Notes under the pieces: generated by a model
What the model saw: the letters and a program-made list of their open reading frames with translations, nothing else
What the model was told of the DNA's origin: nothing
Database searches by the model: none
In this document: positions 1-64,000 of the stretch, in pieces
Position numbering within the stretch: position 1 is the stretch's first letter
How the letters are laid out: each line of letters opens with the position of its first letter
Source: Halorhabdus rudnickae
Lineage (GTDB): Archaea; Halobacteriota; Halobacteria; Halobacteriales; Haloarculaceae
Direction: 5' to 3'
NCBI RefSeq assembly: GCF_900880625.1
Contig: NZ_CAAHFB010000004.1
Coordinates: 1-64,000, forward strand
Length of the DNA: 64,000 nt
Program-made: the position numbers and the translations under genes

Positions 1-136
1 GCACGAGTTTTCTCTCCACTACGTCGAGGATACCGACGCTGACCACGACGAAGCCAGCTACTTCCGGCCCGTTGAAGATGTTCTCAGCTTCGACGGGCAA
101 AACCGCTATCAGCAGGACATAGCCGCCAAGAGTGTC
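1..136 (+). pseudogene. ISH6-type transposase fragment, plus-strand copy
   Basis: Reading from base 2, this strand encodes an internal part of the same transposase found on the minus strand to its right, starting HEFSLHYVEDTDAD and ending AAKSV. The nucleotide match to 540-676 on the other strand is exact. After base 137 the sequence switches abruptly to another part of the element, so the reading frame is broken. The fragment continues to the left of the window, where its N-terminus would lie. Confidence 0.7.
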
Positions 137-676
137 GTTTTGTCGTCGTCGATGCTAACAGTCAACCGCACGTCATCAGCGTCACTGACGACTGTCGCGT
201 CGTCAGTGACTGCGTCGATCTCATTGAGGTCAGCTGCTGTCTCGTCCCAATCAGCGTTCACCGAAAGATCCAGCAAGGAGCGTGACTCCTCTGCAGTATC
301 TTCGCCGAGCGTGGCTTGGACGGAGTGGTACGAACGGTCGTCGTCTTGACTGTGACACTTCGTGCCGTCAGGAATAACCGCATCAGCGTCTGTATCAGCG
401 ACACAGTCGGGAAGGAACTGCTTGAGCTTACTGCCGTACTTTCTCGCGCGGCGGTTGATAGTGGTCGGCGACGGCATCTCCGAGAGGATGCCGTCGCCGT
501 GGTCAGCAGCATCACGATAGCTGAGCGAGGTAGCGAGATCGACACTCTTGGCGGCTATGTCCTGCTGATAGCGGTTTTGCCCGTCGAAGCTGAGAACATC
601 TTCAACGGGCCGGAAGTAGCTGGCTTCGTCGTGGTCAGCGTCGGTATCCTCGACGTAGTGGAGAGAAAACTCGTGC
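1..676. repeat. 137-bp perfect inverted repeat (1-137 and 540-676)
   Basis: Bases 1-137 are the exact reverse complement of 540-676; pairing fails at 138 against 539. The left limit is set by the window edge, so the true arm may be longer. Both arms lie in the transposase pieces, so the event copied or inverted an internal part of the element. Identity over 137 bp points to a recent event or to ongoing gene conversion. Confidence 0.9.
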
Positions 677-924
677 TCACCGGCGGTTGTGACAGCTGTG
701 CGAGTATCGGTTCCAGCTCGTTGGAATCGCTGATCACCATTGCCGTGAGCGTGTTTCTCGCCACAGAGCGCCTCGACGCGGCTCGCGTCGAGGCTCTCGA
801 CCAGTCCTTCGAGAAGAACTGACTCGACGTTCTGGTCAGTGATGAACTCAGCCAGCGCGGCCAGCGGTATCGTTTTGTCGTCGTCGATGCTAACAGTCAA
901 CCGCACGTCGATTGTGGCGTGCAT
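109..924 (-). pseudogene. ISH6-type transposase, 3'-truncated and fused to a copy of its own N-terminus
   Basis: The frame starts at ATG 924 (MHATIDVRLTVSIDDD) and runs about 247 residues of ISH6-like sequence, including RRARKYGSKLKQF and the acidic block VIPDGTKCHSQDDDRS. Then residues 5-18 recur at about 250-263 and the frame soon ends at 109. ISH6-type transposases are longer than this as I recall, so the C-terminal catalytic part is missing. The repeat at the junction shows a rearrangement and not a simple deletion. Confidence 0.75.
135..909. repeat. 40-bp direct repeat (135-174 and 870-909) at the rearrangement joint
   Basis: Bases 135-174 equal 870-909. The right copy encodes the natural N-terminus of the transposase (VRLTVSIDDDKT). 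The left copy sits exactly where the plus-strand fragment stops and the minus-strand gene loses its normal sequence. The left copy therefore marks the joint of an internal rearrangement. Confidence 0.85.
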
Positions 925-1019
925 GGGTCACCTCTCAGGTTGGACACCAGAGGCGACCCGTTCCTCACGGGAGCCAGTTGCTACTGAACTCTAGAGGACT
1001 TTGCGACACGACCAATCAA

Positions 1020-2546
1020 TTGGACATCCTCCAGGCGATCGCCGAGGCTGACGACACGTACGGCGAGGTCGCAAAGGAGTTCCAGTCGATCGTTCTCGAA
1101 ACTGAATACTTCGATGTCGACTACCGGACGGCGATCCGCAACCAGGCGCTCCAGACCCCAAGCGACGAACTCAGCCAGTTTCTGACGGACATGCTCTCGA
1201 TCGTCAACTCCGGCGGGGACATGACGTCGTTCCTCGAGGATCAGAAGAACAAGTACATGCGCACGAGCAAGCAGGCCCAAGAGCGCATGCTCGAGACGCT
1301 GGAGTTGTTCGGCGAGATGTACATGACGCTGTCGCTGTTCCCCCTGCTTTTGATCATTATTCTCGTCGTGATGAGTATGATGGGCAACGCGAGCACCCAG
1401 CTGATGTACATCACCGTCTACGGGTTGATCCCGCTCATCAACGTCGCGTTCCTCGTGCTGGTCTCGACGGTCACGTCTGACGAGAGCGGCGACGGGTACC
1501 TCCGACCGGATTCGGACGAACGTGGCATCGTCGTCCAGGAAAACTCAGGCGTTCTCAACCTGCGACTGATCGAGGAGTACACGGGCGATCGAAGCGTCTT
1601 CGATCGGATCAAGAGTCGGGAAGGGTCCTACCAGGCAATGGATATTGTGCGTGCCCCGCACATTTTCTTCCGGAACAACCCACTGTACGTCCTCGCACTG
1701 ACGATCCCGATGACGCTGATCGCGTTGTTACTCACGGTGCTTGCGGGCTGGGCACCGACCTCGATTGCGGATATGAAGGCGGCACCGCTACAGGGGACGT
1801 TCTTCTGGGTGTACGTGCCCGCCTATCTCAATTTCATTCCGCTCGCGATCTTCCACGAGTGGAACGTCCGGTATCGCAAGTCGGTCGTCGGGAAACTCTC
1901 CGAGAACTTGCGGAAACTCTCGAGTGCCAACGAGACGGGGATGACCTTACTCGAGTCGCTGCGGATCGTCGCCGACACGTCCTCGGGTCGGCTGGCCGAT
2001 GAGTTCTCGATCATCTACCGGAAAGTCCAGTACGGAACGAGTCTGAAACAGGCACTCAGGGAGTTCAACAACAAGTATCACGTCCCGCGACTCAGCCGGA
2101 CGGTGAAACTCATCAGTGACGCCCAAGAGGCCTCGAATCAGATTCAGGACGTCCTCTCGACGGCCGCTCAGGCCAGCGAGAACCAGGACGACATCGAACG
2201 CGACCGCAAGTCACGGACGCGGATGCAGGTCGTCATCATTGTCATGACGTTCCTCACGTTGCTCGGCGTCATCGCCATGTTGAAGGTGCAGTTCTTCGGG
2301 ACGATGGCCGGGCTATCCGAACAGGCCTCAGGCGGGGAGTCCGTTAGTTCCGGGGGTTCGTTCGGGTCGAACATGCCCGGCGAGAACATGCTGTCGATGC
2401 TGTTCTTCCACGCCGTGACGCTGCAGGCGATCTTCTCGGCGGTGATCGCCGGCTACATCCGGAACGTCGACCTCATCTCCGGATTGAAGTTCGCGGTCGG
2501 CCTGCTAACGGTGTCGCTCGCGGTGTGGATCATCGCGGGGGGTTGA
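1020..2546 (+). pseudogene. pilC: PilC/TadC-type pilus assembly membrane protein, 5' end lost to the IS
   Basis: About 509 codons of a type II/IV secretion F-domain protein remain, the inner-membrane platform of an archaeal type IV pilus. The text begins inside the first F domain (LDILQAIAEADDTYGEVA). It has membrane helices (LFPLLLIIILVVMSMM; LYVLALTIPMTLIALLLTV), a second F domain (LSSANETGMTLLESLRIVA) and C-terminal helices. Open frame extends back to 912 but encodes IS-derived residues, and full-length relatives carry an extra N-terminal part of roughly 100 residues or more. That part and the partner PilB ATPase would lie left of the window. The downstream pilin genes are intact, so either the loss is recent or a second PilC serves them. 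Confidence 0.8.
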
Positions 2547-2548
2547 GC

Positions 2549-3043
2549 ATGCGAGACATGCCAAAGTACGCGAGCCAGCAGACGGGCCACGGACCCCGAG
2601 GAGACCGCGGACAGACGTTACAGGACTACGTCCTCGGGATCAGCATCTTCATCGTCGGCATCTTCATCGTTCTCTCGATGTTCCCTGGGCTGCTCGGTCC
2701 GTTCCACTCCGACATTGGGCGCGACAAGCAGGCGACTGCTGACCGGGTCTCTTCGACCATCGTCTCGAACCTCTCGGTACCGGAACAGCCGAACCACCTC
2801 AACACGACGGCGACCAGGAACCTGTTCGCCCTCTCGACGTCGGACGTCAGGACGCGGTTCAACCTTTCGCGTCCGACGCAACTGAACGTCACGCTTGAAG
2901 CGCTCAACGGATCGGCACAGTTCGAAACCGTCGGCGACGGCATCACCCGGAATCAGACCGCAATATCCACTCGAATCGTGCACGTAAACGTCACGTCGGG
3001 CAACTGTGACCCGGCCTGCCGGATGGTCGTGAGGACGTGGTAA
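2549..3043 (+). CDS. Pilin-like protein with class III signal (DUF7287-like)
   Basis: A 164-residue protein, first of the pilin-like set. Residues about 17-45 form a prepilin-type signal: basic stretch, then GDRG followed by QTLQDYVLGISIFIVGIFI, which fits PibD cleavage after RG. The rest is a soluble extracellular domain with several N-x-S/T sequons (NVT, NTT, NQT). The start ATG lies 2 bp after the pilC stop, behind a G-run that can serve as ribosome site. The position suggests a minor pilin of the same pilus; the family name is from memory. Its exact role is unknown. Confidence 0.75.
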   Translation: MRDMPKYASQQTGHGPRGDRGQTLQDYVLGISIFIVGIFIVLSMFPGLLGPFHSDIGRDKQATADRVSSTIVSNLSVPEQPNHLNTTATRNLFALSTSDVRTRFNLSRPTQLNVTLEALNGSAQFETVGDGITRNQTAISTRIVHVNVTSGNCDPACRMVVRTW

Positions 3044-3044
3044 C

Positions 3045-3713
3045 ATGAGACGACAACAGACACACCGCACGGACGGGGGCTGTACGGATCGCGGACAGGC
3101 GTTTACTCTGGAGGGGTTGGTCGGTGCGTTGCTGATCCTGACCGCAGTGTGGTATGCTCTCCAGATCGTCGTCGTGATGCCCGAAACTGGTGGCGCAGTC
3201 GATTCGGAACTCCGCGAGAATATCCGCCAGCAGACTGACGACGCCTTGTTGATCGCCTCCCAAGCGGAGGACAACGATCTCTCGTCGCTCGTCCGGAACT
3301 GGTCCCAGAGTCGCCGGACGTTCTCCGGGGCGCTGAACCCGGACATCGGCTACGGCATGGCGGAAGTCCCAGGCTCACTCGGTACTCTGCTCCGTGAGGG
3401 TGTCACCGAGCGGGGGCGGCTGTACAACGTCGAGATGACGTATCTCAAATCCGGTCCGTCCAACGGGACTGGAACGGTCACGATCGCCTCGCAAGGATCA
3501 CCATCGGGCGACGCCGTCGTGGCGTCCCAGCGTGTCGTGCTATACGACAATATGACACTGACTGGCCCTTCTGCCGGGACGGCTGAACTGTGGCAGTACG
3601 ACACGCGCTCGACGACGAATCCGGTCCCCGGGAAAAGTGGGTACTATCCGGTTCCGAACGCTGTAGACGGGCCAGTGTACAATATCGTAGAAGTGCGGGT
3701 GATCGTATGGTGA
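3045..3713 (+). CDS. Pilin-like protein with class III signal (DUF7288-like)
   Basis: A 222-residue protein. Around residues 15-45 DRG is followed by QAFTLEGLVGALLILTAVWY, the closest match in the window to a classical type IV prepilin signal, with E six residues after the predicted cleavage site. The remainder is an exported domain ending VYNIVEVRVIVW. The ATG is one base after the upstream stop, so the two are translated together. It fits the haloarchaeal families found next to PilB/PilC. Function beyond minor pilin is inference. Confidence 0.75.
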   Translation: MRRQQTHRTDGGCTDRGQAFTLEGLVGALLILTAVWYALQIVVVMPETGGAVDSELRENIRQQTDDALLIASQAEDNDLSSLVRNWSQSRRTFSGALNPDIGYGMAEVPGSLGTLLREGVTERGRLYNVEMTYLKSGPSNGTGTVTIASQGSPSGDAVVASQRVVLYDNMTLTGPSAGTAELWQYDTRSTTNPVPGKSGYYPVPNAVDGPVYNIVEVRVIVW

Positions 3714-4696
3714 CCGGGCCACTCGGGGGCGAGCGATCGCTCCCGTCGGATCGTCGTGGCCAGTTGTTGCTCATTGGGGCGCTGGTCATCGCGCTGGTCG
3801 TCGTCGTCCTTGCGATGGTCGTCAACACTGTGTTGTTCACGGAGAACGCCGGGACCGAACGCGTCTCGGCCGAGGTCAATGGTGTCGACGCGTTCTCTTT
3901 CGAGGCCGGCAAGGCCACCCGATCGGTACTGCTGCGTGTCAACCACGAGGCCCACGATCGGTCCGTCGACCAACTCAACGAGAACGTCACGGAATCGATC
4001 GCCGGATACAACGAGGTGCTGGGTCGTTCCCACGCTATGTCCGGGACTGCGTACGTGAACGTCTCCTACAACACGACGTTCCACAACGGGACGCGACTCG
4101 TCCAGCCGAGCGACGGGAACTTCACGTCCCCTCATACGGCCCCTGGTACCAATTGGCCCGTCATATCGCCCAGTAACGAGACCGACGTTGGCTGGTTCCT
4201 CCTGAACGTCAATCTTCGGAACACGACTGCCGACCACGCGTGGATCAACACGTCCGGTAGTAGTGAGGGCCTCAACTTCCGGATGAATCGATCGGACGGC
4301 GGCGACGGGAACAACCTCTCGCTTGCCGTCTACAATTCGTCGACGAACCTAGACTCGGTAAACTGTACGTCGACCGGCGGTCGTATCCTTCTGGACCTCT
4401 ATGAGGGTACAGGATCGAGCGAGAATTGTTCGTTCACCGGGATCGGGGAGTATCTCGATCCGAAGTACGACATATCCCTCGAGGGTGGTGACAACGTCGC
4501 CGGGAAGTACTCGATTGTCACAGACAGCACGTGGAACGCGAGTTTCACCTCTTTCGACCGCTGTCGAGCAACCAGCACGGTCCCGCTATGTCGATCGCCG
4601 GTCGTCTGGAACGGCTCGGTCGATCTCACGTATCAGTCCGCTACAGCCCAATATGCCCAACAGCGGAACGTTACCGTCTACGGAGAGGAAACATGA
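3707..4696 (+). CDS. Pilin-like protein, sequon-rich (DUF7261-like)
   Basis: A 329-residue protein starting at ATG 3707, which overlaps the upstream stop (ATGGTGA); a start further upstream would add residues unlike the family. SDRRG precedes the hydrophobic stretch QLLLIGALVIALVVVVLAMV, again a PibD-type signal. The exported part has an unusual density of N-x-S/T sequons (NVT, NTT, NGT, NET, NTS, NCS), implying heavy N-glycosylation, and several cysteines that could form disulfides. Translationally coupled to its neighbours on both sides. Confidence 0.75.
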   Translation: MVTGPLGGERSLPSDRRGQLLLIGALVIALVVVVLAMVVNTVLFTENAGTERVSAEVNGVDAFSFEAGKATRSVLLRVNHEAHDRSVDQLNENVTESIAGYNEVLGRSHAMSGTAYVNVSYNTTFHNGTRLVQPSDGNFTSPHTAPGTNWPVISPSNETDVGWFLLNVNLRNTTADHAWINTSGSSEGLNFRMNRSDGGDGNNLSLAVYNSSTNLDSVNCTSTGGRILLDLYEGTGSSENCSFTGIGEYLDPKYDISLEGGDNVAGKYSIVTDSTWNASFTSFDRCRATSTVPLCRSPVVWNGSVDLTYQSATAQYAQQRNVTVYGEET

Positions 4697-6000
4697 CATC
4701 GAAACGTCGACAACGAACATCGTCCGCTACGGCGCCTGTACCGATGCATGCCACCAGATTATCTGACGATGATCGGGGAATATCCACGCCGGTCACTCAC
4801 TCGCTGTCGATCGCGATTACGACGGTCCTGATCTTCGGGCTCATCTTCGCCGCGAACGCGTACCTCGAAGACAAGCGCGATGTCGGCGCCCGCCAGCAGG
4901 TCGAGTCCATCGGGGCCGAACTGGCGAGTCAACTGGAGGAGGCCGCACAGCTCGGTACCGACAGCCAGCAGGCGACGCTCCGCGTCAACCAACCGGCACA
5001 GGTGCTGTCGAATTCCTACGGCGTCTCTCTTGAGGACGCAAGCGCGTGTCGCGTAGCCGCCAGCGCCTGCCTGGTTGTTAAGGTCTCCCGTCCCGGTGGG
5101 AACCTCGTCCGTGAGTTCCCCGTCCAGAACGGTTCGAACGTACACGTCTCGATTGAGCGATTGGACTCGACGACGTTCACTCTGCGGGCCGTCCGGGTGG
5201 GCGGTGCTGCGACGCGATCGGACGTGGTTCCGATCGATCATACGCTACAGATGGGGGTCGGATCCAACGTCGCTCAGTCGGGGAGGGCGGCCATTAACCC
5301 ACTCAATCGGCTGCCGATTGCCGAGTTCACGTTCGACCCAACATTCCCTGACAGCAGTGACAGTATCGAGTTCGATGCCTCGCCGAGTCGCGATCCGGAC
5401 GGATCGATCACTGACTATTACTGGTACGTCGACGGGGCGAACGCTTCGTCCGGTCAGATCTACAATCGCACGAGCGGGCTGTCGCCCGGTACCCATCAGA
5501 TCAAGCTCAGAACCGTCGACGACGAGGGTGGCGTCGGGAACAAGACCCGCACGATCTCCGTGTCCGGGCTGGTGTACAACGATGACATGGCGGAAGACAA
5601 ATCTGGCTCGTGTCCGGATACCGGTCAGTGTCTTAGCTTTACCGTGACGAATGATTGGTCCTCGGAGGACGTTACCCTTTCGCACATCAGCATTGACCCT
5701 GAGCATGTTGACTCGATGGAAGCGAAAGACTCGCCTCCTTTCGGATTTCCTATCGATCGTCCTGAACTTAAGATTGATACAGGAAGCTTGCACGGGCAAG
5801 ATGCAGAAATTGATTTCTCCAACAAGGAAGACGGTGTTATAATCCCTCTCGAAACTCCTATCACGATAAATTCCGGTGATACGGCTACCATCCGTATTCA
5901 GGGCCTGGAGGACGGAGAGGATCTATACCCGATAACGGTCGGTCTCCGGTACTGGAGCGACGATACGTCTTACCGGACGTTGATCACGGAGGGCCCCTGA
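4693..6000 (+). CDS. Pilin-like protein with PKD-type domain (DUF7266-like N-terminus)
   Basis: 435 residues from ATG 4693, in an ATGA overlap with the gene before. The N-terminus carries DDRG then ISTPVTHSLSIAITTVLIFG, a class III-type signal. Residues about 208-293 (PIAEFTFDP, then DASPSRDPDGSI and HQIKLRTVDDEGG) form a PKD-like beta-sandwich, common in surface adhesion proteins. Residues about 294-435 are a further beta-rich region. As I recall, relatives are much shorter, so the PKD and C-terminal parts look added. Codon use at 5640-5900 is visibly more AT-rich than the neighbours, which suggests acquisition. Confidence 0.7.
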   Translation: MTSKRRQRTSSATAPVPMHATRLSDDDRGISTPVTHSLSIAITTVLIFGLIFAANAYLEDKRDVGARQQVESIGAELASQLEEAAQLGTDSQQATLRVNQPAQVLSNSYGVSLEDASACRVAASACLVVKVSRPGGNLVREFPVQNGSNVHVSIERLDSTTFTLRAVRVGGAATRSDVVPIDHTLQMGVGSNVAQSGRAAINPLNRLPIAEFTFDPTFPDSSDSIEFDASPSRDPDGSITDYYWYVDGANASSGQIYNRTSGLSPGTHQIKLRTVDDEGGVGNKTRTISVSGLVYNDDMAEDKSGSCPDTGQCLSFTVTNDWSSEDVTLSHISIDPEHVDSMEAKDSPPFGFPIDRPELKIDTGSLHGQDAEIDFSNKEDGVIIPLETPITINSGDTATIRIQGLEDGEDLYPITVGLRYWSDDTSYRTLITEGP

Positions 6001-6001
6001 G

Positions 6002-6811
6002 ATGTCCGGGATATCGTCGTGGCCGGCTGACCGGGACAGTATGGCGGATCGACAGTGGCTCGGCCAAGACACTCGTGCCGTCTCGGAACTCGTCGGCTTC
6101 TCGCTGACGTTCGGGATCGTGCTCGTGTCGGTCACGCTCATCGCGACGCTCGGGTTCGGGCAACTCACTGACTTCCGGGACGCCCAGCAACTCGACAACG
6201 CGGAACAGGCGATGGAGATTGTCGGGGGGTCACTTGAGAGCATCGAGGAGGGTGACGCGGTGACTCGATCCGAAGCGATGGACCTCTCGGGCGGATCTAT
6301 CGAAGTCGAGAAAGGATCGGTAGCGAACGTGACCGTCTTCAATTCGAGTGGTGGGCGACTCCATAGTGAGTTGCTCGATCTCAACGCACTCGTCTACTCA
6401 CAGGGATCGACACGCATCTCCTACGAGAACGGGGCGACGTATCGCCAGGAGTCACAGGGTGGCGTCATGACCACCGAACCCAAGTTCGTTTGCAGTGACG
6501 ATGTCGCTGTGCTGTCGTTCGTCACTCTCGAAGAACGGACCCAGGCCGGCAAGATCAGCGGAGGGGAGGTGTCGATCACCGCCAGCCATTCCGATACTCG
6601 ACTCGTCTATCCGGTGAATCGGACGGGTGATAACGCCACTAACGCCGCGAACGTGACCGTAGAGATGACCTCGCCGCGCGAAGGACCGTGGACGGACCAC
6701 TTCGACAACGCCGAGAACTGGAACGCTTCGGGGACGACGATCCAGTGTGGTGGGAGTCTCGAACGCGTCTACGTCCGACAGACGAACATCTCGGTCAGCC
6801 TGTCGAACTGA
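6002..6811 (+). CDS. Pilin-like protein (DUF7289-like)
   Basis: 269 residues. DTRA precedes VSELVGFSLTFGIVLVSVTL, close to the archaeal pilin motif (A/G, then VSELVG). The exported domain contains YRQESQGGVM and a late NVTVEMTSPREGPWTDHF, which recur in related form in the convergent von Willebrand protein at 6853-9081; the two share one N-terminal architecture. Begins one base after the upstream stop. Last gene of the rightward pilus operon. Confidence 0.75.
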   Translation: MSGISSWPADRDSMADRQWLGQDTRAVSELVGFSLTFGIVLVSVTLIATLGFGQLTDFRDAQQLDNAEQAMEIVGGSLESIEEGDAVTRSEAMDLSGGSIEVEKGSVANVTVFNSSGGRLHSELLDLNALVYSQGSTRISYENGATYRQESQGGVMTTEPKFVCSDDVAVLSFVTLEERTQAGKISGGEVSITASHSDTRLVYPVNRTGDNATNAANVTVEMTSPREGPWTDHFDNAENWNASGTTIQCGGSLERVYVRQTNISVSLSN

Positions 6812-6852
6812 TCGCGAACAAACGTTCGGGCCAACGGTGGTTGGCCCCGTCG

Positions 6853-9081
6853 CTACTCCTGCTCTAGTTCGATATTACTGATGGAGATGTCGACGACGTT
6901 GGCTGGTCGCATCTCATCGCTCTCCCCGATCGTATAGAGAACCAACATTTTATTGTCGCTGTTTTTCCCGTCGGGGAAATCATAGAGCACCAGCGCCTGG
7001 TTGCTGTCGAGGCTGAGTTGATCCGTCGTCGCGTTATAGAGCGACCGGTTGACGACGAGGTCGGTCAGATTCGCTTGCCAGTCGGCCGTCCTCGTGTTGC
7101 CGAGCATGGTGGTGAACGCCGTCGAGTTGGCGTTCGTGTAGACAGTGACATCGCTTCCCGAGACGGTCGTGTTCTTCGAGGGGTTCATCGTCTTACAGCG
7201 TGTCACCGGGTAGTTACTGCCGTTGGTAGTCTGTTTCTGTCCCGTCGTGACCCACTGGTCACAGCCGTACACCGTCGCGCTGAAGTTCACGTTTCCTCCG
7301 TCCGAGATAGAGAACGCGTGACTGAACGTTGAGGGCGCGGTTGGGTCGTTGACGTTCAGGAACGTCTTGTTCATCTTCGTCACGTTGGCGATGTTGGAGA
7401 CGTTCCCGGTAATCTGGGGCGTCTGTATCGACCCGTTCGCTGAGATATTTGTCGAGAACGGCGTTCGTCCGATCTGCTGGGTACTGGAGACGCGCTTAGC
7501 GATCCGTTCGAACGCCTTTTCGAGCTCACTCGCGTTTTTGGCGTAGTAGTATTTCCCCCCGCCGTTTGTTGCTGTCTGGTTGAGGAATGCCTCGTTCAGA
7601 TCACCGGCGTTGTCCGCGAATCCGATCGTATGTACCGTCGTCCTAGATCTGTTAGCCAGCGTGGCGATCCGTTCAGTTGCCGGGTCCGGGTCAGTGTATC
7701 TGGTATCTCCGACGTAGATCTCTTGAGTGCCTGTGTTCTTTCCGTCAGACAGCATAATGATGTACTTGTCCCGGGTTTCGTTCGACTCTAGGCTCAAAAT
7801 TGAGTGCGCCCGTTTCATGCCGATCGCGGTGAACGTCCCTCCAGAATGTTTGGTTTTGTTTACTGTCGAATTGAATTTCGTCAGATTACCGCTCAATCTA
7901 TAGTCATTCGTCCGATAGACGTTTGCAACAAACCTATTAGTCCATCCAGACGATATCTTTTTAAAGCCGACCAGACCGGCTCGGTCGTAGGCCGGAGTCA
8001 AATACGTCGTGAAGTTCTGCATCGCGCCCCGTGCGACTTGGTACTTGTCCTTGCTTGAGCCTGCCGCTGGATTTCCCATCGACCCTGACTCGTCGACCAC
8101 AAACATCACGTCCACCGGATCGCGGGTCACGTTGCCAGATGCAGAGATGTTTCGCACCGTCCCGATATTGATATCGTCGGCCACCGGCTCGACGTAGACC
8201 GTGTAGTTGTTGCTGGCGTTTTTGCTGACGGCAATCCCGCTCTGGGAGACCGTCACGTTGCTCATGTAGCTCGCGTTCGTCAGGTTGACGACGTTGTTCA
8301 CCGCGTCGTTGGTTTCGGGCGGCAGCGCACTTTGGGCGAGGAAGGCCGTCGTCGTCTCGTTATTTTCGTCGACAGTCAGAGAGGTATATCCGCCCGTGTC
8401 CTCTAGGTGTTCGGCCCAGCCCTCGTAGAGATTGCTCTTTATTTCGACCGTGACGTTGTCCGGGCGCTTGCAGTTCCCCTGGTACAGCGTTTGGATCGCG
8501 TTCCGGGTGTCCTGGTTCGATGTCGTCGCGTTCAATAGCGCTTCAGTACTCCCACCCGAGACACTGCCGGTCAGGTTCGTCAGAGAGAGATCGACGTGAC
8601 CATTCTGGATGCTGAGCGTCGGCGGGGTGACCGCGACCACGCCCCCCTCACTCGACTGTCGCCAGACACCACCGGCCTCGTAGACCAGGGTATCGTCCGT
8701 CTCTGTCTCGATACGGATCGAATCCAGAGACGTGTTCACCGAACAGGTACTATTCTTGTTGATAGTGACGTTTATATGGCCTTTGTTTGCCACTAGTTCC
8801 GGCTCGTTGTGAGTCTGCTGTTCGTTCTCGAGGAGTCGAAACTCGGTCGCGGCCGATCCGCCGGAGGCCGCGAGTGATGTAAGGCGCGCATCGACTTCTT
8901 CCATGGCGAATTCCGACGTTTCGTCCACCTGTTGATCCTGACTGTCGTTCATCAACGGTGTTGCGAATACCATGATCGCCAGTGCCCCGGCGATAACGAT
9001 TCCAACTAACAACACGTACCCTACCAACTCCGAGACGCCCCTGTCGGTGCCGGCAACCGCAGTCAATCCCCTGGATCTCAT
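6853..9081 (-). CDS. Pilin-type surface protein with von Willebrand factor A domain
   Basis: 742 residues. N-terminus: TDRG, then VSELVGYVLLVGIVIAGALA, a class III prepilin signal. Next comes a region resembling the 6002-6811 protein (WRQSSEGGVV; VTVEIKSNLYEGWAEHL), then a vWA domain with a full metal-ion-dependent adhesion site: DESGSMG, a conserved T in SGGTFTAIG, and D in LSDGKNTG. The tail contains many N-x-S/T sequons. vWA domains bind protein partners through a divalent ion, so this is probably a tip or minor pilin adhesin. It converges on the pilus operon and has its own TATA box about 30 bp upstream. Confidence 0.85.
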   Translation of the reverse strand: MRSRGLTAVAGTDRGVSELVGYVLLVGIVIAGALAIMVFATPLMNDSQDQQVDETSEFAMEEVDARLTSLAASGGSAATEFRLLENEQQTHNEPELVANKGHINVTINKNSTCSVNTSLDSIRIETETDDTLVYEAGGVWRQSSEGGVVAVTPPTLSIQNGHVDLSLTNLTGSVSGGSTEALLNATTSNQDTRNAIQTLYQGNCKRPDNVTVEIKSNLYEGWAEHLEDTGGYTSLTVDENNETTTAFLAQSALPPETNDAVNNVVNLTNASYMSNVTVSQSGIAVSKNASNNYTVYVEPVADDINIGTVRNISASGNVTRDPVDVMFVVDESGSMGNPAAGSSKDKYQVARGAMQNFTTYLTPAYDRAGLVGFKKISSGWTNRFVANVYRTNDYRLSGNLTKFNSTVNKTKHSGGTFTAIGMKRAHSILSLESNETRDKYIIMLSDGKNTGTQEIYVGDTRYTDPDPATERIATLANRSRTTVHTIGFADNAGDLNEAFLNQTATNGGGKYYYAKNASELEKAFERIAKRVSSTQQIGRTPFSTNISANGSIQTPQITGNVSNIANVTKMNKTFLNVNDPTAPSTFSHAFSISDGGNVNFSATVYGCDQWVTTGQKQTTNGSNYPVTRCKTMNPSKNTTVSGSDVTVYTNANSTAFTTMLGNTRTADWQANLTDLVVNRSLYNATTDQLSLDSNQALVLYDFPDGKNSDNKMLVLYTIGESDEMRPANVVDISISNIELEQE

Positions 9082-9111
9082 CGTTACTAGTCCTATCTTT
9101 TCCGTGATACG

Positions 9112-9119
9112 GTATAAAT
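9112..9119 (-). promoter_or_regulatory. TATA box of the vWA pilin gene
   Basis: On the minus strand an A/T box reading TTTATAC lies about 30 bp before the ATG at 9081. This spacing puts the transcript start at or near the start codon, as in leaderless haloarchaeal genes. Confidence 0.5.
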
Positions 9120-9446
9120 GTATTCCGGAGGGTGTGTTTCATCTGGCGTTCGGCTGTCTCCTCCTCGGTAACGCTATTTTCATGTACTGGTCTGAAACGG
9201 CTCCTGGTGAAAGATAAGCACGGGTACTGACCAAGAGATTCACGCCCTTCGGTCGTGAAACCAACCGGCTTGTGAACGGTTCTATGACACCCTAGTATTC
9301 CGACTATTTCTCCGCCGAAACGATGTCTTGACGGTCGCGAACGTCGGACGGCAATATCGCTGCTGGCAGTGTTCTTCTTTGTGCTGGCATGATCGAGGCG
9401 GACGCAATCGGGTGTGTTGATCGAATATGTCCTTCGGTGATCGAAC
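9120..9446. other. Gene-free spacer between vWA pilin and DUF5781-type gene
   Basis: The minus-strand vWA gene promoter occupies the left end. The rest has only short, non-conserved frames and no clear hairpin or RNA gene. I see nothing else that can be supported. Confidence 0.5.
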
Positions 9447-10196
9447 TCAGTCTGCGAGCTGGGACGTCCGAGTCGCATACGTTCGTGTGAGGTCGACTAG
9501 AGCCCCGCGAAACTCGCTTTCGGACGGGTCACGGTCGAGTGACCGAAATCGGCGACGAAACTCGTCAACTCCGAGATGGGGCGCGTCGGTGGCGGCGGCG
9601 TGGGCAAGATCGTACAGCCGGTGGCCGGTCTCGACGAGGTCGTGTCGCTCGACCAGTGCCAGCGCGAACGCGGCATTGACCGCCGTAATATCCGGGTCGG
9701 CCCCACCCGTGATGCGGTCCCAGCCTATCGGGTCGTCGGGACGATCTGCCACCGCAGCGGCGAGACTGGCCTCCAGGAAGTCCACCAGCTTGGCGGCGGG
9801 CGCAAGGTCCATCCAGACGTCGTCCGCGTAGACGTCGCGGGCGTGATTAGCGATCTGGTAACACTGTGCGACCGTCCGGCGCTCGACGCTCCGTCCGGAG
9901 AGTGCCAGAAAAATCGCCTCTTCTGTTGGGAGTGTATGTGAGGGATGGCCTTCTTCAGTGTGATGCATATGCGCGAACTCGTGGAGTGCAAACTCCCGTG
10001 CCATCGCGCTGGTGGCCACCCGCCGGGAGACGACCAGCGTGTGGCGGTCGTCGTCGTGACTGACACGGGTTCGCTCGTCCGGATCGCGCCGGATCTCGAC
10101 AGTTACCGGACGATCGAGGTCGTATTCGGTCTCGAAGAGGTCTCGCGCCCCGAGAAACGGTGCGGCCGGGCCGGAACCGCCGACCTGCAACTCCAT
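9447..10196 (-). CDS. Putative metalloprotease-like protein (DUF5781-like) with HEFAH motif
   Basis: 249 residues, acidic and without signal peptide. LHEFAHMHH near residue 92 carries the HExxH zinc-protease signature with extra histidines, and E114/E115 of PTEEAIFLAL could supply a third ligand. The domain fits a conserved haloarchaeal protein I know as DUF5781; activity has not been shown to my knowledge. Upstream of its start lies the region shared with the EF-2 gene, so the two are divergently transcribed. Confidence 0.7.
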   Translation of the reverse strand: MELQVGGSGPAAPFLGARDLFETEYDLDRPVTVEIRRDPDERTRVSHDDDRHTLVVSRRVATSAMAREFALHEFAHMHHTEEGHPSHTLPTEEAIFLALSGRSVERRTVAQCYQIANHARDVYADDVWMDLAPAAKLVDFLEASLAAAVADRPDDPIGWDRITGGADPDITAVNAAFALALVERHDLVETGHRLYDLAHAAATDAPHLGVDEFRRRFRSLDRDPSESEFRGALVDLTRTYATRTSQLAD

Positions 10197-10551
10197 GTGG
10201 GTTATTCACAATCGATTGTAGCGTATGACTCTTGGGGTCCCGGCGGTTCTCCCTCTGGCCGTTCGGTCCCGGCTCGGACGTCAACAACGAACACCGATCA
10301 GTGACGCTCTGAGACGCTGCTCTCTCGTGTGTAACTGCCACGCTCACGGCGAAACACCTTCAGTTCACTCGCTTTGCCCGTTCGCTGACGAGCGTCCGCG
10401 TTCGTGCGCCTGAGTGGCGCACTCACGCGGAAACACCGAAAGATCGCTCCTCTCCAGTCGCTCTCTTTCCAGCCTCGCCGTTCGAGTGCGAATGGCACGC
10501 TCACGGCGAAACACTACCCTTTTACCGCGCCTGCCGGTAGAATCGCATATC
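10197..10551. repeat. Spacer before EF-2 with three repeats at about 78-bp spacing
   Basis: A 19-bp motif (CACGCTCACGGCGAAACAC) occurs at 10339-10357 and 10496-10514, with a degenerate copy at 10418-10436 (CGCACTCACGCGGAAACAC). Starts are 79 and 78 bp apart. The last copy ends 37 bp before the EF-2 start, next to the T-rich promoter segment CCTTTTACC. It looks like a decayed tandem duplication that carried a promoter-proximal segment. No open frame here looks genuine. Confidence 0.6.
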
Positions 10552-12741
10552 ATGGGCCGACGCAAGAAGATCGTACAGGAGTGTGAGACACTGATGGACA
10601 AGCCGGAGAACATCCGGAACATCGCCATCGCTGCTCACGTCGATCACGGGAAGACGACGCTGACTGACAACCTTCTGGCCGGCGCGGGTATGATCTCCGA
10701 CGAGACTGCCGGGGAGCAACTCGCCATGGACACGGAGGAAGACGAACAGGAACGTGGGATCACCATCGACGCGGCGAACGTCTCGATGACTCACGAATAC
10801 GAGGGGACCAACCACCTCATCAACCTTATCGACACACCGGGCCACGTCGACTTCGGCGGGGACGTTACTCGCGCGATGCGAGCCGTCGACGGCGCCTTGG
10901 TGGTCGTCGACGCCGTCGAGGGCGCGATGCCCCAGACCGAGACCGTCCTCCGACAGGCGCTACGGGAGGGCGTCAAGCCCACGCTGTTCATCAACAAAGT
11001 CGACCGCCTCATCTCCGAGCTTCAGGAAGGGGCCGAGGAGATGCAAGAGCGACTCCTAGGCGTCATTCAGGACGTCAACGAGCTCATCCGCGGGATGACT
11101 GAGGAGATGGACGACATCGAGGACGACTGGACAGTCTCCGTCGAGGAGGGGACCGTCGGCTTCGGGTCGGCACTGTACAAGTGGGGCGTCTCGATGCCCT
11201 CGATGCAGCGCACCGGGATGGACTTCGGCGAGATCATGGAACTTGAGCGCAACGACAACCGCCAGGAACTTCACGAGCGGACGCCCCTGGCGGATGTCGT
11301 CCTCGACATGGTATGTGAGCACTTCCCGAACCCTATCGACGCCCAGCCCCGTCGTATTCCCCGCATCTGGCGTGGCGACGCCGATAGCGAGGTCGCCGAG
11401 CAGATGCAACTGGTCGACGAGGACGGCGACGTTGTCCTGATGGTCACCGACATCGGCGTCGACCCCCATGCCGGCGAGGTCGCGGCGGGTCGTGTCTTCT
11501 CCGGCACCATCGAGGAGGGTCAAGAACTGTACGTCTCCGGGACGGCAGGCAAGAACCGTGTCCAGAGCGTCGGGGTCTACATGGGGGGCGAGCGCGAGGA
11601 AGTTGAGGAGGTCCCGGCTGGCAATATCGCTGCCGTCACTGGCCTGAAAGACGCCATTGCGGGCTCGACGGTTTCGAGCCTCGAGATGACGCCATTCGAG
11701 TCGATCGAGCACATCTCCGAGCCGGTCATCACCAAGAGCGTCGAGGCCCAGCGCATGGACGACCTGCCCAAACTCATCGAGACGCTCCAGCAGGTCTCCA
11801 AAGAGGACCCGACCATCGAGATCGAGATCAACGAAGACACCGGCGAGCACCTCATCTCCGGGCAGGGCGAACTCCACCTTGAAGTCGTCACCCAGCGCAT
11901 CGAGCGCAACCAGGGTATCCCGATCACGACCGGCGAACCGATCGTCGTCTTCCGGGAGGCTCCCCAGGAGTCCAGCCGCGAGGTCGAAGGGATCTCGCCG
12001 AACCGTCACAACCGCTTCTACATCACGGTCGAACCCCTCGAAGAGGACATCGTCGACGCGATCCAGCTCGGCGAGGCCTCCATGGACATGCCCGAACTCG
12101 AGCGCCGTGAAGCGCTCCAGGAAGCTGGCATGGACAAGGACACGTCCCAGAACGTCGAGCACATCCACGGGACGAACGTCATCATCGACGACACGAAGGG
12201 GATCCAGCACTTGAACGAGACGATGGAACTCGTTCTCGAAGGGTTCGAGGAAGCGCTCAACGACGGTCCGCTCGCAGCTGAGCCGGTCCAGGGTTCGCTC
12301 ATTCGGCTCCACGACGCCCGGCTCCACGAGGACGCCATCCACCGCGGCCCGGCGCAGGTCATCCCCGCCGTTCGCCAGGCGCTGCACAACGCCTTGATCG
12401 ACGGCGAGATCCGCCTGCTCGAACCGATTCAGGATGTCCGTATCGACGTCCCCAACGAGCACATGGGCGCCGCGAGTGGCGAGGTCCAGGGCCGGCGTGG
12501 CCGCGTCGACGACATGTACCAGGAAGGCGACCTGATGGTCGTCGAGGGCATCGCGCCCGTCGAGGAGATGATCGGTTTCTCCTCGGACATCCGGAGCGCA
12601 ACCGAGGGGCGTGCCTCCTGGAACACCGAGAACGCCGGCTTCCGCGTCATGGCCGACAACCTCCAGCCCGAGAAGATCACCGAGATTCGCGAGCGCAAGG
12701 GCATGAAGACCGAGCTGCCCGAAGCGATCGATTACTTCTAG
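10552..12741 (+). CDS. aef2: Translation elongation factor aEF-2
   Basis: 729 residues, the normal archaeal length. It is the GTPase that moves tRNA and mRNA through the ribosome. GTP-binding motifs are [11 protein letters not shown] (G1), [10 protein letters not shown] (G3) and NKVDRL (G4). The histidine in [12 protein letters not shown] is the expected diphthamide site. Start ATG 10552 gives the standard MGRRKKIVQ terminus. The GC-rich gene also opens a 649-codon frame on the other strand, which is a shadow. Confidence 0.98.
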
Positions 12742-13055
12742 AGACCACCTTTTTACTTCAGAGGGTCGCCGACGGCGACCCTCTTCGCAAAAAGCTGGAC
12801 CAAAAACATCTGCGAGCGAGTCACTGACTCGCTCGCAGTGTTCTCGTGAGCGAAGCGAGGGCGACCAACGGGAGCCCTCGATGCGGAGCGGGGAGCGAAG
12901 CGACCCGTGGAGCGACAGCGAACGAGAGCCCGTCAGAGCTCTGCTCTGACGGTGAAACGACGGCGCAAGCGCCGTCGTACGCTCGACGACAGCCATCTCG
13001 TTCACTACGCTGAAAGCCGATATTAGTCTCGCTCCTGTCTCGACTGTTTACGCCG
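12742..13055. repeat. Palindrome-rich intergenic unit after EF-2 (copy 1 of 2)
   Basis: Directly after the stop comes GAGACCACCTTTTTACT (12741-12757), then four perfect hairpins: 12760-12784 (12-bp stem), 12810-12838 (14-bp stem), 12931-12951 (9-bp stem) and 12958-12977 (9-bp stem). Between the first two is CGCAAAAAGCTGGACCA (12786-12802). The same skeleton is found at 50516-50830. The T-run beside the stop could end transcription. No coding potential seen. Confidence 0.7.
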
Positions 13056-13058
13056 GTA

Positions 13059-13067
13059 GATATATTT
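13059..13067 (+). promoter_or_regulatory. TATA box of the aldo/keto reductase gene
   Basis: GATATATTT lies with its centre about 30 bp before ATG 13093, the distance expected for a leaderless haloarchaeal transcript. Confidence 0.55.
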
Positions 13068-13092
13068 CATCGGGACTCGTGTTCCGTATGGC

Positions 13093-14064
13093 ATGGAGTA
13101 TACGACACTCGGTTCGACCGGCATGGAGGTTTCAAAGATCGCGTTGGGTTGTATGAGCTTTGGGGGCGGGGACGACTGGATGCTGGACGAGGAGGAAGGG
13201 CGGGAACTCGTAGAGCGGGCGATCGACCTGGGGATCAACTTCTTCGATACCGCAAACGTCTACTCTTCGGGCGAGAGCGAGAAGATCCTGGGCGACGTAC
13301 TCGCAGATTACGACCGTGACGAGCAGGTCGTCGCCACCAAGGTTTACGGCGAGATGGACGAGGACAACCCCAACGCCCAGGGCCTCTCCCGGAAGGCGAT
13401 CGAACAGGAACTCTCGAATAGTCTCGATCGCCTCGGCATGGAGACGGTCGATCTCTACCAGATCCACCGCTGGGATTACGACACCCCTATCGAGACCACC
13501 CTGCGGGCGCTTGACGATGCCGTCCGCCGCGGGAAGGTCCGTCACATCGGCGCTTCGTCGATGTGGGCTCACCAGTTCCAGGAGGCGCTGCACGTCAGCG
13601 ACCGGGCGGGACTTGCCCGGTTCGAGACGATGCAGAACCTCTATCATCTGACGTATCGCGAGGAGGAACGCGAGATGTACCCCGTCTGTGACAAGGAGAA
13701 CGTCGGTGTCCTGCCGTGGTCGCCGCTGGCGGCGGGCTATCTCACCCGTCCCCACGACGAGTTCATGACGACGACGCGTGCGGAACACGAAGTCGATTAC
13801 GGGACGCCGTACCACGAGGGGCCGGGCAGCGAGGAGATCAACGGCCGCGTCGAAGAACTTGCCGACGACTACGGTGTGACGATGGCCCAGATCGCGCTGG
13901 CCTGGCACTTCCAGAACGACAACGTCGACGCGCCGATCGTCGGGACGTCGAGCATCGAACACCTGGAGGAGGCCGTCGAGGCGCTCGACGTCGATCTCAG
14001 CGAATCCGATGTCGAATATCTCGAAGAACCCTACGCGCCCGTCGACGTGTTCGGTCACGAGTGA
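13093..14064 (+). CDS. Aldo/keto reductase (AKR, YajO/tas-like)
   Basis: 323 residues forming an NADPH-dependent TIM-barrel oxidoreductase. Seen motifs: GLGCM-type start (IALGCMSFGGG), INFFDTANVYSSGESE with the catalytic D and Y, QIHRWDYDTPIE with the catalytic H, and C-terminal AWHFQNDNVDAPIVGTSS for the cofactor phosphate. Substrate cannot be read from sequence. Monocistronic, flanked by the palindromic unit and a convergent gene. A second, less related AKR is at 41065-41913. Confidence 0.9.
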   Translation: MEYTTLGSTGMEVSKIALGCMSFGGGDDWMLDEEEGRELVERAIDLGINFFDTANVYSSGESEKILGDVLADYDRDEQVVATKVYGEMDEDNPNAQGLSRKAIEQELSNSLDRLGMETVDLYQIHRWDYDTPIETTLRALDDAVRRGKVRHIGASSMWAHQFQEALHVSDRAGLARFETMQNLYHLTYREEEREMYPVCDKENVGVLPWSPLAAGYLTRPHDEFMTTTRAEHEVDYGTPYHEGPGSEEINGRVEELADDYGVTMAQIALAWHFQNDNVDAPIVGTSSIEHLEEAVEALDVDLSESDVEYLEEPYAPVDVFGHE

Positions 14065-14087
14065 GTCATCGACCGATTTCGACCCGA

Positions 14088-14934
14088 TCACAGCAGCGAG
14101 CGTACTTTCGCGGCGATCGACCCCGTCATCGAGCACTGTTTGTCGAAAAACCGTGCCCGGGAGCGCCGCCAAAAATACAGCCCGATCGTCCCGAGGTTCA
14201 GGAACGGGAGCGCGGCAAACAGCGCCCAGTAGGCCGGTCCGCCGTCCCAGTCACTGTGCGTCCGGACGTACCAGGCGTCTTTGTAGACGAGAGCGGGCAG
14301 CATGGCGTACGTCGCTAGGGCCCACAGCGGAAGCGGACACCGTGGCTGCGTCCGGGACGAGCGACAGAATGCCGACGAACGTGGCGACGATGCCCATCCC
14401 GACGAGTATGCCCGGGCGGCGATCGCTCCCCCGGGGCGTCTCCTCGGGCGTGACGATCACGGTGTGGACGCCTTGCCGTTCGACCAGGACTGTTTCGCCG
14501 TAGAGACCACGTAACTCGACGTCGAGTGCGTCCAGTAATCTGGTCAGCCCTGTCTCACGGTCGCCCCCAGGCAAGGCGAGGTAGGCGGTCGCCGTCTCCG
14601 TGCCGAAGTCCAGCGTCAGCGCGATCGCCTGTGCCGGATCACCCTCGAGCGGATACGTCTCGGGGATCTCTCCTTCGTCGACCTGCTCCGCGTCGGTGAC
14701 TATCGCACGGCGCGGTTCACCTGACGCTCCGCCGGGTGGTCGGTCGAAGTCCTCGTCTAGCTCGTAGAACCTCGCGATGGCCTCGTCAGCGTCCAACCGG
14801 TTCCTCGCGGCGTCCGTCGAGGCGTCGGCTTCGTTTCGTTCGGTGTCGATCTCGTCAACGGTTGCAGGCGAACCGGACTCGCCGCTGTCGACGGTTTCCG
14901 ACGGCTGCTCGACGGTCCGTTCGTCCTCGGCCAC
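14088..14934 (-). pseudogene. Acidic membrane protein with a +1 frameshift near its end
   Basis: The first frame starts at ATG 14934: an acidic disordered N-terminus, a small alpha/beta domain (PAQAIALTLDFGTETATAYLA) and a membrane helix (ILVGMGIVATFVGILSLV). It then runs into low-quality sequence. One base off, the strand reads LPLWALATYAMLPALVYKDA and goes on through two more hydrophobic helices to a stop at 14088. The second part clearly completes the membrane region. One extra base at roughly 14320-14345 explains the break. It may be a real lesion or a sequencing error; function unknown. Confidence 0.7.
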
Positions 14935-15023
14935 ACCATTTCATGCGCTGTCATGTCTGTAAACTCTGCCGATGTCTGCGTACGGCAGCACCTGCTTTGT
15001 CCCGAGGAGTCACGTTCAGGGGA

Positions 15024-15034
15024 TTCTTATACTA
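15024..15034 (+). promoter_or_regulatory. Probable TATA box of the ACT-hom operon
   Basis: TTCTTATACTA lies about 75 bp before ATG 15104, leaving a leader of roughly 50 bases. It is the only good TATA-like box in the gap. Confidence 0.4.
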
Positions 15035-15103
15035 GCCCACCCGTGGATTGGATACGATGTACGCGCCCAGACACGCGTCTTCGCTAGTCGAGGTGAGTGT
15101 TCT

Positions 15104-15634
15104 ATGAGCGATCCCCAGGACGAAGTCCGGGCGTACACAGTTCGGCTCGAACTCGTCGACGAACCCGGGGAACTCCTCCGGGCCCTCGAACCGATCGCCG
15201 AGAATGGTGGAAACCTCTTGAGTATCTATCATGAACGCGGTAACATGACCCCACGTGGTCATATTCCCGTAGAGGTCGACCTGGAGGCGACGCCCGACCG
15301 CTTCGACGGGATCGTCGAGGCACTGCGGGAGGCCGGCGTCAACGTGATCGAGGCTGGCCAGGAACGGTACAGCGAGGAGGTGACAGTCTTGCTCGTAGGC
15401 CACCTCGTCGACACGGACCTGTCGGATACGCTCTCGGCACTCCGTGCCGAGAACGGAGCCGTCACTGATCTTTCGCTGTCCGCCCCGGAAGGCGTCGAAG
15501 ACGTTTCCAGCGCCCGATTGCGCCTCAAGACCGAACAGGGTGCCGTCGAGGATACCCTCGCTGCGGTTCGGTCGGTGGCCGAACAGAAGGATCTGCGCGT
15601 CGTCGAACCTCTTGCCCCCGGGGGTGAGGCCTGA
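15104..15634 (+). CDS. ACT-domain amino-acid-binding protein
   Basis: 176 residues from ATG 15104. Residues about 9-80 form an ACT domain (YTVRLELVDEPGELLRALEP, then GGNLLSIYHERGN), a small regulatory fold that binds amino acids. The C-terminal half resembles a second, weaker ACT unit. It overlaps the start of homoserine dehydrogenase by one base (TGATG), so it is almost certainly the detached regulatory partner giving feedback control by threonine or a related amino acid. That last point is inference from family and position. Confidence 0.85.
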   Translation: MSDPQDEVRAYTVRLELVDEPGELLRALEPIAENGGNLLSIYHERGNMTPRGHIPVEVDLEATPDRFDGIVEALREAGVNVIEAGQERYSEEVTVLLVGHLVDTDLSDTLSALRAENGAVTDLSLSAPEGVEDVSSARLRLKTEQGAVEDTLAAVRSVAEQKDLRVVEPLAPGGEA

Positions 15635-16587
15635 TGGATCTCGCCATCATGGGAACGGGGACAGTCGGGACTTCCGTCGCCGAACTCGCAAGCGCATACG
15701 GGCATCGCGTCACCGCCATGGCTAACGTCGACGCCGCAGCGATCGATCCCGACGGGCTGGACACTGCGGCGGCCCTCGAACGACAGCGAACCGCGGGTGA
15801 GGCCCATCTCGGTGAGGAGGACCCCGAGGACGCCTTGACTGCCGAGTACGACGCCCTGATCGAAGTGACGCCGGTGACGTTGGACGACGCCGAACCTGGC
15901 TTCAGTCACGTCGAGGCTGCCCTCGAACAGGACCGACACGTCGTCTTGGCCAACAAGGGACCGATGGCCGAACGCTACGCTGACGTCCGCGCGCTGGAGC
16001 GAGAGAGCGACGGTGAGGTCCGTTTCGAGGCTACCGTCGGTGGAGCGATCCCGGTCCTCTCGACGATCGAAGACTACGATCCGGGGACGGTCACGGCCGC
16101 CAGGGGCATCCTCAACGGGACCGCGAACTTCATCCTCTCGCGGATGGCTGCCGAGGGCCTGGGCTACGAGCACGTCCTCGCTGAGGCTCAGGATCTCGGC
16201 GTCGCCGAGACCGACCCCTCCTTCGACGTCGAGGGAACCGACGCCGCACTGAAGTGCGTGATCCTGGCGAACGTCCTCGCGGAGGGCGAGCGGACCTACT
16301 CCCTCGAGGATGCGACTGTCGAGGGGATCAAAGACGTCCCGGGCAGTGCGCTCGAACTCGCCCGCGAAGATGGCCGGACGATCCGGCTGATCGGCGAAGT
16401 CGTCGACGGCGAGGTTCGCGTCGGGCCGCGGCTCGTGCCCGAGCATAGCGAACTCGCGGTGACGGGCACGACGAACATCGTCCAGCTGGAAACGGCGAAC
16501 GCCGGCCGACTCAACCTCTCGGGCCGCGGTGCGGGCGGTCCCGAGACTGCGTCGGCAATCCTCGCCGACGTCGGTCGGCTCGGGTAA
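15634..16587 (+). CDS. hom: Homoserine dehydrogenase
   Basis: 317 residues, catalysing NAD(P)H-dependent conversion of aspartate semialdehyde to homoserine on the way to threonine and methionine. N-terminal Rossmann motif [14 protein letters not shown]; catalytic-domain signature [16 protein letters not shown] with the nearby [13 protein letters not shown]; lysine in LANKGPMAE. It lacks the C-terminal ACT domain found in many bacterial enzymes, which fits the separate ACT gene directly upstream. Confidence 0.95.
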
Positions 16588-16690
16588 ACCGAACGGGTCC
16601 GCTCCCGCGGCGGCTTACTGACGTCCCATCGCGGTCGTGTCATGCGTTCCCAGATCGCCATACGAAACCGCGATCGTACGAACGGCGTAT

Positions 16691-16707
16691 CGAAACCGTT
16701 TTAATTA
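16691..16707 (+). promoter_or_regulatory. BRE and TATA box of the EF-1 alpha operon
   Basis: CGAAAC (16691-16696) followed by TTTTAATTA (16699-16707) is a strong BRE-TATA pair. It lies about 50 bp before ATG 16755, predicting a short leader of 20-30 bases. Confidence 0.6.
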
Positions 16708-16754
16708 CTTCTGCCGAACGATTCCGATACAGCGCCTCTGCGCGTGAGATTCCA

Positions 16755-18026
16755 ATGAGTGAGGACAAACCGCACCAGAACCTCGCCATCATCGGACACG
16801 TCGACCACGGGAAGTCCACTCTCGTCGGGCGACTTCTGTTCGAAACTGGCAGCGTTCCGGAGCACGTCATCGAGCAGCACCGAGAGGAAGCCGAAGAGAA
16901 GGGCAAGGGCGGCTTCGAGTTCGCCTACGTGATGGACAACCTCGCCGAGGAGCGCGAGCGCGGGGTCACCATCGACATCGCCCACCAGGAGTTCGACACC
17001 GACGAGTACTACTTCACCATCGTCGACTGTCCGGGCCACCGTGACTTCGTGAAGAACATGATCACGGGCGCGTCCCAGGCCGACAACGCCGTGCTCGTGG
17101 TCGCCGCGGACGACGGCGTCCAGCCCCAGACCCAGGAGCACGTCTTCCTGGCTCGTACCCTGGGTATCGACGAGCTCATCGTCGCCGTCAACAAGATGGA
17201 CCTCGTCGACTACGAGGAGTCCCGGTATCGGGAGGCCGTCGAGGAAGTCAAGGACTTGCTCAAGCAGGTCCAGTTCAACACCGAGGACGCCAGCTTCATC
17301 CCGTCGTCCGCCTTCGAGGGCGACAACGTCGAACACACCAGCGACAACATGCCTTGGTACGATGGGCCGACCATCCTCGAGGCACTCAACGACCTGCCGG
17401 TACCGGAGCCGCCGACGGACGCGCCGCTTCGGCTGCCGATCCAGGACGTTTACACCATCTCCGGTATCGGGACAGTCCCCGTCGGTCGGATCGAGACCGG
17501 TGAGATGTTCCCCGGTGACGACGTCGTCTTCCAGCCAAGCGACGTCGGTGGCGAGGTCAAGACCGTCGAGATGCACCACGAGGAAGTCGACAGCGCGGGC
17601 CCCGGCGACAACGTCGGGTTCAACGTCCGCGGCGTCGGCAAGGACGACATTCGCCGTGGTGACGTCTGTGGCCCCGCCGACCATCCGCCGACGGTCGCCG
17701 ACACCTTCCAGGCCCAGATCGTCGTCATGCAGCACCCGAGCGTGATTACGGCCGGGTACACGCCGGTCTTCCACGCCCACACGGCACAGGTCGCCTGTAC
17801 GATCGAGTCCATCGACGCGAAGATCGATCCCTCTTCCGGCGAGGTCGCCGAAGAGAACCCTGACTTCATCCAGTCGGGCGACGCCGCGAAGGTCACTGTT
17901 CGACCACAGAAACCCCTCAGCATCGAGCCGGCCAGCGAGATCCCCGAGCTGGGGAGCTTCGCCATCCGAGACATGGGCCAGACCATCGCTGCCGGACAGG
18001 TCCTTGACGTCGACGAGCGCGAATAA
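16755..18026 (+). CDS. tuf: Translation elongation factor aEF-1 alpha
   Basis: 423 residues, brings aminoacyl-tRNA to the ribosome. G1 [11 protein letters not shown]3 [13 protein letters not shown]4 NKMDLV, followed by the two beta-barrel domains ([29 protein letters not shown]). The length is normal for haloarchaea. The stop overlaps the S10 start (TAATG), a widely conserved pair. Confidence 0.98.
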
Positions 18027-18334
18027 TGCAGCAAGCACGCGTCCGTCTGGCGGGCACGAGTCCGAAAGACCTCGACGCCATCTGCGATGAGGTCGGTGAG
18101 ATTGCCAACAAGACTGGGGTCGAGCTCTCCGGTCCGGTGCCGCTCCCGACCAAGACGCTGGAAGTCCCAGCCCGGAAGTCTCCCGACGGTGAGGGGACCG
18201 CCACATGGGAGCACTGGGAGATGCGTGTCCACAAGCGGCTGATCGACATCGACGCCGACGAACGCGCGCTCCGCCAGCTCATGCGCATCCAGGTGCCCAA
18301 CGACGTCTCCATCGAGATCGTCCTCGAGGACTGA
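18026..18334 (+). CDS. rpsJ: 30S ribosomal protein uS10
   Basis: 102 residues, the full archaeal length. It begins [16 protein letters not shown] and contains [20 protein letters not shown] and the conserved [11 protein letters not shown]-type segment ([13 protein letters not shown]). It sits in the small-subunit head. Co-transcribed with EF-1 alpha; a tRNA gene follows in the same direction 55 bp downstream. Confidence 0.97.
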
Positions 18335-18388
18335 CCACGCACTCGGATCGTCGGATTCAACTGTCTCGACCTATCTACGTCTACACGC

Positions 18389-18460
18389 GGGCTCGTAGAT
18401 CAGCGGCAGATCGCTTCCTTCGCAAGGAAGAGGCCCGGGGTTCAAATCCCCGCGAGTCCA
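18389..18460 (+). tRNA. tRNA-Ala, anticodon CGC
   Basis: A complete 72-nt cloverleaf without intron. Acceptor stem GGGCTCG/CGAGTCC with discriminator A; the G3:U70 pair that marks alanine tRNAs is present. D stem GATC/GATC, anticodon stem CTTCC/GGAAG with loop TTCGCAA (anticodon CGC), five-base variable loop, T arm CGGGG-TTCAAAT-CCCCG. CCA is not encoded. It may be cut from the tuf-rpsJ transcript. Confidence 0.97.
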
Positions 18461-18709
18461 CTACACCCCGTCTTCTTCGCGAACTATCCGGTCAGTCCCG
18501 GGTATAGTCCCCGAGAAGCGTATTTGTGTCTCGCCGGGTAGTGCAACAAACCCCGTTGAGAATAGAAGGAATGCACGTCTACCGGTTGCCTCGCCCCGTC
18601 GTGCGGTTTTAGCGAGTGAAACGCGGGGGTGGCGGCCGTGAGCAGTCGGACCGGTTCGGGCCGAACTGACGTTGAAATTGCTGTCAGAAATCGCTCACAA
18701 TACGCCAGG
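18461..18709. other. Spacer after the tRNA gene, nothing recognised
   Basis: No convincing gene and no second copy of the tRNA 3' end was found. Codon-like periodicity is weak. It leads into the doubtful small Cys-rich frame at 18710. Confidence 0.4.
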
Positions 18710-18955
18710 ATGCTCCACCGACCGGACCCGGACACTGACGACCCGGAACCCGCTTGTCCGGTTTGCTACGACGATGACGCCGAGTACACGCGCGTTCAGG
18801 TCGCCGCCTACCGACCGCACTACGACCTGTGTGGCTATCCGCAGTGCTTCGGAGGTGAGCATCGCTCACTCCTTACGAGACCTCCGTGTGCCCATATTTA
18901 CTGTCGCTCACAAGTTCATGGGGAAGCAAATCTGAACGTTCGAACGGGCATTTGA
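18710..18955 (+). CDS. Possible small Cys-rich (zinc-binding) protein
   Basis: 81 residues from ATG 18710; GTG starts at 18629 and 18638 are also possible. The middle part ACPVCYDDDAEYTRVQVAAY followed by DLCGYPQCFG has two cysteine pairs spaced like a treble-clef or zinc knuckle. The C-terminal third has no clear character and crosses a hairpin (GGAGGTGAGC...GCTCACTCC at 18850-18874), so the real end may be lost. It could be a decayed gene. Confidence 0.35.
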   Translation: MLHRPDPDTDDPEPACPVCYDDDAEYTRVQVAAYRPHYDLCGYPQCFGGEHRSLLTRPPCAHIYCRSQVHGEANLNVRTGI

Positions 18956-19134
18956 GCTTAGCAGACGTAGCCCGCGGGGGAGAGCGAAACAGCGAGTAGG
19001 ACCGTCTTCCGTTCAAATCTTCCGCGATCATTCTCGCGGCCTTGTCGTGGGATAACGAAGCGAACGAAGATTAGAAGACAAGCAGAGTGAGTCTTCCGGT
19101 GTGTCCGGTACGCTACGAGACTGGGAAGATCCTT
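18956..19134. other. Spacer, nothing recognised
   Basis: Low coding potential. A tRNA-like T-loop string (GTTCAAATC) near 19012 lacks the surrounding stems and is not a tRNA. Confidence 0.4.
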
Positions 19135-19323
19135 TCAGGCCATCAGCAGTGCCAGCCCGAACGTGATCGCGATGCCGATAGTGGCGATCGCGAACCCGGT
19201 CGCGACTTGGCCGGTGGTGTATTCACCCTGTGGGGCAGTGCTCCGTAGTGGCGGTTCCCGGGCGGGGGGTTGGGGTTCGGTCGGATCGTACTCGGGTCGT
19301 TGTTCGGCGTGGTCGTCGTTCAT
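19135..19323 (-). CDS. Small one-helix membrane protein (DUF7550-like)
   Basis: 62 residues from ATG 19323 ([14 protein letters not shown]). A proline-rich, charged N-terminal half is followed by [11 protein letters not shown] and a hydrophobic C-terminal helix ([18 protein letters not shown]). It resembles a conserved haloarchaeal small family of unknown role. Divergent from hisF. Confidence 0.65.
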
Positions 19324-19463
19324 GCCCGGCGGTTCTCGGTGCTGGCACTTGCAACTATCGGATCCGACAATCACGGTTCAGCGTACTTCAAACTGGAGTC
19401 TCCGTCCGGCGACGAAAAGCGGTGCAGACCACTTTTGAGCGCCCGCACCGAAAGCGGAGCCAG

Positions 19464-20279
19464 ATGACGCTCACGAAACGGATCATTCCCTGTATCGATG
19501 TTGATCTGGACGACGAGGGCAACGCAGCGGTCTACACCGGCGTGAACTTCGAGGACCTCCAGTACACTGGCGATCCCGTCGAGATGGCCAAGCGATACAA
19601 CGAGGCCGGGGCCGACGAGTTCGTCTTTCTGGACATCACGGCAAGCGCCGAGGGGCGAGAGACGATGCTCGAAACTGTCGAAGCAGTCGCTGACGAGGTA
19701 TTTATCCCGCTGACGGTCGGTGGCGGAATTCGGACTCGCGAGGACATCAAAGAGACGCTCCGGGCCGGGGCCGACAAGGTGTCGATCAATACCGGCGCGA
19801 TCGAGAACCCGGATCTCATCGAGGAGGGAGCAACCGCCTTCGGGAATCAATGTATCGTTATCTCAGTCGACGCTCGCCGTCGGTACGACGAGGCGGGCGA
19901 GTACTACGAGCAGGTCGATGGCGAGTCGGTCTGGTTCGAGGCGACCGTCAAGGGCGGTCGCGAGGGGACCGGACTGGACGTCATCGAGTGGGCGAACGAG
20001 GCCGAGGAGCGTGGCGCGGGCGAATTGTTCGTCAACTCGATCGACGCCGACGGCACCAAGGATGGCTACGACATCCCGCTGACGCGGGCGGTCTGTGACG
20101 CCGTCGACACGCCGGTGATTGCCTCCTCGGGCTGTGGCGGCCCCGAAGACATGTACGAGGTGTTCACCGAGGCCGGCGCGGACGCCGGGCTAGCGGCCTC
20201 GATCTTTCACTTCGGGGAATATTCGATTGCCGAGACCAAGGAGTATCTGGACGAGCGTGGCGTTCCGGTCCGGCTGTGA
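19464..20279 (+). CDS. hisF: Imidazole glycerol phosphate synthase, cyclase subunit
   Basis: 271 residues. With HisH it converts PRFAR to imidazole glycerol phosphate and AICAR in histidine synthesis. The two catalytic aspartates are in IIPCIDVDL (D11 in this numbering) and VISVDARRR. Phosphate-binding repeats LTVGGGIRT and [11 protein letters not shown] are intact. Start ATG 19464 gives the standard N-terminus; upstream frame is spurious. Other his genes are not in the window. Confidence 0.97.
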
Positions 20280-20366
20280 GTGCTTCTCGTCCGGATGACT
20301 GGACGCGATCGGCTCACGCCGGTTCGAGACGGGAGAGTTTTGTCGCCGTAACACCGCGGTGAGAAT

Positions 20367-21188
20367 ATGAAGTGGCGCTGCCCGCAGTGCGGTAAACCGC
20401 ACGAACGTAACGATCCGCCGTGTGAGAACTGCGGCCATCACTCCTTCGAGCGGGCAGTCGTCCCCGAGGCGCCGGAAGCCGATCACGACTCTTTCGTGTG
20501 GGCCTGCAGCGAGTGCGGACGCACCCACCAGCGGAACAATCCACCCTGCTCGCGCTGTGGTGCTGGAACCTTCGAGAAGCAACCCCTGGAGTACGAGGAG
20601 TTCGACACGTCCACCCGGGGATACCTGGGGTTGATCGGTCGGCAGGAACTCGCCGCGTTTGGGCTCTTGGTCGCGCTGATTGCAGTCGGCATCCTCGGCT
20701 TCATGGGCGTGATCTCGATCCCCGGACTAACGCCCCAGCAAGCGCCGACTGTCGAGAACGTGCCGGGCAACGCTACCGTGGCCGAAGGACTTTCCCTCGC
20801 CGACGTCGAGACGGCGTATCTGGAGGGGCTGAACGACCGTCGTGAAGCGGCGGGCAGTGCGATACTCGAACGGACGGACACGCTCGGGGCCGTCGCCACG
20901 TACTACAACCAGCGTCGGGTGAAGAGCGTCTCCGGGGCCGGTACGCGACCGACTGGTGAGGAACTCGGCGAGCGCTTCGACGTGCAATGTCGTGGCGCGA
21001 TCTACGAATTGGGCCCCGTTCCGCTGGAGGGGGTATCCTCGGAGTCGTCGTCGGCGCTCGGCGACGCACTCGCGACCGAGGCGTTGGCGGGCGAGACCGA
21101 CGCGTTCGGGAGTACGGCGACGCGGACGGGTGTCGACTTCCACTACGGGCCGGACGGTCGATTGTTCGTCACGCAGATCGTCTGCTGA
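20367..21188 (+). CDS. Membrane-anchored double zinc-ribbon protein with degenerate CAP-like domain
   Basis: 273 residues. Two zinc ribbons come first: CPQCGKPHERNDPPCENCG (residues 5-23) and CSECGRTHQRNNPPCSRCG (about 48-66). Then a membrane helix (AAFGLLVALIAVGILGFMGV) and an outside domain. VETAYLEGLNDRREAAGSAI with LGAVATYYNQRR recalls the first helices of CAP/SCP domains, though usual histidines are missing. The ribbons would be cytoplasmic. Function unknown. Confidence 0.7.
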   Translation: MKWRCPQCGKPHERNDPPCENCGHHSFERAVVPEAPEADHDSFVWACSECGRTHQRNNPPCSRCGAGTFEKQPLEYEEFDTSTRGYLGLIGRQELAAFGLLVALIAVGILGFMGVISIPGLTPQQAPTVENVPGNATVAEGLSLADVETAYLEGLNDRREAAGSAILERTDTLGAVATYYNQRRVKSVSGAGTRPTGEELGERFDVQCRGAIYELGPVPLEGVSSESSSALGDALATEALAGETDAFGSTATRTGVDFHYGPDGRLFVTQIVC

Positions 21189-21293
21189 CCGTCGTCACTG
21201 TCCCGTCCGTCGGTCCGACGTAACTGGTCAATTCGTTTTCCAAACGGCGTCGAATGGAAACATCCATACCGACCTTCGGAAATATCTGCCTGA

Positions 21294-22775
21294 ATGCCCC
21301 AGTTGTCTCACGAGCCGCTCGCGTACGAGGATCTGTCGCCCGACAGACGGCCCACGCTCGTGCAGGCGATGGTTCCGATCATCGTCATGTTGGTGTTGCT
21401 GTCGCTGTGGATGGTGGTGTTGCCGATCGAGGAGCCGAGCCCGCACATGCCACTGTTATGGAGTGGCGTATTCACCGGTTTGGTCGGCTGGCTCTGGTTC
21501 GACCGGAGCTGGGACGAACTCTATGACGGGATCGTCGACGGGCTTCGAATGGGCTTGCAGGCGATCTTGATCCTGATGATCGTCTATATGTTGATCGCCG
21601 CCTGGACCGCGGCGGGAACGATTCCGGCGTTGATCGTCTATGGTTTGGAGGTGCTCACGCCAGTGGTGTTTCTCCCTGTCGCGGCCGTGCTGGCCTTTGT
21701 GACCGCGTTCACCGTCGGCTCCTCGTGGACGACTGCGGGGACGCTCGGGGTGGCATTCATCGGGATTGGGACGGGGCTGGGCATCCCCAAGCCGATGACG
21801 GCGGGAGCCGTCCTCAGCGGAGCCTACACGGGCGACAAGATTTCGCCGCTGTCGGACACAACGAACCTCGCAGCGGCGGTGACCAACACCGACCTCATGG
21901 ATCACGTCAGTGCCATGCGCATCGGAACGGGAGTCGCCTTTGGGATTGCGCTACTCGCGTACGTCGTCCTGGGATTGCACGCTGGCGGTGCGATCCCTGT
22001 CGATCGTCTTGAGACGATCATCGCCGCGCTCGAAGGTGCGTATGCGATCACGCCACTGTCGTTTCTCCCCGTTGTCGTCACGTTCGCGCTCGCTCTCAGA
22101 GGGTATCCGGCCATCCCGTCGTTACTCTCGGGTGTCTTCGTCGGTGCCGCGACTGCCGTCGCGGTCCAGGGGGCCTCGATGGTGACAGTCTGGCAGACGA
22201 TCCACTTCGGGACCGACCCTGCGACGGGCGTCAAGGCGGTCGACGGCTTGCTCGCGGCCGACGGGTTGTCGGGAGCGATGTGGGTCATCTCGCTGGTGAT
22301 GATCGCGCTGTCCCTTGGCGGCCTCTTCGAGCGGACGGGCGTTCTCGCGGTGCTCGCCCACGGACTCGAGCGAGCCATCAGCGGGGTCGCGAGTCTGACG
22401 ATTGGGACCGCAATCTCGGCGTTTTCGATGAACGTCCTCGCGGCCGAACAGTACATGAGTCTCGTCGTGCCCGGTCTGACGCTTCGCAACCTCTACGACG
22501 AGTACGATCTCGATAGCTCGAACCTCTCGCGGGCGATCGAGGCGGCCGGGACGACGACGAGTGCCCTCGTCCCCTGGAGTACCGGTGGCATCTACATGGC
22601 TGGCGTCCTAGACGTCCCGACGGTCTCCTACGCGCCGTATTATCTGCTCGGCTTTCTCTCGCCGCTCGTGTTGGTCGTCATGGGCGTGACTGGTTGGGGC
22701 ATCCGTCCGCTCGAGGAATCAGCAAGCGAGGACGACGCGACGGCCACAGCAGACCGGAACGTCGACGACCACTGA
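21294..22775 (+). CDS. nhaC: Na+/H+ antiporter, NhaC family
   Basis: 493 residues with about eleven to twelve membrane helices. NhaC-type landmarks: VGSSWTTAGTLGVAFIGIG and AYTGDKISPLSDTTNLAAAV, with the conserved D-K-SPLSDTTNL motif, and AAGTTTSALVPWSTGGIYM near the end. It exchanges sodium for protons, a central need in a high-salt cytoplasm. Amino acid-coupled exchange in related proteins cannot be excluded. Monocistronic. Confidence 0.92.
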   Translation: MPQLSHEPLAYEDLSPDRRPTLVQAMVPIIVMLVLLSLWMVVLPIEEPSPHMPLLWSGVFTGLVGWLWFDRSWDELYDGIVDGLRMGLQAILILMIVYMLIAAWTAAGTIPALIVYGLEVLTPVVFLPVAAVLAFVTAFTVGSSWTTAGTLGVAFIGIGTGLGIPKPMTAGAVLSGAYTGDKISPLSDTTNLAAAVTNTDLMDHVSAMRIGTGVAFGIALLAYVVLGLHAGGAIPVDRLETIIAALEGAYAITPLSFLPVVVTFALALRGYPAIPSLLSGVFVGAATAVAVQGASMVTVWQTIHFGTDPATGVKAVDGLLAADGLSGAMWVISLVMIALSLGGLFERTGVLAVLAHGLERAISGVASLTIGTAISAFSMNVLAAEQYMSLVVPGLTLRNLYDEYDLDSSNLSRAIEAAGTTTSALVPWSTGGIYMAGVLDVPTVSYAPYYLLGFLSPLVLVVMGVTGWGIRPLEESASEDDATATADRNVDDH

Positions 22776-22886
22776 CGCCCTTGATTACTGGATGGTTTCG
22801 AATCTATTCGACGCAACGAGAGTAGCCTCGCTTGTGATACGATCGAAACGTGAGAAACAGCCCTGACCCGGCGTCACGCGCCGAGG

Positions 22887-23171
22887 TCACGCTGCCGCAT
22901 CGTAGGCCGTCTGGAAAGCGTTGACCTTCTCGATGACGCGTTCGGTCCCGGCTTCGAGGGCGTCTAGCGCATCGGTGTCCGTTTCGGTTTTGATCGTGAG
23001 GATCGGATCGGTCTGGCCGCCGGACTGTTCGGGATTCATGTCGTAGGTCGCGGCGGCGACCCCCTCCGTCTCCAGCAGCGCGCCCTTGAGCACGTTCATG
23101 AAGGTGTGATCCTCGCCAGCGATCTCGATCGACAGCGAGGTATCGTCCTTCTCGATGACCCGCAGTTCCAT
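22887..23171 (-). CDS. rpoL: DNA-directed RNA polymerase subunit Rpo11 (L)
   Basis: 94 residues, alpha-like subunit that pairs with Rpo3 in the assembly platform. Typical sequence: [20 protein letters not shown], then [20 protein letters not shown]. Length is normal. It is divergent from the small zinc-finger gene at 23296. Confidence 0.95.
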
Positions 23172-23295
23172 ACACGTCTCTTCGGCTTCGCGCGCATCAA
23201 CGTTACGTTACGCCGACGAACGCCGGCAGGACCTCTCTTCGGGGCGTCGAAACGGCTTGGTAAGGGTTAAACGTCGCCGACGGAAAGGGGGGTGT

Positions 23296-23475
23296 ATGAG
23301 CGAGAGTCAACAGAAACGCACGCAGAAGTGTGTCTCCTGCGGGATCAACATCTCGGGGACGAACGCCGCCGCCTTCGACTGTCCGGACTGTGGCCACCGG
23401 ATCTACCGGTGTCCGACCTGCCGTAAGCAGAGCACTCTCTATGAGTGCCCCGAGTGTGGCTTCACGGGCCCGTAA
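23296..23475 (+). CDS. Small two-zinc-ribbon protein (HVO_2753-like)
   Basis: 59 residues with eight cysteines as four CPxCG-type pairs: CVSCG, CPDCG, CPTCR and CPECG. This is the compact double zinc-finger fold of haloarchaeal small proteins found beside EF-1 beta; I recall a structure for the Haloferax member and a link to motility or biofilm phenotypes, but not a molecular role. A G-rich ribosome site (AGGGGGG) precedes the ATG. It lies 36 bp before ef1B and is probably co-transcribed. Confidence 0.9.
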
Positions 23476-23511
23476 CGACAGACACATAACCGCATACTGT
23501 AATCCACATCC

Positions 23512-23778
23512 ATGGGAAAAGTAGCAGCCGCCATCAAGGTCATGCCGCAGAGTCCGGAGATCGACCTCGACGCGCTCCAAGAGCGCTTAGAGCAGTCCCT
23601 CCCCGAGGGCGCGAAGATCAATGGGTTCGAGCGTGACGATGTCGCATTCGGCCTCGTCGCTTTGCTCCCGACGGTGATCGTCCCCGACGAATCGGGTGGC
23701 ACCGAAGCCGTCGAGGAAGCCTTCGAGGGCGTCGACGGCGTCGAGAGTGTCTCTGTCGCAGATGTCGGCCGCCTGTAG
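23512..23778 (+). CDS. ef1b: Translation elongation factor aEF-1 beta
   Basis: 88 residues, the nucleotide exchange factor for aEF-1 alpha. It shows [40 protein letters not shown] and the end [10 protein letters not shown], a full match in length and ends. It is downstream of the zinc-ribbon gene. Confidence 0.95.
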
Positions 23779-23792
23779 GGCCGGAACGCACG

Positions 23793-23800
23793 TTTTATAA
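23793..23800 (+). promoter_or_regulatory. TATA box of the L21e operon
   Basis: TTTTATAA lies about 30 bp before ATG 23828, predicting a leaderless transcript for rpl21e and the genes behind it. Confidence 0.6.
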
Positions 23801-23827
23801 GTCCAACCGGATTAGCGCATTCCAAGA

Positions 23828-24121
23828 ATGCCCAGTTCGAACGGACCACTCGAAGGCACGCGCAACAAGCTCAGCAACGACCCCCGAGATCGCGGGACGT
23901 CCCCGCCGAACCGCGCCGTCCAAGAGTTCGAGGCCGGTCAGACGGTTCACCTCGCGATCGATCCGAGCGTCCCCGACGGGCGCTTCCATCCGCGCTTCTC
24001 CGGGCACACCGGCGAGGTCATCGGGAGCCAGGGTGGCGCCTACAAGGTACGGATCAACGACGGCGGCAACGAGAAGACGATTATCGTCAAGCCGGCCCAC
24101 CTGCGCGAGCAGCAGGAGTAA
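23828..24121 (+). CDS. rpl21e: 50S ribosomal protein eL21
   Basis: 97 residues, archaeal/eukaryotic-specific large-subunit protein. It has [20 protein letters not shown], the KOW-like [18 protein letters not shown], and IIVKPAHLR. Followed after 7 bp by the Rpo4-like gene. Confidence 0.96.
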
Positions 24122-24128
24122 ACGGCTC

Positions 24129-24485
24129 ATGACGATCTTCAAGGACAAACTCGAGGAGGAGTATCTTACCTTCCCCGAGGCCAAAGAACTCCTCGCGGAC
24201 ATCGAGGCCGAGCGGGCCGCCGACGAGGACCGAGAGATGCGCTACGAACTCACCCGGGCGATCGAACACGTCAATCGATTTACCGTCCTCGACATCGAGG
24301 AATCGAACGAGTTCGTCGAGGAACTGCTCGCCCTCGAGAAGGTCGACGAACCGACGGCCTACAAGATCGTCAATCTCCGCCCACAGGATCGGGACGAACT
24401 CCGCTCGATCTACGCCCAAGAGCGGTACACGCTCGACGGTGAGGAACTCGACGACATTCTCGATGTCGTCGCGAAGTACGTCTGA
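24129..24485 (+). CDS. rpoF: RNA polymerase subunit Rpo4-like (RpoF)
   Basis: 118 residues from ATG 24129. It matches the Rpb4/Rpo4 family of archaea: FPEAKELLADIEAERAADED near the start, then EHVNRFTVLD and the tail RPQDRDELRSIYAQERYTL. It forms the polymerase stalk with Rpo7. The placement between eL21 and the DUF655 gene is the usual archaeal order, which supports the call. Confidence 0.9.
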   Translation: MTIFKDKLEEEYLTFPEAKELLADIEAERAADEDREMRYELTRAIEHVNRFTVLDIEESNEFVEELLALEKVDEPTAYKIVNLRPQDRDELRSIYAQERYTLDGEELDDILDVVAKYV

Positions 24486-24573
24486 TCGGTTGACAGTCCG
24501 TCTGGGGCTGTCCCTGCACGGCAAAGGACGCAGTGACCGCTTTTCGCGGTGCTGACTCGACAGCCCTGCCTGG

Positions 24574-24581
24574 GTTTAAGT
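24574..24581 (+). promoter_or_regulatory. TATA box of the DUF655-ksgA operon
   Basis: TTTAAGTA lies about 28 bp before ATG 24606, fitting a leaderless start. Confidence 0.5.
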
Positions 24582-24605
24582 ATCCCCTCACCGTACCCGG
24601 TTGAC

Positions 24606-25172
24606 ATGAGCGACAGCCAGCCAGACCCGGACGCGGAGACGGCCGTCATTCTCGATCATCTCCCGCACGGCCGGTCAGACGACGACCGTCCCCAGTATCA
24701 GAAACAGCCCCTCGCGTACGCGGTGACGATCGACGACTTTCGGTTGGTCGAACTGACGCTGGTCGCGGACGCCGACCTCTCGATCGACGACACTGTTGAC
24801 CTTGACGCCGATCTGATCGAGACCTCGCGGACGGTCGATTACGGTGATCTCTCTGGCGGTGCGCAGTCGGAACTGGCGTACGTCATTGAGGACGTCATCG
24901 AGGAGGAACAACAGCGGTTCGTCGACTTCTTCAACGACGCCCGCCCGATCACCACGCGATTGCACTCGCTGAACCTCCTGCCGGGGATTGGGAAGAAACT
25001 CCGTAATGCGATCCTTGACGAGCGCAAGCGCAAACCCTTCGAAAGTTTCGAGGAACTCACCGAACGGGTCGACGGTCTGCACAACCCCCGTGAGGTGCTC
25101 GCCGATCGCATCATGGAAGAGATCCGCGAGGACGACCTCAAGTACCGGACGTTCGCCCGGCGTGAGGAATGA
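24606..25172 (+). CDS. DUF655 RNA-binding-type protein
   Basis: 188 residues. An N-terminal S1/OB-like beta domain (AVILDHLPHGRSDD; DFRLVELTLV) is followed by helix-hairpin-helix units, seen as LNLLPGIGKKLRNAILDERK, and the tail HNPREVLADRIMEEI. The family is archaeal and constantly placed before ksgA. A nucleic-acid or ribosome role is inferred from fold and context. It overlaps ksgA by four bases (ATGA). Confidence 0.85.
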   Translation: MSDSQPDPDAETAVILDHLPHGRSDDDRPQYQKQPLAYAVTIDDFRLVELTLVADADLSIDDTVDLDADLIETSRTVDYGDLSGGAQSELAYVIEDVIEEEQQRFVDFFNDARPITTRLHSLNLLPGIGKKLRNAILDERKRKPFESFEELTERVDGLHNPREVLADRIMEEIREDDLKYRTFARREE

Positions 25173-26044
25173 CCGACGACGAGACGCCGGCAGGGACGAC
25201 GGTGGGCACGCGCGACCCGGACGCCCTCCTCTCGCGCGCGGGGGCGAGCGGCGATCCGGGCCGTGACCAGCACTTCCTCGTCGACGACCGCGTCCTCGAT
25301 CGGATTCCGACCTATGCGACCGAGGCCGGGGTCGATCTCTCTCACGTCCTGGAGATCGGTGCCGGCAACGGCGCGCTCACCGATCGGCTACTCGCGGTTG
25401 CCGACCGCGTGACTGCTGTCGAACGCGATCCCGATCTGGCCGCGTTCCTCCGCGAGGAGTTTGCCGACGCGATCGCAGACGGTCACCTGACCGTCCTCGA
25501 AGGTGACGCCCTGGAGGTGGATCTGCCCGCGTACACGGCCTCGATCTCGAATCTACCCTACGGCGCATCCAGTGAGATCCTTTTCCGACTTCTCCCTGCG
25601 GGAAAGCCACTGATAGCGATGGTCCAGCGAGAGTTTGCCGACCGGATGGCCGCCGAACCCGGAGGCGACGATTACGGTCGGCTGTCAGTCACGGCCGGTC
25701 ACTACGCCGACGTGGAACTCGTCGAGCCTGTCCCGCCGGAAGCCTTCTCGCCGCCGCCGGCCGTCGATAGCGCCGTCGTCCGGGCGTTGCCACGTGAGCC
25801 GGACTACACCGTTGCCGACGAGGCGTTCTTCCTGGGTTTCGTCAAGGCTGTGTTCACCCAGCGACGGAAGACGGTCCGGAACGGAATCCGGAACACGCCC
25901 CACATTTCCGGACTCGACGATCCCGACGCGGTCGTCGAGGCGGCCGACGAGAATCTACTGGCCAAACGCGCAGGCGATCTCTCACCGACTGAGTTCGCTG
26001 AACTGGCGCGTCTCGCGTCCGAAGTGGGATTCAGCGATGACTGA
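25169..26044 (+). CDS. ksgA: 16S rRNA dimethyladenosine transferase
   Basis: 291 residues. SAM-dependent dimethylation of the two adenosines in the 3' hairpin of 16S rRNA. Motifs: QHFLVDDRVLDRI, SAM site LEIGAGNGALTDRL, catalytic ISNLPYGASSEI and FSPPPAVDSAVV. The first 30 residues are a charged haloarchaeal extension. In operon between DUF655 and a methyltransferase. Confidence 0.95.
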   Translation: MTDDETPAGTTVGTRDPDALLSRAGASGDPGRDQHFLVDDRVLDRIPTYATEAGVDLSHVLEIGAGNGALTDRLLAVADRVTAVERDPDLAAFLREEFADAIADGHLTVLEGDALEVDLPAYTASISNLPYGASSEILFRLLPAGKPLIAMVQREFADRMAAEPGGDDYGRLSVTAGHYADVELVEPVPPEAFSPPPAVDSAVVRALPREPDYTVADEAFFLGFVKAVFTQRRKTVRNGIRNTPHISGLDDPDAVVEAADENLLAKRAGDLSPTEFAELARLASEVGFSDD

Positions 26045-26666
26045 CGACGGCGACAGTGAGGCGGAGACGGACGATGCAGACGAGACCGGTCGGCCAGCCC
26101 TCGCCGACCAGCGTGGCGTCGACTCGGTCTACGGGGCAAGCGAGGATTCCCATTTGCTCGCGGAAGCTGCCGCCGAGGGTGTCGAGCCGGGCGAGCGTGC
26201 GCTGGACGTCGGGACAGGCTCGGGGTACGTCGCGCGCGCACTCGCCGAGGCGGGTGCCGACGTGATCGGGACGGACCTGAATCCGGCCGCCTGTCGACAG
26301 GCCCACGAGGCCGGCATTCCGGCCGTGCGGGCGAACCTGCTCGATCCGATCCAGGCCGACGCGGTCGACGTGGTGGCGTTCAACCCGCCGTATCTACCGA
26401 GTGTCCCAGAGACGGAGTGGGGCGACTGGATGGAGACGGCCCTCTCGGGTGGCGAGGACGGCCGGGCGGCAGTCGATCCGTTCGTCGCGGACGTGGGTCG
26501 GGTCCTTCGTGACGATGGGCGGGCGTTCCTGCTGGTCAGCAGCCTCACGGGGATCGACGAGGTTCGAGGATACGCTGGGACCCAGGGACTCGATTCGTCG
26601 ATCGTCGCCGAGGAGTCGTTCCCTTTCGAGCGGCTGGTCGTGTTGTGTCTTCAATATCGCCAGTAG
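26037..26666 (+). CDS. HemK2/Mtq2-type methyltransferase
   Basis: 209 residues from ATG 26037, overlapping ksgA by eight bases. SAM site ALDVGTGSGYVARAL, then the NPPY motif in VAFNPPYLPS that places glutamine-type or related amides in the active site. The short archaeal form corresponds to the enzyme that methylates the GGQ glutamine of release factor aRF1. Substrate is inferred from the family. Confidence 0.85.
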   Translation: MTDDGDSEAETDDADETGRPALADQRGVDSVYGASEDSHLLAEAAAEGVEPGERALDVGTGSGYVARALAEAGADVIGTDLNPAACRQAHEAGIPAVRANLLDPIQADAVDVVAFNPPYLPSVPETEWGDWMETALSGGEDGRAAVDPFVADVGRVLRDDGRAFLLVSSLTGIDEVRGYAGTQGLDSSIVAEESFPFERLVVLCLQYRQ

Positions 26667-26777
26667 TTGCCCCGCTGTGGGGCCAAACCGGCATCGAGTC
26701 TACAATCGTGGCGGATTCAGGACTGATGAGACAGCAGCTGCCTGCGAGCTGACGGTCGAGTCGGCCTGTGTGGTCAG

Positions 26778-27092
26778 ATGGACGGGAATCCCGACGTCAC
26801 GGAACTACTCGTCGGACTGAGCCTCGACGAACTCATACTGGTGGCTATAACATTTCGAAATGATCCGGCACGACGGTGTGCCGGATATCTTTACGAACTT
26901 ATAGCCACCAGTATCAGCATGAGTGCCGTACCGGTGGCCGCGGTACAGCAGCAGGTGACAGAGATGGACCTGGATACGACAGCGGACCTCCCGGCAGCGG
27001 TCCTGGCTTGCGAGACGTGGGCGGCGTTCGGAACCTGCTGGAATCGACATTCGCCGTTCCTGGGCATGGCGTCCCACAGCCTTCTCTTATGA
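26778..27092 (+). CDS. Doubtful 104-codon frame crossing the palindromic element
   Basis: The frame begins MDGNPDVTELLVGLSLDEL and ends LGMASHSLLL. About 26 codons (LILVAITFRNDPAR... to ELIATSIS) come from the palindrome itself, so the product would be a chimera of an older frame and the element. I do not recognise a family. It may be a remnant or non-coding. Confidence 0.2.
   Translation: MDGNPDVTELLVGLSLDELILVAITFRNDPARRCAGYLYELIATSISMSAVPVAAVQQQVTEMDLDTTADLPAAVLACETWAAFGTCWNRHSPFLGMASHSLLL
26835..26914. repeat. 80-bp nested palindrome, MITE-like
   Basis: Outer arms are a perfect 16-bp inverted repeat, ATACTGGTGGCTATAA (26835-26850) against 26899-26914. Inside are two further elements: the perfect palindrome CATTTCGAAATG (26851-26862) and a hairpin with stem ATCCGGCAC/GTGCCGGAT and a short loop (26863-26886). 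The strand can fold as a stem carrying two arms. This is typical of small non-autonomous elements, or of a structured RNA or protein-binding site. It contains no gene of its own. Confidence 0.75.
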
Positions 27093-27213
27093 CCGGTCGT
27101 CTGTACCCATGGCTGGACGGTCCGAAACGTGAGCCAGATTTTACCTGTCATCCACTCACAGCACGGATTTCTACGCCGCTCGGCCTGTGGATTCAAACAC
27201 GAAAGTACCCGAC

Positions 27214-27594
27214 TCAGAGCTTCGCTATCTCGCGAGCGGCTTCGGCTTGCTCGCGGACAGAATCGACCGTGGCCTTCGGACTGGTCGCAGCGACAGCGGC
27301 GTTGACTGCCCCTTCCAGTACCGGCGCATCCGCGATCACTGCATCGACATCACTGGTTTCGACAGCGACTTCGGCGTTCATCACTGCACTCCCGAGGTCA
27401 ACCAGGACGACGACCCCATCCCCACTGTCGGCTGCTTCTAACGCGGCTTCGATGTCGTCGGCGACAGTACCAAACCCACCATGACCGTCGCCGCCGACCG
27501 GTTCGATGTGGGTGTCACCACCCATTTCGCTCGCAACCTCGGCAATTCCCTCGGCGGCGCGCTGGCTGTGTGAGACGACGACGAGTCCAACCAT
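27214..27594 (-). CDS. dhaM: Dihydroxyacetone kinase phosphotransfer subunit DhaM (EIIA domain)
   Basis: 126 residues, the mannose-type EIIA domain only. H9 in LVVVSHSQRAAEG is the phosphorylated histidine; the partner region GTVADDIEAALEAADSGDG and VVLVDLGSAVMNAE fits. It passes phosphate to DhaL-bound ADP. The phosphate must come from PTS proteins EI and HPr encoded elsewhere. The start overlaps the dhaL stop by one base (27594). Confidence 0.92.
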   Translation of the reverse strand: MVGLVVVSHSQRAAEGIAEVASEMGGDTHIEPVGGDGHGGFGTVADDIEAALEAADSGDGVVVLVDLGSAVMNAEVAVETSDVDAVIADAPVLEGAVNAAVAATSPKATVDSVREQAEAAREIAKL

Positions 27595-28295
27595 TATTCT
27601 TCCGCTGGTTCTGCATCCGGGATTGTCGGTGACGTGGCGTCCACGTCAGGAATCTCGGCGTCCATCTTGTCGGCGGCCGTTTCCAGGAGTGTCTCTAAGA
27701 TGAACAGCGTACTCGTCGCCCCCGGATCTTGGTGGCCGACTGACCGCCAGCCGAGATACGATGCCCGTCCCTTGTTCGCGCGGATGGCCACGGTGAAGTC
27801 AACGCCTCGTTCGGCCGCATCGACGGCTTTGGCGAGCGCCTCGAGTATCGGCAGGTCGTCGGTTTCGACGGATTTTTTGAACGTGTGGACCGCCGGCGTC
27901 AGTGCGTCGACCATCGTCTGGTCGCCCACGTTTGCGTCACCGCGGTCTTTGAGCTTTTCGAGGTACGTCTCGGCGAACGCGACGACACTCTCCTCGGTGA
28001 GTCCATCTTCGAGTTCTGGACTGGCGAACACGAGGGACCCACCGTACAGTGGGCCCGCCGCGCCGCCGACTTCTCCCAGGACGGTTTTCCCGGCCGTCTT
28101 GACGACCTCCTCTGGGGTGGGATCTTCGAGATCCCTGACTGTATTGGCAGCCTCGGCCCAGCCTCTGGCCATGTTACCACCGTGGTCTGCGTCGCCGATG
28201 GCGGAGTCGAGTTCGGTTAGGTAGTCGCGTTCCTCTTCGAGGCGCTCGGCGATATTCTCGATGACGGCGACGACCGCTTGCCCATTCGCGCTCAT
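27594..28295 (-). CDS. dhaL: Dihydroxyacetone kinase subunit DhaL
   Basis: 233 residues from ATG 28295, overlapping dhaK by ATGA. It binds ADP with two Mg ions through LDSAIGDADHGGNMARG, and has VGGAAGPLYGGSLVFASPEL and NKGRASYLGWRSVGHQDPGA, both standard DhaL signatures. A tail of about 20 acidic residues is extra. Part of dhaKLM, which phosphorylates dihydroxyacetone to DHAP. Confidence 0.95.
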   Translation of the reverse strand: MSANGQAVVAVIENIAERLEEERDYLTELDSAIGDADHGGNMARGWAEAANTVRDLEDPTPEEVVKTAGKTVLGEVGGAAGPLYGGSLVFASPELEDGLTEESVVAFAETYLEKLKDRGDANVGDQTMVDALTPAVHTFKKSVETDDLPILEALAKAVDAAERGVDFTVAIRANKGRASYLGWRSVGHQDPGATSTLFILETLLETAADKMDAEIPDVDATSPTIPDAEPAEE

Positions 28296-29290
28296 TGGAC
28301 TGTCAGTGCCGGTGTATCGGCAGGCGCCGAGAGCAACGCTTTCAGTTCGTCGTCGACGGCGGCCACCGTAATCGAAACTCCTTCCATGTCCAGGGAGGTC
28401 ATGTAATCGCCGACCCACGCGTCCCACATTTCGAGGCCCTCGTCCTCGAGCAGTTCCTGCAGCCGATTGTTGACCACGAACAGTTCCATCAACGGCGTGC
28501 CGCCCATGCCGTTGACGATGGTGATGACCTCCTGGCCGGCATCGAGGTCGAGATCATCGAGAACCGTCTCGGTCAGTTCCTCGGTGATTGGGTCGGCTTC
28601 CATGACATCGGTCCGCTCCGTTCCCGGTTCGCCGTGGATACCGATGCCGAGTTCGATTTCGTCGTCACCGAGATCGAACGTCGGTTCGCCTTTCTCCGGC
28701 GTGATACACGAGGTGAGAGCCATACCCATCGTCCCGACGTTGTCGATGACTTTCTGGGCGACTCGCTGGACTTCCTCCAGATCGGCACCCTCGGCGGCTT
28801 TCGCGCCCGCTGCCTTGTGGACGAGGATGGTCCCACAGACACCCCGGCGCCCGGAAGTGTACAGTGAGTCATCGACGGCGACGTCGTCGTTGACGACGAC
28901 CGTCTCGACTTCGACCCCTTCCATCTCGACCATCTCGATAGCCGTTTCGAAGTTCATTACGTCGCCCTCGTAGTTTTTGACAACTGCGAGGACCCCTTCG
29001 CCACTGTCAGTGGTGGTGATCAATTTTTCAAACTCGTCGGCGGTCGGCGAGGAGAACACGTCACCTGCAGCCGCGCCATCGAGCATACCGTCACCAATGT
29101 ATCCACCGTGAGTCGGTTCGTGTCCGCTGCCGCCACCACTGACGACGCCGACTTTGTCTTCTACGGGTGCGTCATCTCGGACTAAAACTTGTGTATCCGA
29201 CAGTCGTCGTAGTTCTTCGGGGTAGGCACGTACCATCCCATCGAGCATTTCGTCGACGACGTCATCGGGATCGTTGATTAGTTTCTTCAT
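28292..29290 (-). CDS. dhaK: Dihydroxyacetone kinase subunit DhaK
   Basis: 332 residues from ATG 29290 (MKKLINDPDDVVDEML), which has a good ribosome site (GGGAG) just upstream; an in-frame ATG at 29305 is less likely. It binds dihydroxyacetone covalently through the histidine in LGIGIHGEPG; GGGSGHEPTHGGYIGDGMLD is the substrate loop. First gene of dhaKLM. In haloarchaea this system uses DHA or overflow from algal glycerol. Confidence 0.96.
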   Translation of the reverse strand: MKKLINDPDDVVDEMLDGMVRAYPEELRRLSDTQVLVRDDAPVEDKVGVVSGGGSGHEPTHGGYIGDGMLDGAAAGDVFSSPTADEFEKLITTTDSGEGVLAVVKNYEGDVMNFETAIEMVEMEGVEVETVVVNDDVAVDDSLYTSGRRGVCGTILVHKAAGAKAAEGADLEEVQRVAQKVIDNVGTMGMALTSCITPEKGEPTFDLGDDEIELGIGIHGEPGTERTDVMEADPITEELTETVLDDLDLDAGQEVITIVNGMGGTPLMELFVVNNRLQELLEDEGLEMWDAWVGDYMTSLDMEGVSITVAAVDDELKALLSAPADTPALTVQ

Positions 29291-29292
29291 AC

Positions 29293-29340
29293 TCCCTTCG
29301 AACAATGGATACTACACGACAAAAAATTATTTATATAAAT
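29293..29340 (-). promoter_or_regulatory. TATA box and ribosome site of dhaKLM
   Basis: On the minus strand ATTTATATAA (29331-29340) is a strong TATA box in an AT-rich tract, and GAAGGGAG (29293-29300) sits directly before the start. This predicts a short leader of about 20 bases carrying a real Shine-Dalgarno site, unlike the leaderless genes around it. Confidence 0.6.
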
Positions 29341-29641
29341 TATACACGATTAAAGGTAGGCGGGAATGCTGGATACCGGAGGTACCGTCAGTCGAGGTCC
29401 CCTTGTTGTCCTTTATGCTCGATCTAGGGTCCAATTTAACGAGGACAATCGGGCCATACGGATTTGCCGATCGAGTACTACCGCTGAAATTCTTCGAGAT
29501 ACGTGGATATTGCCCACGGAGGATACTGGCGGTTTCCGTTGTTATTACACGATACAACTGCACGCTACCCGAAAGCCCACTCACGGAGAACGGCTGTGTA
29601 CCCAATCGCCCTACCGAGAATCAATTGATACGCTCTCAGTA
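29341..29641. other. Spacer between dhaK and alaX
   Basis: AT-rich beside the dhaK promoter. The frames here are overlaps of the alaX strand and do not look coding. Nothing else is seen. Confidence 0.5.
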
Positions 29642-30367
29642 TCATCCAGAGCGCAACTCGAACTCGATCCGCTCGACGGCAGCCCCTTTCGAGAGTCGAT
29701 TGGTGATTTCGATCTGTCCAATCGCACCCGTTCGGTCGACGTGGGTGCCACCGCAGGGACACATGTCGAAGTCGCCGATCTCGACGACCCGCAACTCCCC
29801 GACGTGATCGGGCAATAGATCGAGATTCGATCTACCCTCGGCGACATTTGCCTCGACTCTCTCACGCGGTCGTTCGCCTTTCGTGACCGGCAGATCACGC
29901 TCGATAATCTCGTTTGTCCGCTCTTCGATCGCTTCGAGATCCTCGTCGTCGAAGTCCGCGGGTTCGAAGTCGATCCGCGAGAAGTCGGCGTGGATCTGGT
30001 TGCCCGCTGTCGTCGCGTCGTATTCTTCGAGGACGACCCGCGAGAGAACGTGCTGGGCGGTGTGCATGCGTCGGTGTGCCTCTCGGCGCTCCTCGTCGAT
30101 GTGTCCCGTGACGGTCTCGCCGTTCGCTGGGAGATCACCTGCAACATCGTCGATCTCGTGGTGGATCTCGCCGTGGTCCTTTCGAACGTCGACGACCGCC
30201 GCGCTACCGTCGTTCCATTCGAGTGTGCCACGGTCGGCCGGCTGACCGCCGCCTTCGGGATAGAAGTACGTTCCCTCGAGGACGATTGCGTCCTCACTCG
30301 CCTCGAGGACGGTCGCCTCGAATTCGGTCACGTCGTCGGCGTCGGGCAGGTACAACAGATCAGCCAT
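29642..30367 (-). CDS. alaX: Alanyl-tRNA editing protein AlaX
   Basis: 241 residues, free-standing editing domain that removes Ser or Gly from tRNA-Ala. Zinc ligands H102 and H106 (HTAQH) and C205 and H209 (CGGTH) are all present. An N-terminal beta-barrel (TYFYPEGGGQPADRGTL) makes this the AlaX-M form, which protects against serine misacylation. Not obviously linked to neighbours. Confidence 0.93.
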   Translation of the reverse strand: MADLLYLPDADDVTEFEATVLEASEDAIVLEGTYFYPEGGGQPADRGTLEWNDGSAAVVDVRKDHGEIHHEIDDVAGDLPANGETVTGHIDEERREAHRRMHTAQHVLSRVVLEEYDATTAGNQIHADFSRIDFEPADFDDEDLEAIEERTNEIIERDLPVTKGERPRERVEANVAEGRSNLDLLPDHVGELRVVEIGDFDMCPCGGTHVDRTGAIGQIEITNRLSKGAAVERIEFELRSG

Positions 30368-30498
30368 GGAGACTCATTCGTGAGTTGGCCCTACAAACGT
30401 TCCCGTGGGCGGGCCGGCCTCGGTGGTCCCGCCGGATTCTCACGCGCCGGGAGTCCACCCCGGGACATGAATAGGAAGCCGTCCAATGACCGCCCACC

Positions 30499-31800
30499 AT
30501 GGGTTTACGAGCCTTTCTGCAGGCAGAAGACCAGACGACGCTCACCGAACCGGTCGACCCCCGATTCGAACTTCCGGCACTGGCCGTTCAAGCGGAGCGC
30601 CAGCCGACCGTCTTCGAGTCCGTCGACGGGTATCCGGACGTCCGTGCGGTCGCCAATACGCTCGGCTCTCGCGAGATGATCGGTCGGGCGCTGGATGTTG
30701 CGGCCTCCGATATCGTCGACGCGATGGGATCGGCGATGGACGACCCGCTGGCCGTCGAGGAGACGGCCGAGGCGTCCTTCGAGCACGTTGGGAGCGACCC
30801 GGCCATCGACGAGCACGTGCCGATCCCGGTATTCTACGACGAGCACGAACGCCAGTACTTCGCCTCGTCGGTCGTGATCGCTGAAGACCCCGAGACTGGC
30901 GTGACCAACTGTTCGTTCCATCGGATGATGTTCGACGAGGGTAACCGACTCGTCATGCGATTGGTCGAGCGCCATCTCCACGATATGTATTCGCGTACGG
31001 AGGAAGGTCTCGACGTTGCGATCGTGATGGGCGTCCATCCCGCGGTCGAACTCGCTGCTGCGACCTCCTTTGCGCCCGAGAAGAGCGAACTCGCGCTGGC
31101 AAATCGCCTGCTCGACGGCGATCTGACGACCGCCGACGCCGATGGCATCGACGTACCGGCCGACGCCGAGATCGTCATGCGGGCGACGATCACTGACGAA
31201 CGAGCCGAGGAAGGGCCGTTCGTCGATCTCTCGCGGACCTGGGATCGGACTCGACAGCAGCCCGTCGTGACGGTCGACGATCTCTACATGCGGCCCGATC
31301 CCTACGCCCGGATCATCGTCCCCGGGCGGACCGAACACGCCCACCTGATGGGGATCCCACAGGAACCCCGGATCTACCGGATCGTCGAGAACACCGTCCC
31401 GACGGTCGAGAACGTCGTGCTGACGCCGGGCGGGTGCTCGTGGCTGCACGGCGTCGTCCAGATCGAAAAGCGCAGCGAGGGCGATCCCAAGAACGCCGGA
31501 ATGGCCGCGCTCGCGGGTCATCCCTCGATGAAGAAAGTCACCGTCGTCGACAGCGACATCGACGCCGCCGATCCGGCGGCCGTCGAGTGGGCGACGGCGA
31601 CACGCATGCAACCCGACGAGGACATTACGGTCATCGAGAACGCCAAGGGGTCCTCACTCGACCCCTCACAGGACTACGACCGCGGGACACTCGCGAAGTG
31701 GATCGTCGACGCGACTGTGCCCGGCGACCGGGACCGCGCGGACTTCGCCGAGGTGACCGTACCCGGTGCCGAGGAGATCGACCTCGCGGACTACCAGTAA
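30499..31800 (+). CDS. UbiD-family decarboxylase, probably anhydromevalonate phosphate decarboxylase
   Basis: 433 residues. UbiD enzymes use prenylated FMN. Family signatures: GVTNCSFHRMM, the catalytic-site stretch RIIVPGRTEHAHLMGIPQEP and ENTVPTVENVVLTPGGCSWL. First of a four-gene run with aconitase X subunits and UbiX. In Aeropyrum that set makes isopentenyl phosphate: AcnX dehydrates phosphomevalonate to trans-anhydromevalonate phosphate and the UbiD protein decarboxylates it. The assignment rests on this context. A menaquinone-type decarboxylase is the alternative. Confidence 0.85.
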   Translation: MGLRAFLQAEDQTTLTEPVDPRFELPALAVQAERQPTVFESVDGYPDVRAVANTLGSREMIGRALDVAASDIVDAMGSAMDDPLAVEETAEASFEHVGSDPAIDEHVPIPVFYDEHERQYFASSVVIAEDPETGVTNCSFHRMMFDEGNRLVMRLVERHLHDMYSRTEEGLDVAIVMGVHPAVELAAATSFAPEKSELALANRLLDGDLTTADADGIDVPADAEIVMRATITDERAEEGPFVDLSRTWDRTRQQPVVTVDDLYMRPDPYARIIVPGRTEHAHLMGIPQEPRIYRIVENTVPTVENVVLTPGGCSWLHGVVQIEKRSEGDPKNAGMAALAGHPSMKKVTVVDSDIDAADPAAVEWATATRMQPDEDITVIENAKGSSLDPSQDYDRGTLAKWIVDATVPGDRDRADFAEVTVPGAEEIDLADYQ

Positions 31801-31807
31801 TACACCC

Positions 31808-32986
31808 ATGCACCTGACACAGGAAGAAGAGGATCTGCTCGAATCGGACAACGACGCCGTCCGCAAGGCGATGGAACTGCTCGTGAAACTGGGCGACATC
31901 TACGGGGCCGAGGAGATGATCGAGATCGAGTCCGCCCAGGCGTCGGGCATCTCCTATAAGTCGATCGGCGATCCCGGCGTCGAGTTCCTCGAAGGGTTCG
32001 CCGAGGAGGGAGCCGAGGCGTCGGTTCCCACGTTCGCCAACCCGGCAGGGATGGATCTCGAACGCTGGGAAGAGATGGGCGTAGACGAGGACTTTGCCGA
32101 CAAGCAGTTCCGAATCAGGGACGCACTTGAAGAGATGGGGATCGTTCTATCCTTTACCTGTACGCCGTATCTCGCGGGCAACCTCCCGCGGCGCGGCCAG
32201 CACGTCGCCTGGGCCGAATCCTCTGCGGTCTCCTTTGTTAACAGCGTGGTTGGGGCAAAGACCAACCGCGAGGGCGGTCCCTCCGCGCTCGCGGCGGCGA
32301 TCACCGGCCGGACGCCGAAGTACGGCCTCCATCTGGAAGAGAACCGCCAGCCGACCTACCGCATCGACGTCGAGGCAGACATCGAGAGTCAGGCCGACTT
32401 CGCGGCGCTTGGCTCCTGGACGGGACGACTCGTCGAGGATGGCAAGCCGTACTTCACTGGCATCGACGCCGGGGGAACGGACGAGTTGAAGGCCCTCGGG
32501 GCGGCGATGGCTGCGACTGGCGCGGTCGCGCTACACTTCGTCGAGGGTGTGACGACGGAGATGGACCCACCCGAGAACGTCGAGACGGTGACGTTCGGCG
32601 AGGGCGAACTCAAAGCGGAGTACGAGGAACTTACGACGGCCGACGATCCGGAACTCGTCGTCATCGGGTGTCCCCACTGCTCGCCCGAGGAGATTCAGGA
32701 CGTGGCGGCGACTGTTGAGGGCAAGGACCTCACCAGCGATCTGTGGGTCTGTACGAGTGCCTCGGTCAAGACCTGGGCCGACCGTAACGGGCTGACCGAG
32801 ACGATCGAGGCGGCGGGCGGACGCGTCCTCGCAGACACCTGCAATGTCGTCTCGCCGATCGAGGAACTGGGGTATGAATCCAGCGCGACCGATTCGGCGA
32901 AGGCTGCGACCTATCTCCCCGGCTTTTGCAACCAGGACGTGGCGTTCAACGACAAGGAGACGCTGCTGGCGGAGGTGACCGAGTGA
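31808..32986 (+). CDS. Aconitase X large subunit (probable phosphomevalonate dehydratase)
   Basis: 392 residues from ATG 31808. This DUF521 protein folds like aconitase. Cysteines able to hold a Fe-S cluster are in SFTCTPYLAG, VIGCPHCSPEE and VLADTCNVV. It also has FANPAGMDLERWEEMGVDE and REGGPSALAAAITGRTPKYG. It begins 7 bp after ubiD and ends on the start of the small subunit (TGATG). Other AcnX enzymes act on cis-3-hydroxyproline, but UbiD/UbiX partners favour phosphomevalonate. Confidence 0.85.
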   Translation: MHLTQEEEDLLESDNDAVRKAMELLVKLGDIYGAEEMIEIESAQASGISYKSIGDPGVEFLEGFAEEGAEASVPTFANPAGMDLERWEEMGVDEDFADKQFRIRDALEEMGIVLSFTCTPYLAGNLPRRGQHVAWAESSAVSFVNSVVGAKTNREGGPSALAAAITGRTPKYGLHLEENRQPTYRIDVEADIESQADFAALGSWTGRLVEDGKPYFTGIDAGGTDELKALGAAMAATGAVALHFVEGVTTEMDPPENVETVTFGEGELKAEYEELTTADDPELVVIGCPHCSPEEIQDVAATVEGKDLTSDLWVCTSASVKTWADRNGLTETIEAAGGRVLADTCNVVSPIEELGYESSATDSAKAATYLPGFCNQDVAFNDKETLLAEVTE

Positions 32987-33417
32987 TGGCGCCGGAATCG
33001 AGTGACTCGGCGGCTGTTGAGGAGACGATCGACGCCCAACCAATCACGGACGGCACAGGCCGGGGGGAAGTCATCCGGTCTCCCGTCCCGATCAGTTTCT
33101 ACGGCGCTGTCGAACCCGAGACCGGCGAGTTCATCGAGGACGGCCATCCGCTGGAAGGCGAGAACATCGCAGGGAAGGTGTTGGTCTTCCCGCGCGGGAA
33201 AGGATCGACGGTGGGGTCGTACGTCCTCTACGGACTGGCGAACAACGGGTGTGCGCCCGCCGCCATCGTCAACGAGGAGACCGAAACCATCGTCGCCACG
33301 GGGGCAATCCTCGGGGAAATCCCCTGCGTCGATTCACCGGACGCGCCACTGGAGACACTCGAAGACGGCGAGACCGTCGAAGTGGACGCTGAGACGGGCA
33401 CCATCAGGCGGGTGTAA
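32986..33417 (+). CDS. Aconitase X small (swivel) subunit
   Basis: 143 residues. DUF126 swivel domain that closes over the AcnX active site: GEVIRSPVPISFYGAVEPET, then VLVFPRGKGSTVGSYVLYGL with the conserved serine and glycine loop. It overlaps the large subunit by one base and is followed after 2 bp by ubiX. Both subunits are needed for the dehydratase in characterised archaea. Confidence 0.87.
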   Translation: MAPESSDSAAVEETIDAQPITDGTGRGEVIRSPVPISFYGAVEPETGEFIEDGHPLEGENIAGKVLVFPRGKGSTVGSYVLYGLANNGCAPAAIVNEETETIVATGAILGEIPCVDSPDAPLETLEDGETVEVDAETGTIRRV

Positions 33418-33419
33418 CC

Positions 33420-33986
33420 GTGGAGCGTGTCGTCGTCGGCGTCACGGGTGCCTCGGGCATCCCGATCGCCGTCCGGGCGGTCGAGGCGCTGGCCGAACAC
33501 GCTGCGGTCCACACAGTCGTCACCGACGCCGCCGAATCGGTGATGGCCCACGAGTCGGGGTCGCCCGAGGCGACGATAACTCGCCTGCGTGAGGCATCGA
33601 CCGAGCTGTACGGGGAAAGTGAAGTGGGCGCGCCGGTCGCCTCGGGATCGTTCGACACCGACGGCATGGTGATCGTCCCGGCCTCGATGAACACCGTCTC
33701 GGCGGTGGCGACCGGGCGGGCGGACTCGCTGGTGACTCGTGCCGCCGACGTCACGCTGAAGGAATGCCGTCGACTCGTCGTCGTTCCGCGGGAGACGCCG
33801 CTCAGCCAGATCCATCTGGAGAATCTGACGAAACTCGCCGAACTGGGCGTCGACGTGGTGCCGCCGATGCTCGGCTTTTACTTCGACCCCGAGGACCCGG
33901 CGGACTTCGTCGATCACGTCGTCGGGAAGATTCTCGAACGCTTCGACCTCGATCACGATTGCTACGACCGCTGGGACCCGTCGTGA
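33420..33986 (+). CDS. ubiX: Flavin prenyltransferase UbiX
   Basis: 188 residues with GTG start 33420. It makes prenylated FMN from FMN and dimethylallyl phosphate for the UbiD protein. Signatures: VGVTGASGIPIAVRAVE, MVIVPASMNTVSAVATG and RRLVVVPRETPLSQIHLENL. Its prenyl donor is a product of the pathway it serves, so the operon is self-consistent. Last gene of the four-gene run. Confidence 0.92.
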   Translation: MERVVVGVTGASGIPIAVRAVEALAEHAAVHTVVTDAAESVMAHESGSPEATITRLREASTELYGESEVGAPVASGSFDTDGMVIVPASMNTVSAVATGRADSLVTRAADVTLKECRRLVVVPRETPLSQIHLENLTKLAELGVDVVPPMLGFYFDPEDPADFVDHVVGKILERFDLDHDCYDRWDPS

Positions 33987-34091
33987 GTCGGCCGGCTGTC
34001 GACTCACCTGCCGGGAACCAGTAGTGTGAACGGATCCCATCATGGACTCGACTGGAAAGGCCCAAGCGCGCGGCTCCGCAAGTTCTGACCG

Positions 34092-35000
34092 ATGGACGTA
34101 CTGACCCGGCTGGTGGTCATGATCGGACTGCTGGCGGTCGGCGTCGGCCTCCGGGAGGTCGACGTGCTCGATGCTACCCGGGTCGGTTGGCTCAACAGCG
34201 TCGCGTTCTACGTCGTCCTGCCGGCGTTGGTGTTCGACTCGACACATACCCAGCCGCTCGGAGAGATCGTTTCGCGGGAACTGTTGGTCGGCGTGGTTGG
34301 CGTGGTGATCGCGATGGCGGCGATCGCGGTCACGTTCCACCGGCGCATCGACGCCGACGGGCCGCGGGCTGCGGCCACCGTCCAGTCCTACCACACGAAC
34401 CTGGGATACATCGGCCTCCCGGTCGTGGCGAGTGCGCTCGGCGAGCGGGCGGCCGCGATCGGCAGCGTCGTCTTGGGGATCGGTGCGCTCGTCCAGATCC
34501 CGCTGACTGTGCTACTACTCGTCCGGATCACCGGCAGCGGGACGAACGTCCGCGAGGAGGCGAAACGACTGCTCACCAATCCCGTTTTGATCGCCCTTCT
34601 CATCGGGCTGGCGACCACCCAGCTCCCGTTCGCGGTCACGGGCGCGCCCGCCGACGGCGTCGCGTTGGTCGCCGAGGCGGCCCTACCCGTCGCGTTGCTC
34701 TGTGTCGGCGGGTCGATCGAACTCGAGTCGATCGACTTCGACCGGTCGATCGTCGGCAGCGTCCTGGCGCTGAAACTGCTGGTTATGCCGGCGGTTGCCT
34801 GGCTAGTCTTCGCCGGGCTCGGGGCCGATCCGTGGGCGCTCCGGACGGCTGTCGTCATGTTCGGAGCGCCAGCGGCCGTCTCGACGTTCGTCTACGTCAC
34901 CGAAATGGGCGGGGATCGACGACTGGCTTCGGTGAACGTCTTTCTCACGACGGTCGCCTCGGCGATCACCCTCTCTGCGTTGCTCGCTGTCGTGCCCTGA
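34092..35000 (+). CDS. AEC-family transporter
   Basis: 302 residues with about ten membrane helices in two halves. The half-repeat motif is visible in VAFYVVLPALVFDS and SYHTNLGYIGLPVVASALG (N and P at the helix break), then again in ALPVALLCVGGSIELE. The AEC family includes malate, auxin and other anion carriers. Substrate unknown. Monocistronic. Confidence 0.85.
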   Translation: MDVLTRLVVMIGLLAVGVGLREVDVLDATRVGWLNSVAFYVVLPALVFDSTHTQPLGEIVSRELLVGVVGVVIAMAAIAVTFHRRIDADGPRAAATVQSYHTNLGYIGLPVVASALGERAAAIGSVVLGIGALVQIPLTVLLLVRITGSGTNVREEAKRLLTNPVLIALLIGLATTQLPFAVTGAPADGVALVAEAALPVALLCVGGSIELESIDFDRSIVGSVLALKLLVMPAVAWLVFAGLGADPWALRTAVVMFGAPAAVSTFVYVTEMGGDRRLASVNVFLTTVASAITLSALLAVVP

Positions 35001-35082
35001 CGGACACTCCCATTCACGACACGAGTGACCGAACGTCTTCGTCTGCCTCTCGCACGTTCTCAGTCGGTGGGAGTGGACTGTG

Positions 35083-35091
35083 ACTCTTTAT
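35083..35091 (+). promoter_or_regulatory. TATA box of the ferritin-like gene
   Basis: TCTTTATGT about 30 bp before ATG 35118, fitting a leaderless transcript. Confidence 0.45.
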
Positions 35092-35117
35092 GTCCGCCGG
35101 GTGGAACAACGGAACGC

Positions 35118-35564
35118 ATGTCCCAAGACATCGTCGACCTGCTCGAGCAGGCGTATCTCGACGAAGTAGAGACCGCGATGAACTACCTCGCCAACGCGAT
35201 CTATTTAGAGACGGTGCTGGGAGAGACCGTCGCCGAATCGCTCAAGGAGGACGTCGAGGAGGAACTCCATCACGCCGAGGAACTGGGCTATCGGCTGCGG
35301 TTCTACGGCGAGGTTCCGCCGGCGTCGGCGGACCTCGAGGTCAACCAGGAGTCGCTCCAGCCGCCCGCCGAGGGCAGTGACGTGCTCGAAGTCGTCGAGG
35401 GCGTCATCGAAGCCGAAGAGGACGCCGTCGAGACCTACGAGGCCCTGATTGATGCGGCTGAGGAGGCCGACGATCCCGTCACCGAGGATCTGGCGACCGA
35501 ACTGCTGGCCGACGAGCAGGCCCACCTCGCGGAGTTCCTCAGCTACCGTAAAGAGTTCGCCTGA
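35118..35564 (+). CDS. Ferritin-like diiron four-helix protein
   Basis: 148 residues from ATG 35118. Helices carry the ferritin-like diiron ligands: E in YLDEVETAMNYLAN, ELHHAEELG (ExxH), E in EAEEDAVETYEAL, and DEQAHLAEF (ExxH). It is shorter than bacterioferritin and lacks its heme methionine context, so a simple iron-oxidising or oxygen-scavenging protein is likely. Acidic. Confidence 0.8.
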   Translation: MSQDIVDLLEQAYLDEVETAMNYLANAIYLETVLGETVAESLKEDVEEELHHAEELGYRLRFYGEVPPASADLEVNQESLQPPAEGSDVLEVVEGVIEAEEDAVETYEALIDAAEEADDPVTEDLATELLADEQAHLAEFLSYRKEFA

Positions 35565-35766
35565 CGGCTGTCACCGTTTTTCGGCGTATTGGCCCGGGCG
35601 AGGTGTACGGCCGCCCACGACCGGCACCAAATCGCCCCGAATCGACCCCGTTTCCCGACGAGATTGATCGATTTGTCTCGTCAGACCGCCGAGATATCGT
35701 CGTAGCAGCTCACGAGCTTGGGATAATGGGAAGCTTTTTACTGACGAGAAGGGGTAATTCCCGTGG

Positions 35767-36648
35767 GTGAAACACTTGCCTGGTAATCGAGCGCCAGACG
35801 GCGATCTGGACGCGCGAATCGAACAGTATCGCCAGACGGCAACGGAGGTCCGCAGGGACATCGTCGAGATGGTCTATGCGGCACAGTCGGGCCATCCGGG
35901 CGGCTCGCTGTCTGCCGTTGAGTTTCTGCTCTGGTTGTACAACGAGGAATTGAACGTCGATCCCGAGAACCCGACGGATCCGGACCGTGATCGACTCGTC
36001 TACAGCAAAGGGCACGCCTGTCCCGTGCTGTACGCACTGCTGGCTCGCTACGACTTCATCGACTGCGATCCAAACGAGGAGTTCCGCCGCCTGGGCGGGG
36101 AACTCCCGGGCCACTCCTCGCCGAAGGTCCCCGGCGTCGAGTTCCCGTCGGGATCGCTCGGTCAGGGACTGTCCTACGCCAACGGTCAGGCGATGGGTGC
36201 CGACTTCGACGACGCTGACTACGACGTCTACGCCATCCTGGGCGACGGCGAGACCCAGGAAGGCAACATCTGGGAGGCCGCGATGTCGGCCGGCGAGAAG
36301 GAACTCGATGTCGTCGCGATCGTCGATCGCAACAGGAAACAGAACGATCTCCCCGTCGCCGAGACGATGGAGATCGATCCGCTGGCCGAGAAGTTCGAGG
36401 CTTTCCGGTGGGATACCTGGGAGGTCGACGGTCACGACTTCGAGGAGATCGCCGAGGCCTTCGAAGAGATCAACGAGACCGACGGTCCGCGACTGCTGAT
36501 CGCCAACACCGTCAAGGGCAACCCAATCGACTTCATGGAGGCCCAGCCCAACGGCTATCACGCTGGCGCGTTGACCGACGACGAATTCGACGAGGCCCTT
36601 GAGGAACTCGGCTTCGACCCCGCGACCGTGGAGGTGAGCACCAAATGA
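35767..36648 (+). CDS. tktN: Transketolase, N-terminal subunit
   Basis: 293 residues with GTG start 35767; AGGGGT lies just upstream. It is the thiamine diphosphate-binding half: SGHPGGSLSAVEFLLWLY, SKGHACPVLYALL, SGSLGQGLSYANGQAMGA and the ThDP motif GDGETQEGNIWEAA followed by N in DRNRKQND. Archaeal and some bacterial transketolases are split in this way. It overlaps the C-terminal gene by four bases (ATGA). Confidence 0.95.
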   Translation: MKHLPGNRAPDGDLDARIEQYRQTATEVRRDIVEMVYAAQSGHPGGSLSAVEFLLWLYNEELNVDPENPTDPDRDRLVYSKGHACPVLYALLARYDFIDCDPNEEFRRLGGELPGHSSPKVPGVEFPSGSLGQGLSYANGQAMGADFDDADYDVYAILGDGETQEGNIWEAAMSAGEKELDVVAIVDRNRKQNDLPVAETMEIDPLAEKFEAFRWDTWEVDGHDFEEIAEAFEEINETDGPRLLIANTVKGNPIDFMEAQPNGYHAGALTDDEFDEALEELGFDPATVEVSTK

Positions 36649-37577
36649 GCGAGAAGATTTCGACCCGGAACGGCTTCGGGAACGGACTGTTGCGCGAGGC
36701 TGAGGAGCGCGAGGATTTCATCGTCATGGACGCCGACCTGGCCAAATCAACCCGGGGTGGCTGGTTCCGCGACGAGTACCCCGAACGCTGGATCAACGTC
36801 GGCATCTCCGAGCAGGACCTCTTTGCGACCGCGGCCGGCATCGCCGAGACCGGCCGGCCGGTCTTTGCCAATACCTTCGCCATCTTCTCCGAGCGTGGCT
36901 TCGAGCAGGTGCGCCAGCAGATCGCCCGCCCGAAGCGCAACGTGACCGTCGTCGGCAGCCATGCCGGCGTCATCACGGGCGAGGACGGCCCGAGTGCCCA
37001 GACGGTCGAGGACATCTCGGCCTACCGTGGCCTGCCGAACCTGCGCGTCATCTCGCCCGCGGACGCTGTCGAAGCGAACGCGCTCGTGACCGCGCTGGCG
37101 GACGACGACGACCCCGCTTACCTGCGGTTGGTTCGTGAGTCCGTCCCCGTCATCCACGACGCCGAGGACTACGAACCGACGATCGGTGAGGGAGAGATCC
37201 TCAGCGAGGGCGAGGACGTGACGCTGATGGCCCACGGTGCGATGGTCCACGTCGTCCAGGAAGCCGCCGAAGTCCTCGCCGAGGACGGCATCGACGCCCG
37301 CGTCGTCAATATGTCGACGATCAAGCCCCTCGACGAGGAACTCGTCGTCGAGTCCGCCGAGCAGACCGGCGCGATCCTCACCGCCGAGGACCACAACATC
37401 TACGGCGGACTGGGCAGCGCCGTCGCCGAAGTGCTCGCCGAGCAGCGCCCGACGCCGATGAAGCGCGTCGGTATCGAAGACGAGTTTGGCACCTCCGGCA
37501 ACGGGCTGGATCTCTACGACTACTACGGCTTCACTGGCGAGGACATCGCCGAGACGGCGAAAGGGCTATTGGAGTAA
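36645..37577 (+). CDS. tktC: Transketolase, C-terminal subunit
   Basis: 310 residues. Pyrimidine-binding half, with the catalytic glutamate in WINVGISEQDLFATAAGIAE, then FANTFAIFSERGFEQVRQQ and VVGSHAGVITGEDGPSAQT. Together with TktN it moves two-carbon units between sugar phosphates. Followed by transaldolase 20 bp downstream, so one operon handles the sugar-shuffling steps. Confidence 0.95.
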   Translation: MSEKISTRNGFGNGLLREAEEREDFIVMDADLAKSTRGGWFRDEYPERWINVGISEQDLFATAAGIAETGRPVFANTFAIFSERGFEQVRQQIARPKRNVTVVGSHAGVITGEDGPSAQTVEDISAYRGLPNLRVISPADAVEANALVTALADDDDPAYLRLVRESVPVIHDAEDYEPTIGEGEILSEGEDVTLMAHGAMVHVVQEAAEVLAEDGIDARVVNMSTIKPLDEELVVESAEQTGAILTAEDHNIYGGLGSAVAEVLAEQRPTPMKRVGIEDEFGTSGNGLDLYDYYGFTGEDIAETAKGLLE

Positions 37578-37597
37578 GTCCACTAACACAACCGATC

Positions 37598-38254
37598 ATG
37601 CGCACATACATTGACTCTGCGTTCGTCGACGAGGTACGAGAAGCCGACGAACTGGGCCTAGTCGACGGGGTCACTACGAACCCGTCGTTGGTCTCCTCGA
37701 CCGATCGGGAGTACCGGGACATCATCGACGAACTCGACGAGTTCGTCGAGGGACCGATCAGCGTCGAGGTCATCGCCACCGACTACGAGGGGATGCTCGA
37801 GGAAGCCCGCGAGTACGACACCTGGGGTGACAACATCGCCGTCAAGCTGCCGATGACGCGCGACGGCATGAAGGCCCTCCAGACCCTTTCGGATGAGGGC
37901 GTTCAGACTAACATCACGCTGATATTCTCGGTCAACCAGGCGCTGATCGCCGCCAAGAACGGCGCGACGATGGTTTCGCCGTTCATCGGGCGACTCGACG
38001 ACAACGGTCACGACGGCGTTGGTCTCATCGAGGACATCCGCGAAGTCTACGACAACTACGACTTCGAGACGGACATCCTCGCGGCGTCGATCCGCAACCC
38101 CTACCACGTCCAGGAGGTCGCGAAGGCTGGCGCGGACATCGCGACGCTGCCGCCGGACGTGGCCGACTCGATGTTCGACCACCCGCGCACTGATAGTGGG
38201 CTTGAGGCCTTCCTCGACGACTGGGGCGACCGCGAGAGCCCCGCGCTGAAGTAA
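37598..38254 (+). CDS. tal: Transaldolase (short MipB/TalC type)
   Basis: 218 residues. Schiff-base lysine K83 in NIAVKLPMT; first strand MRTYIDSAFVDEV with the catalytic D, GVTTNPSLVSS, and TNITLIFSVNQALIAAKNGA plus VSPFIGRLDDNG. The short family covers transaldolases and fructose-6-phosphate aldolases. Its position after transketolase favours transaldolase. Completes the carbon shuffle of the non-oxidative pentose phosphate path. Confidence 0.92.
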   Translation: MRTYIDSAFVDEVREADELGLVDGVTTNPSLVSSTDREYRDIIDELDEFVEGPISVEVIATDYEGMLEEAREYDTWGDNIAVKLPMTRDGMKALQTLSDEGVQTNITLIFSVNQALIAAKNGATMVSPFIGRLDDNGHDGVGLIEDIREVYDNYDFETDILAASIRNPYHVQEVAKAGADIATLPPDVADSMFDHPRTDSGLEAFLDDWGDRESPALK

Positions 38255-38352
38255 CTCTCTCGTTGCTTTCCGTCGTCGTTCATCCCGAGTATCTGTTTTG
38301 AGAATCGCCGCCACAGGCTTTTGATTCTCGGATACCAATTGGCGTCAGCTTG

Positions 38353-41046
38353 ATGACGGACGAACCGGGCGCGATTACCATCTTGCACGTCGATGACGAG
38401 CCTGATCTGACTGGACTCGTGACCGACATGCTCGAACGGCACGCGGACATCACCGTCGAGACGGCGACGAGTGCGAGCGAGGGACTCGACCGGCTCTCGC
38501 CGGACCGCTTCGACTGTGTCGTCTCCGACTACGCGATGCCGGAGATGGATGGTATCGCGTTCCTCGAGGCGGTCCGGGCGGAGTATCCCGAACTCCCGTT
38601 TGTCCTGTTCACGGGCAAGGGCAGCGAGGAGGTCGCCAGCGAGGCGATCACTGCCGGGGCGACCGACTACCTCCAGAAAGGCGGCGGCACCGAGCAGTAC
38701 GACCTACTCACCAACCGGATCCGCAACGCCGTCTCCCAGTACCGTTCCGAGAGACGGGCGGCGAAACTCGACCGGATCCGCTCGCTTGCTAGCGACGTCA
38801 ATCAGGTCCTCGTGCGGGCGGATTCTCGGGCCGAAGTCGAGTCCCGCGTCTGTGAACGGTTTGCCGACACCGACCGCTACGCGTTTGCGTGGATCGGGGA
38901 CGTCGACACCCAGACGAATCGTCTCGAACCACGCGAGACAGCCGGGGAAGCCGAACAATACCTTACGGAAATCACCGTCACGGCCGACGACAGTCCGACC
39001 GGGCAGGGGCCTGCTGGGACCGCGGCCCGCGAGCGGCGCGTCGCTGTCACGGAAAACATCGCGTCCGATCCTGACCTCGATCGGTGGGCCGACATTGCGA
39101 GTGCCTACGGATTCGGGTCGATCGCGTCCGTCCCGCTGGAACACGGAGAGACACTGTATGGTGTACTCACGCTGTACGCCGAGGAAACCCAGCCCTTCGA
39201 CGACGACGAGCGGGCACTGCTGGCTGAACTCGGGGCCGACATCGGCCACGCATTGCACTCGTTGGTCGTCGATGACCAGCGCCGCGAGGAACGTGACCGA
39301 CGTGAAGCGTTGTTCGCGAACGCCCCGACGCCAGTCGTCGCCTCCCGTCCTTTGGGCGAGGGCAACGAACAGTACGTTACAGACGTCAACGAGTCTTTCG
39401 AGGACGTCTTTGGGTTCGACCGCGAGACGATCGTCGGCGAAGAAGTGTCGGACGTTCTCGTTCCCGAAGGGCATCACGACGAACACGTCGAGTTTCGAAG
39501 ACGCACCGCCGAGGGGGAAGCGATCACTGCCACCGTCGAGCGCCGGACGCGCGACGGGGTTCGGGAGTTTATCATGCACGTCATCCCGTTCGGGCTTGGG
39601 GATGGTTCCCCGGATGGCAACTACGTCTGGTACACGGACGTCACCGATTGGGGCGAGGACGAGCGTGAACTCCGGGCGTTCCGTCAGGCGGTCGAACACG
39701 TTAGTCACGCCGTCTACTGGACGGCCTCCGACGGCACCATCGAGTACGTCAACCCGGCATTCGAGGACCAGACCGGATACGCTGCCACGGAAGCGATCGG
39801 CCAGAGCGCGTCGGTACTCGCCTCCGGCGAACACGACGCGGCGTTTTACGCTGACCTCTGGGAAACGATCCTCGACGGTGAGACGTGGGAGGGGGAACTC
39901 ATCAACGAACGGGCGGACGGAGAGCGCTACGTCGTCGAGCAGACGATTACACCCGTCAGAACCGACGGGGAGATCGAGCGCTTCGTCGCGATCAACGTCG
40001 ACGTCACTGACCGCAAGAGACGAGAGCGCGAACGCGAACAGGCCAATACAGTTCTCCGGACGATCGTCGAGCATCTGCCGATGGGCGTTCTCGTCGAAGA
40101 CGCCGACCGCGACGTCCTGATGGTCAACGAGCGATTGCTCTCGCTTTTCGATGCCCCGTATTCGACTGACGCGTTGATCGGCCAGGACTGTACGCTGGCC
40201 GCCGAGAATTTCAAGGACTACTTCGCCGATCCCGAGGGGTTCATCGACGGAGTCGATGAGCGGATCGACGCGCGCGATCCCGTCAAAAACGAGCGACTCG
40301 AACTCGCCGACGGGCGGGTCCTCGAACGCGATTACGTGCCCTATACGTTACCCGATGGCGAGGCCAACCTCTGGCTGTACCGGGACGTCACCGAGCGGAC
40401 GCGCAACGAGCGCCGCCTGCGACAGCAAAACGAACGCCTCGATCAGTTCACCAGCGTCGTCAGTCACGATCTCCGCAACCCGTTGAACGTCGCGACCAGC
40501 CGCCTCGAACTCGCCGCCGATGAGTGTGATAGCGTCCATCTCGAACACGCATCGGCGGCCATCGAGCGAAGTCTCTCGCTGATCGACGACCTCCGGACGT
40601 TGACCGTCGAAGGGACGGCAGCCATCGAGACGGAACCCGTCGGACTCGCCCAAGCGGCCGCGGATAGCTGGCAAACCGTGATGACCGCCGATGCGACCCT
40701 CTCCGTCGAGACCGATCGGACGATCGACACTGATCCGGGGCGGGTGAGACAACTGCTTGAGAACCTCTTTGGGAACGCGGTGGCTCATGCCGGCGAGGAT
40801 GTCGCCGTCACGGTGGGGGCGCTCGAAGACGGCTTCTACGTCGAAGACGACGGCCCTGGCATCCCCCAAGAGAGCCGCGAAACGGTGTTCGAACCGGGCC
40901 ATTCCACGGCTGAAGACGGCACGGGGTTCGGCCTCGCGATCGTCAAGGCGATCGCTGACACTCACGACTGGCGTGTTCGAGTAACGGAGGGTGCGGGCGG
41001 CGGCGCGCGCTTCGAGTTCACCGACGTCGACGTGATCGAGGAGTGA
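38353..41046 (+). CDS. Hybrid sensor histidine kinase (REC-GAF-PAS-PAS-PAS-HisKA-HATPase)
   Basis: 897 residues from ATG 38353. Domains in order: receiver with phosphoacceptor D59 (VVSDYAMPEMDG) and K in YLQKGG; GAF-like (GSIASVPLEHGETLYGVLTL); three PAS units (about 320-430, 435-560, 570-690); HisKA with H in TSVVSHDLRNPLNVA; HATPase with LLENLFGNAVAHA, DDGPGIP and GTGFGLAIVKAI. No membrane helix, so it senses cytoplasmic signals. No separate output protein is adjacent. Typical of haloarchaea; signal unknown. Confidence 0.9.
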   Translation: MTDEPGAITILHVDDEPDLTGLVTDMLERHADITVETATSASEGLDRLSPDRFDCVVSDYAMPEMDGIAFLEAVRAEYPELPFVLFTGKGSEEVASEAITAGATDYLQKGGGTEQYDLLTNRIRNAVSQYRSERRAAKLDRIRSLASDVNQVLVRADSRAEVESRVCERFADTDRYAFAWIGDVDTQTNRLEPRETAGEAEQYLTEITVTADDSPTGQGPAGTAARERRVAVTENIASDPDLDRWADIASAYGFGSIASVPLEHGETLYGVLTLYAEETQPFDDDERALLAELGADIGHALHSLVVDDQRREERDRREALFANAPTPVVASRPLGEGNEQYVTDVNESFEDVFGFDRETIVGEEVSDVLVPEGHHDEHVEFRRRTAEGEAITATVERRTRDGVREFIMHVIPFGLGDGSPDGNYVWYTDVTDWGEDERELRAFRQAVEHVSHAVYWTASDGTIEYVNPAFEDQTGYAATEAIGQSASVLASGEHDAAFYADLWETILDGETWEGELINERADGERYVVEQTITPVRTDGEIERFVAINVDVTDRKRREREREQANTVLRTIVEHLPMGVLVEDADRDVLMVNERLLSLFDAPYSTDALIGQDCTLAAENFKDYFADPEGFIDGVDERIDARDPVKNERLELADGRVLERDYVPYTLPDGEANLWLYRDVTERTRNERRLRQQNERLDQFTSVVSHDLRNPLNVATSRLELAADECDSVHLEHASAAIERSLSLIDDLRTLTVEGTAAIETEPVGLAQAAADSWQTVMTADATLSVETDRTIDTDPGRVRQLLENLFGNAVAHAGEDVAVTVGALEDGFYVEDDGPGIPQESRETVFEPGHSTAEDGTGFGLAIVKAIADTHDWRVRVTEGAGGGARFEFTDVDVIEE

Positions 41047-41064
41047 GCGGCGTGTGACAACCGA

Positions 41065-41913
41065 TTACTCCGCCATCCCCCAGACGTCGTCGTCCCACGA
41101 CCGGGCGCGGTCGTCGTACACCGGCTCGTCACGGTCTAAATCGTCAATGCGGGCGTGATCGTCGTCGTCGAGTTCAAAGTCAAAGAGGTCGATGTTCTGC
41201 TCGATGTGCCCCCGGGTGGTCGAGCGTGGCAGGACGACGATGTCTTTCTCGACGGCCCACCGGAGAACGATCTGGGCGGGCGTGCGGTCGTATGTTTCCG
41301 CTAGCTCTTCGATCACGGGGTCGTCGAGCACTGCAGTGCGGGCCAGTGGAGCCGCGGCCTCAACGACAATATCGTTGTCCTGGCAGTACTCGACGAGATC
41401 GGGTCGCTGCAAGTAGGGATGGAACTCGATCTGGTTGACGGCGATCGGGACGTTACTGACGTGCTGGGCGGCACTGAGCTGGTACAGATCGAAGTTCGAG
41501 ACCCCGACGTTCCGGACCATCCCTTGCTCTTTGAGCGTCGCCATGGCGTCCATCGTCTCACGGATAGAGATCGCGGGATTTGGCCAGTGGATCAGATAGA
41601 GATCGAGATAGTCCGTCTGGAGGTCTTCGAGGGTCGTTTTGGCCGCCTCGATCACCGATTCGTAGTTGAGGTGTTTCGCCAGGACCTTCGAGGTTACAAA
41701 GAGATCCTCGCGGTCCTGATCGGCGAGTACCTTGCCGAGCGACGCCTCGTTCATGTACCCCTCGGCGGTGTCGACGTGGGTGTAACCTGTCTCGAGAGCG
41801 ATCTCGACTGGCTGTTGGACGGTCTCGCCTTCGAGTTCGTACGTACCTTTGCCGACGACGGGCAACTCGTCGCCACTCGGCAACGGCGTGGTCGGGACAG
41901 ACATAGTTCGCAT
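41065..41913 (-). CDS. Aldo/keto reductase (AKR5-like, YvgN/DkgA type)
   Basis: 282 residues. Motifs: GYTHVDTAEGYMNEASLGKV with catalytic D and Y, LDLYLIHWPNP with H, VGVSNFDLYQL, and ENDIVVLPRSTT-type cofactor site (VEKDIVVLPRSTTRGHIEQN). Haloarchaeal members reduce small aldehydes and ketones such as methylglyoxal or 2,5-diketogluconate; the substrate here is unknown. Faces the TIM-like gene on the same strand. Confidence 0.9.
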   Translation of the reverse strand: MRTMSVPTTPLPSGDELPVVGKGTYELEGETVQQPVEIALETGYTHVDTAEGYMNEASLGKVLADQDREDLFVTSKVLAKHLNYESVIEAAKTTLEDLQTDYLDLYLIHWPNPAISIRETMDAMATLKEQGMVRNVGVSNFDLYQLSAAQHVSNVPIAVNQIEFHPYLQRPDLVEYCQDNDIVVEAAAPLARTAVLDDPVIEELAETYDRTPAQIVLRWAVEKDIVVLPRSTTRGHIEQNIDLFDFELDDDDHARIDDLDRDEPVYDDRARSWDDDVWGMAE

Positions 41914-41949
41914 AAGAATTCGCCCGCCCGGCCCTTAATGTGACCGTTC

Positions 41950-42041
41950 GTGTCGTCTCCGGTCGGAGTATCACTGGCCCTGATCTTGCTCGTGAACACG
42001 ACGAGCACCGCGTGCGTGTCGTCTCCGATCGGGGTATCACT
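41950..42041. repeat. 26-bp near-identical direct repeat (41950-41975 and 42016-42041)
   Basis: The first copy starts GTGTCGTCTCCGGTCGG and ends GTATCACT; the second copy differs at two bases. Starts are 66 bp apart. The second covers the stop of the TIM-like gene, the first lies in the gap before the reductase gene. Probably a local duplication; a regulatory use is possible. Confidence 0.65.
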
Positions 42042-42723
42042 CCGCCGACGCGACGACCTCGCCGATCTCGCCAAGCAATCGCTCGGGGTCCTCGGCAGTG
42101 ACGATGGCCGACGCCGCGCCGGTCGCGTCCACACCGAGTTCGAATGCCTGCCGGACGTCCGGGGCCGAGGAGATCCCCCCGCCGACTCGGACTTTCGTCT
42201 CGGGTGCCGTGTCGTCTCGCATCGCGATGAATCGCTCGATCTGTTCGGGATGGGTTCGGGTGATCGCTCGATCGGTCGAGATGTCGCCCGGCCGCTCGAA
42301 CAACAGCTGGTCAGGTTCGAACGCGGCGACTGCTCGGCCCATCTCGACGCTGTCGACACAGACGATCGCATCCAGGCCGGCCGCTCGACACCGTTCTATT
42401 TTCGTCTCGATGTCCGCGAGCGTGTCCCGGTTCTCTGCGTGGTTGATGACTGCTCCGACTGCGCCCGCATCCGCGAGCGCCTCGGGGAGGCGTTTCCCCA
42501 TGCCCCGCCCGGGCGAGACGGAATCGACGGCCGGTGCGAAGACGGGCAGATCCGTCTCGCTGGCGATCAGCCGAAGATCTGGAACCTGTGGCGTCAGCAC
42601 GAAATTCCCGCCGGTCTGTTTACCTATTCGCTCGATCGTCTTCGCCAGTGCCAGGCCGTCGGACCCCCACGTCCCCGGGTAGAGCTTGTAGTTCACCTGG
42701 AAGTGTGGATATGGCAGGCTCAT
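42037..42723 (-). CDS. Triosephosphate isomerase-like protein, divergent
   Basis: 228 residues from ATG 42723 (MSLPYPHFQVNYKLYPGT). The TIM family is clear: catalytic K in NYKLYP, H in GAVINHAENRD, E in LLFERPGDIS and the phosphate site VGGGISSAPDV. The loop that normally reads EPPxxIG after the glutamate is replaced by ERPGDIS, and the N-terminus differs from the usual haloarchaeal enzyme. Either a second isomerase with altered substrate or a replacement for TpiA. Genes around it handle pentose phosphates. Confidence 0.75.
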   Translation of the reverse strand: MSLPYPHFQVNYKLYPGTWGSDGLALAKTIERIGKQTGGNFVLTPQVPDLRLIASETDLPVFAPAVDSVSPGRGMGKRLPEALADAGAVGAVINHAENRDTLADIETKIERCRAAGLDAIVCVDSVEMGRAVAAFEPDQLLFERPGDISTDRAITRTHPEQIERFIAMRDDTAPETKVRVGGGISSAPDVRQAFELGVDATGAASAIVTAEDPERLLGEIGEVVASAE

Positions 42724-42764
42724 CCTGCCGGGGGTACCTGCGGCGAGCGATAAAACCTGTCGCC

Positions 42765-42899
42765 GGGATCGACGAGCCGGAGACTTTCGCTGGGACCGAC
42801 GAGCCGAAGACTTTCGCTGGGACCGACGAGCCGAAGACTTTCGCTGGGACCGACGAGCCGAAGACTTTCGCTGGGACCGACGAGCCGGAGACTTCGCCG
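42765..42899 (+). repeat. Five tandem copies of a 27-bp unit upstream of prs
   Basis: Units start at 42765, 42792, 42819, 42846 and 42873. Copies 2-4 are identical, beginning GGGACCGACGAGCC and ending GAAGACTTTCGCT; copy 1 has two changes and copy 5 decays at its end. The array lies 41 bp before the prs TATA box and 42 bp after the start of the divergent TIM-like gene. A related array lies upstream of rpe in the same orientation to its gene, which favours a regulatory role or shared origin. No spacers, so not a CRISPR array. Confidence 0.9.
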
Positions 42900-42939
42900 A
42901 AGCGGTGTCTCGGGTTCGCGTGGGTGACGAACCGAAATG

Positions 42940-42947
42940 TCTTATTG
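42940..42947 (+). promoter_or_regulatory. TATA box of prs
   Basis: TCTTATTG about 28 bp before ATG 42972, giving a leaderless transcript just downstream of the repeat array. Confidence 0.5.
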
Positions 42948-42971
42948 TCCCTCCAGCCAAGTAGCGCACAC

Positions 42972-43820
42972 ATGATAACGGGCACGTCGACGGCCCAGGC
43001 GATCGCGGCGGCCGTCTCCCAGCGGCTCGGGGAACCACTGGTCGATCTCGAGGCGGACGGCACCGCCGAGACCGCCGAGGGCGTCACTGTCGGCGACGAT
43101 GAACGTGTCGTCGTCATCGGCTCGACGACGTCCAGCCGTGCACACCTCGAACTGCTGGAACTCCAGGAGCGGGCGAACGATCGCGACCCCGAGGAGGTCG
43201 TCACCGTGCTCCCGTATCTGGGTTATGCCCGCCAGGACAAGCTCTTCGAACCGGGCCAGGCAATCTCGGCCCGTGCGGTCGGGAAAGCCCTCGGCGCGAG
43301 CACGGATCGTGTCTATTCGGTCAACCCACACAACATCTCCGTGTTGGAGTACTTCGGCGTCCCGGCCGAGCCGGTCGACGCCGCCCCGCAACTCGCCAAG
43401 CCCCTCCCGGATGACCTGGTCGAACCGGTATTCTTGGGCCCCGACGAGGACGCCGAGTGGCTCGCGCACTCGGTCCGTGACACTTACGGCGTCGGTCTCG
43501 TCGAGAACTTCGAGAAGATCCGCCATTCCGCGACCGAGGTCGAGATGACCGCCGAGGACAAGGACTTCTCGGGCCGGGACGTGGTCCTCGTCGACGACAT
43601 GATCGCCACCGGCGGGACCATGAGCGGGGCGGTCAACCTCCTCGCCAAGCAGGACACTCGGCGCGTGTTCGTCACCTGCATTCACCCGCTTTTGGTCGAC
43701 AACGCCATGAGTCGCCTTCACCGGGCCGGCGTTCAGTCGCTGTACGCCACCGATACCATCGACCGCTCGATCAGCCAGGTAAGCGCCGCGCCACCGATCG
43801 CCGACGTCCTCCAGCAGTAA
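42972..43820 (+). CDS. prs: Ribose-phosphate diphosphokinase (PRPP synthase)
   Basis: 282 residues, the short archaeal form. Makes PRPP from ribose 5-phosphate and ATP for nucleotide, histidine and tryptophan synthesis. Motifs: TVLPYLGYARQDKLFEPG with conserved residues for ATP, SVNPHNISVLEYF, and the PRPP loop VVLVDDMIATGGTMSGAV. Start ATG 42972 fits the family; the longer frame upstream translates the tandem repeats. Converges with rpe. Confidence 0.95.
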   Translation: MITGTSTAQAIAAAVSQRLGEPLVDLEADGTAETAEGVTVGDDERVVVIGSTTSSRAHLELLELQERANDRDPEEVVTVLPYLGYARQDKLFEPGQAISARAVGKALGASTDRVYSVNPHNISVLEYFGVPAEPVDAAPQLAKPLPDDLVEPVFLGPDEDAEWLAHSVRDTYGVGLVENFEKIRHSATEVEMTAEDKDFSGRDVVLVDDMIATGGTMSGAVNLLAKQDTRRVFVTCIHPLLVDNAMSRLHRAGVQSLYATDTIDRSISQVSAAPPIADVLQQ

Positions 43821-43851
43821 TTCAGCGTTCGCCGTTCGATTTTTGTCCGTC

Positions 43852-44499
43852 TCAGCGACCCTCGATCCCGATCCCCTCGCGCAGTTCCCCGAGCGCAGCC
43901 GGGACGTTTTTGCGACCGAACAGCGACGACCCGATCACGAACGTCTCGGCCCCTGCCTCGGCACACTGGGCACCTGTCTCTTCGTCGATACCGCCGTCGA
44001 CTTCGATCTCGGTGTCCGTCTGGTCAGCGATGCGTTCGACGCGGTCGAGTGTCTTTGGCTTGAACGACTGGCCGCCAAAGCCTGGCTGGACGCTCATCAC
44101 GAGGACGACCTCGACGTCGTCGATGAACGGTTCGACCGCTTCGACGTCGGTGTCCGGGTTGAGTGCGACGCCGGCATCCATGCCGTGGTCGTGGATCTTC
44201 TCGACGACTGCCTGCGTGTCGGCACACGCTTCGACGTGGACGGTGAGGCGATCGGCGCCGACGTCCCGGAAGTCCTCGACGTAGCGGCTCGGTCGGTCGA
44301 TCATCAGATGCGTATCGAAGTACAGATCGGTCCGCTCGCGCACCGAGGCGATCACCGGCTGTCCGAACGAGATGTTCGGCACGAACTGTCCGTCCATGAC
44401 ATCCAGATGCAGGAGGTCGACACCTTCCTCGACCTTGCTGATGTCACCGTAAAGATCGCTGAAATCGGCTGCGAGAATCGACGGTGCGATTCGACCCAT
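43852..44499 (-). CDS. rpe: Ribulose-phosphate 3-epimerase
   Basis: 215 residues from ATG 44499. Interconverts ribulose and xylulose 5-phosphate. Signatures: IAPSILAADFSDL, LLHLDVMDGQFVPNISFG with both metal ligands, DTHLMIDRPSRYV, VMSVQPGFGGQSF and EVDGGIDEETG. Rpe is uncommon in archaea and complements transketolase and RpiA in this window. Its promoter region carries a repeated segment (44521-44661). Confidence 0.95.
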   Translation of the reverse strand: MGRIAPSILAADFSDLYGDISKVEEGVDLLHLDVMDGQFVPNISFGQPVIASVRERTDLYFDTHLMIDRPSRYVEDFRDVGADRLTVHVEACADTQAVVEKIHDHGMDAGVALNPDTDVEAVEPFIDDVEVVLVMSVQPGFGGQSFKPKTLDRVERIADQTDTEIEVDGGIDEETGAQCAEAGAETFVIGSSLFGRKNVPAALGELREGIGIEGR

Positions 44500-44520
44500 A
44501 CCGGGACATTCAGAACGGAG

Positions 44521-44661
44521 TCGTATCAAATCGTCGCCTCGCACCAGCGAAGGACTAGTCGTCATACCAGCGAGGGACAAGTCGTCATACCAGCGAAGGA
44601 CAAGTCGTCACACCAGCCAAAACCAGTCGTATCAACTCGTCGCCTCACACCAGCAGGGGAC
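44521..44661 (-). repeat. Repeat array covering the rpe promoter
   Basis: Two 35-bp direct copies (44521-44555 and 44627-44661, four mismatches or so) flank 23-bp tandem units at 44558-44580 and 44581-44603 plus a decayed third. In the rpe direction a unit reads GGTATGACGACTTGTCCTTC then GCT; the prs array unit ends similarly in CTTTCGCT. The copy next to rpe contains TTTGATACGA, the probable TATA box about 25 bp from the start. So the promoter segment itself seems duplicated. Confidence 0.8.
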
Positions 44662-44663
44662 CG

Positions 44664-46619
44664 TTACTCCGCGCGTCCGCCATCACCCATCGCCACGTCC
44701 GGACTGTCGGCCTCCGCCGCTCGCGCCTCGACCTCGAAAGTCGAAAGCAGGGTTCGGAGCCGGTCGGCCCGGTCGCTGAGGGACTCGACGGTGGTACTGA
44801 CCTGCGACATCGACGCCGCTTGCTGCTGGGCCGCTGCGGAGGCACCCTCGCTTTCTTGGGCGACCGTCCGACTCCCGTCGGCGACGTCCTCGATCGAGGA
44901 GACGATCGATTCAGTAGCTGTGGCCTGCTCGTCGGTCGCCCTGTTGATCTCTTGTATCCCCTCGTCGGTCTCTTCTGCGTTGGTCGCGACCTGTTCGAAC
45001 GCTTCGGCGACCGCCTCGGCGGCTTCGAGCTCTTCGAGTACGTACTGCTCGGCCGTCCGGGCTTTCTCGACAGTTCGCTCGGTCTGTGACGTGACGTCGT
45101 CGATGAGTACCTCGATGTCGGCTGCCGACGCCTGTGTCTGTTCGGCCAGTCCTTTGACCTCCTCGGCGACGACGGCGAATCCGTCACCATCCTCGCCGCC
45201 GGCTCGCGCCGCCTCGATGTTGGCGTTCAACGCGAGCATGTTCGTCTGGTCGGCGATGTCACCGATGAGATCGACGATATCGCCGATTTCGGCCATCCGT
45301 TCCTCGAGGGACTCGACGCTCTCGACTGTCGAGTCGATCGCCGTTCGTGCGTCCTGCGCATCCTCGATGGCGCGCTGGGCGGTCGCCTCGCTCTCCTCGG
45401 CGATGCGCGCCGTCTCCTGGGACCGCTCGGCGACTGTTTCGGCTGAGGCGGCCACCTCCTCGACGCTCGCAGAGAGATTCGACATCTCTCCCGAGGCGGC
45501 CTCGAGCATCTCCCGCTGGTCGGCCGCCGCGCTCGCAATCTCCTCGACCGCCGCGCTGACCTCCTCGCTCGCGTTCGCGGCCTCGTCGGTTCCCGCAGTC
45601 GCTTCGGCACTTGCCTCGGCGACGGTCTCGGCGAACGACTGCAGTTCAGTCGTCGTCGTGGCTGTTTCTGTCACCATCTCGTTGAACGCTGCGGCGATCT
45701 GGGCCATCGCGTCACTCTCGACGCCGTCGTCGAGCCGGACCGTGAGATCGCCGTCAGCGGCCCGCCTGATCTCGGTGCTGTAGGCGTCGGCCGTCGCTTC
45801 GAGTCGCTCGTTGGCCCGTTCGATCTCGGCCTGTCGGGCCTCGGCCTCGGCTTTCATCTCCTGGGCCTGTGCCTGTGCCTCCTCGATTTCAGCCTGTTTG
45901 GCTTCGAGATCTTCGATCTCCCGGCTCTTCTCGCGGGCCTCCCGGAGTTTTTCGCGTGCCTCCTCGCGGGAACGCTCGGTCGAATACCAGTGGGACATCA
46001 GCGCGATGGCCAGTGCCAGGACGAAGATACCATGAATGAAGCCCCACGCCCAAGGGTTGTTGATCGCGGCGGTGTGGTTATAGACACGACTCGGGTTCAC
46101 CATGCCGAACACACCGTGCGTGAGGACCACGTATCCGATCCCCAGGGCGAAGGGGAGCCAGTCCTCATAGACCGCAACGACGGCCATTCCGACGAAGAAG
46201 TGAAAGTGTGCCTCGATGAACCCCCCGGAGACGTGGACCAGCACGACCGACGCCGACAACAGGCCAGTCGTCGCCAGCGCGGTCCGCACCCGGCGTGAGA
46301 ACCGAGGGACGGAAGCGGCGAGTGCGAAGGCCACGACGATCGCGAGTTCGACGAGCAGATGCGCCAGCGGAATCGCCGGGATCGTCGCGCCGGTGACGAC
46401 CGTTTCCGTCCCTTCGAAGGTTCCAAGCAGAAACAGGAACGGAACGTGAATGAGAATCAACACGACAATGTTCCGATGGCGGCTCCGCCAGGACTCTTCA
46501 GGGATCGACTGCCCGCTCGGGACGTACTTCAGCGTCTCCTGCAACCGGTGTCTCCACCCGATCCAACGGGTATATTCTCTGGTTTTGGGGGTTTCCGTGC
46601 TTTCCATACCCGTAGGCAT
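44664..46619 (-). CDS. Membrane methyl-accepting transducer, HtrVIII-like sensor
   Basis: 651 residues (ATG 46607 is a possible later start). Residues about 48-215 hold about six helices with a His-bearing segment [20 protein letters not shown]. Then come a coiled coil, a HAMP-like part ([20 protein letters not shown]) and a signalling domain whose tip reads [19 protein letters not shown]. The multi-helix sensor with clustered histidines recalls the aerotaxis transducer HtrVIII of Halobacterium. Ligand is inference. Confidence 0.85.
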
Positions 46620-46714
46620 GGATACCCGGTCAAAAACCCGTCTCTCAGGCTATCAAATTCTGAAATGACATGTGGGTGGGACGCTCCGCCCGGTCTTCTC
46701 AGCCTCTAACAGTA

Positions 46715-46721
46715 GTTATTT
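46715..46721 (+). promoter_or_regulatory. TATA box of rpiA
   Basis: GTTATTT lies about 23 bp before ATG 46740, fitting leaderless transcription. Confidence 0.4.
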
Positions 46722-46739
46722 GGCGCGGAGGCCTAACGT

Positions 46740-47432
46740 ATGGACATGGACGAACAAACCCGAACAGAGGCGAAGCGTCGGGCGGGCGAGAGTGCGGTCG
46801 AAGCCGTCTCCGACGGTGACGTCGTCGGTCTGGGAAGCGGCAGTACGGCCGAACACGCGATCCGGATCCTCGGTGATCGGGTCGATTCCGGGTTGGACAT
46901 CGTCGGCGTCCCGACGTCCTTTCAGGCGCGGGAGGTCGCCATCGAGGTCGGCATCGAGTTGACGACCCTCGACGAGACCGATGGTCACATCGACGTGACG
47001 GTAGACGGCGCCGATCAGTTCGTCGGGGCAGATCTGATCAAGGGCGGTGGAGCCGCTCACGCCCGGGAGAAGATTGTGGCGAGTGCGGCCGACGAGCTCG
47101 TGATCGTTGTCGACGAGACCAAACGTAGCGACGTCCTCAACGAACCGGTCCCCCTGGAAGTGTTGCCCGACGCCCGGGCGACGGCCGCCGCGGCAGTCGA
47201 AGAGCTGGGTGGTGATCCGATCCTTCGGCGAGCCGAACGCAAGAGTGGCCCTGTCGTCACGGACAATGGGAACCTGCTGTTCGACTGTGACTTCGGCGCA
47301 GTCGACGATCCGACGGCGCTGGCTACCGACCTGGCGACGCTGCCCGGCGTCGTCGAACACGGACTGTTCCCCGCATTCGCCGATGTGGTTCACGTCGGTA
47401 CGACCGATGGTGTCGATGTCCTCGACCCGTAG
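46740..47432 (+). CDS. rpiA: Ribose-5-phosphate isomerase A
   Basis: 230 residues. Interconverts ribose and ribulose 5-phosphate. Motifs: VGLGSGSTAEHAIR (phosphate loop), HIDVTVDGADQFVGADLIKG with catalytic D and K, and KGGGAAHAREKIVASAA. ATG 46746 is an alternative start. Together with Rpe, transketolase and transaldolase it completes the non-oxidative pentose phosphate set. Confidence 0.95.
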   Translation: MDMDEQTRTEAKRRAGESAVEAVSDGDVVGLGSGSTAEHAIRILGDRVDSGLDIVGVPTSFQAREVAIEVGIELTTLDETDGHIDVTVDGADQFVGADLIKGGGAAHAREKIVASAADELVIVVDETKRSDVLNEPVPLEVLPDARATAAAAVEELGGDPILRRAERKSGPVVTDNGNLLFDCDFGAVDDPTALATDLATLPGVVEHGLFPAFADVVHVGTTDGVDVLDP

Positions 47433-47573
47433 CGACGACGCTGATCGACACTGACAGTCTCGCCTGATTCTATCCGGCGTGCACTGGGAACCCTTCGAGC
47501 CGGTCTGCCTTCGTTGCCGTCGTCCGGTTCCCCTGTCGTCACGGCTAAGTTCATCCCGTTACTGGCTAGCGAT

Positions 47574-47795
47574 ATGGGAGAGGACGCGACTCTCGGCGAT
47601 TTCGTCGAGAGAGAGGATCGATCCCGGACACAGCGTCGGGAGTCGGGGAAGACCGACGCCGTCGGGGTCGAGCCGGCGCGGACGACCTACGCGTTCGTCC
47701 CGGACGGAGGGACCTGTGAGGCGTGTGGGGAGGCGACTGAACGTCGCTGGCATCAAGACGGGGACCTCGTGTGTCCGGCCTGTAAGAAGTGGTGA
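47574..47795 (+). CDS. Small zinc-finger protein (DUF7573-like)
   Basis: 73 residues from ATG 47574. A charged N-terminus (GDFVEREDRSRTQRRES) is followed by a C-terminal zinc knuckle: CEACG and CPACKKW. Conserved haloarchaeal protein of unknown role. Overlaps the next gene by four bases. Confidence 0.75.
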   Translation: MGEDATLGDFVEREDRSRTQRRESGKTDAVGVEPARTTYAFVPDGGTCEACGEATERRWHQDGDLVCPACKKW

Positions 47796-48001
47796 GCGTG
47801 AACGTGACGTTACAACGGTCCCGACTGGTGTTTGTCGCGATCTTGCTCGGCGGTGTCGTCGGCTTTGGCCTGGCCGATTACGCCCTGGCGAGCGCTGGCT
47901 ATCCGACGGTCGGCGGGGTTGTTTGGGGGGTCGGCTACCTCGCGACAGTGTTCGTCCTGTGGTACGGCTGGGTTCGAGATCTCGAGTTCCGGGGGACGTG
48001 A
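47792..48001 (+). CDS. Small two-helix membrane protein
   Basis: 69 residues from GTG 47792; GTG 47789 or 47798 are also possible. Two hydrophobic helices: LVFVAILLGGVVGFGLADYA and GGVVWGVGYLATVFVLWYGW, then a charged tail DLEFRGT. It overlaps the zinc-finger gene and is probably coupled to it. Family not recognised. Confidence 0.65.
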   Translation: MSVNVTLQRSRLVFVAILLGGVVGFGLADYALASAGYPTVGGVVWGVGYLATVFVLWYGWVRDLEFRGT

Positions 48002-48092
48002 GCGCTCGACGGTTGTCACTTGCCCACCGTGGCGGCGATTCCAGGGGGTAGCGGAAGTTTAATGATCGAGTCAGGGTGATTCTGGGACAGGA

Positions 48093-48383
48093 ATGAACGG
48101 GCTACTCCCCCTGCAGCTGGTGGATAGCGTCCTTCTCAACTACAACGTGGGGGACGCACTGTTGTTGTTGCTCGGACTCTCGGTACTTGCGGCCATCGTG
48201 TTGCGATCCAGGAAGATGTTCTCGACGCAAGCAATCGCGTTCGGTCTCCTGTTGGTGGTGACGCCCACCGCAGCGCTGGAACCGAGCGACGGGAGTCTGC
48301 TCGGGTCGGTTCTGCAGTACAAGTTTTTCGGGCTGGTGCTGCTGCTTGCCGGTCCGGTACTGTACGTGACTTCCAGGCAGTAA
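48093..48383 (+). CDS. Small membrane protein, unknown
   Basis: 96 residues with three predicted helices: GDALLLLLGLSVLAAIVL, AIAFGLLLVVTPTAALEP and FFGLVLLLAGPVLYVTS. It converges on the NAD kinase gene with a 6-bp gap. Codon use is normal for the window. I do not recognise the family. Confidence 0.6.
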   Translation: MNGLLPLQLVDSVLLNYNVGDALLLLLGLSVLAAIVLRSRKMFSTQAIAFGLLLVVTPTAALEPSDGSLLGSVLQYKFFGLVLLLAGPVLYVTSRQ

Positions 48384-48389
48384 CGCCGG

Positions 48390-49265
48390 TTACTCGAGCT
48401 TCCCGAGCGCGGTGAAGAACTCCAGAGTCGGTCCGGCGACTTCTACCGGCTGTTCGGCGCGTTCAATCGTCACTTGTGTCGGGGGCTCGATCTCCTCGGT
48501 CGTCCGGCCGTCGCTGACGACCGAGGCCGTCTCGGCGTCCTCGACGCGGATGGTGATCGTGGTGTCTTCCTCGACGACGAGTGGCGGCATCGGACGCTCG
48601 GCGGCCATCTCCGTGACGACCCAGACTGGGATATCAGGGTGCACGAGTGGGCCGCCCTCACTGAGGTTGTAGGCTGTACTGCCCGTGGGCGTCGCTACCA
48701 GGACGCCGTCGGCGTGCCCGCTCGTGTACAGCGCGTCGTCGACCCGGACGGTGACACCGACGCCGCTGCCGTGGCCGCGCTGGGGGCCCTGCACGACGAC
48801 CTCGTTGAGCGCGGGCTGGAGGCTCCAGCCGTCGCCGCTGGCCTGCAGCCGTGGCAGTTCCCGCGTCGGAGTCGTCCCCTCCTCGCGGATCTCCGTGACG
48901 ACGTCTCGGATCGTCTCGATGGCGTCGTTGGGCGAGACGGCGTTCAAAAAGCCAACTTCGCCAAGGTTGACGCCCATGATCGGCGTCCCGGCGGAGCCGC
49001 GGGCGGCGTGGAGAAACGTGCCGTCGCCGCCGATCGAGACGACGAGATCGCAGTCGCTCATCTCCTCGATGGAGATGCTTTCGGGCGGCTCGAGTTCCGG
49101 TGTGGCGACGCCGCCGTAGGTCTCGTGGCCGTTGTCCGTCAGTGCTCGGGCCGTCACGTCGTCGACGACGATGTCGACACCTTCGCCCCGGAGGTCCATG
49201 CGAACGGCTTCGACCAGCGAGTGGGCTCGTGGATTGTCCTTCTGCCCGACGAGTCCGAGCTTCAT
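48390..49265 (-). CDS. nadK: NAD kinase
   Basis: 291 residues from ATG 49265 (MKLGLVGQKDNPRA). Phosphorylates NAD to NADP. Motifs: VVSIGGDGTFLHAARG with the GGDGT signature, LNEVVVQ and VATPTGSTAYNLSEGGPLV. The frame remains open further upstream on this strand, but that part lies antisense to the KaiC gene and is a shadow. Divergent from the KaiC-like gene. Confidence 0.95.
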   Translation of the reverse strand: MKLGLVGQKDNPRAHSLVEAVRMDLRGEGVDIVVDDVTARALTDNGHETYGGVATPELEPPESISIEEMSDCDLVVSIGGDGTFLHAARGSAGTPIMGVNLGEVGFLNAVSPNDAIETIRDVVTEIREEGTTPTRELPRLQASGDGWSLQPALNEVVVQGPQRGHGSGVGVTVRVDDALYTSGHADGVLVATPTGSTAYNLSEGGPLVHPDIPVWVVTEMAAERPMPPLVVEEDTTITIRVEDAETASVVSDGRTTEEIEPPTQVTIERAEQPVEVAGPTLEFFTALGKLE

Positions 49266-49377
49266 ACCTCGTGGTTGCTCGCCCCCACTCATAAAATCGT
49301 AGCATCTCCGACGACGGACAGAGTTATTGAACTCTGGTGTGAAATACGGATATGGCAACCGGCCGGGGAGGGCGGCC

Positions 49378-50517
49378 ATGAGTGAAGACGAAGCCGACGA
49401 AGACTGGTTCGAGCGGGCGCTTGCCGACGAAGCCGACGAAGAGGTCGACCCGTCCGAACTGACCAACGATGCGGACTGGTTTTCCGAAGGGGAAGACAGC
49501 TCGGCCAGTGAGCGATCCGAAACCGCTGGTGAGGACGAACTCGGTCCGCATGCCGAGGCTACCGATAGTGTCTCGACCACCGGTGAGTCCGATGCCATGG
49601 CTCCCGGAGACGATGAGGCCGCCGACACCACGGGCGCGATGGACGCCGAGACTACCGACGCCGCAGCATCCGTGGGCGCCGGGGGTATCGACGTTGCTGA
49701 CGAGGGAGCGGACGACTCGTTGTTCGAGGAGGACTTCGCTAGTGCGCTTGCATCGGCAGGGGGACCTGAGGGGGGCGAAGACGCCGAAACCGGCGGCTTC
49801 GACGATGAGGACTTCGATTCGGAGATCCCTCGGATCAACCTCGGCATCGAGGGGCTCGACGAGATGATCCAGGGCGGCATCCCCAGTCGCCACCTGATGG
49901 TCGTCATCGGGGCACCGGGGACCGGAAAGACGACCTTCGGACTGCAGTTTCTCAACCACGGCCTCCAGAGCGGGGAGAACGCCGTCTTCGTCACGTTAGA
50001 ACAAAGTCGCGAGAGCATCATCGACACTGCCAACGAACGGGGATGGGAATTCGACCGCTACGAACGTGAGGACCGGCTGGCGATCGTCGACCTCGATCCG
50101 GTCGAGATGGCCAACAGCCTGGAGAACATCCGCGGGGAGTTCCCTGAACTCGTTCGGGAGTTCGGTGCCGACCGGCTGGTGCTCGATTCCGTCTCGCTGC
50201 TGGAGATGATGTACGACGATCAATCTCGTCGTCGGACGGAGGTGTTCGACTTCACCCGATCGCTGAAGGCTGCGGGCGTGACGACGATGGTAACTAGCGA
50301 GGCCAGCGAGGACAATCCCTATGCCTCTAGACACGGCATCATCGAGTACTTGACCGATGCCGTGTTCGTCCTCCAGTATGTCCGTGGGGACACCCAGGAG
50401 ACCCGTCTGGCCGTCGAAATCCAGAAAATCCGCAACGCAAACCACTCTCGCCAGACCAAACCCTACGCCATTACTCTCGACGGCATCGACGTCTACCAAC
50501 AAGCGAGCATCTTCTGA
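49378..50517 (+). CDS. KaiC-like RecA-fold ATPase with acidic N-terminal tail
   Basis: 379 residues from ATG 49378. The first 150 or so residues are acidic, low complexity and probably disordered. Then one KaiC/RecA domain: INLGIEGLDEMIQGGIP, Walker A VIGAPGTGKTTFG, Walker B ADRLVLDSVSLLEMM and the sensor-like VTTMVTSEASEDNPYAS. Single-domain KaiC proteins in haloarchaea are thought to act in signalling; nothing in the neighbourhood names a target. Stop is followed by the palindromic unit. Confidence 0.85.
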   Translation: MSEDEADEDWFERALADEADEEVDPSELTNDADWFSEGEDSSASERSETAGEDELGPHAEATDSVSTTGESDAMAPGDDEAADTTGAMDAETTDAAASVGAGGIDVADEGADDSLFEEDFASALASAGGPEGGEDAETGGFDDEDFDSEIPRINLGIEGLDEMIQGGIPSRHLMVVIGAPGTGKTTFGLQFLNHGLQSGENAVFVTLEQSRESIIDTANERGWEFDRYEREDRLAIVDLDPVEMANSLENIRGEFPELVREFGADRLVLDSVSLLEMMYDDQSRRRTEVFDFTRSLKAAGVTTMVTSEASEDNPYASRHGIIEYLTDAVFVLQYVRGDTQETRLAVEIQKIRNANHSRQTKPYAITLDGIDVYQQASIF

Positions 50518-50830
50518 GACCACTTTTTACTCCTCGGGTTCGATCGCTCCATTTGTCGCGATCGAACCGCGTGGCGGTCGGGGCGGTTTCACTGTCCCGA
50601 TCGGAGACGGCGGACGCCGTCTCCTCCGCCACGTCATCCGGTTGCGGGCCGTCGGCCCGCAACCCGCTCGTCGCAAAAATTGGTCCACACGAACACAGTG
50701 AGTGTGGGCTCGGGAGAGCTCGCTCTCCCGGTGGGAAAAACTACCTGCGCACTCGTGACACTCGTGCGCAGCGAACGTCTCGCTCCGCTCGACGATGCAA
50801 GATGTGTAAGCGACTACTGGCGCACTAAAG
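50518..50830. repeat. Palindrome-rich intergenic unit after the KaiC gene (copy 2 of 2)
   Basis: Starts GAGACCACTTTTTACT at the stop codon (50516-50531), as at 12741. Perfect stems: 50537-50568 (11 bp), 50603-50624 (10 bp), 50641-50663 (10 bp), 50711-50730 (9 bp) and 50745-50771 (8 bp). Between them CGCAAAAATTGGTCCA (50672-50687) matches the spacer box of copy 1. The stem sequences differ from copy 1, so pairing is kept while sequence is not. Ends before the deoC stop. Confidence 0.7.
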
Positions 50831-50835
50831 GCGGA

Positions 50836-51477
50836 TTACTCTTCGTGCTGGTCCAGATACTCCTGTGCGATCACGTCGCCGCTTGAGGCACCGATGCGGG
50901 CCGCGCCGGCCTCGAACATCGCCTCGGCGTCCGCCCAGGAACCGACCCCGCCACTTGCTTTTACGGGTGCGTACTCGCTCATGAGTTCGACGTCAGGGAC
51001 AGTCGCGCCACCGCCGCCGAAGCCGGTTGCCGTCTTGACGAAATCCGCACCGGCGTCGGCGACTAGCTGGCTGGCACGGTGCTTTTCCTCCTCGTTCAAA
51101 AGCGGCGTCTCGATGATCACCTTCACCGGCTTGGTCGTCGCTGCCACCACTGCTTCGATGTCCTCGCGGACGGCGTCGTCTTCCTCCGCCTTGAGCTGAC
51201 CGACATTCATGACCATATCGAGTTCGTCCGCGCCGGCATCGACCGCGTCGACCGCCTCTTGGGCCTTGGCCTCGGGAGTGTTGTTCCCGTGGGGGAAGCC
51301 GATGACGGTCGCCACTTTGACATCCGGGGCGTACTCGTCGGCCATTTCGAGGTAGCAGGGTGGAATGCACGCTCGCAACCCGTATTCGCTCGCCTCGTCT
51401 AGCAGCGTCCGTACGTCCGCGGGTGTCGTTTCCGGACCGAGCACGGTGTGTTCGATTCGAGAGAGTACGTCGTCCAT
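50836..51477 (-). CDS. deoC: Deoxyribose-phosphate aldolase
   Basis: 213 residues. Splits deoxyribose 5-phosphate into glyceraldehyde 3-phosphate and acetaldehyde. Schiff-base K in [35 protein letters not shown] and [15 protein letters not shown] are diagnostic. It recovers carbon from deoxynucleosides and leads the nucleoside cluster. TATA box about 28 bp upstream. Confidence 0.95.
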
Positions 51478-51501
51478 ACGCTTCCATTAAGTACTGCTTG
51501 G

Positions 51502-51510
51502 CATATAAAA
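51502..51510 (-). promoter_or_regulatory. TATA box of deoC
   Basis: On the minus strand TTTTATATG lies about 28 bp before ATG 51477, predicting a leaderless transcript. Confidence 0.55.
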
Positions 51511-51537
51511 GACGGGTTCATCCGTCGGAGGAGACGC

Positions 51538-52482
51538 TCAGTCCTCGAGCCAGGGGTCTTTCGTCGAGCCGCCGTAGAGTTCCCGCATGAGTGTCACCAC
51601 GCTCTCGGGTGGGTACTGGCCGCGTTCGGTGACGATCGCATCGACATAGCGCGCGGGCGTCACATCGAAGGCAGGGTTCTCGACGCGAACGTTGCCGATC
51701 TGTTCACGTGTTGGGGTGTCGACGACCTCCCGCTCTGCGCGCATCTCGATGTCGACGTTGTGGCCCGTCAGCGAGTCCGGGTGGAGCCGGAGCGTCTGGG
51801 CGGCGACGGTCACGGGAACCCCGCGCTCGCGAGCGATGACCGCCAGGTCGCTCGTTCCGATCCGATTCACGACCGACCCGTCCGCGGCGATGCTGTCGGC
51901 ACCGACGATGACGTGATCCGCATCGTCCAGATACCGACGTGCCGCGTTGTCGACGATCAGTGTGACTGTGACGCCCCACTCCTGAAGTTGCTGGGCGGCG
52001 ATGTGGCCCTGTTTTCTGGGACGTGTTTCCTTGACGATCGCGTCGATCTCCTTGCCGTCTGCCAGCGCGTGCTCGACCGTCGAGAGGGCGTCTGCGGAGT
52101 GAGAGTGGACCATGACCGTGTCGCCGTCCCGGAGTCGTCGGGACCCGATTTGTCCGAGTTCCTCGCGTGCGTTCTCGATGTTCTCCTGGAAGCTCCGAGC
52201 CGCGGCCTTCGTCGATTCCTGCAACTCCGCGACGGTTTCTCCTTCGATGCGCTGGAAGACGTATCTGAGCGCGTTCAAGAGGCTGTCGTCGTCGGGGCGA
52301 GCGTCGTGTAGGATCCGGGCTGTCTCCCGCATCGTCGCCCGGAAGTCCTCGGGCGTGTCCGCTTGTGCGTCCGCTGCCTGGGCCTGCAGGGCCTGGACCG
52401 TCTCGCGGGCGATCGTCGCGGCCCCACGAATGTCTCGGTTTTCGATCTGCGTCGACACCGAGCGAACTCGCTGGTGGGTCAT
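51538..52482 (-). CDS. Ribose-1,5-bisphosphate isomerase
   Basis: 314 residues, eIF2B-alpha-like fold. It turns ribose 1,5-bisphosphate into ribulose 1,5-bisphosphate in archaeal nucleoside breakdown. Signatures: VMVHSHSADALSTVEHAL with active-site Ser/His, ETRPRKQGHIAAQQL with the RP(R)xQG motif, and VIVGADSIAADGSVVNRIGT with catalytic D. Haloarchaea are reported to use the product in a non-carboxylating pentose bisphosphate route, consistent with its phosphorylase neighbours. RuBisCO is not seen here. Confidence 0.92.
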   Translation of the reverse strand: MTHQRVRSVSTQIENRDIRGAATIARETVQALQAQAADAQADTPEDFRATMRETARILHDARPDDDSLLNALRYVFQRIEGETVAELQESTKAAARSFQENIENAREELGQIGSRRLRDGDTVMVHSHSADALSTVEHALADGKEIDAIVKETRPRKQGHIAAQQLQEWGVTVTLIVDNAARRYLDDADHVIVGADSIAADGSVVNRIGTSDLAVIARERGVPVTVAAQTLRLHPDSLTGHNVDIEMRAEREVVDTPTREQIGNVRVENPAFDVTPARYVDAIVTERGQYPPESVVTLMRELYGGSTKDPWLED

Positions 52483-52592
52483 TACGCGGGACCACTCTCG
52501 CTACCACCAAGAATCCGCCGCCTTCGACGCGCGTGTTGTCCCGGGGCCACGGGTCATCAACGGCTATATGACTGGCGACGGTACCTCACAGT

Positions 52593-53456
52593 ATGCCGAT
52601 TGGGTTCATCGGCGGAAGCGGCATTTACGACGCCCTTCCGCTGGAGAATACGCGGACAGTCGAGATCGAGACTCCCTTTGGCGATCCGAGCGCGCCGATC
52701 ACGCTCGGGACGCTTGCCGGTACGGGCCGGGAACTCGCGTTCGTCCCGCGACACGGTACTAACCACGAATACTCACCGACAGAGGTTCCCTATCGGGCGA
52801 ACATCTACGCTCTGAAGGACCTCGGGGTTACCCACGTCATCGCGACGAATGCGGTCGGGAGCCTCTCGCCGGACATCCCGCCCCGGAGCATCGTGGTCCC
52901 GGACCAGATTTTCGACCGGACCCGCCAGCGGGAGTACTCTTTTTTCGGCGACGGAATCGTCGTCCATCAGGGATTCGCCGATCCGTTCTGTCCGGAGTTG
53001 CAGAGACATCTCGCGGACGCCGTCGACGAGGCGACCGACGAGACCGCCCGCAGGGGCGGAACGTACGTCTGCATCGAGGGTCCCCAATACTCGACTCGTG
53101 CCGAGAGCGAATTCTATCGGGCACAGGGGTGGGACGTCGTCGGGATGACAGCGATTCCTGAAGCCAAACTTGCCCGCGAGGCCGAGCTTAGCTACGCGAC
53201 GATCACTGGGGTGACCGACTGGGACGTCTGGAAGGACGATGCAGAGGTAACGCTCGAAGAAGTCCTCGCGAACGCGGCGAAAAATGAGTCAGTTCTCAAA
53301 GAGGCCGTCCAACGCGCTGTCGAGACCTTCCCGGAGGACCACACGTGTGCGTGTCACAGCGCACTAGAGGGGACCGTCAACACCGAGCCCGAGGCTATTC
53401 CGGCGGAGACGTACCGTCGCGTCGAACCGCTCGTCGGTGAGTACGTCGACCGTTGA
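52593..53456 (+). CDS. Purine nucleoside phosphorylase / MTA phosphorylase family
   Basis: 287 residues. Splits 6-oxopurine nucleosides or methylthioadenosine with phosphate. Motifs: MPIGFIGGSGIYDAL, FVPRHGTNHEYSPTEVPYRA, IATNAVGSLSPDI, YVCIEGPQYSTRAESEF and GMTAIPEAKLAREAELSYA. The substrate cannot be fixed by eye. Neighbours argue for guanosine or inosine breakdown giving ribose 1-phosphate, the precursor for the adjacent R15P isomerase route. Confidence 0.88.
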   Translation: MPIGFIGGSGIYDALPLENTRTVEIETPFGDPSAPITLGTLAGTGRELAFVPRHGTNHEYSPTEVPYRANIYALKDLGVTHVIATNAVGSLSPDIPPRSIVVPDQIFDRTRQREYSFFGDGIVVHQGFADPFCPELQRHLADAVDEATDETARRGGTYVCIEGPQYSTRAESEFYRAQGWDVVGMTAIPEAKLAREAELSYATITGVTDWDVWKDDAEVTLEEVLANAAKNESVLKEAVQRAVETFPEDHTCACHSALEGTVNTEPEAIPAETYRRVEPLVGEYVDR

Positions 53457-53559
53457 CCGATCGGGCCGTCCCGGAGAGGGTCCGATCGCGACTGATCGAA
53501 ACGCGGCAACCGCCGCGATCAGACATAAACTTTTGTCGATCGACCCAGAACGGGCCACT

Positions 53560-54285
53560 ATGCTGAAACAGTCCCACTTGCAGATCGAGATGGACCAGCT
53601 GGCTGATATTGTCCTGTCGCCGGGTGATCCCGACCGGGTCGATCGGATCGCCTCCTATTGCCGAGACGTCGAGACGGTCGCGAGAAACAGAGAATTCAAG
53701 GTCGTCAACGGGACCTACGAGGGGCAGAATCTAACGATCGTCTCGACAGGTATCGGCTCACCGTCGGCCGCCATCGCGATCGAGGAACTGGCCAACGTCG
53801 GCGTCGAGACCCTCATCCGCGTCGGAACGACTGGGGGACTCCAACAGGGGATCGAGATCGGCGACATGGTGGTTGCGACTGCCGCCGCGAAAAACGAGGG
53901 GACGAGCGACCGCTACGAGTCCCCGGAGTATCCCGCCGTCGCCGACTACGACGTCCTCACGTCCCTCGTCGAGACGGCCGAGGCCAACGACGAAAACGTT
54001 CACGTCGGTCCGATCGCCACCGACGACGCCTTTTACAACGAACCCGAGGAAATCGTTGCCGACTGGGAAGAGGCAGGCATTCTCGCCGTCGAGATGGAGG
54101 CTTCGGCGCTGTTTACCCTCGCCCGCCGTCGAGGCATGCGGGCGGGTGCGATCTGCACAGTCGACGGCAACCTCGTCGAGGGGACCCAGAAAGGGGCGAC
54201 CGACGAACGCGAACTCCCCGACAAGGCCAAAAACAACGTCGGTCGAGCGATCGAAATCGCGCTCGACACCGCGACACAGCTCTAA
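53560..54285 (+). CDS. udp: Uridine phosphorylase-type nucleoside phosphorylase
   Basis: 241 residues from ATG 53560. Motifs: ADIVLSPGDPDRVDRIA, VSTGIGSPSAAIAIEEL, LIRVGTTGGLQ and the glutamates in LAVEMEASALFTLARRRG. It cleaves uridine to uracil and ribose 1-phosphate. The cytidine deaminase nearby would supply uridine. TATA-like CATAAAC lies about 33 bp before the start. Confidence 0.9.
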   Translation: MLKQSHLQIEMDQLADIVLSPGDPDRVDRIASYCRDVETVARNREFKVVNGTYEGQNLTIVSTGIGSPSAAIAIEELANVGVETLIRVGTTGGLQQGIEIGDMVVATAAAKNEGTSDRYESPEYPAVADYDVLTSLVETAEANDENVHVGPIATDDAFYNEPEEIVADWEEAGILAVEMEASALFTLARRRGMRAGAICTVDGNLVEGTQKGATDERELPDKAKNNVGRAIEIALDTATQL

Positions 54286-54367
54286 ACCTACTCTCCATTT
54301 ATAATGCGTCTTTCCTTATAATGGATCGCAGTACTTATCAGTGGAATCCGACTAAAATCGCGTGTCT

Positions 54368-54532
54368 ATGATTGAACTGCCACGCGACAGTCGCGGGGAA
54401 CGGTTCCGCGCTGTGTCGCCGGACGACGCCGGATTGGCCGGGCGTCGCCGGATCGACTCGCCGAACGCCCTCGTCCGGACTACCGGACTGCGTTCGAATC
54501 GTACGCGCACGGAACGTGGGGTGGCCCAATGA
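54368..54532 (+). CDS. Small 54-residue protein coupled to XapX
   Basis: A short frame from ATG 54368 (MIELPRDSRGERFRAVSPDD) to TGA 54532, overlapping the XapX start as ATGA. The product is basic and polar with no helix or cysteine pattern. The tight overlap and typical codon use support a real gene. Family not recognised. Confidence 0.5.
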   Translation: MIELPRDSRGERFRAVSPDDAGLAGRRRIDSPNALVRTTGLRSNRTRTERGVAQ

Positions 54533-54723
54533 ACGCGACTCTGGTCGCGCTCGCGACGCTGACTGGTCTGTTGACCGGTATCGTCTTCGGCTTCTTTGAA
54601 GTGCCGATCCCGGCACCACCCAGTCTCGCCGGTGTGATGGGTATCGTTGGCATCTTCCTGGGGTACCGGTTGATGGGATTCCTCGATTACGGGTTCGATT
54701 TGGTGGACGCTCTCGGTCTGTGA
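54529..54723 (+). CDS. XapX-domain small membrane protein
   Basis: 64 residues with two helices: ATLVALATLTGLLTGIVFGF and LAGVMGIVGIFLGYRLMGF, separated by VPIPAPPS. The PxPxP turn and the GIxGxxLGY stretch are the XapX (DUF1427) pattern. XapX proteins often lie near purine nucleoside genes, which fits here. Role unknown. Confidence 0.8.
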   Translation: MNATLVALATLTGLLTGIVFGFFEVPIPAPPSLAGVMGIVGIFLGYRLMGFLDYGFDLVDALGL

Positions 54724-54831
54724 TCGGCCCGATTTGCGGCGGGCGAGCGTACTGATTCTGCGATGAAAGATGCGGTTTTTTACGTCGAGTTCCACAGTAC
54801 CGGGGCCTTCAGTGATGGCCGCGGCGTCGGG

Positions 54832-56283
54832 TCACTCGCCGTCAAGTTCGGCGACGAGATCGGCAAGCCGTTCGATCGACTGTCGCTGGGCGTCGGTGCG
54901 CTCGCTTATCGACTGGCTGGCTTCGCTTGCCTCTTTGGCACGATCGCGAACGGTTTCGAGGGTCGTCGTCACTTCCTCTATCGCGGCCGCCTGATCGTCG
55001 TTCGCTTCGGCGATCTCGGCGATCCCCGTCGTGACCTCCTCGATCTCTGTTTCGATGTCTTCGAAAGCGTCACGCGCCCGTTCGACTTCCTCGGAGGTCG
55101 CCTCGATCTCCGTCGTGGCGCGTTCGATGGCGGCGGCCGTTTGATCGGTCTGGGTTTCGACGGTCTCTACCTGGGTGGCGATCTGTTCGGCGTGTTCGCC
55201 TGTTTCCTCGGCCAGCCCTTTGACCTCCTCGGCGACGACCTCGAATCCCTCGCCGGCCTCGCCAGCGCGGGCGGCCTCGATGGAGGCGTTCAGCGCCAAC
55301 ATGTTCGTCTGGTCGGCGACGTCCTGGATCACCTCGACGATCGTCTCGATCTCTCCTGTGCGATCTTCGAGTGCCTGGACTGTCTCGACGAGTTCGTCGC
55401 CGGTCTCGGCCAGCTCTGTCGCGCTTTCTCGGGCGCGTCTCCCGGACTCGATCCCGTCTTCGGCCGTCTGTAGGCTCCGTTCGGCGGCGGTCGCGATCTG
55501 GTCTGAGTTGGCCGCGACTTCTTCCATCCGGGCGCTGAAGTTCTCGAGTTCGGTCACCGCCTGACCGAGATCACGGGCCTGATCCTCGACGAGGTCGGTA
55601 ATGTGGCCCGCTTCGGTGGCGGTTTCGGTCGCCGACTCAGTCAACTCCGTCGCCTGCGTGTCGACCTGTTCGACGACCCGTTCGAGTCGTGTCGCCGTCT
55701 CGTTGACCTGCTCGAGGATGTCGAGTAGGTGTGCCGGGACGTGCTCTGTCTCTTCGAAGGACGCCCGCGCGTCCAGCGAACCTTCGCTCACGGCCGACAG
55801 GGTTTCGATGACTTCCTCGACGAGCGCTTCTGTGTGTTCCTGGCGTCGCCGTTGATCGGTTTCGTCCCGGCATATTTGCACGACAGCAGAGAGATCACCG
55901 TCCGCAAAGATCGGCATCGCGTTGAACCGGACGTATCGCCGCTGTCCGGCGTCGTTCTCCAGCCAGAGCTTCGACTCATAAACTGGCGTTTCCGTGTACG
56001 GCGAGGAGACGCGCGTGACCCGGTCGTTGTGGTCGGCCTCGTGAGGATCGTCGACGACCTTGTTCGCCAGCGTCTTGATTCGGTTGCCGTCGTCGTCGCG
56101 GCCGAAGTACTCGTCGGTACCCAACATCTCTTCGCGACTCAATCCGAGCAACGGCTCGAGACCGTCACTCCAGTGAATCACCGTCTGATCGTCGTCGAGT
56201 ACGTACGCCGGGATCGGGAGTGCGTCCAGCACCGATCGGACGTCCACCTCGCTGGACATCTCACCGGAAACGTCGTCTTCCAT
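54832..56283 (-). CDS. Soluble PAS-domain methyl-accepting transducer
   Basis: 483 residues without membrane helices. A PAS domain at about 15-145 ([37 protein letters not shown]) is followed by a HAMP-like linker and the signalling domain, tip [19 protein letters not shown]. It signals to CheA from the cytoplasm. PAS ligand unknown. It is divergent from cdd with a shared promoter gap, which invites a link to nucleoside sensing, unproven. Confidence 0.88.
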
Positions 56284-56312
56284 GGTCGAACTTCACACGC
56301 TGGGACGGATAA

Positions 56313-56356
56313 ACCATTATATAGCCCTGGGCTTATAAAGCGGTAGTTTATAATAA
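56313..56356. promoter_or_regulatory. Back-to-back TATA boxes for the PAS transducer and cdd
   Basis: Minus strand: TATATAAT at about 56314-56322, 34 bp from the transducer start at 56283. Plus strand: TTTATAATA (56348-56356), 26 bp from the cdd start. Both fit leaderless starts, and only about 30 bp separate the boxes, so one bound protein could affect both genes. Confidence 0.55.
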
Positions 56357-56377
56357 GTTCCGATCGTACCCCCTGGC

Positions 56378-56776
56378 ATGGAGCCCGAAACACTCATCGA
56401 AGCGGCACACGAAGCCCGGAAAGAGGCGTACGTTCCCTACTCCGAGTATCCAGTCGGTGCAGCCCTTGAGACAGCGAGTGGCGAGGTCTACCGGGGATTC
56501 AACGTCGAGATCGTCAACTACTCCAATAGCTTCCACGCCGAGGAACTCGCTGTGATGGGCGCGATCCGTGACGGCCACACCGACTTCGAGCGGGTCGCGG
56601 TCGTCTCGGCGGAAAACGACGGCGTCACGCCCTGCGGGATGTGTCGCCAGACGTTCGCCGAGTTCTGTGACGACTCTTTCGAGATCTTCACTGAGGACGA
56701 CGACGGGATCAAACAGTACACGCTGGGTGGACTGCTTCCGGATGCGATGAAGCCGGGGAACCTTCAGGATCGGTAG
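56378..56776 (+). CDS. cdd: Cytidine deaminase
   Basis: 132 residues. Zinc ligands H53 with catalytic E55 (FHAEELA), C86 and C89 (PCGMCRQ); substrate residues FNVEIVNYSNSFHAE take the place of the usual NVEN-AS-Y motif. Deaminates cytidine and deoxycytidine to uridine forms for the phosphorylase at 53560. Leaderless by the TATA position. Confidence 0.93.
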   Translation: MEPETLIEAAHEARKEAYVPYSEYPVGAALETASGEVYRGFNVEIVNYSNSFHAEELAVMGAIRDGHTDFERVAVVSAENDGVTPCGMCRQTFAEFCDDSFEIFTEDDDGIKQYTLGGLLPDAMKPGNLQDR

Positions 56777-56846
56777 ACTCGTTTTCCGTTACCTGCAAAC
56801 TCCGGGGAGAATGACGTCCGACCAGCCGGTCGAGACGCTCCAGCAC

Positions 56847-57503
56847 TCACTCGTGTTGATGGTCGGTGATTTCGTCGTGGTGGTGTTCGTCCGTTTCGCC
56901 ACCGTGATGGTCGTCGTCTTGTTTGAGTGGCTCGCCGTGATACGTCGACAGCGTCCGGTCTAGCAACTTCGTTCTGGACCACTCCCCGTCGAGTGTGTTT
57001 TCGACCCAGCGCGCTTCGAGTCGCCACCGACCCATCTCGGTGTCCGTATCGTGTTCGTCCATGATCGTTGCGTCGACGGCCTCGACGTCCCACCTGTGTC
57101 TGTGAACCTGGATGAACGAGACGACGATCGCCTCGATGCCTGCGGCGACCTCGTGGCCGCGTTCGCTCCGTGCGATGTAGGTTACCTGTACTCGCTTGTC
57201 GACGACGTCCACCGACGAGACGGGAACGAGTCTGTCCTCCAGCTTCTGCTGGAACGCTGACAACGGCCGATCGTCGTCGTACTCGTGTTCCCCGGTGGCC
57301 GAGCGCGCTGTGGTGGACTCACCTGACCGATCCGCCGTGGTCGCCACTGTCGGTGAGAAACGACCCGTCGTTTGGCCCCCATCCGACGACGTCGGGTCGC
57401 GCTGGCCAGTGAAACCGCTACAGCCGGTGATCGTGCCCGCGACCGCAAGTCCGATCGCGGATAGGACGCCTCGACGCGTTGCTGAATGGGTGCCGTCGTT
57501 CAT
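56847..57503 (-). CDS. Tat-exported lipoprotein with His-rich tail
   Basis: 218 residues. N-terminus TRRGVLSAIGLAVAGTITGC is a twin-arginine signal with a lipobox cysteine. Next comes a Ser/Thr-rich linker and a small domain (DRLVPVSSVDVVDKRVQVTY; AAGIEAIVVSFIQVHRHRWD). The last 25 residues are full of histidine and aspartate and may bind metal. It starts 4 bp after the end of the large PHP-type gene, so both are one transcript. Family not recognised. Confidence 0.75.
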   Translation of the reverse strand: MNDGTHSATRRGVLSAIGLAVAGTITGCSGFTGQRDPTSSDGGQTTGRFSPTVATTADRSGESTTARSATGEHEYDDDRPLSAFQQKLEDRLVPVSSVDVVDKRVQVTYIARSERGHEVAAGIEAIVVSFIQVHRHRWDVEAVDATIMDEHDTDTEMGRWRLEARWVENTLDGEWSRTKLLDRTLSTYHGEPLKQDDDHHGGETDEHHHDEITDHQHE

Positions 57504-57507
57504 GGTG

Positions 57508-60500
57508 TCAGGTTCGCCGACGATATACGATTAGTGCCCCACCGAGTAGCGCCACTAGCGCCATCGCGGCTGTGAATCCGGGCCCGCTGGTAGGCGTCGT
57601 CTCGGCCGGCGTTTCCGTGCCGGTTTCAGTGACCGTATCGGTCGACGTTCGAGTGGGCGCTTCGCCCGCCTCAACGTCGATCCAGACCGGACTGGTCAAC
57701 GCCCGGTCGCCCTCCTCGTCGACGACGCGGAAGGCGATCCAGGCGTCGCCTTCGCCCTCGATCGCCACTTGCTCGGAGATGGAATCTTTGGTTCCGTCCA
57801 CAGAGACGTTCGCGATGACCGTCCCGTTTCGGATCACATGTGCGTACGCGAGGTCGTCTACGTTGCGGACGGTCGCGGACGCTTCGACCGAGGAGTCGGC
57901 GGTCGTCGTGACCGTCTCACCGGGGATCTCCTCCTCGACGGTGAACTCCACTGCCGGACCGTACGTTGCGTAGGTGTGACCGTCTTTGACGGCATGGGCC
58001 CATTTTTCGGGCGTCACGTCGCCCTCGACATACGCATGCGTACGAGCGGTACCGTACTTCGTCGGGAACGCCTTCCAGTTGTGGTCGTCACTGACCCCGG
58101 TCGCCGCGATATGCGTGTACCCCTTGTTCCAGAGGTTGAACAGGCCCTTGACGCTGTTTTTGTCTTCGGGATCGTAGATCCCGTTGTAGGCTTCGATCGC
58201 GTCGATCATCTCGAGGTACTGCATGTGCTGGCCGGGGGCCCCAGAGAGGTCGACGAACCGATCGCCGGGGTGGTTGATCTGGAAGACCGTCGCGTTGTGA
58301 CGTTCGCGGGACTCCTGAATGAACTCGACCAGCGTCCCCTCGGCGTCGATTACTTCCTCGCCGTGCAAGGGATAGGGATTGAAGTGACCGAGATCGCCGG
58401 TCGTGATCTCCTCGCTCCGGATGAGCTTGAGCCCGCGTTGCTTGGCCTGACTGCTCAGCGATCCCCAAGCGCCAATGGCGTTGTGGTCGGAGATAAACGC
58501 CATGTCGACGCCCGAGGATAGCTGAACGGCCAGGAACATGTCGGTCGGCGTCCGACCGTCGAAGCTCACTCCCGAGTGGGCGTGGGGTTCGACGCCGATC
58601 CAGTCTCGCTTGCTCGGATCGAGTTCCTCGGTGATCGTCGCGCTGACGTTAACCGGATTACCGGGCTGGACAGTGATGTTCTTGGTGACGGGCTCGGCGA
58701 CGTAGTTCGTCCCGTGGTTGAACACTAGCATGTAGTTGCCCGGCGGGAGTCGGAACGACTGCTGACCGACCGGGATCGGCTTCGTGTACACCGTCTGAAG
58801 CGTCGTGCCGCTTTCGGACTTGACGGTGATCCGCGCGTCGGTTCGCTCAGTCGTCCCGTCGTGTTCCAGCATCGCAGTGACGTTGACCGGGGCCGGCCCC
58901 TCCAGCGAACTGAACCGGACGTTCTCCGTCTCGCCGGCCGTGACGGTCACTGTCTTGGTGTCCGAGGCGGCGAAGCCCTCGGCGTCCGCCTGGAGCGCGT
59001 ACTCGCCCGCGGGGAGTTTGAGGCTGTACTCTCCGTCTTGAGTGCCGACCGTGTAGGTGTAGGCTTCGCCGTCGTGGTTCACGACGACTTCCGCCTTCGG
59101 GACATCTTCGCCTGCGGCCGTTTCAATCGTTCCGGAGACGGTTCCGAGCTCCTCGCCGTGTTGATCGGCGTAATACTCGCTCAGTTGGCTCGTTCCGCCG
59201 TGGGCACCGACGTAGAACGCGTAATCGACCTGTGCAGTCTCACCGGCCTCGATACTGTGCTGGAGCCACGGGTCGGCCCACGTCGTCGAAGCGGTGTAGA
59301 CGTCGAACGATCCCGCGGCACCCCAGACGCCGTAGGTCACGCGATCGCCGGAGAGCGCGGCCCAGGGTTCGGTGAGTGCGGGATTACTGCCGGGACTGGA
59401 CCGGCCTTCACTGTTGTCGCCGATCCCGGGCAGCCACGTCGAGAGCCCCTCGGAACTCAGCGCGAGGCCACTGAGGAGCTGTTTGCTCTCGTTTGCGGGG
59501 TACCGCGTATCGCCGGTGTTCTCCATCGTGGTGTTCACCCAGACGTGCTTGGCACCGGCTTCGAGCACGTACTTGGTCGTGATCGACACGTCGGGGTTCT
59601 CCTTGACGTACCCTCTCGCAGTCACGACGGCCGCCCCGTCAGGTCCGGACGCGTTCGTGAGATCGAACGACTCGTAGTCTGCCCAGGCACCGAAGTTGTT
59701 GGCCGAAAACTCGGCTACTCCGATCCGGTCGGTGGTCATTCCGTAGGCGGCGGCGTCGTAGATCCCGCCCGGCAACGCACCGAATGGTCCGTTCGTTTTG
59801 GTGCCGATTGTGAACGCGACCTCCTTGTTTCGGAGGACGATCGATTCGTTCGTCGACGTTTCGCCGCCCTTGACCGCAAGACCGCGCTCGGCGACAGGCT
59901 GATCGGGCTTTTCGAGGTGGCCGGACGCGGCGAGTCATTTCATCGTCCGCATGACGAACCGACGGGAGTCGGTCTGGACGTGTTCCTCCCGCCAGGACTC
60001 TTTGATGTAGGAGGTCAACGTCTTCTGGCTCCCGAAGGCGACGACCCGACCGTTCTGCCCGATGTCCCAGGCGGCAGCCCCGCCGACGATCTCTTTGCCG
60101 CGCTCGAAGCGCTTTTCGCTGGTGGAATACGTGAATTCGTAGGTGTCCTCGTCGCCGTACAGCAACGGCGACTGCGTCCCTATTCCGCCGTCGCTGACGT
60201 TGAGGCCAACGCCGTCGTACTCGATGGTTTCGACGCCGTTCGTGATCGGGTGATCGACGGTGTTGTGCAACAAGACCCGCCAGTCGTAATCTTCGACCGT
60301 CGTGTCGGTCGGATCCTGGATGTTCCGTAGCGACGAGTTCGTCTCGCCGTTGAAGTGTAGCCCATACCGGTCCGTGATGGCGTTGATATCTTTGGCCTTC
60401 CCACGGAGCGGATCCGTCCATTGGCCAACCGCGAAAAGCGATCCACCGCTTTCGACGTACTCGTGGATCTTCTGCAGTTCGGCTTCCGTGTAGGGGCGTT

Positions 60501-60885
60501 GGGGAACCGGGATGACGACGACGTCGAACTTCGAGAGATCCGTTGTCGTCAACCCTTCGCCATTACCGGCCTGTTTGGTCGTGACCGCGAACCCGCGCTC
60601 GGACAACGCGTTCGCGAACGTCGTCAACGTCGAGCCGCGATGGCTCCCATCGATCAGGACCTCGACGCCCGCTCCACTCCTGTTGAGGTTAGCTGATTCT
60701 TCGGACTGTGGACAATCGTCAGACAACTGTCAAGTAACTAGCTCGTTGACAGGTGATTGGTCGATCGCTTGGGTGTCTGTTCCTGATTCGATAGCGACAG
60801 TGCTTGCACCAACGCTTCCTGCAAAAACCGACAGCACCAGTATGACGGTGAAGAACACTGCCAGCAGTGACTTTCTACAGACCAT
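57508..60885 (-). pseudogene. Secreted CehA/McbA-type PHP hydrolase gene with two in-frame TGA codons
   Basis: One frame of 1126 codons runs from ATG 60885 to 57508, broken only by TGA at 60730-60732 and 59935-59937. Part 1 is a signal peptide (LLAVFFTVILVLSVFAGSV). Part 2 (about 260 codons) is a ThuA/GATase-like domain (GVEVLIDGSHRGSTLTTFAN; VVVIPVPQRPYTEAE). Part 3 has a beta region, a carboxypeptidase-regulatory-like unit, a PHP domain with GVEPHAHSGVSFDG, FISDHNAIG, INHPGDRF and GVSDDHNWKAF, and a PGF-CTERM tail (SGPGFTAAMALVALLGGA). Between the stops the frame is otherwise clean. Likely nonsense mutations (CGA to TGA) or readthrough. Confidence 0.75.
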
Positions 60886-61082
60886 CACTGGTATATATAG
60901 AATTGATATTTAAAAGTACCTTCGAATTCAACACAATAAAACACCTTGATTATGGGCTATATTACCGATAATATGCTGTCATCGGTAGGTGACGCGGGTA
61001 CAGTTTCCACACTTTGGGCTCGATCCGCCCGCAAAACGAAGTGATATTCAAATATAAACTACTATAAAAGACTGGTATTGCC
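60886..61082. other. AT-rich gap before the ABC permease stop
   Basis: Noticeably AT-rich, with TATA-like strings, one near 60895-60910 positioned for the minus-strand secreted protein gene. Contains no frame of note. Confidence 0.4.
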
Positions 61083-62201
61083 CTACTCTTCACCGGACTC
61101 GTAGTGTTCGCCGGCTTCGGCCGGTAGGCGCGTGTACCCGACGAACGCGAGTACGATGATGACCGAGACGTACGGTACCAGCCGGATTAGCTCGGTCGGA
61201 GCCGGGATGAACGGGATCTGCTGGAGTCGGATCTGTAGGGCATCCAGCCCAGCGAAGAGGATCCCTGCTGCTGCCGTTCCAATCGGGTTGTAGTTACCGA
61301 AGAGGTAGGTCGTGATCGCGATGAAGCCGTCCCCGCCGATCATCGTCTGGCCGCTCCCGATGAAGCGACCGGCACGACCGAGGACCAGCCCGGCACCGCC
61401 AAGCCCGGAGAGGACCCCCGAGAGGACGACACCGACGTACCGCACGCGGTGGACGTCGACACCAGCGGTATCGAGTGCGGAGGGGTTCTCCCCGCTTGCC
61501 TCGATCCATCGACCGAAGCTCGTGCGATTGAGGACGAACCACGAGACGACAATCGTTATCAGCATCAGGAGGACGATCGGGCTCGCGTCGAAGAGGATCG
61601 GCCCGAGAACCGGGATTGCAGAGAGTCCCGGAACCGTCACCGTGTTCAGCGTCGCGACGCTCGCGCTGTTGACCGATCCCCAGATGACGATACTGAGGAA
61701 CGGTCCGAGTCCGAGTCCGACCAGCCAGATGGCGAGGCCGGCGATGATCTGGTCCGCCCGGAACTCGATGACGAGGACGGCAAACACGAACGCGAGGAAC
61801 GTACTCGCCAGCACGCCGGCGAACAGTCCGAGCCAGACTGTCGACTGGGCGGCGGCCGACCCGCCCGAAACGAGGTGCGTGACCGCAACGGCGGTGAACG
61901 CCGAGATAATCAACAGGCCTTCCAGACCGATGTTGATGACACCGCTCTTCTCGGCGAAGATACCGCCCAGCCCGGCGAAGACGATCGGGACGGCGATCCG
62001 TAGCGTCGACTCGACGAAGCTGACGTTGAACATGCCGGCGACAGTCGCGGGTCGTGATCCCGGCATCAGGATATTGATCGCCGCACCGAAGATCCCCGCG
62101 ACGAGGAACACTCCAAAGACGAGTCGCGGAATGCGTCCCACGCTTGCGAACCAGCCGCGAACGCTCGCGAGCGCACTGCCATCGGCCGATGCGCTACTCA
62201 T
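61083..62201 (-). CDS. ABC transporter permease, BMP/nucleoside type (second permease)
   Basis: 372 residues from ATG 62201; a GTG start at 62210 would add three. About nine helices. Branched-chain-like permease features: FAEKSGVINIGLEGLLIISA and EASGENPSALDTAGVDVHRVRY style loop (ENPSALDTAGV), and GDGFIAITTYLFGNYNP. Related systems (YufOPQ, NupABC) import nucleosides using a BMP lipoprotein. Overlaps the upstream permease gene. Confidence 0.9.
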   Translation of the reverse strand: MSSASADGSALASVRGWFASVGRIPRLVFGVFLVAGIFGAAINILMPGSRPATVAGMFNVSFVESTLRIAVPIVFAGLGGIFAEKSGVINIGLEGLLIISAFTAVAVTHLVSGGSAAAQSTVWLGLFAGVLASTFLAFVFAVLVIEFRADQIIAGLAIWLVGLGLGPFLSIVIWGSVNSASVATLNTVTVPGLSAIPVLGPILFDASPIVLLMLITIVVSWFVLNRTSFGRWIEASGENPSALDTAGVDVHRVRYVGVVLSGVLSGLGGAGLVLGRAGRFIGSGQTMIGGDGFIAITTYLFGNYNPIGTAAAGILFAGLDALQIRLQQIPFIPAPTELIRLVPYVSVIIVLAFVGYTRLPAEAGEHYESGEE

Positions 62202-63411
62202 TGGCGCCACCTCCGCTCGTCGCAGCAGGGTTCGGTTCGATCCCCAGCCGGTTGCCCAGCATCCGGAAGGCCTCCGGCATTGCGATGAACAGGATGATCA
62301 TCCCACGGAGAACGGCAACCAGCTCCGGCGGGACGCCCAACTGGAAGTTGATCGCGTTCGACCCGCCCTTCAGGACGCCGAACAGCAGTGCCGCGGGGAT
62401 GACGCCGATCGGGTTGTTCCCGGCGAGCACCGAGACGGTGATGCCGTCGAACCCGATCGAGGGGACGCCCTGTCGCCACGCGCCGATGACCATCATCGAC
62501 CACATCGCGCCCGCGATACCGCCGAGCGCGCCCGACAGCGTCATCGTCGAGACGACCATTCGTTCGGCGTTCGCACCACCGTACAGTGCCGCGGCCGCCT
62601 GCTTCCCCGAGACGCGCAGGTCGTACCCGAAGCTCGTGTACCGCAGGATGTAGTAGATCCCGGCCGTCGCTACCAGCGCGAGCAAAAGTGCGACGATCGA
62701 GAACTGACCGCCCTGGGGGAAGACGATCCCGTTGAGCCGGGCGAAATCCGGGATCGACCGGGTCTTGACGCTCTGGAGCGTCGGATCGGCGAAGTACGCC
62801 GAAACGAGGAAAAAGGCCGTCCCAGTGGCGATGGTGTTGAGCATGATCGTCGTGATCACCTCGTTGGCGTCCGCGTAAGCCTTTAGAGCCCCCGGTATCG
62901 CGCCGTAGAGCCCGCCGACGATCGCACCGATCAGCAGGCCGAACGGGATCAACAGGAGCGTCCCAACGAGCCCGCCCGGGACAAATGGCGCAACCCAGAC
63001 CAGCGACAGAGCGGCAGCCAGACCACCTAGGACGAGCTGGCCCTGGACGCCGATGTTGAACAGATCTCCGCGGAAGGCAACGGCGACGGCGAGCCCGGCG
63101 AAGATCAATAGCGTCGTCTCCTTCAGGGTCGTCCCCATCGAGAAGTTGATTGGCGACCAGCCCTCGGTGAACAGCCGTGCCGAGTCAAGGTCGAACGGCG
63201 AGCCGAAGGCCCCGTTGACCAGCACGGCGAAGATCTCGAGGGGGTTGTACGCTTCCCCGGAGAGATACCCGGCCACGAGGACGATGAGGCTGCTGACGAT
63301 GACGGCCGTGATCAGTGCAGCAGCGCTTATCAGAATCCGTTCGACGACCGAATTCCCGACGAAAAACTGGAGGAACCGCTGTACTGGAGCGGGATACTGG
63401 CGCTTGCTCAT
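62194..63411 (-). CDS. ABC transporter permease, BMP/nucleoside type (first permease)
   Basis: 405 residues with about nine or ten helices. Features: FRGDLFNIGVQGQLVLGGLA, ADANEVITTIMLNTIA and the loop VSGKQAAAALYGGANAERM, then GFDGITVSVLAGNNPIGV. It forms the heterodimer with the permease downstream. It overlaps both neighbours by a few bases, so ATPase and both permeases are one operon, close to nucleoside genes. Confidence 0.92.
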   Translation of the reverse strand: MSKRQYPAPVQRFLQFFVGNSVVERILISAAALITAVIVSSLIVLVAGYLSGEAYNPLEIFAVLVNGAFGSPFDLDSARLFTEGWSPINFSMGTTLKETTLLIFAGLAVAVAFRGDLFNIGVQGQLVLGGLAAALSLVWVAPFVPGGLVGTLLLIPFGLLIGAIVGGLYGAIPGALKAYADANEVITTIMLNTIATGTAFFLVSAYFADPTLQSVKTRSIPDFARLNGIVFPQGGQFSIVALLLALVATAGIYYILRYTSFGYDLRVSGKQAAAALYGGANAERMVVSTMTLSGALGGIAGAMWSMMVIGAWRQGVPSIGFDGITVSVLAGNNPIGVIPAALLFGVLKGGSNAINFQLGVPPELVAVLRGMIILFIAMPEAFRMLGNRLGIEPNPAATSGGGANE

Positions 63412-64000
63412 TCGTCGCCACCCCCGTATTCGTCGGGCATCTCACCGGCCATCAGCAGGCCGACGTCCCGATCGGTAACTTCCTCGGGATCCACGATGTC
63501 CATAATCTCGCCCTCGTAGATGACCGCGAGACGGTCCGAAAGCTGCTGGACTTCGTCGAGCTTCGAGGAGACCAACAGGACGCCCTTGCCCTCGTCGCGA
63601 AGCTCGACCAACTGGTCGTGGATGAACTCGATGCTCCCGACGTCGACCCCCCGGGTCGGGTGGGACGCGACGATCACGTCGGGATCCCGGAGGATCTCCC
63701 GGCCGACGATGACTTTCTGTTGGTTCCCGCCCGAAAGTGACTCCGAGGCTGTCTCGGCGCTCGGCGTTCGCACGTCGTAGCGGTCGATGATCCGATCGGC
63801 GTGGTCACGGGTCGCGCCCCAGTCAACTCGCGGGCCGTTCGTGAAGCCGGGATCGTACTGATTGCCCAGCAGCGAGTTCTCGACGAGATCGAAGTCCATC
63901 ACGAGCCCGCGTTCCTGGCGGTCCTCGGGGACGAACGACATTCCACGCTCGATGTGTTTTCGCCTGGAAATGTCTGTCACGTCCTCGCCGTTGAACTCGA
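63408..64000 (-). CDS. ABC transporter ATPase, nucleoside type (C-terminal half, cut by window)
   Basis: The visible part is the second ATPase domain of a double-domain (YufO/RbsA-like) protein: MSFVPEDRQERGLVMDFDLV, signature LSGGNQQKVIVGREILRDPD, Walker B-type DVIVASHPTRGVDVG (S in place of the usual E, common in the second domain of this family) and LLVSSKLDEVQQLSDRL. The N-terminal ATPase domain and, probably, a BMP lipoprotein gene lie to the right. Confidence 0.9.
   Translation of the reverse strand, partial: EFNGEDVTDISRRKHIERGMSFVPEDRQERGLVMDFDLVENSLLGNQYDPGFTNGPRVDWGATRDHADRIIDRYDVRTPSAETASESLSGGNQQKVIVGREILRDPDVIVASHPTRGVDVGSIEFIHDQLVELRDEGKGVLLVSSKLDEVQQLSDRLAVIYEGEIMDIVDPEEVTDRDVGLLMAGEMPDEYGGGDE

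Follow-up and report, generated by a model that had tools for sequence, protein, structure and literature searches.

A four-gene anhydromevalonate phosphate cassette in Halorhabdus rudnickae

The DNA analyzed here, a 64,000-nucleotide stretch of the Halorhabdus rudnickae genome (hereafter, the window), carries four consecutive genes that encode a UbiD-family decarboxylase, the large and small subunits of aconitase X (AcnX-L and AcnX-S), and the flavin prenyltransferase UbiX (Table 1). The intergenic gaps are 7, -1, and 2 bp, the AcnX-S start overlapping the AcnX-L stop by 1 bp, and the two subunits are thus encoded by separate tandem genes. The original prediction had described a tight four-gene operon with these gaps at positions 30499 to 33986, and both the coordinates and our domain scans agree with it. 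The UbiD product scored 302.8 bits against TIGR00148 (cut-off 244.9), AcnX-L 496 bits against PF04412 (cut-off 31.5), and AcnX-S 117.6 bits against the swivel domain PF01989, whereas UbiX scored 134.9 bits against the Pfam Flavoprotein/UbiX family and 205.2 bits against the NCBIfam UbiX model PRK06029 (cut-off 188).

Table 1. Genes of the cassette and their positions in the window.
Gene product	Position	Strand	Length	Family and predicted role
UbiD	30499..31800	+	433 aa	Pfam UbiD N/middle/C; predicted AMPD
AcnX large subunit	31808..32986	+	392 aa	PF04412; predicted PMDh catalytic subunit
AcnX small (swivel) subunit	32986..33417	+	143 aa	PF01989; small subunit of predicted PMDh
UbiX flavin prenyltransferase	33420..33986	+	188 aa	PRK06029; predicted prenyl-FMN supplier for UbiD

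The source genome (3.36 Mb in 6 contigs) contains one UbiD and one AcnX, and UbiX therefore has a single UbiD to serve. Since the order UbiD-AcnXL-AcnXS-UbiX is identical in all 15 haloarchaeal genomes with an AcnX of the phosphomevalonate dehydratase (PMDh) type, this four-gene arrangement is not a product of chance. Collectively, the cassette is a real and complete anhydromevalonate phosphate gene set, the enzyme activities of which are predicted from sequence.

Predicted identity of AcnX and UbiD

The large AcnX subunit aligned over its full length with the PMDh of Thermococcus kodakarensis (7CNR; E = 1.3e-102, 48% identity), and it scored 347 bits with this protein versus 200 bits with bacterial cis-3-hydroxyproline dehydratases. 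Relative to the T. kodakarensis enzyme (7CNR/7CNS), the haloarchaeal version has a short stretch inserted around residues 83-91 and extends slightly further at the C-terminus, and it shares the same cysteine positions. Indeed, Cys118, Cys288, and Cys345 of AcnX-L are invariant in an alignment of the 15 haloarchaeal rows and 7CNR. Judging by motif and position, we take these residues to be the putative counterparts of Cys122, Cys297, and Cys356 in ApPMDh, which bind the 4Fe-4S cluster and whose alanine mutants retain <4% of activity (PMC10040528). The original prediction would have been in doubt had AcnX grouped with the cis-3-hydroxyproline dehydratases (type I AcnX), and the scores speak otherwise, with 249.9 bits against the equivalog cut-off of 700. 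Its tandem separate subunits and three cysteines are those of type IIb AcnX, and the protein is of the phosphomevalonate dehydratase type, i.e., a predicted PMDh.

The UbiD protein was likewise distinguished from menaquinone-type UbiD, the other grouping that would have spoken against the pathway, as it reached 97.9 bits against TIGR03701 (cut-off 495.9) and 88.2 bits against the UbiD equivalog PRK10922 (cut-off 788). In a maximum-likelihood tree, it fell inside the archaeal clade of trans-anhydromevalonate phosphate decarboxylase (AMPD) with support of 100/97, this clade being composed of UbiDs from archaea that use the route, none of them named as an experimentally characterized AMPD. The AMPD clade lies apart from HmfF, AnInD, and AroY, as well as from the second UbiD type of methanogens. 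In addition, the protein carries the AMPD-like motifs EGPFVD and GGCxWLH, matching the clade pattern of EGPF[VL]D and GGCxxxxH. The closest solved match in the UbiD family, again over the full length, is structure 6H6X, which we take to be HmfF, a UbiD-family decarboxylase; unlike the window protein, it falls outside the AMPD clade and has the motif EGPFGE in place of EGPFVD. The assignment of UbiD as a predicted AMPD is thus well supported.

Coexistence with phosphomevalonate decarboxylase

Most other archaea use the oxygen-sensitive anhydromevalonate phosphate route. Published accounts set the class Halobacteria apart from this archaeal pattern and treat phosphomevalonate decarboxylase (PMD) as the replacement (PMC10040528, PMC9254496). 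The original prediction had likewise stated that haloarchaea are usually assigned the PMD route, in agreement with these reports and with our finding of PMD in all 292 haloarchaeal genomes sampled. It had left open whether the source genome lacks PMD or has both routes, and proposed to search it for PMD and isopentenyl phosphate kinase (IPK). Both genes were found. PMD is intact at G000:C1:1389936-1390904 (592 bits against NF040704, cut-off 475), and IPK (178.5 bits, cut-off 120) lies adjacent to mevalonate kinase (269.9 bits, cut-off 163). Of the two possibilities, a missing decarboxylase is thereby discarded, and the presence of both routes is upheld. The same PMD scored 22.8 bits against Pfam MDD_C, just below the cut-off of 23.2; NF040704 shows it to be a canonical PMD.

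With PMD and IPK in place, the source genome has the haloarchaea-type mevalonate pathway, and the PMD locus rules out the archaeal route as its sole route. Since PMD and the cassette are both present, the cassette represents a second, parallel branch rather than a replacement. Relative to the pathway of Haloferax volcanii, with which it shares PMD, mevalonate kinase, and IPK, the source genome thus adds a second predicted route from mevalonate 5-phosphate to isopentenyl phosphate. The modified mevalonate pathway of the archaea Aeropyrum pernix and Methanosarcina mazei resembles it in enzyme families, two-subunit AcnX, 4Fe-4S cysteines, AMPD-clade UbiD, and IPK, whereas Halorhabdus also has PMD, carries UbiX within the operon, and has sequences nearest to those of hypersaline DPANN archaea.

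A precedent for such coexistence exists in Asgard genomes, in which archaea-type and eukaryote-type genes occur on one contig (PMC11052028). Likewise, in our own sample, a PMD/DMD-like gene lies close to the UbiD-AcnX pair of MAG L129. No report of both routes in haloarchaea was found in the literature searched, a search that most subscription journals lay outside.

Genomic placement of the cassette

In three Halobacteriaceae, the cassette lies between nth (endonuclease III) and PMD, on the same strand as PMD and upstream of it, UbiX being separated from PMD by 66-74 bp. Four cassette-free Halobacteriaceae have an nth-PMD gap of about 190-235 bp that is otherwise empty. This bare gap indicates that the cassette was inserted at the PMD locus or was cleanly lost from it. 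The Halorhabdus cassette is flanked by alaX and a gene for a transporter of the AEC family, and that of the Halapricum group has an aldolase-family gene nearby. Given that the neighbors differ across lineages, the cassette occupies several genomic places.

Distribution among haloarchaea and link to anaerobiosis

The cassette is present in 15 of the 292 haloarchaeal genomes, i.e., in all seven Halorhabdus genomes, four of the five from Halapricum (the genus to which Halapricum hydrolyticum belongs), another genus belonging to the same family, and three genomes of Halobacteriaceae. A further 25 haloarchaeal genomes gave weak AcnX matches of 18-28 bits (cut-off 31.5) that span just a portion of the profile; these probably represent other aconitase-family proteins and were not counted. 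The AcnX of a further genome (G272), at 31% identity and with no UbiD nearby, is of another type and was left out.

The three Halobacteriaceae holders span two genera, and all of them are without heme-copper oxidase, an absence seen in only four of the 292 genomes. Three of those four hold the cassette, and the other genome, G129, has neither oxidase nor cassette. Of the cassette holders, G093 is probably Halanaeroarchaeum. Another, G007, is Halodesulfurarchaeum formicicum HSR6, an anaerobic sulfur respirer (PMC5437934). Anaerobic ribonucleotide reductase was found in six genomes, all of which hold the cassette. Fisher p values were 4e-4 for oxidase absence and 6e-9 for the anaerobic reductase, uncorrected for phylogeny; only two families are involved, and the effective sample for the link to anaerobiosis is therefore small. 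Most cassette holders still carry heme-copper oxidases. The anaerobic reductase was found only in Halorhabdus, which limits its use as a general marker, and the source genome gave no match to this family. These patterns are best read as retention of the cassette in a small number of lineages with strict as well as facultative anaerobes among their members.

Relatives in DPANN archaea and origin of the cassette

The closest AcnX sequences outside haloarchaea, with 65-68% identity, come from five MAGs whose contigs were assigned by their submitters to Aenigmatarchaeota, Diapherotrites, or DPANN, as compared with 41-54% for relatives in the haloarchaea's own phylum. Four of the five MAGs share the sample name T1Sed10, which presumably denotes hypersaline soda-lake sediment. 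In one of these MAGs, L075, the genes run in the order mevalonate kinase, deoxyhypusine-synthase-like, NUDIX, UbiD, HD-domain-like, AcnXL, AcnXS, UbiX, and IPK, the deoxyhypusine-synthase and HD labels having been assigned by eye. A search of the five saline DPANN MAGs (0.5-0.7 Mb) found no PMD. The DPANN contigs have a GC content of 38-48% versus 66% in haloarchaea, which argues against haloarchaeal contamination of the MAGs.

In the AcnX tree, the haloarchaeal rows form one clade (100/100), and the saline DPANN rows are its sister group (100/100); almost all other members of the haloarchaea's phylum branch elsewhere. Vertical descent of an ancestral archaeal pathway from a methanogen-like haloarchaeal ancestor would accord with the occurrence of AcnX in most of those other members and with the view that PMD replaced the archaeal route (PMC9254496), but AU tests rejected trees in which haloarchaea were forced together with them, for AcnX (p = 9e-5) as for UbiD (p = 1.9e-6), and the higher identity to saline DPANN also opposes such descent, which we consider exceedingly improbable. 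The UbiD tree places the haloarchaeal and saline DPANN sequences together among additional Aenigmatarchaeota (100/100), and a topology in which DPANN form one clade without haloarchaea was rejected (p = 0.0019); both results favor transfer from DPANN to haloarchaea. Transfer in the opposite direction, from haloarchaea to DPANN symbionts, would be compatible with the sister relationship in the AcnX tree, and DPANN archaea commonly acquire host genes; it seems rather unlikely in view of the UbiD nesting, the lower pathway cluster in a DPANN MAG, the failure to find PMD there, and the difference in GC content.

The cassette was thus most likely acquired horizontally, from an Aenigmatarchaeota-like DPANN donor of hypersaline sediments, a direction that we infer from the above, nesting alone not being decisive. 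A chain of transfers leading through haloarchaea back to saline DPANN may also have occurred. In addition, Halodesulfurarchaeum is placed differently within haloarchaea in the AcnX and UbiD trees, and exchange between the two haloarchaeal families is therefore possible. This horizontal origin, together with the restricted distribution and the insertion beside PMD, goes beyond the original prediction.

Proposed function

In the branch that we propose, AcnX, composed of its large and small subunits with a 4Fe-4S cluster, would convert mevalonate 5-phosphate to trans-anhydromevalonate 5-phosphate (tAHMP), UbiX would generate prenyl-FMN, and UbiD with prenyl-FMN would decarboxylate tAHMP to isopentenyl phosphate, which the IPK of the source genome would turn into IPP. 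PMD would draw on the same mevalonate 5-phosphate and reach isopentenyl phosphate through one ATP-consuming step. The 4Fe-4S cluster of PMDh is oxygen-sensitive, and the archaeal route is cheaper in ATP (PMC10040528). PMD could accordingly be the oxygen-tolerant option, and the cassette an ATP-sparing, oxygen-sensitive option for anaerobic, energy-limited growth. We infer that the enzymes would be active, would carry flux in vivo, and would be used anaerobically, and in our judgment the acquired cassette very probably bypasses PMD during anaerobic life, by a route that spares ATP and is sensitive to oxygen. PMD is kept in every haloarchaeon sampled, and the cassette may therefore be dispensable.

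The pathway assignment of the original prediction draws its support from the cysteines, the AMPD clade and motifs, the adjacency to PMD in other genomes, and the mevalonate kinase-to-IPK context in the closest relatives. The same evidence bears on the alternative that AcnX and UbiD serve a catabolic or side pathway, acting on another hydroxy acid (e.g., a hydroxyproline-like or aromatic one) unrelated to isoprenoids. Both superfamilies do include such enzymes, and PMD already provides isopentenyl phosphate; against this stand the low score with the cis-3-hydroxyproline dehydratase model, the PMDh cysteine set, the position of UbiD within the AMPD clade, and the two genomic contexts, and we hold another substrate to be very unlikely. 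It is less easy to dismiss the idea that the cassette has PMDh and AMPD chemistry and yet is a redundant acquired module, retained by drift or neutrally with no condition-specific role, given that PMD is universal and intact and that the cassette is limited to 15 genomes and varies in location among them. Nevertheless, the four-gene set is intact in two families, in every Halorhabdus genome, and in all three oxidase-less Halobacteriaceae, and its catalytic residues are preserved, so that we regard mere redundancy as unlikely.

If the cassette is an ATP-sparing bypass, a division of labor may exist in which PMD would operate aerobically and the cassette anaerobically. More tentatively, anaerobic haloarchaea could possess an oxygen-switched mevalonate pathway, in which a DPANN-derived, ATP-free branch would stand beside PMD, possibly co-regulated with it, and the oxygen or energy state would set the branch used; we see this as a possibility that falls somewhat short of being probable.

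The chemistry of the route is already known; what is new is that a few haloarchaea combine the cassette with PMD, that it was inserted at the PMD locus in what appear to be strict anaerobes, and that it seems to derive from DPANN archaea. The genes of both routes coexist in these haloarchaea, and in three genomes they do so within one gene cluster. A single host with both branches would make directly testable the balance between ATP cost and oxygen tolerance, a long-discussed reason for alternative mevalonate pathways. Our data also suggest that DPANN archaea have donated genes to central lipid metabolism: if this is true, genes from small DPANN archaea entered a haloarchaeal lineage and altered its core lipid metabolism.

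Genomic context of the cassette in Halorhabdus

In the window, as in H. salina and H. amylolytica, the cassette is followed by a transporter of the AEC family (auxin efflux carriers) and a ferritin-like gene; the transporter is likewise found after the cassette in Halorhabdus genome G050. The window transketolase is divided into two genes, with separate N and C halves, and these together with the transaldolase-family gene make up a haloarchaeal pentose-phosphate-like set.

Features of the window and of the compared loci
Feature	Locus	Position	Strand	Remark
DhaK, DhaL (dihydroxyacetone kinase)	window	27594-29305	-	neighbours of each other
AEC-family transporter, ferritin-like gene	window	34092-35564		
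Split transketolase, then transaldolase-family gene	window	35767-38254		
AcnX pair, different type	L069 (G272)	8247-9494	-	haloarchaeon from a different family
PMD/DMD-like decarboxylase	L129	4688-5629		archaeon RBG_16_50_20 MAG
UbiD, AcnX	L129	6712-9566		archaeon RBG_16_50_20 MAG

Occurrence in other genomes

Among the 292 haloarchaea, anaerobic ribonucleotide reductase (NrdD) was restricted to Halorhabdus (6 of 7 genomes: G050, G079, G089, G140, G145, and G269), and this search returned no NrdD match in the window's own genome. Haloarchaeal genome G129 (family f10) gave no match for heme-copper oxidase and does not contain the cassette, making it a possible counter-example to the link between the cassette and anaerobic traits.

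The AcnX of G272 shares 31% identity with that of the window; no UbiD was found near the pair at this locus, and the cis-3-hydroxyproline dehydratase model scored 210 bits, under its cut-off of 700.

In the archaeon RBG_16_50_20 MAG, the PMD/DMD-like gene adjoins the UbiD-AcnX genes. Its product scored 277.7 bits with the PMD model (below the cut-off of 475) and 179.5 bits with the DMD model (above the cut-off of 171). On these gene assignments, this locus is a further putative instance in which the two branches are adjacent.
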